Assembly (NCBI GenBank): GCA_951394045.1
Contig: OX595986.1
Location: 992,001 to 1,056,000, forward strand
Origin: Nitzschia sp. DOCU1
Taxonomy: Eukaryota; Bacillariophyta; Bacillariophyceae; Bacillariales; Bacillariaceae
DNA: 64,000 nt
Direction of reading: 5' to 3'
Shown here: piece after piece, positions 1-64,000 of the stretch
How positions within the stretch are numbered: the first letter of the stretch is position 1
How the letters are laid out: each line of letters opens with the position of its first letter
Notes under the pieces: model-generated
What the model saw: the letters and a program-made list of their open reading frames with translations, nothing else
What the model was told of the DNA's origin: nothing
The model's database searches: none
Made by a program: the position numbers and the translations under genes

Positions 1-28
1 TGCTCATCCGATGGATTGATCTGTCAAA

Positions 29-3000
29 TCAAGTATCCGAAACGCCCTGCTTTCTCCACAGATCGTAATAAATCCCCTTCTTTGCTAGCAATTCGTCATG
101 TTTTCCGTACTCGACGATTCCACCATGTTCAAGTACTGCAATCTTGTCGCAGTTCTTGACAGTCACGAGACGGTGGGCGACCACTAGAGTTGTCCTGGGA
201 TGCTTCTCTCGCATGTCATCTAATGCAGCCTGAACAACGCGCTCGCTCTCGTTATCCAAAGCCGAAGTTGCTTCATCTAAGACCAGAACTGGTGGGTTCT
301 TGATGATGGCCCTAGCAATGGCGATTCGTTGCTTCTGGCCGCCACTCAAGAGGCTACCTCCAGGGCCGATCTCTGTATCATAGCCGGACGAAAGCGACGA
401 GATAAAATCGTGGGCGTTTGCCATTCGCGCTGCTTGGACAATCTCTTCTTCGGTTGCATTCCGTTTGCCCATTAGTAAATTTTCTCGAATTGTCCCGGAG
501 AAAAGGACTGGCATTTGGCCGACATACCCAATCTTGCTGCGTAGCCACGCCAGGTTCAACTCTTTGACATCGTGATGATCGACAGATACAAATCCAGACG
601 ACGATCTGTAGAATCGAAGCAGAAGTTGGAGAGCAGTGGACTTTCCTGATCCGGATCTGCCCACAAAAGCCACGCTCTGGGCTGGAGAGATTGCTAGATT
701 GAAACCATCATGGCCCTCCGAGGGATAATAGATGGGATGCCCTGGTCTTGTCGGATAGGAGAAGTGGACCGACCGGAAATTGATGCCACCGCTAAATGCG
801 TCCGGCTTGGACCCGTTTTGACTGAGTGGGTCATCTTCGTCCAGAGGCGCGTCGACAATTGCAAACAAACGAGCAGCGGCGGCTAATCCTTTGTGATTGG
901 AACCGAAATCTGCACTGACCTGGCCGATGGCAATGGCCGAAAACATGATTGCAAGCAAACTGGCGAAGAATTCCGTGAAGCCAACTTTTGCTTGCAGCAT
1001 GAATTCCACTCCGGCATAGAATAACAAGCCAAATGTTCCAAAGACAGCACACTGAGAAATTCCGAAGACCAACCCGGCATAAATCCCCTGTTTGACTTTG
1101 CTTTGGGAGTCAGGGACCAGTGCATTACAGTACTGGTCGCCAACTAGTTCTTCAAATCCGTACGCTTGAACAAGGCTAATTTCTCTCAAACCCTGCTCAA
1201 GAATTGTCGCCGAGGAAACCCCGTCCTGCTCAATAACCTTATTCCGGGTACATGCCGCTTGAATAAATCCCGAACCGACAATCAACGGCATGCACGCAAG
1301 AGCAATAAGACCAATCTGCCATGAAAATACCATTGAGATTATCAATCCAGAGATCATCGAAGACAACACTTGAACTTGCTGTCCAAGGGACCACCCTGTC
1401 ACTTTTGATACCATCTCAGCATCCTCTTCCAGTCTGGTGGTTAGTTCCCCGGTGCTATTCTCCGGAAAGTCGAACCACGCCACGCTGTGACGAACAATTT
1501 TATCGAAGACTAGGACCCTCATTCGGCGTGACAACCGAAACCCAGAGACGGAGAATCCACACCCAAGTGCGGCGTTTCCAAGCAACGAAACTCCTCCCAA
1601 GGCCAGGAAATAGAAACAGAGCGGGCGATTCTCTTCTTTCATTGTTTCTGAGTCGAGTTCGAAGAAGTTCGCTGTCAGTCGAGCGAAAAGAATTCCCTCA
1701 CATGGTGGCAAAGCACCGACGCAGATTGCTCCGACTAAACCAAGCAACAGATAAGCCCATTCATCCTTGTTTTGTTGCCATAGTCTGAAGAAACTCGCCA
1801 CCTTCTCGTCTTCGGGCTCACCCCCGTCGACTTTAGCTGCTTCAAGATCGTTTTCGTTGCCGAGTGCCATATGGCTCCCTTTCTCCACGCCGGAGGCTTC
1901 TTCTGCCGGAGCCGTTTCCTCAGCTGAGACACCAATCTGAGATTCGGCTGAGATTCCTTGCGATTTGCAGAGAAGTCCATAAATGCCTCCTTGTTCAATC
2001 AAACTCTTGTGACTGCCAAGCTGTTGAATTGAACCGTCGGCAATGACTGCAATCTGATCGCTAGATATGATTGTCGACAAACGATGGGCGACAGTGACCG
2101 TGGTTATCTTCTTGACTTTTCGAAGGCCGGCCAAGGCTTGTTGGACCGATTTCTCAGAGCTGGCGTCAAGAGCACTCGTGGCCTCGTCTAAAATCAAAAT
2201 AGAAGGATTACGAACGAGAGCTCGGGCAATCGCAATTCGTTGGACTTGTCCTCCACTCAATTGCATTGAGGCTCCGTTGTAAAAAGTATCGTATCTTTCG
2301 GGCAAATCCATAATAAAGTCGTGCGCAGAGGCTGCCTTGGCAGCAGCAACTATTTCGTCGTCGGGAACGTCCACGCCACCGTTCTTGCCCATTGCGATGT
2401 TGTCCCGAATGGTGCCGGGGAAAAGGGAAGGCGCTTGCTGGACGTAGCCAATCTGAGATCTCCACCATTTCAAATTCAAATCCGTGAGGGGAGTACCATT
2501 GGCCTCAACCCTTCCAGCAATTGGGTCGTAGAATCTCAACAACAGCTTGGAAATGGTACTTTTGCCAGATCCAGAAGGGCCTACGAGAGCGACAGAGCTC
2601 CCAGGGGCGATTCGGAGGTTGAATCCATTGAAGAGGATGCTTTCGGGGCGCGAAGGGTAAGCAAAGGTCACGTTCTTGAATTCGAGGGACCCATCGTAAT
2701 TTTCCATGACAACACCGCTATCGTTTGACGAAGCATCGATTTCCGGCGTCCGCTTGATAGCTCCAAATATTTCGACGGCCGCAATGCGTCCAAGATTGAC
2801 CGCTTGGATCCCGGGTGTCATAAGAGCGAAGAATTGAGCACAGAGAATGACACCGTAGATGCACCTGGAAAAAATCGGTTCTCTTGGTGAGACCGCCAGA
2901 ATAGACACTGTAACAGCGACATTTCGCAATTTGACTTACACCATGACCTCAGAGCCGCTAACGCCGCAGTAGTTGATGATGCAGTAGAATGGGTTAATTT

Positions 3001-4194
3001 TTGACTCGCCGACAGCTTCTGTATTGGCAACCTGTTCTGATCCCAACAAAAACGCAATGGTGTATGTAGCATAAAAGAGCAATCCCATAACACCCGATGC
3101 GACCCTTGCAAGAAAACCGCTCAAAATACTGTGGCGCTGCCCTTGCCGAACCATGATTTCGTATTTCTTTGCCGCCCACGATTCAGCATTTAGTGAAGAG
3201 ACGGTCTTGATAGCAGAAATAACTTCCGAGGCGAAAGCCCCCGCTGATGCAAACATTTCTAGTGCCAGCCCACTGCGACGGCGCATGAAAATAGAAATTA
3301 TCGCAATGGCGACAGCTACAATAGGCAGAACACAGAGCATGATCAAAGCCTGAAAAAGTTAGTGAAACAAGCAGATGATTAGAATGAACGATGCTCCCGG
3401 TGACTACTGATTGGAATCGGTAAACTTACCAAGGGAGCATTCAGACCGATGGCCACTGCTAAACAGCAAACTGCTGATAACAGGTTGCCATAAGTATCCA
3501 TCATTTGTCTCCCAATGGCACCATTAATCTTGACAAGAGCATTTGATGCGTAAGCCGGCAATTCTTGTGGGTCTCCTCGTTTGTCAAACCAGGCCGCCTC
3601 TTGCTTAAACGACGCTCGAACAAACTTTTCTCGAATGCGCAAGGCTTGCTTCTCGCCAGTGTACGTCCATATGGCAACGTATCCTGATCCTACTATCAAG
3701 GAGACACCTCCAACTGCACCAAAGAGCCAACACAATTGATAAAGCTGGCTAAGGAGCAAATCCATAGTAGCCTCGCTTCCAATGGTACTGACAAGAACGC
3801 CGATACTGTTAAAAGTTTCCAGTGACTTTGCCAACAACAGCAGCCAAGCAGGCATCGACAAACCTGATACGGTCGCGAGAACCATACCTCCCAACATGAG
3901 ACGAACTTCTTGTTTAGTCGCAAACGAAAGAAGGGTCAACATGCGGACCTTGGGGACAGTTTCTTTCTCGTCGGAGGCTCCAGGCCCCAGCCGGGCCAGT
4001 TGCGCCATCTTTTTGGCATGGTCCTCCAACCAGTCGACAACAGTCTTGATGACATCCGATTTTGAGCTTGCCACGAGAGGAAGAGCTTCTGCATTGGCTT
4101 TGCGGACGGATTGAAAATAGCTTGGAGATTCCTTGGCAGGCATCGATGGCCGCTTGCCACTTGGTCGAGTGACCGACTTTGGACGAGAGCTCAT
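29..4194 (-). CDS. ABC transporter, full-size ABCB/MDR type
   Basis: Full-length ATP-driven exporter of the P-glycoprotein (ABCB) group, about 1336 aa. Exons on the minus strand are 4194-3430, 3349-2940 and 2864-29; both introns (80 and 75 bp) have GTAAGT donors and CAG acceptors and keep the frame. The order is TMD1, NBD1, TMD2, NBD2. NBD1 (about residues 450-690) has Walker A GPSGSGKST, signature LSGGQ and Walker B ILILDEATSALD. NBD2 (about 1090-1330) has GRSGSGKST, LSGGQKQR and VLVLDEATSALD. Both have the switch motif VAHRL, so both sites look competent. The start is the first ATG in frame (MSSRPK). The N-terminus before the first membrane span is long and basic. The substrate cannot be read from sequence. 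It is divergently arranged with the kinase gene at 4942. Confidence 0.93.
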
Positions 4195-4941
4195 CCTGGA
4201 GGGCAGCAACTGAACGCCTTCTTTAAACCAGACTTAATGACGAAGGATGTCGAAAGAGAAAATAGCCGACCTTGAGAAATGGTCAAACCAAATCTTTGGG
4301 AGGAATTTTCTGCCGTTGTCTTTACTGGATCTGCTGAAGCATGATGTCAACATCTTGGAAAGTTGCGGCGAAGCCCAAAAGAAACGGTAAATACCAGTAA
4401 AATGGCCGTCCATGCTCGAAATGATGCCCCGACGAGAACTGCCCGAAGCCTCTGAGAAGAAGCAAAATGGCGAGAGGGATCGACTTTGCTGCTGGTATCA
4501 TAGACGAAATTGAAATGTTTCCATTTTAGTACATACTCTATCATAGGGAGCACTTGACTGTGTGTCAAGTGTGACCTCACTTACTCGGGGTACGTCCCGC
4601 CCAGCATCATACTTCATTCTTCTCGTGGCCTTCGTGCCCGGGACACTCCTTTTGCAATTTTGGTATCGTGATATCGGCATGTAACTCTCTCATCCTTTGA
4701 GTCAAGCGCGCGTTCCCAACGGAAGCGCGCGTCGGAACTGGTTGGACATTGTTGGGAAGAAAAGCTCCACCGGTAGCTAGATTCCTTCGGCGGCATCAGT
4801 TTGGCACCTCTCACGGCGGGTCAAGATTAAAGTAGTCGCAAGCAAAGACAGCTTCCGGGCGGGTCCCAACAACATAATCTCCCAAGCCTCTGACAGTAGC
4901 ACTATCAGTTCCAGAGTTTTTTGTTAGCCGGTACTACAACA
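4195..4941. other. Divergent intergenic region
   Basis: Shared upstream region of the ABC transporter and the tandem kinase (747 bp). Short open frames occur, but none has coding character. No repeat or RNA gene seen. Confidence 0.6.
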
Positions 4942-7164
4942 ATGGCAGAGATGAAGAAGCCAGGATTGACCCTGGTGGGTAAGGATAGCGAAACTTCGCA
5001 CAAATTTGTGGAGGAGTACGACCTCGACAAACGGTTGCGCAGTGGTTCGTATGGTGTGGTCTACACTACTCGACACAAGGTCACGAATGAGGAATATGCC
5101 GTCAAGGTCATTGACCGCACGAAGCTGAAGAAAAAAGATGACGATGGCACGTTCCGGGAAGTGGGCATTATGAAGGAATTGCTTGGCGTCCCGAACATTG
5201 TGGCTCTAGTCGATTTTTACGTCGAACCCCAAACCTTTTACGTCGTCCAAGTTTACGCCAAAGGCGGGGACGTTTTCGACCGAATCGCTGCAAGGGTGAG
5301 CTATACGGAAAAGGATGCTCGCGATCTTAGTATCGTATTGCTGAAGACCATGAAAAGTCTCCACAAGCGAAAGATTTGCCACAGAGATTTGAAACCTGAG
5401 AATCTTTTGTTAAAGGAACAGGGGGACGATACCGAAATTCTCGTCGCAGATTTCGGCTTTGCCAAACACGTGCCCGATGGAGGCCTGAAAACGCGATGCG
5501 GAACACCCGCCTTTGTGGCTCCTGAAATTCTTGTAGGCGATCGATACAACACGCAAGCAGACATGTGGTCCGTGGGGTGTCTACTCTTTATGCTGATTGG
5601 TGGTTACCCCCCGTTCCAGGACGAAACTCACCGAGGTCTCTTTCGAAAGATTCGAGCCGCTGATTTTACATTCCATGAGGTTTATTGGGCGAATGTCAGT
5701 GTGCACGCCAAACAACTCATTTCGAAGCTCTTGACGGTCGACCCGCAATTACGATTAAATGCTGAAAGTTCTCTTCTGACAACCTGGTTGGAGGTTCAGG
5801 AAGATCAGCTGAGCGTTCGTGATTTGTCTGGATCCATCGATGAGATCAAACGTTTCTCGGCGAAGCGCAAGCTTAAGTCCGCCATGTTTGCCGTGATGTG
5901 GGGTGTCGGTACAGCATTCCGCACAGAAAAGATTAGTGAACTGCTACAGTTGACCGATAAGAAGGACGAGGAGAGCAAGTCTCTGCAACTGTCAGAAATC
6001 AACGTCGAGCAACAAGCCAAACGCTTTGATCTCGGTATGGCGCACAAGAAACGCTTTGAGGAACTCTACGATCTCGGTGAGAAGATCCACAGAGGGTCCT
6101 TTGCGGTGGTCAAGGAATGCCGGCATCGCGAATGGGATCAAAAGTATGCGGTCAAGATTATCAAACGGGATGGAAAGACGGATGAGATTGTGCTTCACGA
6201 GGTTGCCATTATGAACCAACTTGATCATCCTCACATTGTCAAGGTGATTGATTTTTTCGAAGAAGAAGAGTTTTACTACATCGTTATGGAGCTGATGGCA
6301 GGTGGAGATTGCTTTGACAGAATTATAGCGATGAACCAATACACAGAGGCTGATGCTCGTGACCTAGCCAAGATCCTTTTGGAGGGAGTCAACTACATGC
6401 ACCAGGCGGGGATTGCGCATCGCGACTTGAAGCCACAGAACCTTCTGTTGAAGGTAAGTGTACCGAGCTGAACTTGGCTACTAGGAAGCACTGCTACAAC
6501 GCTAACATTCTCCTTTGCAGTCCAAGAAAGACAATGCAGCCATCAAGATTGCCGACTTTGGCTTTGCCAAGAAAGTCCATACACCAAAATCGCTGACATC
6601 TCGGTGCGGTACAGTAAGTAGACCTAGTCAATGATGCCGTGAAGGAAGCGCCCTGCTCTCACGTTTCTTCCTCGGACACAGCCAAGTTACGTAGCCCCCG
6701 AAATTTTGAAAGGCATTCCATATGACCAGTCTTGTGATATGTGGTCGGTAGGCGTTATCATTTACGTACTTTTGTGTGGCTACACGCCGTTCATGTCAGA
6801 GGACCAGGAACAAATGTTTGCGAAGATCAAGCATGGAGAATGGGAATTCGACGCTGAAGATTTCAAGCACGTATCCGATGAAGCCAAAGATCTCATCCGA
6901 TCCTTGCTAGAACCGAACCCGGACTTGAGAATGACCGCCGCTCGAGCGCTAAGATCGAAGTGGATCAACGAAGATGCAAAGATGCTTTCTAGTCGTGATT
7001 TATCGCAGGGTGTCATGAATCTGAAAGAGCGAAGACCGCGACTACTGGATGTGGCACGAGCCTTCATGGGGATCGGTGGGGGGATTGGTGGCGTTACGAA
7101 GAATATGCTAGGAAACCTCAAAACCATTCAGAGCGGGGGCGATAGTTCACATGAACTTTTGTAG
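4942..7164 (+). CDS. Tandem Ser/Thr protein kinase with two CaMK-like catalytic domains
   Basis: Two complete CaMK-group kinase domains in one polypeptide of about 695 aa. Exons are 4942-6453, 6521-6613 and 6682-7164; the introns (67 and 68 bp) are GT-AG and phase 0. Kinase 1 (about residues 25-285) has loop SGSYGVV, YAVK, HRDLKPEN, DFGFAK and APEI. Kinase 2 (about 378-640) has YAVKII, HRDLKPQN, DFGFAKK and VAPEIL. Lys, HRD Asp and DFG Asp are intact in both, so both could be active. The glycine loop of kinase 2 (HRGSFAVV) is degenerate. No EF-hands are present, so this is not a classical CDPK. The two-domain order recalls RSK/MSK kinases, but both domains here are CaMK-like. The first ATG in frame is used. 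Substrate unknown. Confidence 0.92.
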
Positions 7165-7324
7165 CGCCTCGCCACCGAAAGTGTGCACCATACATGCTGG
7201 AGTGCATCTTTTGTAAGTAGTCTAGTTTTGGAACGACGTGCTAGCCCAAGGCAAGTTTACCGGTGGGAAAATGCCTAGTAATTGTAGATAGTTATGTAAA
7301 GTTCTGCAAGATATCGTCCAACCT

Positions 7325-8917
7325 TTATTCGACTTCGCCAATGTCCCAAATTTCTCCGTACTTGTGGCGTTTACCGCAATATTTACAGGTGAACGATCTG
7401 CCGACAGTTCGGAAGAAATACGGCGGCACGCTCTGGTGCGCAGAGCGGGAAGTAATGCAATCCTCATTCTTGCACGAAATCTCGTCAAAGTTGTAAATCT
7501 TGGGTGGCATGGCCAATCGATACTTGTGGAGGACGGAGCTTTCCTTGATGACGTTCAGAGTGCAACCAGGCGATACGGCCGCCAACTTTTTAATCTGCTC
7601 AGGAGTAAAATCCAAAATATCCGGCAGCGACATGATTCCCTTAAAGTCTTTTGGGTCATTGCAATGAAAGACTCCATGCGATCCACGCACGTTGAGCTTG
7701 AGGATACGGCGGATTTTCGAGATCCGATCCCAAATCTCTTCGGGGGTCTTCCCCTTGGCGATGTGGTCGATGACGGTGCCGTGGTCAACTGGCTTGATAC
7801 CGACCTTGAAACGATCCTCGACGTGGGTCTTGCGTGTGATGGGGACATCCGTGATAAAGGACTCATCTTTCTTGGGGGGTTCTATTCCGGCACCCTTGAA
7901 GTCGTGTCCAAGCTTTCCTGCCACAAGGGCTAGCTCAATGATACGTGTAAAGTATCCGTTAATGGCTTGTCCGTCCCATCCGTTCAAGTCGGTATTATCC
8001 AAGAATGTGGGAATGACGGGCGTTTCTCGATGACGAGGCAGGGGATGGTAGAATTTAGTGCCGGCTGGCAATTCTTGCATCCATTTTTGTTGAAACGTGA
8101 CAGCCTTTCTGAGCTCCTGCTCACGATCGCGGATTTCGTCACCCATGCGCTCCAGCTGCAGACGAGTGAAATACCAGCAATCCGAGACTTTTCCAGACTT
8201 GAGATATTCTTCAATTGACGGATACTCGCGAACTTCAAAGCCATTCTCAATCAAGCCAGTCTTGTAAGTATCTGGTAGTGCTAGTTCAGTCGGTGCCACC
8301 AAATCGACGACCACTTTTTTAAAGACTTTGAGTCCGTCGACCTTGGAGTGGACAGTGCGACCATGCAGCAGGTCACCAATGAGAGCAAGATGAATGTACG
8401 AATCATCCCAGTTTCGTTGTTCCAAAAAGGTGAATTCGTCCAAGAACTCTTGCGTCGGGTGCTCGTGTCTCCCGTCGCCAGCATTGATGAACACTGGCTT
8501 TTCTCGACCAATTCGTTCCGCATAGGGGGCTAATTGCTCTTCCATGGCGAGACATACGCCCTCCATTTTGGTACGCATGATAAAAATAGAACGCTTTCCG
8601 TATCCTACGAGCATTTTCATGGTATCACTCAATGACTCTTTCTTGGTAAACGAAGAGTTTTCAGCATCAAATACATTGAGCGTCACACCATGGAAATTGG
8701 CAGCCGATCGAAAGGACTCCTTTGTACGAGTCGACGCTTCGAGAAACATCAAGTAGATGTTGAGCTCGGGGTCTTCAATTCGAAAAGGCGAAACATCGCC
8801 CCCCGGTGTACTCCAGGCAGCTTTGAGATCTCGCGTCTTCTCGTAGAGGTAGCGTTGCTCGTCGACACTCAAGTCGCCTGCTGCCGCCAAGGTTCGACCA
8901 AGGAAAGGATTCGACAT
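7325..8917 (-). CDS. pyrBI: Aspartate carbamoyltransferase, catalytic-regulatory (PyrB-PyrI) fusion
   Basis: Second step of de novo pyrimidine synthesis: carbamoyl phosphate plus aspartate gives carbamoyl aspartate. Single exon, 530 aa from ATG 8917 (MSNPFLGR). The catalytic part (about 1-350) has the carbamoyl-phosphate site STRTKESF, the KKES loop, HPTQ, the GRTVHS segment and HPLPR. The last 150 residues match the bacterial regulatory chain PyrI: a GTVIDHI segment, LKLNVRGSHGVF, and a zinc site C-x4-C ... C-x2-C (CKNEDC, CKYC). PyrI is normally a separate prokaryotic subunit; plants carry only PyrB, and animals and fungi use CAD. No transit peptide is visible, so the protein is probably cytosolic unless an upstream exon was missed. 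It runs convergent with the kinase gene, 160 bp away. Confidence 0.93.
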   Translation of the reverse strand: MSNPFLGRTLAAAGDLSVDEQRYLYEKTRDLKAAWSTPGGDVSPFRIEDPELNIYLMFLEASTRTKESFRSAANFHGVTLNVFDAENSSFTKKESLSDTMKMLVGYGKRSIFIMRTKMEGVCLAMEEQLAPYAERIGREKPVFINAGDGRHEHPTQEFLDEFTFLEQRNWDDSYIHLALIGDLLHGRTVHSKVDGLKVFKKVVVDLVAPTELALPDTYKTGLIENGFEVREYPSIEEYLKSGKVSDCWYFTRLQLERMGDEIRDREQELRKAVTFQQKWMQELPAGTKFYHPLPRHRETPVIPTFLDNTDLNGWDGQAINGYFTRIIELALVAGKLGHDFKGAGIEPPKKDESFITDVPITRKTHVEDRFKVGIKPVDHGTVIDHIAKGKTPEEIWDRISKIRRILKLNVRGSHGVFHCNDPKDFKGIMSLPDILDFTPEQIKKLAAVSPGCTLNVIKESSVLHKYRLAMPPKIYNFDEISCKNEDCITSRSAHQSVPPYFFRTVGRSFTCKYCGKRHKYGEIWDIGEVE

Positions 8918-9374
8918 GTTGATGGTTCCGATCTTCACGCTGTGATGTTTTTGATCTCGAATGCTACATATGGAATCCAGTTCTCGTCGACGGAGTTTTG
9001 ATGGACAGCAATCAAGCAATGCTTCTCGTTTCCCGCCAACACCAAGAAGATTTCCGAAAGATCGTGTGGCTGGCTATTTCTCCGACCCGAGCGATAGGAG
9101 TCGACCCGTGCAGACCCGCGTAAAAGATCGCTCACGTTGAAATCATGAAGAGATGGTACAGGTTCAGTCACGAATGAAGACTAGGTAGTCGGTTTGGTCA
9201 CGACGAGTATCTTTTTTCGTGGATCCTTGGCTCATCGCTTCTCACCTTTCCAACCAAATTTTGTTGGAACAACAATTATTTGATTCGATTATTGCAAAGG
9301 TCGCACAAGAGCATCCCGAAAGGAAGCTACAGCATTTTTATTGCTACATAGATCCCAGAAAAACAAAGGAGGAG
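8918..9374. other. Divergent intergenic region
   Basis: Lies between the ATCase and glutaredoxin starts. The frame from 9219 to 9374 is open and continuous with glutaredoxin but has no ATG. It could be 5' UTR or part of an exon joined to an unseen upstream exon. Confidence 0.5.
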
Positions 9375-9824
9375 ATGAGCGCATTGGAGGCATTGTTCGC
9401 CAAGAAGCATCCAAAGCGCCAATCAGAGGCCAAAATAGCATCGGATCTCGAAGAGCAAGCCGATGAGTCTCCCGCTTCTATTGATTGTGTAAAAGAGATT
9501 CAATCTCTCATCGATTCCAATACGATCATGGTCTTTTCCAAGACTTATTGCCCCTTTTGTCGGCAAGCAAAAATGGCATTGCGAAGTGTCCCGAATCTTG
9601 AGTTTCACGTGGTGGAAATGGACGACGGCTCACACGACGGATGGCAAGGAAATGTATCGAAAATCGCCAAATCACTGGCAGCCCAGGGAGCAGTCAACAA
9701 CAATACAGCTAGCGTACCTCAAATTTTCATCAAGCAGCAATACATTGGTGGAGCGGAAGACTTGGCGGACATGTTTGCGGATGGCCGACTAGCGAAAATG
9801 TTAGGTCGACCATTGTATCCATAG
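9375..9824 (+). CDS. Glutaredoxin, dithiol CPFC type
   Basis: GSH-dependent thiol-disulfide oxidoreductase. From the first ATG the protein has 149 aa; the glutaredoxin domain covers about residues 42-145. Seen are the redox motif TYCPFC (Cys 59 and 62), the cis-Pro segment SVPQIFI and the GSH-binding end YIGGAEDL. The first 40 residues are charged and low in hydrophobicity, with no clear targeting signal. The frame stays open 156 bp upstream without an ATG, so the N-terminus could be longer if an upstream exon exists. The gene ends 93 bp from the convergent pirin gene. Confidence 0.88.
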   Translation: MSALEALFAKKHPKRQSEAKIASDLEEQADESPASIDCVKEIQSLIDSNTIMVFSKTYCPFCRQAKMALRSVPNLEFHVVEMDDGSHDGWQGNVSKIAKSLAAQGAVNNNTASVPQIFIKQQYIGGAEDLADMFADGRLAKMLGRPLYP

Positions 9825-9917
9825 GTTTGTGGTGCCCGAGAACGGTCAACGCGTGGAATCACAAAAAGATTGCAATAGCTGTCGTGCTGGTGTATCAGTA
9901 TTACTAACATAATGTAG

Positions 9918-10892
9918 CTACAGATCGGATCTCCCTGAACCGGGCTCTTCTGGCATGGAGTACATGAGAAAGTGCGCGACATGGCCACTCTCGGTTGACT
10001 CAACTTGGGTGGCTTTAATTTCTATCTGGCCACCACCTTTGATTTCACAAGCATCGTACTTGTCGAGACGCTGACCATTCACATCCAGGGATCCTTCGAT
10101 GCAAAGCAAATAGGCCTGTCGACCTGCCGACAAGTGAATGGTTGTTGACTTGTCAATTTCTAGTTCGGCGGCATATCCATCGACACTCTGATTGATCTTG
10201 ACAGGAGTCGATACGTCCTTGTCGTCCACACTCGATACTAAATGTTGTACTTGGTTTCTTCGTGCTTCTGTGCAAGTACTTCCATCCAAGGAACCATAGT
10301 TCGGTGGGAGTCCAGAAGCCTTGGGCACAATCCAAGTTTGAATAAAGCGCAACGGTGTATCTCCAAGATTATGTTCTGAATGTCGGACCCCCGTTCCTGC
10401 CGTCATGAATTGAATGGATCCCCTGCCCAAGGATTCTTTGGTGCCCATGCTATCTTGATGTGTCAACTGGCCATGCACAACATAGGTCAGAATCTCCATG
10501 TTGCTATGGCCATGCGTACCAAAGCCGCGTCGTGGCTGTACCAAGTCGTCATTCATGACGCGTAAGACTCCAAAGTTGTTGTTGTCCATGTTTCGATATT
10601 CCGCAAATGCAAAATGAAATCTGGATTTGAGCCAGTTGCCATTGGTCCAAGAAGGGTCATCTTCCTTGTTTGCCTTGTTACCGAACCACTTGGGATTTGG
10701 TTCCGAGACAAAGAGTTTGGAGTTGGTGATCACTCGGATGCTAGGACTGACCGTAGCAGCGTCGCATGAGGTGCTCGATGTGGATGACGATAGACTGGTG
10801 GCCGGGGAGGGATGCGTCGTGAGAAAGGCGGCCGTCAAGACAGCAGCGGCGGTGCGAAAGCGACCAGCTGCAAAAGTCGACTTGGAGAGCAT
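9918..10892 (-). CDS. Pirin-family bicupin with signal peptide
   Basis: Pirin/YhhW-like double cupin of 324 aa, single exon, ATG start. Some family members are metal-dependent quercetinases, others are transcription cofactors. The metal site of the N-terminal cupin is present: His127 and His129 in THGHSNMEILTYV, then His171 and Glu173 in GTGVRHSEHN. The C-terminal cupin lacks such ligands, as usual in the family. The first 35 residues form a signal-like, Ala-rich stretch (TAAAVLTAAFL) followed by a Ser/Thr-rich linker, so the protein is probably routed to the secretory system or an organelle and not to the nucleus. Physiological substrate unknown. Confidence 0.9.
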   Translation of the reverse strand: MLSKSTFAAGRFRTAAAVLTAAFLTTHPSPATSLSSSTSSTSCDAATVSPSIRVITNSKLFVSEPNPKWFGNKANKEDDPSWTNGNWLKSRFHFAFAEYRNMDNNNFGVLRVMNDDLVQPRRGFGTHGHSNMEILTYVVHGQLTHQDSMGTKESLGRGSIQFMTAGTGVRHSEHNLGDTPLRFIQTWIVPKASGLPPNYGSLDGSTCTEARRNQVQHLVSSVDDKDVSTPVKINQSVDGYAAELEIDKSTTIHLSAGRQAYLLCIEGSLDVNGQRLDKYDACEIKGGGQIEIKATQVESTESGHVAHFLMYSMPEEPGSGRSDL

Positions 10893-11605
10893 GATGCAGA
10901 TTTGTTGGAGGTTTGTTTTATGATCGTCGTCGGAATCTAACTGAGTGGGGCGCCATGTCTTTCATCTCCATCGTTCATCGAAGGAAACCAAAAAATGGCG
11001 ACATGGAACTTTCTCGAGTTCGAAATCGCGTAATCCAAAAAGCCCGTTTTGACTTCTTCGAACCATTGACTAATCTGACCTCACAAACCGTCGGTCGTTT
11101 GTTCACCTTTGGGCGTCTGTGCCGCTTCCGTAGATGCACGTTCGTGTTGGCGTGAAACTCCGAACAGTTCGAACGACGCGCTTGATGTTCAGCGCGCCCA
11201 GCAGCGCACCATTTTGGATTCCAAACCACCTCCGTCATTTGTCGACGTGGCTTTGCAGTACAACCTCTACCTGGTACGTGAGGTTGACGAGCTGGCCAGC
11301 CGGCAACATTGTCGGTGGGAGACAACGCGATAAGATGAACCAATGGCAGCTTAGAACGGTCATTGCTTATTTTGCGCTCTCCGACCAGGTGCATCATCGT
11401 TTGAGACCACAACCTTTGGTTTTCTTTTGGGGTAAGTGGTCGGAACCACGTCGACGGCATTTTTACAAGAACGTTTGCAGATTGTCATTGTCGTTGCATT
11501 CCATAATTTGTACGCTAAAGTTGCTATTCTCTGTGGTAACTTATAACGTTCTCTGACGCCCCATCATTGTTTTTGTCGCAGCCCATTTGTTTTTCTTGCA
11601 ATAGC
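10893..11605. other. Divergent intergenic region with possible 5' UTR intron
   Basis: 713 bp between pirin and the carrier gene. A good donor (GTAAGT, 11432) and a pyrimidine-rich acceptor ending in GCAG (about 11581) sit before the carrier ATG. Joining them creates a stop before ATG 11606, so this would be a 5' UTR intron and not an extra coding exon. Nothing else recognised. Confidence 0.35.
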
Positions 11606-12565
11606 ATGTCTACGAAGTCTTCCATGAATTTCGTTCCAGATGATTACTTTGCGGTGAAAAAGTCCGGACTTTCCCAATTTCAGGCCATGAGTGCCTACTT
11701 GGGGGGTTCTGCCTTCCAAACGATCATGGACAACCCAGTCACTGCTTACAGGCAGCTTGTGCAGCAATATGCCAAGGGTTTGGATGGAAAAGCTGTTGAC
11801 CCCAAGATTGCTAGCGCCGAAGCCCAAGCTGTCTTCAGGGCCCACCCAGTCTCCGCCTCTCTTTCGGGAGTCGGACCCCGATTGATCGGTGTCGGCTTTA
11901 AGCGTGTGCCGAAGTTTGGAGTTCTGCTCGGCATTTCCTTTTTCATGGGAGAAGGCGAGTCGCCTGGATTCATTGCCGCCACTGGCGCTAGTATCTTGAG
12001 TGCTCCTTTTATTAACCCCATTCGAATGATTGAAAAGCAACAGCGTGCTTACTTCAAGCAAACTGGAGCCACCAAGCCCATTATGGAGATTCTTCGAGAA
12101 TCTGCCGCTAAGAACTTTGTTCCTCTTTTCCGAGGAACGATTCCGCTCATGGGACACTCGTTGGCGTCTGCCACTCTGGGTCTCGTCGGACAGCCCCGTC
12201 TGCAAAAGTACATTCAAACTGAGCTCGGAAACAACACTGGCATGGGACGATCGGCCACTGGTTTTGTTGCTTCTGCCGTGGTCAGTCCCATCTACGTCGT
12301 CGTCACAAACCCCTTGTCGAGATTGGAAGTTATCATGCAAACTTCCAAGATTACTGGCAAGAGCATTAGCCTGATCGAAGCTGTCAAGGAAATGATTGCT
12401 GACTCTGCTCAATTCGGTCTTCGGGGTGTCTTCCGAGGACAGGGTATTGGTATTTTCAAGGCCATTATCAGTTTGAGTCTTTTCCACGAAGGACGTCATT
12501 TCCTCCAAGACGTCTTCAAGCAGTACAACATTGACCACGGATACTTTGACCCATCTGCCCCGTAA
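11606..12565 (+). CDS. Mitochondrial carrier (SLC25)-like membrane protein
   Basis: 319 aa, single exon, from ATG 11606 (MSTKSSMNF). Three repeats of about 100 residues each hold a Pro-containing first helix: DNPVTAYRQ, NPIRMIEKQ and TNPLSRLEV. These sit where the SLC25 motif PX[DE]XX[KR] is expected, but the acidic residue is missing or shifted in each, so the salt-bridge network is degenerate. Gly-rich segments (FRGTIPL, LRGVFRGQGIGIF) match the carrier pattern of the even helices. The likely location is the mitochondrial inner membrane or another organelle membrane. The transported compound cannot be inferred. A long open frame on the opposite strand of this gene is a shadow. Confidence 0.75.
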   Translation: MSTKSSMNFVPDDYFAVKKSGLSQFQAMSAYLGGSAFQTIMDNPVTAYRQLVQQYAKGLDGKAVDPKIASAEAQAVFRAHPVSASLSGVGPRLIGVGFKRVPKFGVLLGISFFMGEGESPGFIAATGASILSAPFINPIRMIEKQQRAYFKQTGATKPIMEILRESAAKNFVPLFRGTIPLMGHSLASATLGLVGQPRLQKYIQTELGNNTGMGRSATGFVASAVVSPIYVVVTNPLSRLEVIMQTSKITGKSISLIEAVKEMIADSAQFGLRGVFRGQGIGIFKAIISLSLFHEGRHFLQDVFKQYNIDHGYFDPSAP

Positions 12566-13045
12566 ACCACAACCGGCTGCAAACAACACGAATCAGCAAA
12601 AGGCAGTCACAATTCTTGCTCCTACTACTAGATCTCACACAACCGATCATCATCATGAAATATATTTTCACTCGTCGACATACTACAGCTGATGGATGTG
12701 TAGCATCGACAAATTGCTAAAAATTAAACATGAATTGTTCTAGTCTCATGCAAAGGAGTACAGCGACGAACGCTGTATCCATACTTTCCATTGCAAAGCT
12801 CTCAAATGTAAATGGCTGTACCCAGGTAGCTGTACCGTAGTCAGAGACGACTTGATTGCGACGCGAAAAAATGAGTCTCTCGGATAACGGACAGACGGCG
12901 GTAGCCACTTGAGAAGGACAATGAAGACAAATGACAGCACGCGAAAATTCAGCGAGATGACAAAAAAAACCATTGCCTCCGTCTTGACTTTCATTACATC
13001 GCACTGCACATTGTCTTCACCCAGAATATTATTCATAGTCAACAA
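12566..13045. other. Intergenic region
   Basis: 480 bp between two plus-strand genes. No convincing gene. I searched it for an N-terminal exon of the following small membrane protein and saw none. Confidence 0.5.
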
Positions 13046-13315
13046 ATGTTACGGTGGATCTTTCAACAGGATGCCGATCTGAATTACAAGTGGATTTTCG
13101 CGATTTATCTCGCGGCATGTGCGACGGCGACCGTCTTGTATTCCTTGGAGACCTTTGCTAGCCGGCCACAAACAAAGTGGGTGGCGAATTTAAATGGGGT
13201 CTACATTGCCTTTGCGCCATATTTCCCTTGTCTGATATGGGTGCTCGTAGTGAGGCAAACTAGCCGTTGGCAGCAAAGCACGGTGCCACAAGCAGTGGAT
13301 AAAAAGGATCAATAA
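13046..13315 (+). CDS. Small membrane protein resembling the C-terminal half of an EXPERA domain
   Basis: 89 aa from ATG 13046. Two hydrophobic helices (about residues 16-36 and 51-69) are followed by a polar tail ending in KKDQ. The pattern KWI...YSLETF...NGVYIAFAPYFPCLIWVLVVR resembles the last two helices of the EXPERA family (TMEM97/sigma-2 receptor, EBP). The first half of that domain is not visible upstream. A possible splice acceptor (TTTCAACAG) lies inside the frame at about 13069, so the true exon may start there. Alternatively this is a truncated copy or a free-standing small protein. Family match is by eye only. Confidence 0.45.
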   Translation: MLRWIFQQDADLNYKWIFAIYLAACATATVLYSLETFASRPQTKWVANLNGVYIAFAPYFPCLIWVLVVRQTSRWQQSTVPQAVDKKDQ

Positions 13316-13402
13316 TAAAATGCAACAAAGTATGATATGCGTACGCCATTATGTAGTCATTACCCATTGGACTATATGTTCTTAGATTTTCACTGCCAAG
13401 TG

Positions 13403-16400
13403 TCAATGTCGCCGCAATCTTCTCCTTGGTGCGACTTCTTCTGGAGCCTCCTTCTCGGCCTGGTCTCTCTTCCTTTCGTCGGCCCCTCCCTCTTCGACTT
13501 CGAGTGCTGGATCCACGTCGGCATTCGCAGCCTCGCCACCAAGGGAATCCTTCCTTTCAGATCGTTTGTCAACACTATTGGTAGAGACGTTGGGAGGCTC
13601 GCCTTCAATTGCATGGTTTTCATCGCCCTTGGATTCGTCCGCGTCTACCTCGTTGGCCGCTTTCCGAGCCTTGCGCGATTTCTTGGCAGGACGCACAGGC
13701 AGATCGTCGCTCTCAGACCCAGTCTCGTTTTCCCTAGCTGCATTGGTAGACTGGGCAATTCGTGATGCTCGGCGTCGTTTGGACGGCGCCGCTGTTCCAG
13801 ATGCGGTGGAGGAACGAGTTGCCCGACGCTTGCGCGTCTTGAGTCCAGCAACTTCTTCCTCCTCCTTCTCACCTTCTGGCGAAGACGTACCCTCAACTTC
13901 TTCGTCATCGGCGTCGTTGCTGGGTTCAAAGGAATCATCGTCGTCATCCGGCTCGCTTTCGTTATCGGCTTCGTCGACTTTCTTGGATGAACGGCGCCCA
14001 AGCCGCTTCTTTCGCTTTGGAGACGTGGTGACTTTGACCTCTGCCTCTGCACTTGTGCGAGTTCCTCGTTTGCGTTTTCTGGGTATGGGCGCAGGGCCAT
14101 CAGAGACGCCCCCCTCCTTTTCCTCGTCCGCGTCAGTGAAAATATCGTCAGGTTCCTTCAGCGACATCTCGCGCGCCGACGAATGCCTTGAAGACCGGCG
14201 AGCTCCATCCGTTTCTTCCACCGCAGTGGCTTCCTTCTCCTTCTCCTCACCTTCTGGCAAAGGCGTACCATCAACGTCTTCGTCGTCGGCATCGTTGCTG
14301 GGTTCAAAGGAATCATCGTCGTCATCCGGCTCGCTTTCGTCATCGGCTTCGTCGACTTTCTTGGATGAACGGCGCCCAAGCCGCTTCTTTCGCTTTGGAG
14401 ACGTGGTGACTTTGACCTCTGCCTCTGCACTTGTGCGAGTTCCTCGTTTACGTTTTCTGGATCTGGGCGTAGGGCCATCAGATTTCTCCCTCTCCCTTTC
14501 TTCGTCCGCGTTACTGTCGTCATATGTCTTATTCGTGATAGAAGGGCTCAAGTGCTGGGTTGGACGGCGATTCCTGTTGCCTTCCAAAATGGGAGAGCTC
14601 AAACCTGCGAGCATCCGCTTTGGCTTTGGCTGGGAAGAATGGACAACATTTGTATCCTTCTTTGCCGCCTCTGGCTTTGATGTTCCCGGTGAATCAGGTG
14701 GATCACCGTTTTCGGCGTTAGTTACTCTGGTCTGCGCGTCACCGTCACAAGCGTCTGCGGAGGGGGATAAATTATCATTGTTGCATCTTGTTTCTTCTAC
14801 CGACCGTCCTCTGGCACGGAGATCGTCGTCGGCTTTTTCCGATGGTTTCGAGGTTTCGAGTGGGACGTTTTCTCCCTCTGACCCTGCTTCGGCATTGACA
14901 TCCTCACTAAGCTGCTCGGGCTGATTGGAAGTTTTGGCCGGGTCCTCCGCCTCGCCTTCCTCTTTCGTTGAAGTCTCAACCTGAGTGTCCTTAGAAATAT
15001 CGATGCCATTGGCGGAATCAAATTCAGTTTTGCCGGATTCTGGGTCAACCACTCCGTCCGTGATATCATCAGTCTCAACAATATCATCACTCTCGTCGTC
15101 GGAGCTGCACTCGTCAGGATAGAACTCCTCTCCCCCAACCCTCAGGTAGGTGAAGAATTCGAGGAATCGTGGTGGCCGGCCACGACGTCCGACCTTCCGA
15201 AGGACACTCGCTTGGTTGTCCTGTTCGAGAAGCAATTGGTATTCGACCAGAGTCGGCAAAGCAGGAAGTCCTTCCTTCTTACGGGTTGAAATGATATCTT
15301 TTTTCATGGGGACGGGTTTTACCTGTGTGCGAGTCTCAGGAGACGTGGATGCGGATAGCCATGATCGGCGATCTTGCCCTCTTTTCTTCACCGCCGAAGG
15401 GACCATAGCTGCCACGGATTCAAAGCGCGACTGAGGGCTTTGGGGCTGCTCGGATTTTCTAGGCGGTCGACCAACCTTCTTCTTTTGATTTTCTGCGAGG
15501 CTCACCTCTTTCTTCGTCGGCTTCTTGGAACCCTTTCCACTGTCTGAGGTCTTGCTGGACTTCTTTGGGGGCTCATCGTCGCCACTTGACTCGTCTTCGC
15601 CGGGCTTTGCCTTACGATACTTGGGCTCCCTCTTGACTACCTCCTCCCTGCAGTTGGGTGGGTAGGGGCACTTGCTGCCATCGGAGAGCAACTCAGGAAG
15701 AAGAAAATCGTCGGGTTCCTCCACTGGGGGTTCGAATACCTCTTCAGAATCCAGTACAGCTTTTCCCGGTATCGGCCGGCTTCCAAGCTCGTACTTGGGA
15801 GATTTATCCGCTTGGTGCACGCAAAATCCATCACTGGCGACTGGGACTTTGTCATCACCCAAAAACAAAAATTTTGATTTCGATCGGTATGCTCTCGCCA
15901 GCCACTCAACCAAAAACTCGATTTCGTAGTCCTTGAGAGGGCCCACCAAGCTACTCGTGTGGAGCATGGCATTAAGAGCACGGCACAATGAATCATTGTC
16001 GACGCCCTCCTCTGTATCATAGGATCGATTCCGGATCGCTGCTCCCAACGCAGAAAGGCGGCATCTGCGGGCATCGGCGGCTCTACTCGTAGGTGTACTG
16101 TCAACAATTTTCAGCTGCTTCTTCGTCATTTTGGCTTCGCTTTGCCCCTCCTCTAGGAGCGGCTCCCAGCTCGAACCAGCTTCTACCCAGTGTTCCGCCC
16201 ATCGCCAAGCCCAGCCGAGAACACGTATGCACTCAATGGCTTGATTCGTTAGTCGGGCTGCATCCGAGATCGACATTGTCGCATCCGACCTGGAGAATTT
16301 CTTTCCTGCCCTCAATTTTTCCAATTCAACCAAGTCTTCAATCTTTGCACGGAAATTGTACTCGTTGCCCCCATGAAAGTAGCAATGTACTGGGGCGAAG

Positions 16401-19400
16401 CAACGATTGTGAGGAGGTGAATAAGGATACATTATCTCTTCTTTCCAAGTGCTGGCGCCTTACTTACCAAAAAATGGTGATTCTCGGTCGTCCTCGTGCT
16501 GCACCTCATACCCCGCTTGGCGTGCGCAAGTTACGTGGACGAAATAGCCGGTTTTTCTTTCACCGCGAGCTCGACAGTTGGGGTCCGCACATTGTGCCTT
16601 GAGGCCATTGGCCAGACCACAAAGAGCACACTTTTTGTTAGCATTGACATAACCGCAGCCATTGGCCATGACTACCTGGGAACAATCCACCTTGAGGGCA
16701 ACACCGTCTATCTCCAGACCCTTCAACCAACTGAGGAAAAACAGCAACGTTAGAATATTGCGGCATTCGCTGAAGTAAATAGAAGACGACACACACTACT
16801 CACAAAGCACAGACGTAGTGCACCCAGGTATCCCGCGCCCAGACTGTCTTTTGAAACTGCTTTTCCTTATCCTTTTTGGTCCAGAAGCTCATAGTCCTGG
16901 TGACTGGCTTTGACCAACTTCTTAAGAGTAAGCCCTGCTTCTGATTACAAAACTGGCATTGTGGTTGTTCGTACTCTTCTTTGGCCTTAGCCTTTTCACT
17001 GACGAAAAAGCAGCTGAAGCATCTGAACTGCTTTTGCTCCTTGGTCACTTCACCTTCTGCAAAGCGGCACGTAAAGCAAATTACACAATCGCAGTCCTTG
17101 CAGCGCGCCAGGCCGTTTTCGTCTTTTGTCCAGCAGACTTCACAACGAAAACCGTTAAATCTCTTTGAGAGAATCTCGTCCAAGAAAATTTTCTCGTATT
17201 CTGGATTAGCCAGCGAGAGTCTTCGCTCTTTGCCGGTCTGCTTATTAAAAGGCTTTGGAGGCTCCGGAGGGGGTGGAGGTTTGGGATCTTCTGGCAGCTC
17301 CTTGGCCATTTCAATTAGAACATCGACAGACACAGGATTTTCGGGGATATCTTCCGGGTCCAGACGGGAATGAACTGGGCACATGAGCGTCCATGGATTT
17401 TGGTCGATTTTATTCCCTTCAACATCCTCTCCGTTCACCACCTCGCATACACCAATAGCTCGAGCGCACGCGAGATGAAGCCACTTATCGCAACCTTCCT
17501 GACGGCACTTGTGGTAGGCTCCACGTTGACTTTGACAAATGGTGCATCGCATACCCCTGGTACGAAACCATTCTTTGAGTGGCGAAACATCTTCTATCAT
17601 GTCAGGCTTGCCAGGGGTAACAAAATCGTATCCTTGCCACTTGGCGCAGGCGACATGCACCCACTTGGCTGTGGTGGTTTCGGGCTCGGTCTTGGACGTG
17701 TCCAGACGAGAGTATGCTCCCTTTTTCACAGGACACAGTTCGCAGCGTATCGGCAAGGGCGGCAGTGAAATGCGGCCACCTGTGCTGGTCTCGCGCGTTT
17801 CCAATTCCTTGCTCATCTTGTCTCGTTCGAAATGACGGCAGGCAATGCAGTAATAATCGCCTTCGGGGATTTCATCAATTCCATAGCAAAATTGGTGCAC
17901 GGGCACATCACAAGCCTCACAAAAGATAATCTGATTTTCTGGGGTAACTTCTCCATCGTTGCAAATGCTGCAGACTGCATTCATATCTTGTTCACACTGC
18001 TCCTGACGGGCTTGATCCAGTTCCTTGCGCCGAGCAACATAAGCCTCATGGCGCTCCAAGAGGCGTAGTTCTTCCGCACGCTGCTCACGTGCTTCAGGCT
18101 GTTCCCACGCCACTCTTTCAGCCACCACCTGCTTCATGAGAGATCGACAGCGGGGTTCCAAGGCCTTTTCCGCCTGCAGCAGCAAAGCCTGCTTGGCTTG
18201 AAGTTCCTTGAGAATTTCGTCGTCCTCGTCGTTTTTGCTTTCTTCGGCCGGTAGCGGGAAGCGCCGAAAAATATCCAGTTGTGGCATCCCCTTTTCGTTA
18301 GTCGTATCTTGCAACTCGATTTCATTTGTGACGTCGCCCGTTTCTGTCAGGGCATAAAATTTCAAGCCTGCTTCATCATCGGCTGGCAGCGTGGCTCGAA
18401 TTCCAACTACTACTTCCAGTGCCTTCCCAGTGGCACCGGTGAAAGATCTGGAATCTGCATTGGTCGTCGAAGCCCGTTTCGACCGCTGCGCTTCCGCAAA
18501 AGCCGCGTCAAAGCAGGATTTAGCCTCTTCCAACAAAGGCAGTTTGACCAGGACACGCTGGTGAAAGCTAGGCTCGGTTGTAGCGGCAGATTCGACCCCA
18601 GCAGCAGCGAAAGTTGTAGTTTCCTCTAGTTCCTTCTTTTTCAATAACGCATAGCGCGAGCTGCATTTTTTCAAATCACAAATCATGGGAACACAGGACG
18701 AAGATTCTTGCTGCTGCAAAGAGTCGTCCTTCTTGTCTACGAGTGGTAATGGAACCATTCGAAAAATGGCTTGATTCAAGTCCACCATGGCTTCTGGCGC
18801 ATTCCAAAGGCAGTACCAGACATCGGCTGCTCGAGCATGGTCCAGTGCCAGAGCAATGAGAATCATACGGACTTTCTCATTTAATTCCACGTTGGGAATA
18901 TCCACATCCACAGTTGGAGCAGCGGGCTTGGGGGTTTCCGTTGCTGGGGGCTTGGCAAGTTCTTCGGGTGCTGCCATTACAGTTTCCGGGACACCTTGAC
19001 TTTCATGGATGCTCTCCCTTGCGGCGACCGACTCGCCATCTGCCAGGCTTTCAGCAGTTTCAGCAGTAGCAGCAGCAATGGCGGATTCTCTAACAATCCA
19101 TTCACTCCCACTTCGTTGCACCATTCCTTCCATTACCATGATGAGTTCGGATTCCCTATTTTCCACCATTTGATACCATTGAAACTTGTAATGCAAGAGT
19201 GCCATGGGATGTCCCTTGTAGGACGCCACGATTCCAAACGACTGAGAAGGAGGCGTCGTATAAACCTTGTCGTCATCCAATGTCCATTGCGGCCGTACAG
19301 TATCGTCGCCACTTGGTGACCACGATGTCCAGTCATCAAAGGTCCAATCATCTTCTGTAGTAGGTAGTAACTGGAGCGACTTGGCCAGTTCTACAACACG

Positions 19401-20702
19401 TTGTCGTATGGCACTTCGGGTTGCCGTCTGTTGCAACGGCGCCGCCATTTTGGCCACCACATGAGCCGTCCCCGATTTACACCTGGATTTCACAAAGCCG
19501 TGCCTCAAAAAGTAGGCATAGACAGGATCTACAAAATCCAACGCACACTTATCATCCTCATCGCCCAGCTTGGAAACGGGCTGTTGTCGTCTTTTTGGCA
19601 AGGGTCGTCCTGCTGGTGGAATTTGCAAAAAGACATCGTGTTCCACTGTCTTGGGCAGAAAGGGCAAAGTGTCAATGTCTGGAAGGGGTGTAGGATGAGT
19701 GGGCTGCTGGGCAAAGAGCTGTCCGTCTTGTTTTTCCTCTTCTTCGTCGGTAGACAAGATGGTAGGTACCGGAATATCAAATCCTAGCAATCGTCCCAAA
19801 TAGGACAATGGATACGTATCAGGCTTGTGAAATACAAGTTCGGTCAACGTGATCAATTCGGCCCCCTGGACAGGCTCGTTCTGACTCGATTCCGAAGGAA
19901 TTTCCAAAAGTGGATTGACCAGACGATTAGGATCTTCGTCACTGACAATTTTAATGGTAGGACCACCAGTACCACCTCGACTGGCAGTAGAGGCAGCACC
20001 AGAAGCAGCAGAACGACTTGCTTGTGGACCCACTTGTTTGCGATGACTCTTTTTGCTACTCGATCCTCCCGCACTTCGACTGCTGCCATCGGCAGTATTG
20101 GCATCTTTGCGTTTGCCACTTCCAACGGGTCGACCACGTTTCTTGCGACCTGGAAGTTTACCTTGATGACGAGGGTGAGCAGTAGGCGTCTTGCTAGGAC
20201 CCTTGCTTCCCGTGGCAGTCGTCGAAGCTGGTGTTTGTGTCATTCCTACCAGGGATGCCGCCGAGGGATTTTCGAGAGAAGACGCAGGAGCACCACCGAC
20301 GACACCCGTCACGGTCGGAGTATTGGTGGCAGACGACGGCATAGTAGCCACGTTACTCGCACCCTGCGTTGAAGAAGCAGCAACGCTAGTTTGTGCCAGT
20401 GGTCCAACCGACCCTTCGGGAGTCGTACTGCGGTACGGAGCATTCGATGGAGGATTGTATCCATATGATGATCGTTGTTCGGCGGATGGAGTCGACCGAG
20501 GATCCATACCGCCCATGATCCCACTGTTGCCGCCACTTGAATAATTCGGTTGATAGCCATACGGATACGCATGGTGCTGTGGTGGTGGTGGTGGATGTTG
20601 CTGTTGCAGAGGACCACCGTACCATTGAGGAGGGGGAGGATTCATCGGTCCACCCATGCCACCATAAGGAGGAAATGACACTGGTCTCTTCTTTCTAGGC
20701 AT
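13403..20702 (-). CDS. Very large nuclear protein with PHD and extended PHD fingers
   Basis: A chromatin-reader type protein of about 2382 aa. Exons are 20702-16804, 16730-16468 and 16389-13403. Donors GTGAGT and GTAAGT and acceptors CTCAG and CCCAG give 73 and 78 bp introns and keep the frame; the last junction restores the final C-x2-H zinc ligands (VHCYFH) of an ePHD. Residues 1-300 are Pro/Ser/Ala-rich with basic stretches. A PHD finger (CSICNDGEV, about 907-960) is followed by an ePHD (CELCPVKKGAY ... CPVH, about 985-1110) as in BRPF/JADE/AF10 proteins. A second Cys-rich set starts at CEVCWTKD (about 1187) and continues through CQFCNQKQG to about 1388, crossing both introns. The C-terminal 1000 residues are acidic/basic low complexity with an internal 126-residue duplication. 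No catalytic domain seen. Target genes unknown. Confidence 0.88.
13868..14104. repeat. Direct repeat copy 1 inside the PHD gene
   Basis: 237 bp nearly identical to 14246-14482, offset 378 bp (126 codons, in frame). It encodes the segment GTRTSAEAEVKVTTSPKRKK followed by an acidic run. The two copies differ at few positions. Confidence 0.9.
14246..14482. repeat. Direct repeat copy 2 inside the PHD gene
   Basis: Partner of 13868-14104. The near-identity covers the basic KRKKRLGRRSSKK stretch and the acidic SEPDDDDDSFEPSNDADDE stretch, suggesting a recent in-frame tandem duplication or gene conversion. Confidence 0.9.
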
Positions 20703-20897
20703 GACTGCTTACTTCTGAAAACGATGATACTACTTATGATGAGCAGAAGTGAAAGATGGAACCATGACGACCCTCAAAGCTATTCGTATTAGCAACCGCC
20801 TATCCACGCTCATCATGGTCGCTTCGCCGGGTTTTTGGTGGGTGGTGTTGCTGCCGAGAGACAGGGAGCCGGCAGGCGTGCAAAGATCTTCTTTTTA

Positions 20898-20948
20898 AGT
20901 CAATCGAGTCAATCAATGACCCGCGTTTCCATTCGACTCACGTGAACT
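20898..20948. promoter_or_regulatory. Shared upstream module with CACGTG core, copy 1
   Basis: 51 bp matching 23745-23796 with few differences. It contains GTCAATCAATGACCCGCG and ends with TCACGTGAACT, including the palindromic E/G-box CACGTG. It lies 196 bp upstream of the PHD gene ATG, inverted relative to that gene. Confidence 0.5.
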
Positions 20949-21341
20949 AAAGAAGCTCTATCTTAAGGTTTGGGGATGACAGAGAGCCAAAATGTTCGCA
21001 TTATTTGTTCCTTGTTAACTTCAGCATGCCGCCCAGCATGCTAACTTCTTTCAACGTATTCTCATGACAAGCAAGAAGATGGTAGGAGGATTGAGCAATA
21101 TTCCGGGGAAGCATTAGCAAACACAGCACACACTATGTGGTGGTGCTGGAAGGTTCGGGCGTCGCCTTGCCAAGAGACGACGCCGGAAGACCTCCGTCCT
21201 TGGCGATTTCAAGGGGGCATAACATCCATTAAGCGAAGACATATTGCAACATACTGGTATGAGCAATTGATCTCTCTCGTCTACCGGTAGCCACTCTCTA
21301 GAGTAGAGAAACAATATTGATTGTCTTCGCTTTGGAGATTC

Positions 21342-21721
21342 AATTTTATATGTAATCGTTTCGCTTTTCGACGATGGTGCGTTGTTTGCAAAACTACGCG
21401 CGGGTCTGAATGCAGTGAAGCGTGCCAGTAGTTTCATAGAAGTAGTATTCTTAGTAATCCTTAAGCACAACAGGCCCGAACAACGAGAAAAAATATTCGC
21501 ATTTCGACCATGCGTTCGCAATTTTATGTAATATTCGCAGTTCAACGATGCATGCACGGTGCGTTGTTTGCACAAGAATGCGCGGGTCTAAAAGCAGCAG
21601 GCAGTGCAGCATGCCAGTTTCCTAGAGAGAACTACCGGTATGATCGTGTTCATGGTACTTCGCACATTACCACAGGCACGAATAATGAGAAGAAATATGC
21701 GCATTTCAACGATTCGTTCGA
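21342..21721. repeat. Two imperfect tandem repeats of about 178 and 202 bp
   Basis: Copy A starts at AATTTTATATGTAAT (21342) and copy B at AATTTTATGTAAT (21520). Shared blocks include GGTGCGTTGTTTGCA, GCGCGGGTCT, GTGCCAG/ATGCCAG, and an end block CGCATTTC-ACCATGCGTTCG. A partial third start (CGGGTCTGCATGGTGCA) follows at about 21729. Not obviously coding. Confidence 0.6.
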
Positions 21722-21881
21722 AAATGAATCGGGTCTGCATGGTGCAACCCAAGACCTGCTGTAGGTTTCGAGGATTTATCCTCGCTGCTATTGTCAACCC
21801 ACAAAACCAAACTACCACCAAAGTCAACGACACTGTCAAACAAGAAAGTCGATAGTACCGCCCCCCGAAGAAATTGTAATC

Positions 21882-23444
21882 ATGAAATTCGTTGCGTCAG
21901 CCGCAAGTAGCTACCTCTTTGCTGCTACTTGTCTCTCGAGACCCTTCTTGTGGGGTCATGCCGTCACCACCGACATCCTCAGCCAGGAACCGAGCTCGTC
22001 TCAGGGTGTGCTCCTTCACGGCTTGAGAGGGGGGCATGGCAAAAATGATGGCTGGGATGAGAGTCCTGGCCTTCCAGCAGGTCAAGAAGCGTCTCTTGTA
22101 CCTGAAGGGACAACCGAAGATTCTCACCGCCATCTCAAATCTTCCAAATCTTCCAAGAAATCCGCCAAGAAGACACCGCCCCAACCTTGCAAGAATACCG
22201 AAAAATTATCGTCTGCAAAGTCTTCTAAGTCTGCAAAGTCTTCTAAGAAGGGCAGTACTCCTAGTAGCTCTTCAAAGTGCGACGATGAACCAACCGTCTT
22301 TTGCAGTGGAAACTGTACCCTGGCCTCTGGGGCATTCATGTCTGTATTCCTGGACCTGAGCAATGCCTTTCCTGGCCTTGTTGAGGTTCCAGTGAACGCC
22401 ACCACGCCGACTCGACAATTGGAGGAGCCTCACTTGCTCCGCCGTAGGGTGCAAGTGCAGAACGAGACAATAACCATGACCGGATCTTTTGAGGGAAAGA
22501 CCGGAATCACCGAAGGAATCGACCCCGGTGTGATAGGTTCAAAGCCGGTTGCGGACCACTACACCTACTTGATTGATCTAAGTGGGAGCACCTATCTGTA
22601 CGGCTGCAACGTTCGCGATAAAGAGGTTGAAGCGATACTGCGTTTGGACAGCATTCTGGCTTCCAAAGGGACCGTGACAAGCGTTGCGGTCGTTCCATTC
22701 GCCTCGGAAGCTGAAATTTTATTTCTCGGTGCTCCCGGGGCGGAGGGTGTAAAAGATTCTCTTACAGGCTTGCTGGCAGAAGGTGACCACGGTTGGTACC
22801 AGTATCTTGATGGTGGCACCGACTTTGTGATAGGTTTGACAAAGGCTCGGGAAGCTGTCCAAACGGCTCTAAAGGATTCTCGTGTGAAGGAAACAGCTGT
22901 AGTTTGGGTTACCGACGCCTGGGAGGAAGATCCTCCGGTGCCGCTGCCACAAGAACTCATTCAAGCATTCGTTGATATGGGGACAAAAGTCTATAGCACG
23001 TACATAAAGCCAGGAAAAGAATGTGAAGAAACACCGAACGATGGTTGTTCACAGAATATGGAAAACTTGGCGAAGGCGACTGGAACTGGCCGCTGTCGCA
23101 CTGTTGTGGATCCTGAGAACCTTCCGAGCGAGCTTGAGCAGACTGTGTTCACTTCGACGCAACCGCGATCTCTCCGATCAATCAATGTCACGTTGAACAA
23201 TGTCGAGGTCCCCATTCAGTGTTCGAAAGATATTCCTGAGGATACGGGTCTGTCGCCCGCGCAATGCCCTTTGACCTACGAGAGTCTGAAATCTGGCTTC
23301 GACATTGCGTTCAATACCACCGATTACATTCACAAGTTGTGCGTGGAAGCCATGACCAATGTTACCGGTGACGTGACTGCAAGTTGTTGCATCAACTTTA
23401 CATTAAACCAGTTCCTGAAGAAAGTTGGAACGATCGTGGTCTAA
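21882..23444 (+). CDS. Secreted vWA-domain protein with Ser/Lys-rich linker
   Basis: 520 aa, single exon, ATG 21882. A signal peptide (about 1-28) precedes a linker with spaced lysines (residues 87-130: KSSKSSKKSAKK and KSSKSAKSSKKG, K-x-x-K spacing). A von Willebrand A domain (about 225-430) has MIDAS motif DLSGST, a second loop GGTDF and a third loop VWVTDAW, so metal binding looks intact. Seven N-glycosylation sequons (NCT, NAT, NET, NVT, NTT, NVT, NFT) and many Cys support an extracellular or wall location. Arg-rich sites RQL and RRRV could be processing sites. The lysine spacing recalls pentalysine clusters of diatom silica-associated proteins; that link is inference. The ligand is unknown. 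Confidence 0.85.
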   Translation: MKFVASAASSYLFAATCLSRPFLWGHAVTTDILSQEPSSSQGVLLHGLRGGHGKNDGWDESPGLPAGQEASLVPEGTTEDSHRHLKSSKSSKKSAKKTPPQPCKNTEKLSSAKSSKSAKSSKKGSTPSSSSKCDDEPTVFCSGNCTLASGAFMSVFLDLSNAFPGLVEVPVNATTPTRQLEEPHLLRRRVQVQNETITMTGSFEGKTGITEGIDPGVIGSKPVADHYTYLIDLSGSTYLYGCNVRDKEVEAILRLDSILASKGTVTSVAVVPFASEAEILFLGAPGAEGVKDSLTGLLAEGDHGWYQYLDGGTDFVIGLTKAREAVQTALKDSRVKETAVVWVTDAWEEDPPVPLPQELIQAFVDMGTKVYSTYIKPGKECEETPNDGCSQNMENLAKATGTGRCRTVVDPENLPSELEQTVFTSTQPRSLRSINVTLNNVEVPIQCSKDIPEDTGLSPAQCPLTYESLKSGFDIAFNTTDYIHKLCVEAMTNVTGDVTASCCINFTLNQFLKKVGTIVV

Positions 23445-23921
23445 ACGTGGCGAACGAGAATGCATATTTGGGCTCTTTGAAATAACCACAGCAGACAGAA
23501 AAGTATCATCAGATGAAAAAGAGCATGCATGTTTTCATAGAAAACTGTTCATCGACAACTTACTTCTCGTAGTACCACGCTAATTTATCTTGGCTCATTG
23601 CCACGGGGGCTCTTAAGGATGCTTTCGTAAATAGTTGCGTTTTGAAGAGGATCCTCATTTCGTCTCTGTCCCATCGCAGCAGCATCAAAAAGTCTGAAAG
23701 AAAGAACGGTCATTATGTTTTCCTCTCGGCAAGGATCTTCGTTCAGTCAATGGAGTCAATCAATGACCCGCGTTTTTCATTCGAGTCACGTGAACTGGTG
23801 TCATCAAAGGCCTACGCAAGTACATTTAGAACCGTAGCTTTTTCTCAAAAGATTTCTCTCGTTGCACTTCACTTTGAACTCTTTCCTCTCTCTAGCTTTC
23901 GATTGAGCGTTCATTTCATTC
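23445..23921. other. Intergenic region
   Basis: 477 bp of 3' UTR and promoter. It contains the second copy of the CACGTG module. No gene seen. Confidence 0.5.
23745..23796. promoter_or_regulatory. Shared upstream module with CACGTG core, copy 2
   Basis: 52 bp matching 20898-20948 (one extra T). It ends 126 bp before the ATG of the DUF1295 gene, in direct orientation. Confidence 0.5.
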
Positions 23922-25058
23922 ATGGACTCACTCCCTAACAGTACGACTCGTAAGATGATTGTTTCGCCGTTTCGGATCTTGCTGGTAGTAGCATGTTTGG
24001 CTCCATTTGCCAGCGGATTTGCTCGCATGGGTCGTTGGCATCCACCTCCACTACAACGTCGTCCAACCGTCAAGACGACTCGTACAACGAAAGTCGTTGT
24101 ACCACCACAACTTCAACGACAACAACAACGACCGACGACTCTTGTGCTTCACGCTCTGCCTGTGGTGCCTCCCCATGTCTGGAGTAGTTTCTTGCCTCCC
24201 TTTCTCGGATTCTACAAGAGTGAATACACGGTATCTTTGGGTTATGGCTTTTCGGTCGCCCTGACGGCGCTGGCCCTTTGGCGTCAATTTTCGGGAACCA
24301 CGTTGATGTCATTGCATGCATCGGCATTGGTGTTTTATGGATTTCGTCTCAACATTTTCTTGGTGATTCGCAACCTGTTGAGCACGAGAATTCAAGAATT
24401 CAATACCCGCGTCGAAGAACGCGCCCTGGCACGAGGGAGTCGCGCCAAACGAGCACCCTTTATTTTGTCGTGTGGCATGTTGTATTATGGGTTGGCGATT
24501 CCACTCTGGTTTACGGGAAACTTGTTATCGACAGGTAGTAGTATACCAGCATGGGCCACCACTGCCTTTCAGGTCCTCATTGGAAGTCAGTGGCTTGGAT
24601 TTGGAGTGGCAGCTTTGGGGGATTTGACCAAGACGTACGTCAAACAATCCGAAAAGAATGAAAAGTTCTTGGTAACATCAGGAATCTTTTCTCTTGTGAG
24701 ACATCCCAATTATAGTGGAGAAATCTTGGGATGGACTGCCAATGCTTGGATGGGATTGTTAGCTGCCACCTTGTGGATAGGCAATGCTGGAGGTCGTCCT
24801 TCGATTGCCGCCATTTCGAATTTGGTACTCTTGGCATTGGGTTGGGTGGGTATTCTTTTTGTGTTGTTGAGGGCCACGAGCAATTTGGAAGCGCGTCAGA
24901 AAACCGAATATGGCGATCAAGCCAAATACAAGGAATGGATGGACAAATCTTGGGGTGGTTGGCAACTGCCTACTGAAAAGGCAGTCGAGCAGGAAAACAA
25001 CTTGCCACAAATTGAACTGGATGAATCGTCGGAAGAAGAAAGTGGGTCTGGAATTTGA
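23922..25058 (+). CDS. Plastid-type DUF1295 / steroid-reductase-like membrane protein
   Basis: 378 aa from ATG 23922; ATG 23955 (MIVSPFRILL) would give a cleaner signal peptide. The presequence ends at ASG|FARM, an ASAFAP-type motif of secondary red plastids, followed by a basic transit-like stretch. Six or so hydrophobic helices follow. The hallmark segment LVTSGIFSLVRHPNYSGEILGW (about 240-262) places it in the DUF1295/ICMT-like fold with NADPH-type reductase or methyltransferase relatives. An acidic tail ends the protein. The reaction is unknown. The stop lies 78 bp from the convergent PPR gene. Confidence 0.82.
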   Translation: MDSLPNSTTRKMIVSPFRILLVVACLAPFASGFARMGRWHPPPLQRRPTVKTTRTTKVVVPPQLQRQQQRPTTLVLHALPVVPPHVWSSFLPPFLGFYKSEYTVSLGYGFSVALTALALWRQFSGTTLMSLHASALVFYGFRLNIFLVIRNLLSTRIQEFNTRVEERALARGSRAKRAPFILSCGMLYYGLAIPLWFTGNLLSTGSSIPAWATTAFQVLIGSQWLGFGVAALGDLTKTYVKQSEKNEKFLVTSGIFSLVRHPNYSGEILGWTANAWMGLLAATLWIGNAGGRPSIAAISNLVLLALGWVGILFVLLRATSNLEARQKTEYGDQAKYKEWMDKSWGGWQLPTEKAVEQENNLPQIELDESSEEESGSGI

Positions 25059-25136
25059 GTGTATAGTATGAATGATCTATAGTTTGCAACAAGTTACTGT
25101 ACAAAATTGTATGATATATGTATAGCCTTTGTGTTT

Positions 25137-27014
25137 CTATCGCCGCGCATTGCCAATCCATTCGGGAGGAATACTAGCTACTCGAAAGGTTTCTTTCCAA
25201 CCCACGTATTGAGCCACGTCTCCTGCCACTTCATTCCATTCGTCGTTAGTCTGACAAGCCTGTTGAAATTGATTCAACACCATTGAGCTGAGTAGTCCCC
25301 TGCTACAACACAGCTGCAAGGTTTTTTGCAGGATTTGAGTTCGTTTGTCTGGCTGTGAAACCAATCGACGAGTCGCCTTGACAAAATGCGCAAATGTCGT
25401 CGATGTGGGTCGTATCCGTCCCATTTCGTCGTCCCCCTTGACGGCGGTTTGAAAGGCATCCGCAGCAATGCGATACGATTTGGTTTTCAAATCATCATTT
25501 CCAAACGCATTGGCGCATGCCAACAATAGAGTATTGTAAGTAATTTCGTCCGGATGACAGATTGGGTCGGGGTGTTTGGACATGAGTTCGCAAAATGTCG
25601 CCGCTTTGAGGGCTTTGTCGGCCCTGGGACTTCGAGCAATTGCCAGGAGGGCAGCGTTGTACTGGATGACGGTTGGTCGGAGCTGGTCCTGGCCAGCCTT
25701 GTAATCTTGCTCCATTGCCAAGAGTACATCACGAGCCCGTTCACATGCTTCCCAAGTACCACTCTTGGCGAGCGCCGTCAAGACTGAAGTGTACGTTCGA
25801 GCATTAGGTCCCATACCCTCGGACGCCAGTTCTATCATACGATTCAACAGCGCCATTGCTCGGTCGGCGGCTTCAGGCTTGTCGACATTGCTCAGCTTGG
25901 CCCAGCCATCAATGACAGCGGAGAAGCTAATGGTATCTGGCTTTAATGCTTCGTTGCCATTGTAGTAGGCTTCCAGCATGTCATTGAGAATGCGTTCAGC
26001 CTTTTGGGGGTTGCCTGACTTGGCCAAGGAGGACATGACGGCGGTGTACACAAATCGATTCGGAACAAGACCCCGTGCTGTCATGCGATCAAAAATTTTG
26101 AGCGCCCGAGAGGCTTGTTGACACCGAGCCCAAGCCTGAATCACTGTCGTGTACGAGTAGAGGTCAGGCGTGACATTGGAGTTGCCGGCCGCCGAGAGTT
26201 GTTCCATAATCTCCAACAATTGTTGGGCACGACGAGCTGCTGTCTGAGTATCTGGATCCGCCATTTGAGACCATGCAAAAAGAACAGTATTGAAACTTGT
26301 ACTGTCTGCCGCCACATTGCATTCCGGGGTCATCATTTCGCGCAAAATATTCTCGGCTTGAATCGCCGTGCTATCGTCGGGAGACACGCTAAAGGCGTAT
26401 AATACACTATTGTATGTCACCGCATCAGGATCCGGCAAATCGTCTCGATCTTTCATCTGACGCAACAAGTCTTCGGCCTGGGGATAATTGCCCGTCTTTG
26501 CAAAGGCCAAGATCACAGTGTTGAGCGAAATCACATCCACTTGAATTTCTTCTGTCTGATGAAGGATCATGTCCTGAAGAAGTTCGTAGGCTTTTTCGGG
26601 ATTATTCTCCTCCTTCCATGCTTTCAGCACGGAATTGTACGATACAGTATCGGGAGATACTTCATAATATCCTTCTTGATAGAGCGCATGGATCCTTTGC
26701 AGTAATTCTTGGGCTCGAGGAGCCGCGCCGCTTTGCGCCATGGCATCCAAATTCAAGTTGAGGGAGATCAAAGGATTATTTCCTTGCGCCAAGCTTTCCT
26801 TTCGTCGATTGTCCGCATTTCCTGATAACGGAGAGGCGTCCAAACTCGTAACTTGGAGCCGCGACGATGTCACGTCCCGATTGGGGTTCCACGAAGATTC
26901 TGGGGCTAACGCATGCACCACTGCCATTTCCTCTGTCCAGCTGAGCAGGATACAAAACCACAAAGTCAACATCATGATAGCACCATTGCTACCGCACTTG
27001 CCCAGAGCGATCAT
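25137..27014 (-). CDS. Pentatricopeptide repeat (PPR) protein, organelle RNA factor
   Basis: 625 aa, single exon, ATG 27014. After a signal-like N-terminus (MMLTLWFCILLSW ... VHA|LAPES), about ten or more 35-residue PPR units run from about 100 to 560, e.g. VSYNSVLKAW, VISLNTVILAFAK, VTYNSVLYAF, TSFNTVLFAW, YSYTTVIQAW, FVYTAVMSSLAK and RTYTSVLTALAK. PPR proteins bind organelle RNA one base per repeat. No DYW or SMR domain is seen. The presequence fits a plastid of secondary origin (Leu at +1 is tolerated), but mitochondria cannot be excluded. Confidence 0.9.
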   Translation of the reverse strand: MIALGKCGSNGAIMMLTLWFCILLSWTEEMAVVHALAPESSWNPNRDVTSSRLQVTSLDASPLSGNADNRRKESLAQGNNPLISLNLNLDAMAQSGAAPRAQELLQRIHALYQEGYYEVSPDTVSYNSVLKAWKEENNPEKAYELLQDMILHQTEEIQVDVISLNTVILAFAKTGNYPQAEDLLRQMKDRDDLPDPDAVTYNSVLYAFSVSPDDSTAIQAENILREMMTPECNVAADSTSFNTVLFAWSQMADPDTQTAARRAQQLLEIMEQLSAAGNSNVTPDLYSYTTVIQAWARCQQASRALKIFDRMTARGLVPNRFVYTAVMSSLAKSGNPQKAERILNDMLEAYYNGNEALKPDTISFSAVIDGWAKLSNVDKPEAADRAMALLNRMIELASEGMGPNARTYTSVLTALAKSGTWEACERARDVLLAMEQDYKAGQDQLRPTVIQYNAALLAIARSPRADKALKAATFCELMSKHPDPICHPDEITYNTLLLACANAFGNDDLKTKSYRIAADAFQTAVKGDDEMGRIRPTSTTFAHFVKATRRLVSQPDKRTQILQKTLQLCCSRGLLSSMVLNQFQQACQTNDEWNEVAGDVAQYVGWKETFRVASIPPEWIGNARR

Positions 27015-27391
27015 TCTTGCCTCCCGTATGGTATAGAAGTAAGGGAGTAACTACTACCGGTATCATTGCTCTTGGTCGACAGCATTGAAGCATTCCGAAC
27101 AGAACACAAAAGAGCTTGAACATGGCCCTGTGCGATGGGACCCGGAAGATGAGAGGCTGACGTCACCGGAATGCTAAAGTTTTGGCGCGCCCATCTGTAC
27201 TTCGTCCGTCGAAGGCTTCCAGCTGGCGTCACGCTCATCATCAAAACACACCGATACGCATCTTTCGTATTTCAACGTTGTTAGAAAATGGCATCAGCAT
27301 CAGCATCACAGCAGCACTTGACAAACAACGCCAACGGCATTATTCCAGTGCCAACCCGTTTGTGCCTTCCCATCACTTATCTTTGTAAAGA
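27015..27391. other. Divergent intergenic region
   Basis: 377 bp between the PPR gene and PAM68; carries a full TGACGTCA palindrome at 27158-27165. Confidence 0.6.
27158..27165. promoter_or_regulatory. CRE-like palindrome TGACGTCA
   Basis: Full bZIP-type CRE palindrome, 144 bp upstream of the PPR ATG and 227 bp upstream of the PAM68 ATG. Similar TGACGT elements drive CO2/cAMP responses in diatoms; function here is inferred. Confidence 0.4.
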
Positions 27392-28313
27392 ATGTCTCGT
27401 CTTTTAGCAGTCGTAGCCGTTTTGTTGAGTGGGACAGCACAAGGATTCATTCCCATCAGGCAAACCACTCCATCATGTTCACCGTTGGTATTGCAAGCCA
27501 AAGGCGCCAAAAAGGGCTTTGGCACCAAGGATACGCCCGCCCCTAAGAAGAGTCAATCTACCCCACAATCTGCTGTTTCAACACCTCCAGTGGCGCCCGA
27601 ACGCGCTGCACCCGTAGACCCCTTCCCAGAACGCGTAGAATCCGACATGTCCATGGGAAAGGCAGCGTTGGAACGAATGCGTCGTGAACAAGCCGAAAAG
27701 AGAAACGCCGAATTGCGCAAGGTAAAAGAAGTCCAAGAAGTTGATGCGCTCTTGCGAGAGAGCCCCGAGGCTGCTGTCATTCCGGAAAAAGTTGCGCAAC
27801 GAATGGGAGCCCGCATGTTGCCCTTTGTGGGAATTCCACTTTTTGGAGCCATGGGTAGTTTTGTCGGATTTTGGTACATGGCGACGTATCGTGATATGGA
27901 GTTTCAACCGGCATTGGTGGCAACTGCCACTGTTGCGTTGTTGGTGTTTGGGTTGGTGGTACGTCAAGCAAATTGTTATTGGATTTTTCTGTGTGTATTG
28001 TCAATAGAACCATGACGAACTAACATTGCATTTGAACGCTCGTCCCCTCCCGGCGTGTCAGGGCATCACCTATTCCATCATGAGTGCGTCGTGGGATATA
28101 GATCGTGAGGGAAGTTTCCTAGGGCTGGAAGAGTTTTCAAAAAATGTGGACAATATCAAGACGGGTCTCTCGCGTTCCCGAGAAAATGCCAGGTTACGAG
28201 AAAAAATGGACGATTTCTCGCCAGCCGAGTTTGAAGCTTTGGACCGAAAGGAGGCAGCCAAGGAGAAGCGTCAACAGTCTTTTGGCGAAAAGTTTGGAGA
28301 AGAGCTAGAGTAA
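27392..28313 (+). CDS. PAM68: PAM68-like photosystem II assembly factor
   Basis: 272 aa from exons 27392-27958 and 28062-28313; the 103 bp intron (GTACGT donor, GTCAG acceptor) is phase 0. The N-terminus is a signal peptide ending AQG|FIP, an ASAFAP-type plastid signal, then a Pro/Ser-rich transit region and a charged helix. Two membrane helices (about 139-160 and 168-188) are followed by the family hallmark GITYSIMSASWDIDREGSFLG and a charged C-terminus, as in PAM68/DUF3464. The known family member helps assemble the PSII core in the thylakoid membrane. Reading through the donor instead gives a false 207-aa product. Confidence 0.9.
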
Positions 28314-28583
28314 AGTGCAGGGCGAAATGTCAGCTTTTTCAGGACGCCATATCGAATGACGCCCAACAAGACACCATCGGACGAGGCGTCAAACCACTTT
28401 CTACCATGACGCAGCAAAGCGAGACGCTAGCTATACACGTTTACAACTGCCGAATTCCACTAATGATTCATGTCATTTCTATAGGTAGCGTCTCTATATT
28501 ATTTATTTTATTGTTCCATGGTCTGTCAACGTAACCCATTGTAGTTTGCCAGTAGCCGCTGGATGTCGCGCGTTCGAAGCTAA

Positions 28584-29909
28584 CTACGTAGCCTTCTCTG
28601 ATTTACCCGAGAGCACATTGTGAAGGTCGCTTGCTTGAAACGAGTTCACAATGCAAGCGGCAACAATCAAAAATCCTCCCGCGTAATCGTTCCACCCAAA
28701 TTCTTCTCCAAGTAACAAAGAGGCGAACGCTGCGGCCCATAGCGGTTCCGAAGCCAAAATGACAGATGCCTCGCCAGAAGGGACCTTTCCCAAGGCGAAA
28801 ACTTCCAGGAAAAAATTGAGACTGGTCGATAAAAGACCCGTCCAGACAACAGCCATGGCTACTTCCCTCATGGAAGGATCCAATAGCATGTTGGGGAGTG
28901 CAAAGGACTCGGCACCAGGGGTTCCGATCCAGCCATCCGAGAAAGCCCAAACCATGGATACTAGGGCAGAAGTTGCCACTAGTACAGCGGTAATAGGTAG
29001 AGCCTTTGTGGGGTGCTTCCTCATCATTTGTTCACTCATAAAAAGACCAGTACCAAAGCCCATGGCCTGAAGCAAAGCAAGCCCATCGCCTAGTCCAATG
29101 CCTGCGAGAGCATTCGACGAATCTGAACCACAAAGCTCCAGAATTCCCACACCCAGCATGCACATGAACGCCGAGACCCAAGTTTGTGGTCGGTCCTTCC
29201 ATCCCATGGGGGTCTTGTGCACGAGCCACTCTAGGAAAGGACACCAGATAACGGTAGCAGCCCCCAAGAAGGACACGGTAGCTGGAGAGGTATCGACCAG
29301 CGCCATGGATTGAGTCACATAACCACTAGCAGTAAAGCATCCCGCCAACAACGATGGACCAATAAGTTCGCGAGGCAATTGCCGGATAAAGGGGCTCAAG
29401 GCCGCAGCCGCAAAGACCATACGGGCGCTCGTGGCTGCACTTGCCGGAAGTGCATGATCCATGATGCTACCCAGGGGAAAGTTCGTGCCATACAAGCACG
29501 CCACGGCGGCTAGCAAGAGCCGAGGGCCGAGATACGAGTTCATGACCTGATCCACCAATCCCATAAGTCCCTCCTGGTTTGATGATGGCCCTGGAGTGAA
29601 GCTTTCCGTCTGCACATAGTCATAATCGAGGGCCGAAGTCCCGTTGGAGAACGGAAGACCCATTGTGGGTATCGGGAATGAGGCATCATCATCTTCTACG
29701 TCAAAGACGTTGGATACCGGTAATGCTGTACCACTTTTTCTTGGCGAAGCTTCACTCTCTCCACCCTCGTGACCCGGTTGGCTCCCATGCGAATATGCCA
29801 ATGCAGTCCTTGAGAAAGCTGCGGTTTTTGGCGCCGCATGCTGAATCGTAGCAAAGCCATTGACAGATGTGCACAGAGCAGCAACGAGTAACAAGTTACG
29901 CTCCATCAT
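28584..29909 (-). CDS. EamA/DMT-family transporter, plastid-targeted
   Basis: 441 aa, single exon, ATG 29909. The presequence ends VNG|FAT, an ASAFAP-type motif, followed by a Ser/Ala-rich transit stretch and an acidic linker. About ten hydrophobic helices cover residues 130-430 in two EamA halves; Pro/Gly-rich ends such as ILASEPLWAAAFASLLLGEE are typical of the drug/metabolite transporter superfamily. It probably sits in a plastid envelope membrane. It is too far from the triose-phosphate translocator motifs to assign a substrate. Confidence 0.85.
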   Translation of the reverse strand: MMERNLLLVAALCTSVNGFATIQHAAPKTAAFSRTALAYSHGSQPGHEGGESEASPRKSGTALPVSNVFDVEDDDASFPIPTMGLPFSNGTSALDYDYVQTESFTPGPSSNQEGLMGLVDQVMNSYLGPRLLLAAVACLYGTNFPLGSIMDHALPASAATSARMVFAAAALSPFIRQLPRELIGPSLLAGCFTASGYVTQSMALVDTSPATVSFLGAATVIWCPFLEWLVHKTPMGWKDRPQTWVSAFMCMLGVGILELCGSDSSNALAGIGLGDGLALLQAMGFGTGLFMSEQMMRKHPTKALPITAVLVATSALVSMVWAFSDGWIGTPGAESFALPNMLLDPSMREVAMAVVWTGLLSTSLNFFLEVFALGKVPSGEASVILASEPLWAAAFASLLLGEEFGWNDYAGGFLIVAACIVNSFQASDLHNVLSGKSEKAT

Positions 29910-30460
29910 TGTTGATTAAATGCGTGTATAAGTTGTAATGCCAACAAAAAAGTGAGCATACATCGGAGGGAACGTCCTCACGCGACAAGGAAGGAATCGA
30001 TAGAATGAACAGAGAACCTTTCTCCCAAATGGGGTCGTTGGGAGATGGCAAACAGATGCTGGCTGGTCGGAGTGTGCAGAGGCAATTGCAGTGTTGGCGG
30101 TTTTGCACACGACGGCTGGCGCGCCTTTTTGTCGTGGTTGAGGTATCTTTGCTGGAGCATTCTGATTGGTTGATACGGATGAGTGGTTGCGGGCGAGCCA
30201 CGAAAGAGAGCGAGCCCACCCCTTCGCCCAAAATTTGAGAATACATAGGTAAGCTCCATCCTACCCCTACAACAAACATTGATGCACATGCTTACATCGA
30301 CTTCTACGATGTTCCATTCGAAAAAGCTCCAACCACCCCAAGTGGCTGGCTGCATGATGCCGACCACCGACAAAGATTTTGCCAAACATATGGCATAACA
30401 TTTTCCCTGGAAACGATTGCAGCGGGCAATAGCTATATTTGAAAGTTCTGGATTTCTACC
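29910..30460. other. Divergent intergenic region
   Basis: 551 bp between the EamA transporter and the FMN reductase. No gene, repeat or clear motif seen. Confidence 0.5.
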
Positions 30461-31356
30461 ATGGCCTCGTCTGTTGCTTCTCTTACAGTAAAGGAGGTAA
30501 AGTAATGTGTAATGTATCGACATGCGAGGTGGTGTTTCAATTCGTTGTGCCATTCTCATGCGTACGTACTTTTTGGCTCGATTCGTTGGCATTGACAGTT
30601 CTTTGCCAACAAGGCAGCTCCAAAGATTGTTTCCCTCTGTGCTAGTCAACGCGTTGGATCTTTCAACAAGATGCTGCATGATCATGCAGTACGAGTCATG
30701 GAATCCCATGGCGCCGTCGTGGTGCCTGTGGATTTGGCTGCTCTCGACCTTCCGCTCTACAGCCCAGAAATCGAGAGCAAGGCATTTCCGGTCAACGCCC
30801 GGAAATTCAAAGATACGCTTGTAGATGCAGGTACGTCATCTAGTTACTATCCTGTTGAAAATCATCGGTCTCGAATCGTACTTCTCTAAAAACAACACCA
30901 ATGATTCATCATGTACTAGATGGAATCTTTATTGCATCCCCCGAGTACAACGGTTTGATGACGCCTCTTCTTTACAATTCGATTACTTGGGCTACTCGAG
31001 GTGAAGGTGATATGTATGCTGGCTTCAAGGGGAAGTGTGCCTCCGTCATGGCAACTAGCCCCGGTCCCATGGGAGGATTGCGGATGATCCGGTCACTCCA
31101 ACACATGCTAGCCGACATGGGCACGACGATCGTTCCTGGTTCCAATGCCATTGGAAGTGCCTTTGATGTGTTTGCAAAAGATGGGACCATCAAGGACGAC
31201 GTTGCCAAGGCGAAGATTGAAGCAACTTGTGGAAATCTCGTACACTTTTGCCGTTACGAGGCGAATCGCGAGGCCGACTGTGCCATTTATCAAGAAATTC
31301 AACACCTCACCACCATGGGAGAGTATGGTCAAGTAGACATGCCCGACAGATATTAG
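30461..31356 (+). CDS. NADPH-dependent FMN reductase family flavoprotein
   Basis: Flavodoxin-fold reductase of 234 aa. Exons are 30461-30496, 30599-30830 and 30920-31356; introns of 102 and 89 bp (GTAAAG and GTACGT donors, CAG and TAG acceptors) keep the frame. The first exon gives only 12 residues. Exon 2 starts FFANKAAPK and leads into the flavin-phosphate loop CASQRVGSFNKML. Exon 3 carries the family motif SPEYNGLMTPLLYNSITWATR and GGLRMIRSLQHML. Members reduce FMN, quinones or chromate with NAD(P)H. No targeting signal, probably cytosolic. The small first exon is the least certain part. Confidence 0.85.
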
Positions 31357-31487
31357 GCGCTTTGTAGGTGCCATGGAGTCCATCCATGAGTGCAAGCAAT
31401 AGTAGAGACGGTCACTTAATTTCCTGTTTCGTGCCGAATTTACTTCCAACGTGCCTGAATTTCACGACAGTATATAATTTCACCTTT

Positions 31488-32156
31488 TCACATTTTGTTT
31501 GTTGCCTCAACCCACTCTACGTCCATCGAACAGCCGCTCGCAATCATCATGTTGGCGACGGGGCATCGAATCTCGGTCTGCTCTTTTAGAAGCTCCAATT
31601 GCTCACTAGAAAGCGGTTCCTTGCTTCTCGTAGAAACTCGAATCGTGCCTGTAACTCGTTGTAGACGAGATGGAACGGGAGGTGCCTCCTCAATGGGCAA
31701 AGTAAGAGCGCCGCGCTCGTCGCGAAAAGCCTCAATTCCTTCAAAGGCCAGAGAGTCGATAATTATGCGTGGTGACATTTGGCGGCCGACAAAGATCGCC
31801 GTTGCCTGTGTACAGCCCATCCAAGCCGCTAGTAGAGTCTCGACGGGTTGAGGTGCGGTATCAGATCCGCCCATTTTCTTGGGAACATCTGTGCGAAGGC
31901 GGTGGCCCGTGTCTGTGGTAATATCCACTTGAGATCTCCTCCCGACACCATCCAGGCGGTACTTTTTAGTGTGTTGCTCGGTGATATTAGAATCAGATGC
32001 CGATGAAAAGAGAAGATATCTTCTTTGGTGAAACCTTGATTGGCGATTTGCGCTCAGTAGGATAATGCGATGGAGGGTGGTACAAGACTGCATTGCCATG
32101 TTTGGGCAAGAAAGACAACCAGCTATGATCAAGGCAAACTTAGCGCTGGTTGTCAT
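31488..32156 (-). CDS. OsmC/Ohr-like thiol peroxidase family protein
   Basis: 222 aa, single exon, ATG 32156. The N-terminal 55 residues are hydrophobic then Arg-rich (RQSRFHQRRYLLFSSAS), suggesting a mitochondrial or other organelle presequence. The OsmC fold covers about residues 65-220. Both Cys of the family are present: Cys115 in AAWMGCTQAT and Cys198 in EIRCPVANMM. Such pairs reduce organic hydroperoxides. The gene follows MsrB on the same strand. Confidence 0.85.
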   Translation of the reverse strand: MTTSAKFALIIAGCLSCPNMAMQSCTTLHRIILLSANRQSRFHQRRYLLFSSASDSNITEQHTKKYRLDGVGRRSQVDITTDTGHRLRTDVPKKMGGSDTAPQPVETLLAAWMGCTQATAIFVGRQMSPRIIIDSLAFEGIEAFRDERGALTLPIEEAPPVPSRLQRVTGTIRVSTRSKEPLSSEQLELLKEQTEIRCPVANMMIASGCSMDVEWVEATNKM

Positions 32157-32336
32157 TGCGTGAGGTAGCTAGGCCTAACACTATGGGAGAGGAGAGTTGT
32201 GTTCGTGTTCCTTCGTCTCTCCTTGGTCAATAGGTTTCATGTGTTGTCGCAAGATTTGTGGTTGCTTTGATGACATGCTGAGTATGATAAAATCCAAAAG
32301 ATCTTTCGGTCGTCTTTTGAACATCGCGGCGGTCAC

Positions 32337-32344
32337 TGACGTCA
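32337..32344. promoter_or_regulatory. CRE-like palindrome TGACGTCA
   Basis: Full palindrome upstream of the OsmC-like gene. Role inferred from bZIP sites. Confidence 0.35.
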
Positions 32345-32493
32345 CCCTGAAAATGACTAATCGGAACATATTTCATGGTCAATGGTGTGTCGGAGGCAAT
32401 TTTTGACGACGACCGACTCCTCGATCCTCAAACGAATGTCATACAATAGAGCTATTGCAATTTATGACCGACTGCTAGATTGACTTCTGGAAG

Positions 32494-32560
32494 CAAGGCA
32501 ATTCAGATTCTTGGTATCAGCATGGACGAGGCGACTACCAAGTATCGTCATTCTGCCATG
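32494..32560 (-). promoter_or_regulatory. Candidate SECIS element of MsrB
   Basis: Read on the minus strand, 69 nt after the MsrB stop. Helix I pairs CATGGCA with TGCCTTG (one mismatch). An internal loop follows, then the SECIS quartet ATGAC on the 5' side and TGAA on the 3' side. Helix II is GATACTTGGTA against TACCAAGAATC, 11 positions with one mismatch. The apical loop is 19 nt (GTCGCC ... ATGCTGA). It lacks the usual AA but has CC pairs, which replace AA in some known SECIS elements. Position, quartet and helix II length fit a eukaryotic SECIS. Confidence 0.7.
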
Positions 32561-32628
32561 GTCTCGGTGACAATATAGCTGTCCGATCAACAGCAGCTCC
32601 TACTCCTGCCGGGCAAGTCCGCGGGACA

Positions 32629-33204
32629 TTACCTAGGAATCAACACTGATTTCAAATGTGATCGATCTGGGACTTCAAATGGCACTCGAGCTTCATGGGT
32701 AATGGTCTTTGGAAGTTCCTCATCGTCGGCGCAATAGACGACGCAGATGCTGTTGATTCATTGGCGTTGCCCAGTAGCTCCAGGAGCGCTCCTAGTGGCA
32801 AAGGCATGCCCCAAATGACTTCCACAATTGGAACAACAGACTTCATTAAACGATCTCACCGACACGTGCGGTTTGTCCTCGCCACTCCAATAGCATTGAC
32901 TGTAGGCGTCCCAACCGTCATCCTGGAATTTCGAGGCGGCAGAATATAGAGGGAAGCGACACCCTCGACACTGAAAGTGGCCTGTTTTGGGAAAGAACTT
33001 GCAATATTTGCCTTGGCCATAGTCTTCCGTGCCACCTTCTCGTAGAACGTGATACTCCAAATCTGTGAGTCGTTGCCTCCATTGTTCGTTTGTGAGTTGA
33101 AACGGATACTCGTCGGCCACTCGTTTCTCGTCGCCCACATCGTCGTGTTCGTCATCACCCAGCAACAGAGCCAAGCCGATCGCTTCCCCACTGATATCTT
33201 CCAT
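32629..33204 (-). CDS. MSRB: Methionine sulfoxide reductase B, probable selenoprotein
   Basis: Reduces methionine-R-sulfoxide in proteins. 191 aa from ATG 33204, counting TGA at 32760-32758 as selenocysteine 149. The MsrB fold is clear: [10 protein letters not shown], zinc pairs Cys79/Cys82 (CRGC) and Cys124/Cys127 (CSNC), SHLGHAF, then GQRQ-TGA-INS. In the family this place reads G-x-R-[YF]-[CU]-x-N, so TGA sits exactly at the catalytic Cys/Sec. The frame continues 42 codons to TAA at 32631-32629. Ending at TGA would remove the active site. A SECIS-like hairpin follows. The frame is open upstream of ATG 33204 without another ATG; no targeting signal seen. Confidence 0.87.
32758..32760 (-). 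other. In-frame TGA, predicted selenocysteine codon of MsrB
   Basis: TGA at residue 149, aligned with the catalytic Cys or Sec of MsrB (motif R-Q-U-I-N-S). Confidence 0.82.
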
Positions 33205-33416
33205 TGTTATTCTGGGGTATGAAATAATGTGAACGTTCGTAATGCCATTCCCGACCACTGTCCAGTGCAGAAAATGACGGCGAAAAGGTTTCCTCTTGCA
33301 AAAGATGCTCGAGCGACAACCGAAAGTCACGTAGTCTGGTGACAGACGGACGCACAGGAAACTGGCGAAATGGATTTGGAGGACTCCAAATCCAGGGTCA
33401 TTGAATCCATCGAGTC

Positions 33417-35345
33417 ATGGAAATGAGACTTCTTCATTCTCGTTCGTTCGACGCGACGATGAGATGCGAAGCGATCTACTACATCACCTCCATTACGTTT
33501 ATCTCACCACTGCTGGCATCCACTTCATCCATTAGTAGAGAGTCGCTAACGTACAAGGTCCAAGAAGCTTCCACAGCAATGAAGGCGGCTCAATTATCTC
33601 CAATGGCGCAACTCAGGATGCAACATCAGCAGCAACAAGTGGCAAACGCCAAACGACAAGCGTCATCACCCAATCGCAAGTCGGCGTCTCCTTCTCCCGC
33701 TCGAACAGCCACCACACACCTTCCCGACTTTTTGGGGAAACCTGAAGCTTTCTTGCCGCCCATTCTAGTGGCTCTGACTTGCGCCAAAGTCTTGTTGATG
33801 CCCACCTACCGATCGACAGACTTTGACGTTCATCGGAACTGGTTGGCCATTACGCACAAGTTGCCTCTCAGGGAATGGTACTTTGACAATGTCAATGGAA
33901 CCACAGTTCACACATTGGATTATCCACCCGCCTTTGCGTTTTTTGAATGGATTCTGTCCAACAATCCACTCACAGCAGGCTTATTTGCAGACGATAATGA
34001 TCGCTGTCTCGATTTGTTGCCTGACTTTGATAATACTCCATCACTCAAGTGCGTCGTCTTTCAACGAACGACCGTGATTGTGAGCGATATCATTTTGTGG
34101 ATGGGGGCCTGGCTGGCATGTAGCGCCTTTCATTATGGTCGACCGATTCATCATACCAGTCTTTGTTTCCTTTTGATTGTCCTCAATCCAGGACTCTTGT
34201 GGTTAGATCACATTCATTTTCAATACAATGGCATGTTGCTGGGCATTCTATTGGCATCTCTGGGATGTTTGATGGAAGGATGCAATGTTCATCCATCTCG
34301 GTGGGCCTATGATCTATGGCACTTGGCAGGGGCAGCCCTGTATGCACTCCTGTTGAATTTGAAGCATCTCTACTTGCCTCTGGCACCCGTCTACTTTTGC
34401 TACTTGTTGACAAAGTACTGTTTTCTGGAAGGCCGTATATTTATGTTTTCGAGGTTTCTCGCCTTGGCGATTGTCACGGCTGGGTCATTAATTCTTCCTT
34501 GGATTCCCTTTGTACTCCAAGAACACCCTGACGATCAGCTACGGCAAATTGTGGCGCGGCTTTTCCCCTTTGGGCGAGGATTGGTCCATGACTACTGGGC
34601 CGCCAATGTATGGGCCTTTTTCTGTTTGGCCGACAAGTTAGTACGCTTTGTGGTGGTGCGGGTACCTGGAATCATGCCGATCCAACGGCTACCCGAACCG
34701 ACTCCTTTGGTGTGTGCAGCGTGCCTGCTGGTATCCATTCTACCGGCGCTGGTGGTGATTTCCCGACGGCGGTCCAAGACCAAGCTACTTCATACCGTCG
34801 TGTACACGTCCTTTTGTTCGTTCATGCTGGCCTATCATGTACATGAAAAAGCTATTTTGACGGCTCTCATTCCATTGACTCTATTGGTGGAGCATGGAGG
34901 AGATGGCGATCATGGCGCCTTGCACAACTTTTTATTTTGGCAAGCCTCGCTGTGGGGCTTGTTGGGTCTTTTTCCGCTCTTGTTTCGCCCCATGGAACTG
35001 ATCTTTAAAGTGGCTTCCTATTTTTCGTATTTGGAATTGTCGTCGTACTTGATGCGAACGCCATCCAAAGCGATATTGCAACGACAGGCAATGTCTGCGG
35101 CCATGGTGGGGATTGTCATTGGAGTTTTGGAATTGTTGCCGATTCATGAAAAGTGGGAATTCTTGCCTCTACTCATTACATCCATAGTGTGCGCAAATGG
35201 ACTGATTGGGTGCTGGGCCATGTCATTATTTTTGTTGATGCATCATGACAGGGGTAGAACGACAGCGGCAACTAGAACTACAGGGGGCGTCGCGGTGTCG
35301 ACGGGTGCTGGTCGAGTTCCTATCGCAGCAGTCCCGTCCAAGTGA
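33417..35345 (+). CDS. ALG8: ALG8-type dolichyl-phosphate-glucose alpha-1,3-glucosyltransferase
   Basis: ER membrane enzyme adding the second glucose to the lipid-linked oligosaccharide for N-glycosylation. 642 aa, single exon, ATG 33417. The ALG6/ALG8 luminal loop is clear: YRSTDFDVHRNWLAITHKLP, REWYFDN, TLDYPPAFAFFEW (about residues 123-180), then NPGLLWLDHIHFQYNGMLLG (about 258-278). VHRNWLAIT and the spacing favour ALG8 over ALG6. About a dozen hydrophobic helices follow. The first 100 residues are Gln/Ser-rich and extend beyond the family's usual start, so translation may begin at a later Met (e.g. MKAAQLSP). It is divergent from MsrB. Confidence 0.9.
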   Translation: MEMRLLHSRSFDATMRCEAIYYITSITFISPLLASTSSISRESLTYKVQEASTAMKAAQLSPMAQLRMQHQQQQVANAKRQASSPNRKSASPSPARTATTHLPDFLGKPEAFLPPILVALTCAKVLLMPTYRSTDFDVHRNWLAITHKLPLREWYFDNVNGTTVHTLDYPPAFAFFEWILSNNPLTAGLFADDNDRCLDLLPDFDNTPSLKCVVFQRTTVIVSDIILWMGAWLACSAFHYGRPIHHTSLCFLLIVLNPGLLWLDHIHFQYNGMLLGILLASLGCLMEGCNVHPSRWAYDLWHLAGAALYALLLNLKHLYLPLAPVYFCYLLTKYCFLEGRIFMFSRFLALAIVTAGSLILPWIPFVLQEHPDDQLRQIVARLFPFGRGLVHDYWAANVWAFFCLADKLVRFVVVRVPGIMPIQRLPEPTPLVCAACLLVSILPALVVISRRRSKTKLLHTVVYTSFCSFMLAYHVHEKAILTALIPLTLLVEHGGDGDHGALHNFLFWQASLWGLLGLFPLLFRPMELIFKVASYFSYLELSSYLMRTPSKAILQRQAMSAAMVGIVIGVLELLPIHEKWEFLPLLITSIVCANGLIGCWAMSLFLLMHHDRGRTTAATRTTGGVAVSTGAGRVPIAAVPSK

Positions 35346-35466
35346 TGAGATAGTTATAGAGGTGTATGGGGATGAAAGTTGCTGCGTGGACAGTGTTGTA
35401 CCTATAAGTTAGATATTAAATTTCCAAAATGCAACCTTTCTGATTCCCTCTTGCGTTCACATTCTA

Positions 35467-38003
35467 TTATACCTGGCCAACCTTACTCATGATCTCGTTC
35501 AAAGTCTTGGAAGGGTTCATGGCCTTGCGAGCCTTTTCCGGGTCAAACAAGTAGTATCCGCCCAAATCGACAGGGTCTCCTTGGCATTTCTTGAACTCCT
35601 CAATAATTGCAGGACGCGCCTCCGACAAGGCTTGGAACATGGACTTGTAGGCAGGATCCTCTTGAGACAAAAAGTCGGCCCAATACAACGTGACGTAAAA
35701 GTTGGTGGCGCGGTTGTCGATTTGGTTCACCACACGGGAAGGTGATCTTCGATTCATCAAAATACGACCCACCGCCTTGTTCAAACATTCGCCCAAAAGA
35801 GTGGCCTTGGCGTTGTTTTTGGTTTGTCCCATCTGCTCAAATGCCACAGCCAAGGCCAAATATTCTCCCAAACTATCCCATCGCAAGTGACCTTCCTTCA
35901 CGAATTGCTGGACGTGCTTGGGAGCAGAACCGCCGGCACCAGTCTCGTACAGACCACCACCAGCCAAAAGAGGAACAATGGATAACATCTTGGCCGAAGT
36001 ACCGAGCTCCAAAATGGGGAAAAGATCCGTCAAATAATCACGAAGGACATTTCCCGTCACTGAAATAGTGTCCTTTCCAGCCGTCGCACGTTCCATCGAC
36101 ACACGAATTGCGTCGACGGGCTTCATAATGGCAATGTCCAAGCCCGACAAGTCATGTTCACCCAAATACGTGTTTACTTTTTCAATCAACGAGCGGTCGT
36201 GGGCTCGGTTTTTGTCCAGCCAAAAGATGACTCGGTTTCCCGTGGCTCGTCCACGAGAGACGGCCAAGCGGACCCAATCTCGAATGGGCTCATCCTTGGT
36301 TTGGCACATTCTCCAAATATCTCCTTGTTCGACCCGGTGCTCGAAGTAGACCTCTCCAGTGTTCTTGTCCGTCACAGTGACAGTACCTTCCGCTTGTAGT
36401 TCAAAAGTCTTATCGTGGCTTCCGTATTCTTCTGCCTTTCGAGCCATGAGACCTACGTTGGCAACATTTCCCATAGTGGCGACATCAAACTAGCAACGAA
36501 CATGTGAGCGCATTGCACTGGGCACCAAATGTCTTGGGAGCATTTACAACTTCAGATACGTACCTGTCCATGAGTCTTGACATAGTTGATGCATTCTTGG
36601 TAAATGGTGGCATAGCATCGATCAGGAATGACGCATTTGCAGTCTTCCATTTCATCGAGCTTGTTCCACATCTTTCCGGAATCACGGATTACGACAGGCA
36701 TTGAAGCATCAATAATAATATCGTTGGGGGCGTGCAAATTGGTGATTCCCTTGGAGGAGTCGACCATGGCCAACCAGGGACGATCCTCATAACAGGCATC
36801 AAAATCAGCAATGATTTGTTCGGCAACGTCGGCCTCGAGTTTGGTGCGGCAGACTTCAAAAATGGAGGCCAGTCCATTGTTGGGGTTGGCACCAATTTCC
36901 TTGAGCTTGGCTCCATGCTTATTGAAGGCATCTTTGAAGAAGACCTTGATGCAATGTCCAAACATGATTGGATCCGAAACCTTCATCATGGTTGCCTTGA
37001 GATGCAAGCTAAACAAAGTTTCCGTTTCCTTGGCATCGTCAATTTCTTCTTCATAAAAGTCTTGAAGTTGACGAACACTCAAATAGGAAGCATCGATAAC
37101 CTCTCCCGCTTCCAAAGGAGTACCAGCCTTCAATACCATGGGCTTTCCTCCCTTTGGGGTAAATTCAATGACGACATCGGTCGCTTCCTTCATGATGGCC
37201 GACTGCTCTGATCCATAAAAATCACCGCTCTTCATAGTGGCCACATGGGTACGACTAGCTCGAGACCACAATCCCATACGATGAGGGTTCTTTTGCGCAT
37301 ATGCCTTGACGGGAGGAGCCACACGACGATCGGAATTTCCTTCACGCAACACTGGGTTTACCGCACTCCCCATGACCGACGCATACCTGGCTTGGATTTC
37401 TCGGTCCGCGTCGTCTTTGGGCTCTCGAGGATACAAGGGTACATCATATCCTTTGGCACGCAATTCAGCAATACAATCTTCCAACTGATTCAAAGGAGCC
37501 GAAATGTTGGGAAGCTTGATAATGTTGGCGTCTGGCGTCTTTGCTAGTTCTCCTAGATATTTCAGGTTATCAGGGACGCGTTGATCTTCTTTGAGCTTTT
37601 CAGGAAACAGAGCCAAGACACGGCAAGCTACACTAATATCGCAAGGAACCAAGTCAATGCCAGACATTGCTCCAATCTTGATGACAAAGAACAATAGTCA
37701 TTCAGTAAGTATTTACAATACCATCGGCAAAAGAACAATGACTCAAATATAATTTCATCGACTAACCTTTGCAACGGCTGGGTAAAGACTGTACGTAGCC
37801 AAAGCTGGAGCTTCATCGGTCTCGGTATAAATGATAGTCCCCAGGGCTCCGGGTACGGGCGTGTGTTTATGGTTTGATGTAGGTGGAGGAGGAACACTGA
37901 CGGTCGACATCCAAAGTGGTTGACGGGCGTAAACGGCGGCAAACCGACAGCTGGGGCCGGCCCGCCTGGAAAGAGCCGCAACAGCAACTCGAGAGATGAT
38001 CAT
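35467..38003 (-). CDS. IDH: Monomeric-type NADP isocitrate dehydrogenase with mitochondrial presequence
   Basis: Oxidative decarboxylation of isocitrate to 2-oxoglutarate. 790 aa from exons 38003-37767, 37676-36564 and 36489-35467, all phase 0 (donors GTTAGT and GTACGT, acceptors AAG and TAG). This is the bacterial 'monomeric' IDH family, unrelated in sequence to the usual 45-kDa eukaryotic enzyme: [31 protein letters not shown] with the isocitrate-binding Ser, and [19 protein letters not shown]. The first 50 residues are Arg/Ala-rich ([16 protein letters not shown]), like a mitochondrial presequence. A family member is known in diatoms; cofactor preference should not be assumed from the name. 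Confidence 0.93.
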
Positions 38004-38666
38004 TGGAACGAAAAGATATTCAATTAACAGATGAGAGATTGAGTCGGTCAAGAGACACAACACGATCAGCAGGGGATGCGGTCGTTGGGAATCTTGGAAT
38101 TGTGAAAATAAAAGCCAAGTGACAATGATGGCCCGTCGTCATGGAACAAGGGTTCTCAATGTTTCTTCGCCGATGGGTGATGGGCGGTCGTAAAAGATTC
38201 GGCCGTCTGGCTGGCTCGTTCAATGGGTTATGTGCTTTAAATAGAATGTCACAGTTGCGGCTGACGAAGGCTAATTTTCTAACACGCGATCCACCCTTCG
38301 TTGGATCTTTGAGATGAGTCGAGTCGCTTTGGTCAATAATCTGACTGATCGGAATCAGTCACTGCTTTTATACTGTGCGGGCCCCGGGTTCAATGGCACT
38401 GTGCTTCCGAAACAAAACAAGAAGATGGTCTCGTTGTGCAACTTCGTCACTTTGCCACGTCTGTTGTCAACAGAATTGTGTTGTTTGCTTTCGATCTCAA
38501 CAAATGCGTAACATAATGAGGCAAGGCGCTAAAGGTTGAATTGAATCAGTCCACAATTAAAAGGAAGTGGAGGAAACGGAGACGTTTGAATAATTTCGGG
38601 CAACACTGACAGCCCTGCTTTGGAACAGAAAGGATTGTGCTCTGAACGGCTCGTTCTGATAGAAAA
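38004..38666. other. Divergent intergenic region
   Basis: 663 bp between the IDH and RING genes. Short frames only; nothing recognisable. Confidence 0.5.
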
Positions 38667-39742
38667 ATGCAGCAACTAATCTCGGCTTTCATTACTTTCT
38701 TTTCCGGCGTCGCCGTCATTATCGCGGTCGTTCTGATCGTCTACCTCTCCGCCTACTGTGTGGACCGGTTTGTGTGTCTAAACTCTGCGGCAATCTTGAC
38801 GGCGGAGGAAATAGAGGAGAGACGGAATGCTACTGGGGTGACGATACAATCGGGGCTGGCGGGGTTGTTGTCCGATGAGAGAACGTCGGTATTTCGGGCC
38901 TTTTTTGAGAAGCGATCTTTTCCATATTACAAAGAAGCAGAAGAAGTTACGGTGCCAGATATAGACAACGCTGACGAAAATGATGATTTGGAGGCCCAAA
39001 GACCGAAGGAAGCTGCGAAGGACCAACTGGCGGACGAGGACAAGGGAACACCTGCCAATAGTAGCGAAACGCCATCACCTGAAGAAGCGAAGGCTGCTGT
39101 GCCCTCGGGTCAGTCTGGTGCTACATGCGAAGACGATGTCGATGCGCCTACCTGTAGTATCTGCCTCTGCGAATATGGTAAGAAATGTTTGTGATTTGGC
39201 TGGGGCCAACTTCGAGTCCATTGGTTACCTTGGTAGATGGTTCGAATCATGTTCTCACCAATAGCTGCTAATCCTTTCGTAAATTCACAGATAACGGCGA
39301 CAAGGTAATTTTAGGCAACAGCTGTTCCCACATGTTCCACTTTGATTGTTGCATGCAATGGGCTGAGAAGGGAAATGAACACTGCCCCTATTGCCGAGAA
39401 GTGATGATTACGGCGAAGGACTTTCTGGACACGGCCGTCGAGGTGATAGGGCAGGAAAGAGTGACCAAACTGAAAAAGATAAATGAAATGGCTGCAGCGC
39501 GAGTGGCAGAATTGGCAGCAGCGGGGGAGAGAACGATCCGAAGCCCCGTCCCGCCAGTTGGACGAGCGCCAACTCAAACATCTCAAGGCCGCAACCTTGC
39601 TCCGGCCCGGACGGATGCACCAGCAGCTACCCCGACAGAGGCAGAAGAAGCATCAGCGGATACCACTTCAATTTCCTCGTCCCCGGTTGCTGTCCTCCCC
39701 AACATCTCAGACCGACAGTGTCCCGGACAGCACAACAAGTAG
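38667..39742 (+). CDS. Membrane-anchored RING-H2 finger protein (putative E3 ligase)
   Basis: 320 aa from exons 38667-39177 and 39291-39742; the 113 bp intron (GTAAGA donor, CACAG acceptor) splits the RING in its first loop. One hydrophobic helix (about residues 6-32) anchors the protein. An acidic linker follows. The RING-H2 finger starts at CSIC (163-166), continues C-S-H-M-F-H-F-D-C and ends CPYC. The C-terminal third is Ala/Ser/Pro-rich. RING-H2 proteins of this layout act as ubiquitin E3 ligases at endomembranes; target unknown. Confidence 0.88.
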
Positions 39743-40053
39743 TGGCGGAAACGAATGACATTGAGACAGATGAGCTAACAACGGCTGTAGGTTGGAAGCG
39801 TCCGCGGAAATAACGAAGAAGGGAAAACAGATCTCTCCCTTGCTGCTGAGCCGGTCTATTTCTTGTAGTACAGAATTTTGGAATTACATAAAATAATATT
39901 AAATGAATTTTTGTGTTAACGTCATGATGATTCAAAAGATTCGTATTATCGAAACTTCGGTTATCATCGATTACTGTACTCTCAACTCAATGCGGGCCTT
40001 TTCCCACGTGACACCGTCCTCTCATGTTCCACTCATCCCTGGCGCCCTTTCAG
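39743..40053. other. Convergent intergenic region
   Basis: 311 bp between the RING and phosphatase stops; no gene seen. Confidence 0.5.
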
Positions 40054-41835
40054 TTATTGTTCTTTCATGTTCGCTTCTTCCGCATCACCATCCACTGTAC
40101 TCGCATCTTCATCTGTGGAATTATCAGTTTCCTTAATGGTATCACGAACGATGCCTTGCAAATTCCGGCTCGAACCACCCGACATGTAGCCCGACAAGTC
40201 AGCTGACGCCAAAGCCATGCTTCCTGTCGAGCCACGAGAAAAGGACCCCTGTCCAGGATATTGATTACCAGCTTCCCAGTCGGGGTTGCCTTGCGAGTCA
40301 TGATAATTCTGGGTCATAAGTTGCAAGTTAATACTGGAACGTCGATTCTGAGCAAAGGTGTATTTTTGATTTTGCTCGTCCAGATCGGCTTCCTCCTCTT
40401 CTTCGCTCGATTCAAAGTCATCCCACTCTTCTTCATCTGAATCATCTGGGTTCTGAGTCACCAATCCGAGCCTCATCCGCTTGGCGATTTCGGTAGTCGA
40501 AAGCGTCGCCAAACTGACGCTATCACGACGATGAACGTACTGATTCTTGTACGCCGGGCTTCGATTAATGACTTGCAACTTTTCACCGTCCACCAAGATG
40601 CATCCTGCCAAGGCTTGTGAACCTTGGTTGTGATCTTTGGACGTGGAAAATACGGTAAAGACCCTTGCTCCCTTGCTGACGGCGACACCTTCTGCGTGGG
40701 CCTCATGCGCCCGCATAATGTACGAGAATCCTTGTTGTTGCAAAAAGTCCGTAACGGCCTTGTTGCCGAAGCAAATGGCTCCACCGCCCCGCAAGGATTC
40801 TCCATAACCAGTTTCAGGATCGACAGACGTTTGTTCTTGTTCTTCCGACGCCGGGTCACTCCAAATACAGTCACTGGCAACTTGCTGATACGCGTCCTCT
40901 TCATGTTCATAGGGAGGATTGATACCGGCCACTTTTGGGACATTTAAAATGTCTTGAATGCGCGTCGTATTCTTGGTCACTGGTCGAGGAATGCCTCCAT
41001 GCACACAAAAGATATCTTGGTCGACAACTCCACACAAGGGAAGGCGATCAAAGACTTGATTGCACGCCTCCCAGATACGGTATCCAATATCATCTCCAAA
41101 TCTAGAACGACATTGCCAGATAAAACTACGTTCTCCGTAATGTTCTTCCCATCCATTGACATCACGAGTTTCATGATTACCTCGCAACAAGTATACCTTG
41201 TTGGGCAATTGAAGTTTCATAGCCAAGAGATAGGCCGTCACTTCCAAGCATGACATGCCTCGATCGACATAGTCTCCTAGAAACAAAAAGCTTCCAGCTG
41301 TCAAGCTCATTCCGAGCCTCCAAATGTTGTCACTGAAGAAATGCAAGTCTTCGAGGTTGCCGTGAATGTCTCCAAAGATATACGCTGGACTTTGCAAGTA
41401 GACAACCCGGGGTTCTCTCTCCAGGACGTGTCTGACCTTTTGACACAACTTGAATAGATCTTTAGCGAACTGATCACTGTTCAAATAGTCTAAATGAGAA
41501 GAAGGAGACTGGAACATGTCCATGATGCGAATCGCCAGGGGGTGATTGGTGTAGTCATTGTCCGTACTAGGTAAGGCCGCCATGACTTGTTGAGTGCAAA
41601 TACTGGCATTGCGGCCCATGCGTTCTCGAGTGGGTTTTAATAGGGGCCGCTCGTTCCGTTGCCCCTTGGCAGGTTCCACCTGGTGGATAATCTGGGCGTG
41701 GGGGCTCATTTGGCGCCGTTTAATGGCGGTGCCGCGAGAGGCTTGTACGGCGGACTCGAGCTGATTTGTGAGAGACTGAATCTGATACTGCAAACGAGCA
41801 ATCTCTTCATCTTTATCTTTCTCCATTTCCGACAT
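40054..41835 (-). CDS. PPP-family Ser/Thr protein phosphatase, divergent
   Basis: 593 aa, single exon, from ATG 41835 (MSEMEKDK). A coiled-coil-like N-terminus (about 1-40) precedes the catalytic domain (about 95-430). The metal ligands are present: GDIHGN, GDYVDRG, RGNHE and HGGIPRP, and the WSDP segment. The region after RGNHE has an insertion relative to PP1 ([17 protein letters not shown]), and another insertion lies between HGGIP and WSDP, so it is not a plain PP1, PP2A or PP2B. The last 130 residues are acidic and Ser/Gln-rich. A regulatory role for the tail is inference. Confidence 0.88.
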
Positions 41836-42432
41836 GGTGAAATTCAATGGAAAGAAAAGCAATTAATAACCAGTCCAATAATCGGCCCAACGAATTATCT
41901 GGCGAAACTTTAGGAGCCAGTGACAAGCAAAATGTCCCACCAAATCTTTCACTACAGCGCAACAGAACTTCCGACTTCGCTATGCCGACCAGATTAACCG
42001 CGGTATCAACGCTACCCTCCAATATACTATTCGCAAGAGACTTGTGCAGCTATCACGTTGTGATGTGACAAGTGCGAGGGATGACTTTGTGGTGTCGATG
42101 GATCACCAAGATCTACGACCACTATCACTTGACACTTGACAAGCGAGCGGCTGGCACCACATGACCACAAAACGCCACAAAGGTAGAAAAACGAACGACA
42201 CGTGGTCTGCGCGCAAGACCGGCCGACAGTCATCACTCACATCACGAATTTTGAACTTTTTTTAGCCTTTTCACTCTTTTGATGACAAACAACGCAACAA
42301 AATCTGACCACCCCGAATAGAAATAAATGAGTCAGACAAGTCAACTAGCATGAAAACTTCGTTCCAGTCTGTCTGCCACACCATTTCTCGTTCTTGCATT
42401 TGAATCAATCGAATCAAATCAAATCGTCCAGG
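41836..42432. other. Divergent intergenic region
   Basis: 597 bp between the phosphatase and polymerase genes. No gene or repeat seen. Confidence 0.5.
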
Positions 42433-44823
42433 ATGAAAAGAGCTCTCGCGACGATGAAAAATGACGGCGCGGCCGAGACTTTTCTTGGAACCTCTCAAAG
42501 GTGGGAGGCAGGGTTTCACACTCGACTCGACTCTTACTCCTCGTCTACATTGTTCAGGATGCAGTCTTGCCTTGCTACTGCAACTTCATCTTCTTCTTCT
42601 TACGCACCGCATCATCGCATTGTCTTGTTATTTGATTTGGATTGCTTTTATGCCCAATGCGAGCGAGTGCGTCTAGGACTCGACCCACAGGTCAGTCTCG
42701 CACTCTTGCAATGGAATTCCGTCTTGGCAGTCACGTATCCGGCACGAGAATATGGCATTCAACGGGGGGATAGCTGGGAAGAAGTGGCGGAAAAATCCAA
42801 GGGAAAATGTTGGGCGATTCATTTGCACGTTTTAGAAATGGCGTCATCCGATTCTGCCACGACTACCACTGCGACTAAGAATAATAACACGACGACAACG
42901 ACTGCGGTTACGACGACGACCAGCACCGCCACAAAGGCACCAACAGTCAAGAATCCTTATTTGAAACAAAGCACCAAGCCAGCAGCAGAATCCACCGATG
43001 AGAATGATGATCAGCCGTCTTGCAGTACTACCACTGCTGTAACGCCGAGTCTGGACGTCAGCCATGACAACGACGCCAACAACCAGGATCACGACGACGA
43101 GCCTATCATTGCCAATATTGAAGAAGCTTATAATCAAATTTACAAATTATCTCGAGAAGATCAACTCCAGTGTCAGCAAACGGAACGTGGAGTCCGTCGA
43201 TTTCATCATCAAGGCAAGGCCTGTTTGGAACGATATCGATTAGCGTCCATGCGAATTTTTTCGGTCGTGTTAGAAAGTTTGACCCAGCGTTTAGGTTCCA
43301 AGGACAAGTTTACCTTGGAACGAGCGTCGATTGATGAATTTTATTTGGATATTACAAAGTATTGCTATCAAGACTCCACTTTGACGCTGCAAGACATGAA
43401 GCACCAAACCGTCATTGTGGGGCAAGAGCAGGGGCATGAAAATTCGTCGGGGTATGAAACAAATGATCCTCAACGTTTGGCGTTACAAAGGGCCTGCCAA
43501 GTATCGAATTGGATCCGAAAGGATGTCATGGACATTTTGGGATTCACAATGTCCGCTGGAATCTGTACCAACAAAATGATGGCAAAATTGGCAGCATCGT
43601 ACGGAAAGCCCGATGGACAGGCTGTCTTGCATCCCGATCAGTTTCCCACGGTTCTTCATAAAACCAAAATACGTAAAGTTCGTCACTTTGGAGGGAAACA
43701 GGGCAAGCAAGTTTTGCGAATATTACAAGAGCAATCAGAGAATCAAGGAGTTCACTTTGATAAGGATGCCGCTACCATGGGCGATTTGCAGCAAGTACCG
43801 CTTCCAGTCTTGCAAAAACACTTTCACGAAGATACGGCACATTTTATATTTGAGGCTTGTCGGGGTGTGGATTTGGAGGCGGTCCGAGAAACGACAGGTG
43901 CACTAGTCAAATCCATTACAGCGTTCAAGTCCTTCCCGGCCACAAGTCTGCTGACGGAAATACAAAACTGGATCACGCTCATGTCGAACGAAGTAGTGAC
44001 TCGTGTCGCCAAGGATTCGGTACGCAATCGTCGTTACCCCAAGACTTGTACTCTTAACTACGACTATTACGAAACGACCTCGGGACGACGACCGGCTGGA
44101 GCAACTTCCGGACGTAACTTTCGGACTGCCAAATCGATTCGTCTCAACTTTCCTCATGAAAGAAGCAATCAAAAGGTAGCCGATTTGGTCCAACAGGCCA
44201 TGGAAAAGTTGCACCCCATTTTACAAAAGCATCCATTACGAGGTGTGGGCTTGGCCGTGAGTAATTTCGAACCACGAGGGTGTCCGCCAGAAGGCGCACA
44301 AGGAATTACTACGTTTCTAGTCAAGAAGGATGAAATGGTGGCGACGGATCGGGTGAAACCGGTTCTGAGCAGTGGCGCAGCTAGATTGTCAGCAAAGCGG
44401 AAACCAGTTATTGAGCAATTCTTTTCGCAACAGCAGCAGCAGCAGCAGCAGCAGGAAGAATTAGAAAAGGATGAGGCGGGAACACCATGTAATAGGACGA
44501 CGACTCCTAACTCCAACTCTCCACTACAAGAGCAACCACGGAATAACGACAAGGACGAACCGCATTGTGCAGGCGATACGGAGGGAGAAGTTGAGGGGTC
44601 AAAAGGTTCGGATCCAAGTTTGCATCTTCCAAAGAGCCAAGCCGACGAAGACGAAGAATTCGCCAAGAAGCTCCAGGCTTCTTTTGACCGGGAAAACTAC
44701 GTGCTTTCTGCTGCCAACCGATTCCGATCCAAAGGCCGGTCAACTGGAGCGCAGAAGTCATTACCAGCTCACCAGCCTCCCCCAAAAGTTCGACGAATTG
44801 ATTCCTTTTTTGGAAGAAAGTGA
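42433..44823 (+). CDS. POLH: DNA polymerase eta (Y-family translesion polymerase)
   Basis: 796 aa, single exon, from ATG 42433. Translesion synthesis past UV damage. Catalytic motifs: FDLDCFYAQCE (metal site, about residue 65), YPAREYGIQRGD, and ASIDEFYLDI with the second acidic pair. The eta-type arrangement with a long insert before SIDEFY is seen; the insert (about 140-215) is Thr/Asn-rich low complexity. The little-finger region ends near LAVSNFEPRG. The tail has a polyQ run, an I-x-x-F-F PIP-like site (KPVIEQFF), an MIU-like ubiquitin-binding segment (DEEFAKKLQASFDRE) and a terminal PIP-like RRIDSFFGRK. No zinc finger (UBZ) seen. Confidence 0.9.
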   Translation: MKRALATMKNDGAAETFLGTSQRWEAGFHTRLDSYSSSTLFRMQSCLATATSSSSSYAPHHRIVLLFDLDCFYAQCERVRLGLDPQVSLALLQWNSVLAVTYPAREYGIQRGDSWEEVAEKSKGKCWAIHLHVLEMASSDSATTTTATKNNNTTTTTAVTTTTSTATKAPTVKNPYLKQSTKPAAESTDENDDQPSCSTTTAVTPSLDVSHDNDANNQDHDDEPIIANIEEAYNQIYKLSREDQLQCQQTERGVRRFHHQGKACLERYRLASMRIFSVVLESLTQRLGSKDKFTLERASIDEFYLDITKYCYQDSTLTLQDMKHQTVIVGQEQGHENSSGYETNDPQRLALQRACQVSNWIRKDVMDILGFTMSAGICTNKMMAKLAASYGKPDGQAVLHPDQFPTVLHKTKIRKVRHFGGKQGKQVLRILQEQSENQGVHFDKDAATMGDLQQVPLPVLQKHFHEDTAHFIFEACRGVDLEAVRETTGALVKSITAFKSFPATSLLTEIQNWITLMSNEVVTRVAKDSVRNRRYPKTCTLNYDYYETTSGRRPAGATSGRNFRTAKSIRLNFPHERSNQKVADLVQQAMEKLHPILQKHPLRGVGLAVSNFEPRGCPPEGAQGITTFLVKKDEMVATDRVKPVLSSGAARLSAKRKPVIEQFFSQQQQQQQQQEELEKDEAGTPCNRTTTPNSNSPLQEQPRNNDKDEPHCAGDTEGEVEGSKGSDPSLHLPKSQADEDEEFAKKLQASFDRENYVLSAANRFRSKGRSTGAQKSLPAHQPPPKVRRIDSFFGRK
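44421..44453. repeat. CAG repeat coding polyglutamine in polymerase eta
   Basis: Run of about eight CAG units giving a polyQ stretch in the C-terminal tail. Likely length-variable. Confidence 0.8.
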
Positions 44824-45623
44824 CAAGGTCAAAGTGATCCGGATCGCTCGAGAAACTGGCATTTGGAATCGTTTTGTTATTCTTGGTACAAGCCAATGAC
44901 TACTCTAGAGTATTTCTCTTTTGCTCGGAACTTCTGGATCAAAGCGAACTCTCGAAGCGCATCGGTGATCAAGAAAAGGAAATGACTAGAACGTTCCTGA
45001 ATGTTCGTTTGGAAACATGAAGAATGGTTGATGCAATCTTCTTGTGGGAAGTCTCTAGATGGTTTGTGTTGTCTCGAAACAAACTCGCCCTGTCGCGCCT
45101 GCGGTAATAAGCCACTACAACTACTACTAACTCTTGGATGATGGCGCTTCTATCATAGTACGGGTATCGGAGGATCGGTAGTAGCGATTATACTCCGTGT
45201 ACTAGACCATTTGCATGGCATTGCTTCGATGTTTCCTGAGAAGTTTACCTACGGCGGAGATGGATGCTCGTCGAACTTCGTTGGCATCAAATTTTGGCTA
45301 CATCACAGTCGTAGAAAGCCTACAGTTGGCTACATACGCAATTGTCAGTACTTTTGAGCAGTACCGCGCGCGAGACTGCGCTTCCAAAATGGTGCTCGGG
45401 CCAATTAAAACGAGCGAATACTTGCTCACCTGGCGCGCCTGACGCATTCGTCAGCGTTCCCAAATCCCAAGATTCTCCGGACCATCAAGACCCAAACAAA
45501 ACATCGGCACAAACATCACACCCACACAAAGCGGATTTCTTCCGAGTCTGGAAGTGAATCATTGAACAACTTCCATTAGCGTTGAATGACTAAAGGTCGT
45601 ATTCTCCAACTTATCCCTTCAAG
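44824..45623. other. Intergenic region
   Basis: 800 bp upstream of OvoA. A 75-codon ATG frame at 45215 shows no recognisable feature. Otherwise nothing seen. Confidence 0.5.
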
Positions 45624-48600
45624 ATGATGCTCTCTACTTCCGCCGCCCGCATGGGTTGTGTTCATACGACGTTACGTCATATAGGGAAAGCCAGCCGAGG
45701 ATTCTCGGCCGCTGCGGGTCGTCGTCAAGTTTTGTTTCGATCGGTGGGTCCGAATCGCAAGAAGACTTGGCACGATGCTCGTGCGGCTCTCGTCTCTGAT
45801 GTTGCTCGTTGGAAGTCAACCATGGCTACCTATAGCGACTCGGATGATGAGGAAACTGTTGACAGGTTTCATGGGCATGCCGAAGCTGCCAAGGTGCGAT
45901 CGGCGTTTTCCCACGAAGAAGCCTGGATGGCCAATCTCGGTCGTGGCGATAACAACGAGTGGCTTCTTGGGCCCCGAAATCCCGATGAATGGTTCACGGG
46001 CTTGAAGCCTTCTGTGTGTCCTGGTAAGTGTCCGAATATTAGGGGAGTTCGATTTTGAGGCTCGAGTTGTCGCAGATATATCTGATTTTGTTTCACGTTG
46101 TCGTAGGAGCGGATACAAAGGGAGTCATTCGGTCGCTTCCTTTGCCCAAGTTGGACGCTGTGACCCGAGAGGCCGCCAAGGATTACTTTGATAATTCTTG
46201 GACCCTTTACGAAACCCTTTTCGCCGGATTGAACGGGGAGGAATACTTCTATCGGTGAGTACATGAAATTGCAAAACCGGTGAATATGGACCTCGTGCTT
46301 GAGTCTAAGCAATTTTTGCTATTCGCAGCCCTCCTGTTCATGGACTTCGCCATCCACAAATTTTCTACTACGGTCATACTGCTTGCCTCTACATTAACAA
46401 GCTTCGTGTCAGTGGTGTTTTACCAAAGCCGGTGAATCCTTACTTTGAAAGTATCTTCGAGGTGGGGGTGGATGAAATGTTGTGGGATGATATGCACAAA
46501 AATGACATGGTCTGGCCTACCGTTAGAGAAGTTCATGAGTATCGAAAGGTGGTGTACAATGTGGTTGTCGATGCCATTATGAACCATCCCAGTTTGGACG
46601 ACTCGACTGGTCCAGTTAAGGTCGATCAGTCTCATCCAATGTGGGCTTTGTTTATGGGATACGAGCACGAACGAATTCACTTGGAAACCAGTTCCGTTCT
46701 CTTCCGTGAAGCACCTTACCACCTTGTCCAAACTCCTGAGAATTGGCCTCCTCTTCACCCCTCGGCCCACAAGAAAAACAGCCCATCGTCGAACCCTGTC
46801 GAAGGAATTCATTACCCGCCCAACAGGATGATCCCCGTCAAGAGCGAGACAGTAGACCTGGGAAAGCCCGCGGATTTTCCGTCATTTGGTTGGGATAATG
46901 AGTACGGAGAGCGCAAGATCGACGTTCCGGATTTCCATGCCAGCGAGCACATGATTACCAACGGTGAATTCTATCAATTCGTTAAGTCGGGAGGTTACCG
47001 CTCAAAGGAGTGGTGGTGTGATGACGGATGGGCTTGGAGAACTCACCGTAACATCAAATGGCCATTCTTCTGGGAGCCTGATGGACCAGCCGGATCGCAC
47101 GAGTACAAACTTCGTACCATTTTCAAGATTATCCCAATGGCGTGGGAGTGGCCAGTCGACGTTACCTACTATGAGGCCAAGGCGTTCTGCTGCTGGAAGG
47201 TTTGTAGAATACGTGTGTATTGACGCTTCTTATGGCGATCTGAAGCATGCCTCACAATTTCAACTTCTCTCATGTCGTAGACTGCCAAGGATGGATCTCC
47301 CGCTTGTAATCCGTACCGCTTGTTGACAGAGGCCGAACACCAAATCATTCGCCACAAGGATCACAATCTTGCTGCAGCTCGTAAGGACGTCTCGGCCGAT
47401 AAAGTTATGGTAACTTCGGGCGAGGACTTCCCCGTGGGTAGCAGCGGCGCAAACTTGAATCTGGCTTTCTCTTCGCAGAACCCCGTCAACCATTTTGCAC
47501 CTTCGCATACTGGACACCGTGACACCACGGGCAATGCTTGGGAATGGACGGAGGATCATTTCAATCCGTTGAAGGGTTTCGAGGTTCACCATGTTTATGA
47601 TGACTTCTCTACCCCTTGCTTTGATGGAAAACATTCGATGATTGTCGGAGGATCGTTCATTAGCACCGGAGATGAAGCATCGGTCTTTGCTCGCTTCCAC
47701 TTTCGTCCACACTTCTTGCAACATTCTGGCTTCCGTCTTGTTGCCTCGGACTCAGATGCTCCTGCGACCCATTTGTTTGCCGGAAATTTTGAGGGGCAGG
47801 TAGCAGCACGAAACGCTGCGATGGAAGCCGAGACCGCAGAAAAGACCGCCAATGACTCGGATAATGTCTACGAAACAGATGACAGCCTCCACATGTATCT
47901 TGGTTTGCACTACCCCACATCCGGAGCAGAGGAAGGAGTCGAACCTATCTTGCCCCACGCCAACTCTCCCATTCATGGGACTCGCTTCCCCCAACGCGTC
48001 GCCAACCTTCTGGCGTCTCTCAAACCGACAAAAAGCAACAATCACGCTTTGGACATGGGGTGTGCCGTTGGAGGGGCGTCATTTGAATTGGCGAAGAACT
48101 TTGACCACGTCGATGCGTTTGACTTTAGCGCAAACTTTGTCGCAGCTGCCAAGAAGATGCAGATCCAAGAGGATGTTCGTTTCCGTATTCCAGTCGAGGC
48201 GGAGTTGTATGAGGAAGTCCGTGCCGTCCACGAGAATGGTGTCACTCCTGACGTGTTGTCCAAGGTCAACTTTTTCACTGGTGACGCTTGCGACATCGAA
48301 AACATGGCAGAAATGGGAAAGCTTGGAACATACGATGGCATTATCATGTCGAATTTATTGTGCCGTCTTCCGGATCCCATGGCGTGTTTGAATGGTCTCA
48401 ACGGAATTGTCAACGAGGGCGGCGTTGTTGTTATGGTTACTCCATTTAGTTGGCTGGAAGAATTCACACCTCGCAGCAAGTGGCTCGGCGGACTCTATGA
48501 CCCCGTCTCAAAGAAGCCAATTCGTTCCAAGGATGTCTTGAAAGAAGTCATGGAGGATCGTGGATTTGAAAAGATCCATGAGGAAGAAGTACCTTTGGTC

Positions 48601-48669
48601 ATCCGTGAGCATCAGAGGAAGTACCAATACATCGTGAGCGAGGCAACTGGTTGGCGCAAGGTGGAATAA
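45624..48669 (+). CDS. ovoA: Ovothiol synthase OvoA (sulfoxide synthase plus methyltransferase)
   Basis: Joins cysteine to histidine as 5-histidylcysteine sulfoxide and, by its C-terminal domain, probably methylates 5-thiohistidine to ovothiol A. 935 aa; exons 45624-46023, 46107-46254, 46329-47199 and 47281-48669, GT-AG introns of 74-83 bp that all keep frame. A DinB-like domain (about 160-330) has HPQIFYYGHT and the iron motif H-x3-H-x-E in YEHERIHLE. An FGE-sulfatase-like domain (about 380-660) has MITNGEFYQFVKSGGY and GNAWEWTEDHF. The SAM methyltransferase (about 690-935) has ALDMGCAVGGASFELAK. The Arg/Ser-rich first 65 residues look like an organelle presequence; a start at MATYSDSDDEE would remove it. 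A free copy of the methyltransferase follows at 49012. Confidence 0.93.
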
Positions 48670-49011
48670 GTTACACGCTTGGTTGATGGTACCACAAGAT
48701 CGAAAGTGAGATACAAATACTAGATATTACAATTTTTATTTTGCTTCTCGGTCAGCAGTTATCTCTCTACTAGCTAGTAGAGAGGCAGGTGAATGGTGAT
48801 GAATGATTGAGTGAATGAATGAGGGAGGTGGCAAAGACCAATCCGACCAAATCGAAGCAAAATTCATGTGGTCGATGTAGTCCAAAAGCATATCTTTCTT
48901 CATTTTTCATTGCCCTCACCGCACAGATTCGTCTTGACGGTCGGCAACGTTTGTGATGTGTTGTGGTGTCACAAGAGCAAACCATTGACGAATTGACAAA
49001 AGGAGACCAGA
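48670..49011. other. Intergenic region
   Basis: 342 bp between OvoA and its methyltransferase copy; no further coding remnant of the upstream OvoA domains is seen here. Confidence 0.6.
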
Positions 49012-49872
49012 ATGAGTGATATCGAAAAGCCTCTCAAACGACAGAAAGCAGTAGACCACGAGGAGAATGTGTACGAGACGCAAACCAATCGCAACATGTA
49101 TCTCAGTCTTCATTTTCCGAATTCCGGCAAATCCGAGAACGTCGATCCCATTTTGGTTCATGACAACATGCCCACACACGGGCTCCGATTTCCACAACGA
49201 GTCGCAGAGCTGCTGGTAAAGCTCCAACCCAAAAATCTAGATGCGGCACTCGACATTGGGTGCGCGGTCGGAGGTTCTTCGTTTGAACTGGCGCGACACT
49301 TTTCGCACGTGGATGCATTTGATTACAGCCATTTGTTTGTAAAAGTTGCTAATCAAATGAAAGCGCACGAAACAGTCGAGTTTCAAATACCAATAGAGGC
49401 AGATATCCATGAGACTGTCGTTGCAGTGCATGAACCTGGTGTTACTAAAGATATTACATCCAAGGTCGATTTCTTCGTAGGGGATGCCTGTTGCCTGAAG
49501 CAACTCCAGACCGACCAGCATATTAGGGATGAATATGATGGTGTCTTGCTCTCTAATCTACTGTGCCGACTTCCCAACCCTCGTGCTTGTCTGGATGCGC
49601 TTTCTGGAATCGTGAATCCTGGTGGAGTAGTGGTCATGGTGACCCCATACAGCTGGTTGGAGCAATTTACGCCTCGATCGAAATGGCTTGGGGGATACTA
49701 TGACTCGTCATCACAGGAACCCGTTCAATCAAAGGCCGAATTAAAGCGTATCATGGAGGCTGGTGGGTTTGAATTGATCCATGAAGAGCAGGTCCCGCTT
49801 ATTATTCGGGAGCACCAGAGAAAATATCAGTACATCATCTCCGAAGCCACCGGCTGGCGTCGCAAAGAGTAG
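49012..49872 (+). CDS. Stand-alone OvoA-type 4-mercaptohistidine N1-methyltransferase paralog
   Basis: 286 aa, single exon, ATG 49012. It aligns end to end with the last 245 residues of the OvoA upstream: VYETQTNRNMYLSLHFPNSG against VYETDDSLHMYLGLHYPTSG, DIGCAVGGSSFELARHF against DMGCAVGGASFELAKNF, and nearly the same end (REHQRKYQYI.SEATGWR). Well over half of positions match by eye. The SAM-binding motif is intact, so it is likely an active methyltransferase on 5-thiohistidine or a related thiol-imidazole. It has no iron or sulfoxide synthase domains. It probably arose by tandem duplication of the terminal exon of ovoA. It ends 36 bp from the convergent gene at 49909. Confidence 0.88.
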   Translation: MSDIEKPLKRQKAVDHEENVYETQTNRNMYLSLHFPNSGKSENVDPILVHDNMPTHGLRFPQRVAELLVKLQPKNLDAALDIGCAVGGSSFELARHFSHVDAFDYSHLFVKVANQMKAHETVEFQIPIEADIHETVVAVHEPGVTKDITSKVDFFVGDACCLKQLQTDQHIRDEYDGVLLSNLLCRLPNPRACLDALSGIVNPGGVVVMVTPYSWLEQFTPRSKWLGGYYDSSSQEPVQSKAELKRIMEAGGFELIHEEQVPLIIREHQRKYQYIISEATGWRRKE

Positions 49873-49908
49873 GCGCAGTCATTGGCGGGGATCGGGTTTA
49901 TTCTTTGT

Positions 49909-50793
49909 TTATTCCCGTAGAATATGAACGTATCCCGTTGTTCCAAAGATATCGGCATTTTCCACATCCAAACGACCCACCAATTCCCAATTGTAGGCTG
50001 GATCAAGAACTCGATCGGTAGTAATCGCAATGCACCCTTTAGAGCAACCTTGGCTCAACAAGGCGCTCCATTCAGGATCCAAAATTAGGGCTTGTAGCTC
50101 TGGCGAAAATGCTTTCGCCGGCCAAGTCGTCGAGTAGGCAAAGACGACATCGACATTTTGCAATAAATTGGTGTAGTCCTCTGCCGGTCCCAAATGTAAA
50201 GATAGTGTGTTGGTTTTATCGTTGTGCGAGGGCTCTATGGACATGATCCCCATCTCAATACCCTGCTTCCCACATTCTAGAGCTCGTTCGTGAAGCGAAT
50301 CTGCAATTTCGATGCCATGGACTTCCCATGGTGCGCCACGATCTTCTTCCGATGCCCCACGACGAGTCATTGCAGTATAAAATACAAGGCGACCACATCC
50401 CGACCCAATATCAACAAATTTTATTTCCTTGGCATTTTTCCTGGTCGGGGGCAAGTATCGTAACGCCAAATCCACCAGTTCGTCAAGGCTAGCCAATGGA
50501 AACTCGGCATATGTCCGAGTAAGGCTAGGATCCGAGGGCTGCAGTCGCCCCGTGAAGTCCGCATCAAATCCATGGGCATCACGCCCCCAGCCGATTCGTT
50601 CACTGTATTCTTTTTGAGGCATCCATTCGTCGCTGATGATGGATTGCGCTTTTTCTCGGGTGTACGTTGTGGGGACAAAGGCTGTTGCGGTTTTGGGCAA
50701 CAATTGCTTGGCTGAAAAGCAGTGAACGACGATATCACGCCCTTGACACAGAATCAGCAGGGCAAACCATATTTGATGTTTCGAAAGGATCAT
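49909..50793 (-). CDS. Plastid-type SAM-dependent methyltransferase
   Basis: 294 aa from ATG 50793. This start is chosen because it gives a signal peptide (MILSKHQIWFALLILC) followed by TATAF|VPTT, an ASAFAP-type plastid motif; the frame stays open further upstream, with other ATGs that would bury this signal. The class I methyltransferase fold has motif I VDIGSGCGRLVFY, then HGIEIADSLHERAL, similar in style to DOT1-like folds, and a later VDVVFAYSTTWP. The substrate is unknown. It is divergent from the GNAT-like gene. Confidence 0.75.
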   Translation of the reverse strand: MILSKHQIWFALLILCQGRDIVVHCFSAKQLLPKTATAFVPTTYTREKAQSIISDEWMPQKEYSERIGWGRDAHGFDADFTGRLQPSDPSLTRTYAEFPLASLDELVDLALRYLPPTRKNAKEIKFVDIGSGCGRLVFYTAMTRRGASEEDRGAPWEVHGIEIADSLHERALECGKQGIEMGIMSIEPSHNDKTNTLSLHLGPAEDYTNLLQNVDVVFAYSTTWPAKAFSPELQALILDPEWSALLSQGCSKGCIAITTDRVLDPAYNWELVGRLDVENADIFGTTGYVHILRE

Positions 50794-51107
50794 CCTGCCT
50801 TTTTTGCATGTTAGCATACATGTGTTTGAACGGGGGACATGGATGGAATGATCATCAATTGACACCGAAACGAGTGAAAGAGTAAGATCACAAATTTTGG
50901 CGATGGATCTTTTAAAAAGCATTTCACGTGGATCGTGCGTGGAAAAGTACGTCAGTGTCAGCCCGTCGTCAGTCTGATGCGTTCTTCGCTTTCCTCTTGC
51001 CACAGACACAACCGTTCGACGAGAGGGTGTTGGCATCACGATGGCGATCGGCTGCAAGTCTGACAACACACTAAGAATACCATGTGCGGCAAAGGCCAGA
51101 AAGCATC
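50794..51107. other. Divergent intergenic region
   Basis: 314 bp with a CACGTG box at about 50925 and a nearby ACGTCA half-site. No gene required here; the open minus frame is read as 5' UTR. Confidence 0.4.
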
Positions 51108-51800
51108 ATGAGGTCGCTATACTTTGTCGCTTGCCTGTGCAATCTCGGGCTGGGTGTTGCCGCCTGGATGAACGATCGGTCACGAACGGCTACCAGAATA
51201 TCGACGACCCATCGTCGTCCGTTCGCGACGGTCGGAGAGAATCAAGTCCAGCCGTCATGGACTACCCAAGACATTGACGACTTTGCCGATAGCCGAGGTG
51301 TAATCATTTCCTTCACGACATTGGGACCAGGCTACCGCGCTGTGGCTCGGGCAAAACACGACGAAAGCATGATTCTTGGATATGTGGAAGGATTCCTTCG
51401 ACCGTCAGGGAACATTTTGCATCTGGACAAAATGCAAGTCTTCAAGCCCATGACAGAAAAGGTCAAACGACAAGTACCGGGCTCGTTAGATTTTGGTGGT
51501 GTCAGTTTTGGACTTGGATTATTAATGGGCTACAAGTGCTTGCTGCATGGCAAAGAAAATGGGCGCAGCGTTGCCGAATTTCTGGCAATTGACGACGAAG
51601 ACTTTCAGCACAAACGACTCGTGCGATACTACAAACGGGTAGGGTTTCAAGTTGTCAAATATGTGGGCGAAGATTTCCGAGACATTCCAGATCGATTAAT
51701 TTGGGGTGGATGCGGGACTTTAATGAAGGAAGATATTTATGTCTTGATGAACAAATGGGTGAAACTACTAGATCTGATGCGGAGCAGAACGGAGCCATAA
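51108..51800 (+). CDS. Secretory or plastid GNAT-like protein
   Basis: 230 aa, ATG 51108. A signal peptide (MRSLYFVACLCNLGLGVAA|W) has Trp at +1, which fits a secondary-plastid presequence. The body has a GNAT-like pattern: a beta strand MILGYVEGFLRP, KMQVF, then a Gly-rich turn SFGLGLLMGYKCLLHGKENG, and the late motif RLVRYYKRVGFQVVKYV, typical of the last acetyl-CoA-binding helix and strand of GNAT acetyltransferases. The pyrophosphate loop is weak, so the assignment is tentative. Confidence 0.6.
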   Translation: MRSLYFVACLCNLGLGVAAWMNDRSRTATRISTTHRRPFATVGENQVQPSWTTQDIDDFADSRGVIISFTTLGPGYRAVARAKHDESMILGYVEGFLRPSGNILHLDKMQVFKPMTEKVKRQVPGSLDFGGVSFGLGLLMGYKCLLHGKENGRSVAEFLAIDDEDFQHKRLVRYYKRVGFQVVKYVGEDFRDIPDRLIWGGCGTLMKEDIYVLMNKWVKLLDLMRSRTEP

Positions 51801-51937
51801 GCCCTCGGAGTGAGGTTTAAAAAATGGTTATTAGCACAATTGGAGGAATCAGTCCAAGGCTTCGATTAAGAGAGATCCCTTGCTAGTCAAGGGATAGACT
51901 GTGACTCGAGGCCACTAGAAAATGTAGTTGCGCAACC

Positions 51938-54103
51938 TTATGTGCGCTTCAAAAAGACACTCTGAATATCCTTCATAACATTGTAGGCCGACGCCGGAGC
52001 CGCTCGTCGGGCAATCATCTCCGGAACACCCGGAGAGAAAATGTGGGTAATTGATGTAAACTCCGTCACAGTATGATCCGCATTGGCCGGCCGGAAAATA
52101 CTGACACCTAGCAACATTTCGCTGCGAATGGTATTCGCCATTGGAGACTTGTGCTCCCCACTGCTGTCCTCAAAGACACTACGGGTCACCGTCATATATG
52201 ACCCAGGTGCAGTTGCCAGAGGTTGCGAGTAGGTCAAGCTGATGGATTCAATCGTCTTTGGGATCAGTCGAGGTTTGTTCAGGGCTCGGACAATCTTGCA
52301 GTCTCCTGCAAAGCCATAGAAACTTTCGTCTTCCGTTGTATCGAGCCCTTGCTGTATTCTGACCAAATCCTCTCGGCCCTGACTCATTTTATTGTACTCT
52401 TTGATCCGGGAGGAATCCATCATGAACTCGACAAGCTGTCGAGGAGAGGTTTCCACAAGGCACCGTGCCTTCACGACAGGCCAGTCACTGCCAAAGCCGT
52501 TGTGTCCGATATCGCCCGTCCAAATAAGGATATCGTGACCATGTGGGGCTTTCCAGGGTACAACGGGCCACTCGTCTAGACGATTGTCTTTCAGCGACAT
52601 GGTAGCATATTTTGCCAACAAGCGTTCCGTATCTCGAGTAGGCATAAATCGATTGGACTCATCGACCGCGATTCGATAGCCCAACTTAGATAGCTTCTGG
52701 AGAATAGGGTTAATATTGCTGTCCACAAAGATCAAACCGTTCGATTTCGGCATCGCCTTGACCCCATTGGAGGACGAAGAATGATTCGACGCCGATTTAG
52801 TGGTGAGATCGGCATTGTTTTCTGGTGTCTCCTCTCCCTCCTCAATATCCAAGTCGTCACATCGCATAAAGGAATCGACTCCTCGAAGGGCCGTAGGATC
52901 GGTGCCCGCACGTCGTCGCATGGGCTGTGGGCTGCTGGTCGAGGACGCAAGATCCAGACGGGTCTCAATCCCTGGAATCAGCTCTCCAACACCAGTCTCT
53001 GATGTCGGCCCCGACGAGTCTGAGTTGGAGGTGTTATCAATCTGCATTTGTTGAATCGAGTCGACTATAGCTTGCGATGCCCTCAGTGCATCCATCTGAA
53101 GCCGACTTAGCTGTCCTTTGGTATCATCCAAGTCTTTCAAATCTCGACGGAGACGGTTTTCCGCGAGAACAAGTGCCTTTTGCAGCCTCAAGATTTCCTT
53201 TTGGGCTTCTCCTACACGGTTGTAGATCTCATTGGCGCGACTTCTCATAACTTGAGCTTCCAAAACTACTTCTTCCATGTGAGATTGGTGATTGGCTAGA
53301 CGAAGATTCTGTTCCTGAATCCAATCGAGCGCCTCACTATTTTCCTTTCTGCCATTTGATTTAAATGCTGACGCACCACCATCAGCAGCAGACCGGTGAT
53401 TACGGCGCTGTTCCTTACGAACTCGTCGTTCTTCAATCTTTCCACGAACTTTGTGCATCAAAGTTCCACCGCGAGATCTCCAGGCCTTTCGATTGCCAGC
53501 CAAATTCGCGGCATTTTCCTTGGAAGATTCCCCAGTAGCTGGAGGTTTCAAGCCATCCAGAAAGTCCGAATCAGCGGATAACGGTCCTAGTGACTGGGAT
53601 CGTGGTCGTGGCCGGTGGTCCAAATAATGTTGAGCATTTGACGACGGCACATGAGCCGACGACGAACCGAGCAAATCCAAAGCCTCCAACTCTTTGTCAG
53701 TGATTCGAGTATTATTATTCTCACATGTGGCACTCGTAGCTACCGCGGTCCGGGGCAGATACGGAACAAAATCTAGTCCGAGAAGTGGTTGCAAAAAGGC
53801 GGGAATGGCAATGCCCAAATGATCGTTAGTATTGGCATCATTTGTCGCGGAGGATGGGGAAGAAGCTCCAGCGTCTCTTGGGTCACTCCAATTGCCCGTC
53901 GTATCCGTATTGTCCGTGTTCAACGACGCGGATCTCTTGAACGGGCCTTCCATGCTTCCCACAAAACGTCCCTTATAACCAAGGTCGTGTTGTAACGTGA
54001 TTGAAAAAGGAACGCTGCTCACTTTTTTGGAGAGGACCATCATCATGGCCGACTTTTCATTCGTTCCGTTCCCTCGTCGCAAACGAAAGATGCCGAAAAC
54101 CAT
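51938..54103 (-). CDS. START-like lipid-binding domain protein with coiled coil
   Basis: 721 aa, single exon, ATG 54103. Residues 1-240 are Ser/Asn-rich and basic near 200-250 (KIEERRVRKEQRR). A coiled coil covers about 265-355 (heptads in EEVVLEAQVMRSRANEIYNRV, LRLQKALVLAENRLRRDL). The C-terminal 220 residues look START-like: WPVVKARCLVETSPRQLVEFMMDSSRIKEYNK, then IPKTIESISLTYSQPLAT, ending with the amphipathic helix ASAYNVMKDIQSVFLKR. START domains bind a lipid in a cavity; ligand and membrane are unknown. Running in the same direction as the kinase-like gene at 54729. Confidence 0.75.
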   Translation of the reverse strand: MVFGIFRLRRGNGTNEKSAMMMVLSKKVSSVPFSITLQHDLGYKGRFVGSMEGPFKRSASLNTDNTDTTGNWSDPRDAGASSPSSATNDANTNDHLGIAIPAFLQPLLGLDFVPYLPRTAVATSATCENNNTRITDKELEALDLLGSSSAHVPSSNAQHYLDHRPRPRSQSLGPLSADSDFLDGLKPPATGESSKENAANLAGNRKAWRSRGGTLMHKVRGKIEERRVRKEQRRNHRSAADGGASAFKSNGRKENSEALDWIQEQNLRLANHQSHMEEVVLEAQVMRSRANEIYNRVGEAQKEILRLQKALVLAENRLRRDLKDLDDTKGQLSRLQMDALRASQAIVDSIQQMQIDNTSNSDSSGPTSETGVGELIPGIETRLDLASSTSSPQPMRRRAGTDPTALRGVDSFMRCDDLDIEEGEETPENNADLTTKSASNHSSSSNGVKAMPKSNGLIFVDSNINPILQKLSKLGYRIAVDESNRFMPTRDTERLLAKYATMSLKDNRLDEWPVVPWKAPHGHDILIWTGDIGHNGFGSDWPVVKARCLVETSPRQLVEFMMDSSRIKEYNKMSQGREDLVRIQQGLDTTEDESFYGFAGDCKIVRALNKPRLIPKTIESISLTYSQPLATAPGSYMTVTRSVFEDSSGEHKSPMANTIRSEMLLGVSIFRPANADHTVTEFTSITHIFSPGVPEMIARRAAPASAYNVMKDIQSVFLKRT

Positions 54104-54728
54104 GCCGGCGTGCTACATAGCAGGAACACCGTACCAGGTATAATTTTACGCAGGCCGGTCGGCCAGCGGCCGAGAGCGTGACCGACTCCCATATTTGTAT
54201 TCGAAATTTTGGCCACCGCGCCCATTCCCAAACACGAATGCGTGTCCCGTTAACAGAATAGCTTGTAGTCCGTCTAACCTGCACCGCCAAACTGCATGCC
54301 CGAGCCATCTACTATAATACCGGTAGTATGCTCATCTAGCTAAAGTACTACTATTAAAGTAGCCTTAACCGGAGGCGGTTTCATTCATTGCAGAACTTTA
54401 CAGGGCGAGGAACAGGTTACCTAGTAGATGATTACGTCTTTCTGAAAGATTGCACTCTCGTGGGGGCAGCAGCAGGCGGCTGGGATCTAGCCACGCCAGC
54501 CTGGAATTGGGTTGTCCACAACAAGTTTGTCTTCCTTCCAAAGCGCCTGGACTGCCCACTTCGGTCCCAACTTTTCCCGGTCAAAAGACATGTAATTTGA
54601 AGTCCTGTCTTGTGCACCTCCAGGTTGCGATCATTTCCGGGCTGTATGTGACGCCGACACCCCCCCCCCCCCACCATCAATGATGGTCGGATGGCGCAAT
54701 GGCATCATGTCCACTTGCTATTTAATGG
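54104..54728. other. Intergenic region
   Basis: 625 bp between two minus-strand genes. It holds a run of 13 C at 54660-54672. No gene seen. Confidence 0.5.
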
Positions 54729-55949
54729 CTAGCACAATGGGGCATCAGTTTCCGAGGCTGCCATTTCCATTTCAATCTGTTTGACAAAAACTTCCACACG
54801 ACTGAGAAACCGAAGTGCTGAATCAAAATTGCGGTTGATCAAGGCTGTGTTCTTGCTGTTTTTCTTCTTTGTAAAGGCTTCTGGAGTGGCAGTCTTCCAA
54901 AAGCGTCCCAAGAAGAATCGAAAGTAGTCGGCCACTGCCAGCCTATAGTGACGCAGCGCCAAATCGCGGGGATAGGCTTTCTCCGGTCCGAGCAGGACGT
55001 CTAATCTCGACAAGTAATGTTCTAGCAATGCTTCCTCACCCCCATTCGCCAAATGCTCTGGCAAGACGGCGTGGTGAATGTGCATGGCCACATCACTCAT
55101 GCCAAGACCGACCCCAGTGGATGCAAAATCTACTAGCTTGACACCTCGGCCTTCGCTACCATCCTTGGGAAGGAAGCAATTCATCGACTTGAAATCACCG
55201 TGCGACAACGTAGCGTAAGGATCCGTAGGAGATGGAGAAATTTCGTCTGAAATGTATTCTGCCAGGCTTTGAATCCGGCCTCCCAGATCCTTGGTTCGTT
55301 CAAACAAATCTGGATCCAAATGCCCAAAGTTGGAACGAAAATGCTCCCAGGCTTGTTCCATGCCAGCCAATTCCTTTACATTGCGTGTTTTCAAATGATA
55401 ACTCCCTCTCGACAACCACGCCTCTGCCTTGAGAAGCAATTCTGCATCTTCCCATGCCGATGCGTGCAACGCCGCCACTGCTGAAAGTGTTTCCTTGGCT
55501 TGGTCCAAAGTAATGGGCGAATCTTGAAAATAGTAGGGATCTGCAATCGATTCCATAACGATAGATCCACCTTTTCCTTCTGCAGTCCAATCGGCGGGTT
55601 CTGGAACACTCTGGTCCGTTGCTTTCTCGTCCTCTTCAATCAAACCATCCAAGTCATATCCGGCGTAATACAGTTTGGGTGCTGCGTCAAATCCTCGTCT
55701 TTGTAATTCGGGCAGCACTTCCAGGTAGAATCTAACTTCGGTCCTCAAGTACATCATGGTCCGCCGAAAATCAGGCCAGCTTTTGTTGGTAGCATAGTCA
55801 GTGGCATCCACTCGTTTGACAAAGACGTCGTGTTGGTCGTCGACGAGGACGCGGTGGCCTTTGGCATTGGCTTGGATGACGGTTGCCAACGTGTCGTAAC
55901 TGTTGGCCGACGGAATGGCTTGGCGAAGTACGGGCAAAAGCTCTTTCAT
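54729..55949 (-). CDS. EcK/APH-like small-molecule kinase
   Basis: 406 aa, single exon, ATG 55949. Protein-kinase-like fold of the aminoglycoside phosphotransferase / ecdysteroid kinase-like (CHK, DUF1679) type. The catalytic loop LSHGDFKSMN carries the HGD Asp and the Asn, and VKLVDFASTGVG carries the metal-binding Asp. The N-lobe has VFVKRVD and a conserved acidic helix. No signal peptide. Members phosphorylate hydroxyl groups of small molecules such as choline, steroids or antibiotics; the substrate here is unknown. Confidence 0.8.
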   Translation of the reverse strand: MKELLPVLRQAIPSANSYDTLATVIQANAKGHRVLVDDQHDVFVKRVDATDYATNKSWPDFRRTMMYLRTEVRFYLEVLPELQRRGFDAAPKLYYAGYDLDGLIEEDEKATDQSVPEPADWTAEGKGGSIVMESIADPYYFQDSPITLDQAKETLSAVAALHASAWEDAELLLKAEAWLSRGSYHLKTRNVKELAGMEQAWEHFRSNFGHLDPDLFERTKDLGGRIQSLAEYISDEISPSPTDPYATLSHGDFKSMNCFLPKDGSEGRGVKLVDFASTGVGLGMSDVAMHIHHAVLPEHLANGGEEALLEHYLSRLDVLLGPEKAYPRDLALRHYRLAVADYFRFFLGRFWKTATPEAFTKKKNSKNTALINRNFDSALRFLSRVEVFVKQIEMEMAASETDAPLC

Positions 55950-56362
55950 GATTTTTAAAGGACAGGTAGACGCTGTTGCCGTTCAAATTTCACCAATATG
56001 CTGCCTTGGTATATGAAACAATCAAAGGACGAGTAATCGCAGCAAAACGAATGGATAGAGGGGCAAAGACAACGGGGAAAAATGAAAGGAAAAACGCCGG
56101 CCGCCGACGACGATGACGTATGATACCCGTGAAACGCGCGGAAGTCGAAGGGGTCGTGCAGAGTGCCCGCCGCCGCCAGCTCATAAAGTCCTTACCTATG
56201 ATGCGTACATACGGAACATAACAATCGTCGCTTACTGTGTGTTGCGGCACCTCTGTCAAACAACATTAAAAGTATCGTCAACACTGACGATGACCGACTA
56301 GTTTCAAACGAAAGCACTGTAGTTAAGAAGTGAAGCCGCACCAGAATTGAGACAAGAATATT
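55950..56362. other. Divergent intergenic region
   Basis: 413 bp, includes TGACGT at about 56113. No gene seen. Confidence 0.45.
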
Positions 56363-57658
56363 ATGGAGGACGAAGAACTTCGAGGATTTACACAACGTGA
56401 TCGTGATATGCGGGAAGAATTGCACCGGCAGTTGTCAGAATCCGTGGCAATGCAAGAAATCCAGCGGCAGATGGCAGTGGAGCGAGCCGTGCTCCCTGGG
56501 GCTAACTATCCTGCCGCCTCGATTCGTTACATGTACCCACAAACAGCGGTCTCGGTAGCTCGACGGCGTGATTTGGATAATCCGTTGAGAGATAGTTTGA
56601 TGGGGCATCATCAGCATGTTTCATCGTTTGGAGAAGACGAATTCCGCTGGCAACGAGAGAAAGAACGAGCGCAGAGAGCCATTTTGGAGGCCGGTGCAAT
56701 GAGTCGCATGAACGCGAGCACCCAATATCCCACTGCCGTTCGGCCGGTAGCCATCCCTTCTCGGCCGCCTCCTGCCGCTTCTAGAATGTTGTCTTTGCCC
56801 ACGAATTCGCCGTCTAAAAAGGAGAAGAAAGAGAAAAAGAGTAAGAAATCTGCCAAAAAGAAAAATCGGGGTGTGGAAGAGGAGTCGCCCCTTTACAGAC
56901 CTTCTAAAAAGCCAAAGATCGTGCCTCCCCGAGTGGACGTTGCGCCTCCCATTGCGAACCTCAAGGCCCGCACTACACCCAAGGCAAAATCGAAAAAAAT
57001 TCTTACACGATACTCGTGGCGAGAACTAGGCCTGGGAAAAAGCTCAGGAACTCCTGCCTACAATGCCCATCAGCGAGCAGAACACAAACGAAAGGGGCTT
57101 GCGCCTTCGAAGGATGTTACGCCTTTAGATCTAGCTTACAAAATCGAATCACTTCGGTGTCGGAGCGTCTATTTGCCGATAGACAATCCTGTCCAGGCGT
57201 TTGTGGAGACTAAATCTTTGGATCCAAAGGTGCCGGACGCGGGAACTTCAGCTACTCTGGGAGCTGTTGATAGCCTCAATGACTCTGACAAGAAGAAGAG
57301 AAATTATTCCAAATCTAGCATGAAGCTAAAGTTAACTATGGGCAAAAAGGGCAAGAACGACAAGACTGATGCCTTGAAGCCGGATATTGCACCCCTTTTG
57401 CATCACGCCTTGGGGCGTCTGTACCACACCATGTGTCGCCAAGATGCCGATGACTATGCCGCGGATCATCGACAAAGCAACACCTGGACTGTTCAAGACA
57501 TTCAGAACAAATTGTCCCGCTTTCGCCGGGAGATTTCCGATTTGGATGAGCGTGAGGCCAAGGTCCTTAAAGAATCCAAAATGATGGGGGCGACAAACAA
57601 TGTGGTCATGGAAGAAGCGTATCGATTGCTGGGATTCGTGCCACCGGAAGGATGCTAA
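56363..57658 (+). CDS. Basic, probably nuclear protein of unknown family
   Basis: 431 aa, single exon, ATG 56363. The N-terminus is helical and charged. Lys-rich nuclear-localisation-like stretches lie at about 152-170 (KKEKKEKKSKKSAKKK) and 290-330. A segment KKILTRYSWRELGLG is followed by a predicted helical C-terminus (WTVQDIQNKLSRFRREISDLDEREAKVL) ending in YRLLGFVPPEGC. Not recognised. The layout suggests a chromatin, transcription or RNA role, but this is inference. Confidence 0.7.
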   Translation: MEDEELRGFTQRDRDMREELHRQLSESVAMQEIQRQMAVERAVLPGANYPAASIRYMYPQTAVSVARRRDLDNPLRDSLMGHHQHVSSFGEDEFRWQREKERAQRAILEAGAMSRMNASTQYPTAVRPVAIPSRPPPAASRMLSLPTNSPSKKEKKEKKSKKSAKKKNRGVEEESPLYRPSKKPKIVPPRVDVAPPIANLKARTTPKAKSKKILTRYSWRELGLGKSSGTPAYNAHQRAEHKRKGLAPSKDVTPLDLAYKIESLRCRSVYLPIDNPVQAFVETKSLDPKVPDAGTSATLGAVDSLNDSDKKKRNYSKSSMKLKLTMGKKGKNDKTDALKPDIAPLLHHALGRLYHTMCRQDADDYAADHRQSNTWTVQDIQNKLSRFRREISDLDEREAKVLKESKMMGATNNVVMEEAYRLLGFVPPEGC

Positions 57659-58614
57659 ATGATTGGTTATTTTTGTTTCCAGTGGAACAGCCAGGGTCGT
57701 ATTGTAACTTCAGAGGTAGGCAATGACAACAGGGAGGAACAATTGTACGTAGTAGTAGCTTTTCGTCATCGGTCCGAGACTGGGGAACCTGCTGAAGTTC
57801 CATGACTTTGATAGTCAAGAGACCAGCCACCCCAGCGCTAGTTCTCGGAATTGAATTGAATCGTATCGTATCGTCCCCGCATTGGCTCCAACTCCGTTCC
57901 GGTATGATATTCCAAGAACTAACTTATCGGATTTGGAAACTACTAGCTAGGATTATTCATCATGCCCAAAAAATGATGCGTCCGTCGTGGTACTTCACTC
58001 CGACGCAAGGAGATCCTTCTCTAGAGTAGACGAAGGCAGATGCTGAGACTCCATCCAATGACTCGACTGTCTGCCAGCACGATATCTCTGGTACATCACC
58101 AATATCCATGGCAAGTCCCTTAGCAGGATATGTCAACCATGTGCTGGTAGAGTCATACCGCGAACTACTCCTCAACGACACTGTCGTTGGACAAGTAGTA
58201 GCAGCGTCTTGGAATTTCCTATCCGCTTACGAAGGAGCCGACGAAGCCGAAATGGGCTCCTGCCCTCGGGTGACCCCAAAAGTTCGTGAATTCTCCTTAA
58301 CTACTTCCACTACTCGAGTCCATTTTCTAGCTAGAAGCTTCCTCCGGGTTTGCTTTGGATATAGAGAAGTGCAACAGTACTATCTCAGCTACGTTGGGAA
58401 GCACCTATGAATGACTAGATCGACCATATATGGACTAATCCGAACGAATCAAAGAAACCACGTCACTCACAACTTTACGCATATCCTTCTCATCGTGTTG
58501 CTTTGTGGGTCCCGTCGTGTCAGGGTCACCATGACGGTGATGTCAAACATCCTTCGCTTTTGTTCGCATAACGGAACGACTTTCCGCTTTGCAATCCTCT
58601 ACTAGCAACTTAAA
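57659..58614. other. Intergenic region, possible small gene
   Basis: 956 bp. The only ATG frame of note is 58108-58410 (100 codons, MASPLAGYVNHVL...). It has no signal peptide or known motif, so I leave it as a possibility only. Confidence 0.3.
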
Positions 58615-59010
58615 ATGCGTTCGTTCATTGTAAAGCTACTCTCTGCTCTCCTCGTCGTGCAATCGGTCGCGGCGTTCGTCGCCAACCAATCCACCCGTCC
58701 CGCGTTCGCACCGTTGTCGGCGTCGCCGAAGCCGATCAGCGAAAAGTTGGCCCAGATGATGACTACCGCCGCGGTGGTAATTTCGACCTCCCCTCTTATT
58801 GCTCTGGCTGAGGAAGTGGATGACTACGAGTATGGTGCCGTCAATGCACCCATCGGCATTGCATGGGCTGGTGGCTTGCTAGCCGTATTGACCGCACTTT
58901 TGCCCCTCGCCTTGCGAGGGGGAGAAGAAGCCTTTGAAGAGATGAAGGAACGTGATTCTGGCAAGTGGGGAACAGGACAAACCGACGCTCTCAAGAAACG
59001 TCGAAAGTAA
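58615..59010 (+). CDS. Small thylakoid membrane protein with tripartite presequence
   Basis: 131 aa, single exon, ATG 58615. Three targeting parts are visible. The signal peptide ends VAA|FVAN (ASAFAP-type), then a short transit stretch, then a thylakoid-transfer domain MTTAAVVISTSPLIALA|EE with a lumenal-peptidase-like ALA site. The mature part of about 65 residues has a lumenal acidic start (EEVDDYEYG), one membrane helix (IGIAWAGGLLAVLTALLPLAL) and a charged stromal tail (GGEEAFEEMKERDSGKW). Size and topology resemble low-mass photosystem subunits, but I do not recognise the family. Confidence 0.82.
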   Translation: MRSFIVKLLSALLVVQSVAAFVANQSTRPAFAPLSASPKPISEKLAQMMTTAAVVISTSPLIALAEEVDDYEYGAVNAPIGIAWAGGLLAVLTALLPLALRGGEEAFEEMKERDSGKWGTGQTDALKKRRK

Positions 59011-59588
59011 GCATCGGCGCAATCGGTCCAGTCGTCTATGCTAGCACAGGGTATCTGCAATCTTGCGTAACTCGCACCACCGCTTTTCTCATGAATGCGT
59101 GACCGATCACCCGGCCTATGAAACTAATTGCCAAATCTTAAAATAAAGGATGCTGTCGGTATGAATAACAAGTCGATTTCTCTACTAGCAGGGAAGGGCA
59201 CCATAGTAGTCAAAGTGTTCGTTCAGCCCGGCACCATCCAATTCGACCAGTAAAGCTAATAATGACCGCTGTCGGCAGCAAGTAAACTGAGTTACCGCTG
59301 GTGGTAATCTACTACGATGATATTAGCTACAGTAGTACCACTATGAACGCAGCAAAGCTAGCTAATAGTAGAGCAGTTTTGTCGCGGGCTTTGGTTTTGG
59401 ATCTTCACGTCGTGCGGGCGCGCCGGCAACCCCAAGATCTTGAATTGGTTGCAAGATAGCATAAAGCTGCCTGGGCAAAATGCCGCGTCTGTTTTGATTC
59501 CAAAACTTCTCAGGATGAAGTAAATGCGACTACTCCTCAGCTCAATCTCAATCATGCTACTTTCACCAGACACATAAAAACCAACGAA
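59011..59588. other. Intergenic region
   Basis: 578 bp; no coding frame or repeat I can support. Confidence 0.5.
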
Positions 59589-60119
59589 ATGGGGTTAACG
59601 GAAATCTTCAAAGACAACAATGGCGCAGTGGAACAGGCCCGCTTGCGAAAGCATGTTGCACCGCGCCAGGCAGTGGAATTGGGCACGATTGAGTACAAGA
59701 ACTTGACCGAAGACGGTCGCCATGGTGACTATGCGAAGGCCCTCGATGCAGCTAAGGAAAGTGGAAAGCCCATCTTTGCTAACTTTGTCGAGTGGAGTGG
59801 ATGACAAGGGTGCAAAGATGCGGGTCGGATTTTCGCCGACTCAATCGTGAAAAGGGCAGCAGAGGAATTGTTCGTCCCTGTTGCTTTCAACACGTGGGAC
59901 CGTTCAGACGTGTGTCGGAACCAGCCCATGCGCCAGTGGGGAGCAGGGTTGGCATCTAGCTGATGGGGGTACCTCAGAATCGTTGATTCTGAGGGCAAAG
60001 TAGTCGTCAATGGCACCCGCCAACTCACATCTTTTCGGCAAATAGACGAAGTCAAGCAGGTTATGCGTGAAGCGCTTGACGAACTGGGAGAAGATGTCCC
60101 GGAGTACCTCCAATCGTAA
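59589..60119 (+). CDS. Thioredoxin-like protein with two in-frame TGA codons, probable selenoprotein
   Basis: 176 aa from ATG 59589 to TAA 60117-60119, reading TGA at 59802-59804 (residue 72) and 59961-59963 (residue 125) as selenocysteine. The first TGA sits in FVEWSG-U-Q-G-C-KDAG, a U-x-x-C redox motif right after the strand GKPIFANF, where thioredoxins have C-x-x-C. After it come IFADSIVKRAAEELFVPVAFN and, past the second TGA, WGYLRIVDSEGKVVVNG and a helix QIDEVKQVMREALDEL, matching thioredoxin-fold elements. Coding character is continuous across both TGAs. Stopping at the first would leave 71 residues lacking most of the fold. No targeting signal. A weaker SECIS-like hairpin lies at 60148-60215. 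A decaying gene is the main alternative. Confidence 0.78.
59802..59804 (+). other. In-frame TGA 1, predicted selenocysteine (U-x-x-C)
   Basis: TGA followed by CAA GGG TGC gives U-Q-G-C in the position of a thioredoxin C-x-x-C. Confidence 0.75.
59961..59963 (+). other. In-frame TGA 2, predicted selenocysteine
   Basis: TGA between GAGLASS and WGYLRIVDSEG. The frame is continuous for a further 51 codons. Confidence 0.6.
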
Positions 60120-60346
60120 GGAGAACAAGAGTAGATTGATTAATCAAGCCAGAACTATGAATGACCGTAAATGGTTTGCTCGTCGACGACCACTACGCGA
60201 ACAGAACTGTTCTGCTAACGTAATAGTCAGCAACGTTTGTCATTTTCAATTACCTCGCCAAAAGTAAATCAGAGGAACTGTGAAAACTGCTAGAAGCAGC
60301 AAGGAGAGCATATTGACAAAGGTATTGCTTTCAGCCAGGGCTCTAA
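60120..60346. other. Convergent 3' region
   Basis: 227 bp between the selenoprotein-like and P58IPK genes; holds the SECIS-like hairpin. Confidence 0.5.
60148..60215 (+). promoter_or_regulatory. Candidate SECIS element of the thioredoxin-like gene
   Basis: Begins 29 nt after the TAA. Helix I: GCCAGAAC against GTTCTGC (one bulge). Quartet: ATGAC (60161-60165) on the 5' side and CGAA (60198-60201) on the 3' side. Helix II: CGTA/TACG and TGGT/ACCA with a small internal mismatch; 13-nt loop. Weak points: no AA or CC in the apical loop, and the competing palindrome CAGAACTGTTCTG. Confidence 0.45.
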
Positions 60347-61910
60347 CTAACCCATTTTAAAGTGAAAGTGTTGGCCGCCGCCCCCACCGAACCCACCGAA
60401 ATGTTGATTGAAGAACTGGTGAGCATTCATGTGGTGTGCTCCCCCACCTCCGCCCTGATTCTCAAAGACAGCTTCTCCACGGTCATATTTGGCTCGTAAC
60501 TCCTCGTCGGACAAAACTTCGTATGCTTCTCCAATATCTTGGAACCTGCAAAGATACAATAACACGTTAGCCACCAAATCGTCTCATTTACCGTTGCGCC
60601 ATATTAGAATGAACTTACATCTTTTCGGCTTCCTCCTTGTTGTCGGCATTCTTATCGGGGTGCCACTTGAGAGCCAATTCTCGATATGCCTTTTTGATCT
60701 CCTTACCAGTCGCCGTACGTGAAATTCCCAGGATTTTATAATAGTTCTTTTCCTTGCTTTGCTTGAGCGCGACTTCAGCCTCTCGGATCCTTTCATTTGC
60801 TCTTTGCCGATGTTCGCTATTCTCAGGAAGGTTCTGTGCAGCATTTTGAAACACTCGAAGGGCTTCATCAAATCGCTCTGCCGCAGTCAGGGCATCTCCT
60901 AGTGCCCACTCGTATTCAACAGATCCGCCCTCTTCGACCAACGTTTGTGCTTCCTTGACGGCCTCATCATGCTGACCAAGCTTGGAATGGGCTTGAATAA
61001 TCTTCAAAACAACCGGCTTTGCAAACGCTCTATGTGTTGTATCAATGTTGATGGCTTCCCAATATTTCTTGATGGCCTCTTCAAAGTTCCGAGCTTCGAA
61101 GGCTTCGTCGGCCTTCTTTTTCTTCTTTTCAATGTTCTTGACAAATTTATGTGCCGATTTGCATCCCTTGTGCTCAGGATCGAATTTCAAAGCCTCTCGA
61201 AAATGCTGAATTGCCAGATCGTGTTCGCCCAGCCTCATGTACGCATTGCCTCGCAATTCGAAGGCTTCCAAATGTTTGGGGTGGACCTTTAGAATTTTGC
61301 CAGTATCGCTAATAACTCCATAGTAGTCACCTGTATGAAACAATGCAGTTGCCTTGGAAAAGAGTAGATCACTGGCTTGTTCTACATGCCGCATGACGCT
61401 GGAATACATGTGCGCTGCCGTCCCGTAATCCCCTTTTGCCAAGGCATCCTGCGCCATGTTAATCTCACGCTCGCACTCTTTGGCTTCTTCCAAAAGAACC
61501 GCCACATCTTCATCTCGGATTTCTTGATATTCAATAACGGCTCGATCGCATTGACCTAGTGATTTCAATAGTTTCGCCTTTTGCACTCGATACGATCCAT
61601 TGACAGGATCCAATTCCAAGGCCGTCGTAATGGCCGCCAGGGCCTCGGCATATTTACGCGCTCTGGAATGCACGCGGAATATTTGAAAGTAGTTACTAGC
61701 ATTTTCGGGTTCCAAATCGGCAGCCATTTTATACAGTTTGAGCGCCTCGTCAAAGTCTCGCAGCGACAAGGCCTCTTCTCCACGCGAACGCAGCTTTCCC
61801 GGTGACCAGTTGTTCATGTCATTGCGATTCTCTTGGGTCGTCCCTTGGCCATTGGCGGACGCCGCCAAGTACATTAACGAAGCAAAGGCAACGCGACGTA
61901 GATTCGTCAT
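60347..61910 (-). CDS. DNAJC3: ER co-chaperone P58IPK/DNAJC3 homolog (TPR plus J domain)
   Basis: 496 aa; exons 61910-60619 and 60545-60347, one 73 bp intron (GTAAGT/TGCAG) inside the J domain. A signal peptide ([21 protein letters not shown]) starts at ATG 61910. About nine TPR units cover residues 35-385 (e.g. [49 protein letters not shown]). The J domain (about 398-465) has [21 protein letters not shown] and the HPD triad in LKWHPDKN. A Gly/His-rich tail ends FHFKMG without an ER retention signal. The family stimulates the lumenal Hsp70 BiP and holds unfolded proteins in the ER. Confidence 0.92.
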
Positions 61911-62392
61911 TATAATCACTGAACACTTAAATTGAAGTTACTCTCGAGTCGCTTTGCTATTGCAAAAGCAAGGTCTTCTCAGAGGATAATCGCAAATCAG
62001 GTCACGTGAAAATGACGAGCGGCAAAAGAGCGAAAATGGCAGATGTCGTCGTTTTTGGAAGTCTCGAGAAATCGGTGCGGTCGACGAGATTTTCCTTTCC
62101 GCCGCGATAAGTAGAAGAATCGCCCAAGTAGAAACCACGAGCATTTTGTACTGAGAGAACCAGGACAGGCCAGCAGGCCGCTGGCCAGCAACGGTCATTG
62201 CCACGTGGCGCCATCTTATGGCTCCCCATAGGTTGGTAACCCAAAGCTACGACCATTTCGATCAAACTCGTTTGGTCGAGTCAGTCAATTCGTGCAGGCG
62301 TCGTCGTAGTGGTCTGTTCAGGGTATCAGGCAGCTACAGAACTATATCACAAATCATAGTAGAAACTCTATGGCTAATCTGCTACCAAGCAA
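61911..62392. other. Intergenic region
   Basis: 482 bp between two minus-strand genes; nothing recognised. Confidence 0.5.
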
Positions 62393-63412
62393 TTACCGCT
62401 TGCTTTTACTACTTGTAGCAAAGTTGGCGGCAGGGCAACCCTTGCCTCCTCGCCGGTTGAAACGAGATTTCGGCGTCGCCAACAAATTCATTTTACGAGA
62501 TCGTTTCCAGGAAGTATCCGGGCGGACGGGAGCATTCCGCTTTCGCTTGCCAGGTGCATCACAACCATCATCCAGTTGACTACGGGAATACAGCAGAGCT
62601 TCCTTGGACAAGGCGGCGTCAGTTGGAACAGCGGCAATGGCGTCGTCATCAAAGAGTGCCGTCGATTCCTGATCCGGAAGAACCACCACTTGAATGTCAT
62701 GGCCTACTTTTTTCGGTGCTGCCTTGCCACTCTTGGCTTGGTCGTGTTCATCAAAGACAAATGTAGTGTGCTTGCCCTTTTTCTTCTTCTTTTTTGTTTC
62801 CGCCTTCTTTCGGTTTTCTTCTGCCTTGACAGTCTCGAGTTTGGCGAAAAAGTCATCATCGAGATCATCATCATCATCATCATCTTTTTCGTCCTTTGCC
62901 TCTTTCACGCGTTCCTTTCTCTTTCGTTTCGTTTTCGTCTTGACGGCTCCCTTTTCTTCCGCCTCGATCTGATGCAAAATTTCCTCGCGGGCTTTGGAGC
63001 CCTTGACTTCTTCTACAGCATCATCATTCTCGTCTTCCTTTTCCTCGGCATTATCGTTTCCCATAGTCTCTGGTTCGTCGTCCTCTTCTACTTCTAGTGC
63101 ATGAATGTCTTTGGTGGGTTGCTCCAATTTCTTTTGTTGGGTGTCTCCTTGTTCTTCGTCATCGTCATCAAAGACAATTTTCTTGTTCTTCTTGGCAGAC
63201 GATTGGTCGTCAATGGAAATCGACAAGCCGACCCCTGTATTCTTGGATTTGAGCCCCTCAGATTGTTTCTTTTTGCGGCTACTTCGTTTAGAAGGAGTAG
63301 GCGACAAGGTTTCTTCTTTGGCGCTACTCGGTGTGGATTCTTTGGTATTGGGGGTATCGACCGCTTCGACTGCTGGTTCCGTCGACTTTCGGGACCTGCG
63401 TGTTGACACCAT
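62393..63412 (-). CDS. Highly charged, probably nuclear protein of unknown family
   Basis: 339 aa, single exon, from ATG 63412 (MVSTRRSRKS). Alternating basic (KRSSRKKK, KTKRKRKERVK, KKKKKKGKH) and acidic (DDDDEE, DDDDDDDLDDD) stretches fill residues 1-235. A more ordered part follows: HTTFVFDEHDQAKSG, HDIQVVVLPDQ, then KRKRNAPVR, WKRSRKMNLL and SRFNRRGGKG at the C-terminus. The layout is common in nucleolar and ribosome-assembly proteins. I cannot name the family. Confidence 0.72.
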   Translation of the reverse strand: MVSTRRSRKSTEPAVEAVDTPNTKESTPSSAKEETLSPTPSKRSSRKKKQSEGLKSKNTGVGLSISIDDQSSAKKNKKIVFDDDDEEQGDTQQKKLEQPTKDIHALEVEEDDEPETMGNDNAEEKEDENDDAVEEVKGSKAREEILHQIEAEEKGAVKTKTKRKRKERVKEAKDEKDDDDDDDLDDDFFAKLETVKAEENRKKAETKKKKKKGKHTTFVFDEHDQAKSGKAAPKKVGHDIQVVVLPDQESTALFDDDAIAAVPTDAALSKEALLYSRSQLDDGCDAPGKRKRNAPVRPDTSWKRSRKMNLLATPKSRFNRRGGKGCPAANFATSSKSKR

Positions 63413-63800
63413 GCTAGTAGCTTGACTTGTTTTGGACGTGGGTGCGAAAGAGTGGAGAAGATGCAACTGAGAATACTTTCAATATTGAAAAGAGCAAAGA
63501 GTGTGGAGCATGACAGGAATCTCAAGTCCCAACTTTTTTCTCGCGGCAAAAAAATGGTGGCTCTCCTGCCAACCGGGGCGACGGAAGGACAGAATGGGTC
63601 AGTCCGAGTAGTCAAAGATCTCTGGGCTCGATGACGTCATCGAGCATCACCCCGTTTCTTACGACACATCACTACCTTGGATTTTGTTTCGTCTTATTGA
63701 CATCGCGCGTCGACACAATGATGACCGGGAGAGAGGGCAAAGTCGTTCTTCTCGCCATTACATGCAACTATAGCGAGTCCAGAATTGGTCGAATAGAGGG
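63413..63800. other. Divergent intergenic region
   Basis: 388 bp between the charged protein and the right-edge gene, with the 20-bp palindrome at 63626-63645. Confidence 0.55.
63626..63645. promoter_or_regulatory. 20-bp perfect palindrome with TGACGTCA core
   Basis: GCTCGATGACGTCATCGAGC is fully self-complementary around a CRE/bZIP core. It lies 214 bp upstream of the minus gene ATG and 156 bp upstream of ATG 63801. Confidence 0.5.
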
Positions 63801-64000
63801 ATGATGGGGTACCTGTATCTGTGCTTTCTTCTCTATGGTCTTGTGGCGTCTGTCTCGCCAACGCTTGCAAGTGCTGGCCGGCCATCATTTCTTTCGAAAC
63901 TGTTTCGGCGTGAGACGTACGGAGGCATGCCAAAGAAACGTGATGGATTTGAGATTATGGACGAGAAGCTAGTTTACAGTGGCTGGCGCACCATTATCCA
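63801..64000 (+). CDS. Partial gene at right edge, signal peptide start
   Basis: Open frame from ATG 63801 to the window end, 66 codons, no stop. It starts with a signal peptide (MMGYLYLCFLLYGLVASVSPTLASA), then a basic stretch (SFLSKLFRRETYGGMPKKRDG) and FEIMDEKLVYSGWRTII. The last piece recalls the N-terminal strand of ADP-sugar Nudix hydrolases (EKVVYSGW-R type), but too little is visible to claim it. Confidence 0.55.
   Translation, partial: MMGYLYLCFLLYGLVASVSPTLASAGRPSFLSKLFRRETYGGMPKKRDGFEIMDEKLVYSGWRTII

Follow-up and report, generated by a model that had tools for sequence, protein, structure and literature searches.

The window analysed here, a 64,000-nucleotide stretch of the Nitzschia sp. 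DOCU1 genome, holds close to its end a small plus-strand gene (Table 1) that starts with an ATG at 59589, the nearest in-frame stop upstream being a TAG at 59457. As a preliminary description of this DNA had claimed, the frame is continuous from this ATG to a TAA across two TGA codons, at residues 72 and 125 and thus 53 residues apart; with the first of these read as selenocysteine (Sec, U), the translation contains the motif U72-Q-G-C75. The three segments delimited by the TGAs are alike in GC3 (0.59, 0.62 and 0.55). On the minus strand, the same stretch has one frame with only one stop, giving a 108-codon ORF at 59729-60055; because this frame is also nearly open, the open frame by itself is weak evidence, and homology decides. 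The gene gave a single match in a search of the genome (52.08 Mb, 63 contigs). The converging neighbour on the minus strand, at 60615-61919, encodes a TPR protein with a DnaJ domain at its C-terminus.

Table 1. Features of the putative selenoprotein gene, in window coordinates.
Feature	Position	Strand	Basis or remark
CDS, putative two-Sec thioredoxin-like protein	59589..60119	+	176 residues and TAA; no intron needed
First in-frame TGA, putative Sec72 of UQGC	59802..59804	+	Frame; homolog states at residue 72
Cys75 codon, U-x-x-C partner	59811..59813	+	C75 in at least 90% of 23 family alignment rows
Second in-frame TGA, putative Sec125	59961..59963	+	Aligns two residues ahead of the cis-Pro of Thioredox_DsbH proteins
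TAA stop codon	60117..60119	+	Frame
SECIS candidate, 3' region	60147..60216	+	Core GAATGAC 60159-60165, short two-part helix, CGAA 60198-60201

Homologs were gathered with a single-sequence protein search (35 matches), an alignment search (106 matches), and a third search among 7,993 candidates sharing most words (55 matches, five of them new). The query is covered to at least 80% by 24 of the 35 single-sequence matches, at 45–77% identity. At residue 72, 59 of the 106 homologs end exactly after residue 71, 23 have Trp and nine have Cys, one of these nine (P0045) being doubtful, with a sequence that departs from the family right after residue 72; three of the five new homologs (P0109-P0111) likewise end at residue 71. 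At residue 125, Trp is found in 29 of the 106, Asp in seven and Cys in one, while P0027 and P0065, together with P0108 from the third search, end exactly at residue 124. Both sites could be scored in 28 homologs, and are Trp/Trp in 21, Cys/Asp in six and Cys/Cys in one, P0036. P0027 has Cys72, yet ends before residue 125.

Three of the records ending at residue 71 have a near-twin with Trp at that place, with 84/86, 108/113 and 77/82 identical aligned residues (94–98% over the common part). Since TGA is the one codon read as a stop under translation table 11 and as Trp under table 4, codon 72 in these pairs has to be TGA. I infer from this that the Trp forms are table-4 translations of TGA, with less direct support at residue 125 than at residue 72, and that gene calling of the Prodigal type with table 4 accounts for the Trp in these records. 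Conservation extends past the second codon, where W126, G127, Y128, L129, R130, V155, L163 and P171 are invariant or at least 90% conserved. The preliminary description had proposed Cys-containing homologs aligned at residues 72 and 125 as decisive, and P0036 has both; it had also listed what would speak against it, namely a lack of conservation after the TGAs, frameshifts or a sequence error, and the relatives are conserved beyond both TGAs, with the same codon positions appearing as stop or Trp in records from many sources. P0046 and P0063 lose their similarity to the family immediately past residue 72-74, a pattern suggestive of an intron; the window gene needs none.

Most database entries of the family are truncated, as the codon of the first putative Sec resembles a stop: annotation pipelines mostly end the protein at residue 71, or else print Trp. 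Two named diatoms are among them, Epithemia clementina (P0026) and Seminavis robusta (P0068), the latter deposited as an 85-residue 'expressed unknown protein'. Profile searches with the family alignment found no relative in viral contigs or genome contigs. An alignment of the bacterial kin (see below) found 18 loci in genome contigs, 10 of which were translated. Three planctomycete MAG loci (L055, L056 and L062) carry, just past base 3001, an in-frame TGA in thioredoxin-like U-x-x-C motifs, and are candidates for further bacterial selenoproteins.

The predicted fold of the window protein matches solved thioredoxin-fold structures, in keeping with the preliminary description of a thioredoxin-like protein, and its further claim that the first TGA creates a U-x-x-C motif at the place of the thioredoxin C-x-x-C is borne out by alignment. 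This in-frame TGA thus stands at a conserved redox position and aligns with Cys in homologs (nine at residue 72, the doubtful P0045 included, and P0036 at both sites). The second TGA aligns two residues before the cis-Pro, with Gly127 standing where the structure 7tkv has that proline. Classical thioredoxin features are absent, as the motif is SGUQGC and not WCGPC, and Gly occupies the cis-Pro place. In a profile search with the family alignment, no PDB entry was matched at 0.01.

The host genome has components of a eukaryotic Sec machinery, namely tRNA-Sec, SecS, SelD-like and eEFSec genes. Five tRNA-Sec genes score above the Rfam cut-off, a model that also matches all 14 control genomes, E. 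coli included, five of them above cut-off; in the two loci scanned, ARAGORN reads the anticodon tca in all five. These genes (L002-L006) lie at G000:C5:639526-640069 and G000:C6:887673-887758, four of them in tandem, and multiple tRNA-Sec copies have been reported in the text of a study of another diatom, Fragilariopsis cylindrus (PMC5330540). A SecS gene is present, as are two SelD-like genes, of which one contains a TGA, and the best PDB match of the eEFSec gene is the Sec-specific elongation factor 5izk (5.8e-86), while the bacterial SelB model stays below its cut-off in the host genome. Two eEFSec-like coding stretches (L025 and L026, G000:C5:3467569 and 3472669) lie about 5 kb apart, each with 5izk as its best PDB match. 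In-frame TGA codons occur in at least seven host genes of known selenoprotein families: three of the four GPX matches, one Rdx/SelT-like gene, SPS2 and two MsrA genes. Two more MsrA matches also have a TGA, and two PF13911 matches have one TGA and one TAA.

A SECIS-like hairpin following the stop had been proposed in the preliminary description, and the sequence elements that it named, ATGAC and CGAA, are indeed there: ATGA at 60161-60164 and GA at 60199-60200 lie within the hairpin, and GAATGAC begins 42 bases downstream of where the stop codon starts. The fold itself is unexceptional (z -1.09; 18 of 200 shuffled sequences fold at least equally well), and the Rfam model SECIS_1 has no match in the 3' region of the gene. 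Neither did SECIS_1 match the genome, which shows little, as it matched none of the 14 control genomes. A comparison set was drawn from the 3' regions of seven host selenoprotein genes, comprising eight hairpins with an AATGAC core and a 3' TGA; seven of them have GAATGAC. The AATGAC motif was noticed after the scan, and in a ranking made without it these hairpins come first in L013, L014 and L018 and second in L015, L021, L046 and L047. The window candidate has CGA in place of the TGA of the eight, and is outscored by seven of them, only L015 scoring lower; MAFFT did not bring the 3' cores of the comparison hairpins into register. The two strands of the window together contain 15 copies of GAATGAC, amounting to a chance of about 2% for any given 200 bases, and 11 of the window's 70 AATGAC sites fold as well as the candidate. 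Within 1.58 kb, two further hairpins fold with lower energy but lack the motif. I regard the candidate as moderate evidence, plausible and not proven. Downstream of the SPS2 gene (L021) lie a pair of SECIS-like hairpins resembling each other and a third AATGACAAGGCAAGC copy (2717-2788, 2940-3007 and 3241-3308); the third copy has no 3' GA partner at the expected place.

I then consider how the two sites have changed. A tree of 36 rows, in which residues 72 and 125 were masked, splits the 29 rows of the family from the seven bacterial ones with 100/100 support. The Cys/Asp state needs four changes on this tree, at least three of which are forced by well-supported branches; P0016 (Cys/Asp) clusters with the Trp/Trp rows P0015 and P0018 (99/97), and a single clade of the six Cys/Asp rows is disfavoured (p-AU 0.0195). 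Sec/Sec thus appears to have been replaced by Cys/Asp at least three times. Both sites change jointly in each of the three well-supported independent pairs, too few for significance (p 0.25), and strict coupling is broken by P0027. Long branches (P0024, P0026, P0040, P0037, P0036 and others) make some placements unsure.

From the sequence, it is very likely that the window protein carries two selenocysteines. What carries this reading is the frame, the conservation past both TGAs, the Cys/Cys relative, the Sec machinery of the host, the fold, and the repeated joint replacement. The whole picture, which I regard as probable, is that of a nuclear gene encoding a small thioredoxin-fold selenoprotein, probably soluble; both UGAs would be decoded by the host tRNA-Sec and eEFSec under the direction of a 3' UTR SECIS, with the hairpin of Table 1 as the candidate. 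In a U-x-x-C oxidoreductase site, Sec72 would attack and Cys75 would resolve, and Sec125, expected in the loop that faces this motif in thioredoxin folds, would work jointly with Sec72. Most likely Sec125 is a second redox selenol, taking over the oxidised state of Sec72 as a diselenide or selenenylsulfide. I tentatively go one step further, and suggest that both Sec belong to a single coupled site spanning the U-x-x-C motif and the cis-Pro loop, a built-in diselenide or selenenylsulfide relay lost as a pair; the several independent changes from Sec/Sec to Cys/Asp suggest that the place of the second Sec can be taken by a carboxylate. To my knowledge no selenoprotein has been described as a two-loop coupled Sec site, and none was found in the literature searched.

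Asp at residue 125 also invites a different account of the second Sec, in which it acts by its negative charge on the active site, the selenolate resembling a carboxylate, and not by redox chemistry. Asp stands there in six of the seven Cys72 homologs scored at both sites, and the repeated origin of Cys/Asp described above agrees with such a role. Asp is not obligatory, however, as P0036 is Cys/Cys and P0027 combines Cys72 with an apparent stop at 125; several Asp rows are on long branches (P0024, P0026 and P0040), and the test for coupled change has only its three pairs. I consider a purely electrostatic Sec125 unlikely, if worth serious attention. That only TGA72 encodes Sec, TGA125 ending a 124-residue protein or being read through otherwise, is very improbable. 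Most non-Trp relatives do lack Cys at 125 (seven Asp, one Cys), the bacterial kin have Ala or Ser, and relatives ending at 124 exist, albeit only three; but residues 126-176 are conserved among relatives, the predicted fold would lose its last strands and helix without them, and P0036 does have Cys at 125.

The remaining alternatives dispense with Sec altogether. If the Trp forms were true Trp (TGG) and the TGAs were read as Trp in the host lineage, the 21 Trp/Trp homologs would follow directly, but 59 of the 106 records stop at residue 72, three of them near-twins of Trp records, a Cys/Cys relative exists, and the host possesses Sec machinery and has in-frame TGAs in genes of known selenoprotein families, so that this reading has very little probability. 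Even less belongs to the view that both TGAs arose by chance, in a pseudogene or through sequencing errors, since independent records of diverse origin have a stop or Trp at these very codons. The preferred reading, with two Sec, adds a family of thioredoxin-fold proteins represented by many metagenomic records and by two diatoms known by name. With it, one can test why so small a protein should bear the cost of recoding UGA twice, and whether a Sec in the loop opposite the active site acts by redox chemistry or by its charge.

Among known families, Thioredoxin_7 (PF13899) and Thioredox_DsbH/DUF255 (PF03190) share the fold and the place of the redox motif, but the window protein is below the 27-bit cut-off of both, with 23.1 and 14.9 bits respectively; P0036 exceeds that of Thioredoxin_7 (28.9). 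Mammalian thioredoxin, which has the classical WCGPC motif, has a reactive chalcogen in Cys73, two residues ahead of the cis-Pro; its placement is that of Sec125, but it is Cys and not Sec, and belongs to a different family.

Multi-Sec selenoproteins, mostly of thioredoxin fold, are known from algae. The text of a survey of 42 algal families (PMC7539508) describes PDI_e, a two-Sec SELENOJ and a SELENOW with UxxU. PDI_e has adjacent Sec in GUGUU, a motif absent from the window protein, and SELENOW has UxxU (PMC7539508), whereas the window protein has UQGC and SUWGY 53 residues apart. A UGSC family, once printed USGC in that text, was considered as possibly identical to the present one and rejected, as the abbreviation list reads UGSC. 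A thioredoxin-fold selenoprotein of Thalassiosira and Ostreococcus (PMC2375036) resembles the window protein in being eukaryotic, algal and homologous to bacterial selenoproteins; the text of that article ascribes two Sec to MSP only. None of the multi-Sec cases in the survey text matches the window protein, which is not described in the literature searched, consisting of article text. I call this a new eukaryotic two-Sec family, with which 'Hypo', 'TlpA' (PMC7539508) and the thioredoxin-fold selenoprotein of PMC2375036, known by description only, may coincide.

The closest described kin are the bacterial VPGUxxT type 2 thioredoxin-like (seleno)proteins (NF041383; hypothetical protein OS_HP5 in PMC13188914). 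They share a homologous thioredoxin-like domain, with an E-value of 1.3e-12 and about 30% identity, and their Sec/Cys position aligns with U72. The window protein reaches 48 of the 275 bits required by the NF041383 profile, over model positions 9-132 of 287. The C-terminal stretch of the bacterial proteins has a profile match to MsrA in the PDB (1.3e-04), and in P0104 and L049 (Rubripirellula obstinata) it resembles MsrA with 20.2 of 23.7 bits for PF01625. This MsrA-like stretch after the domain is at most a pointer to methionine-sulfoxide repair as a possible partner. The two differ in several respects: the bacterial rows read VPGC where the window protein has WSGU, and Ala or Ser where it has U125; the bacterial proteins are about 290-340 residues long with a C-terminal extension, whereas the window protein stops at 176 without one; and the table in PMC13188914 gives one Sec per protein, against two here.
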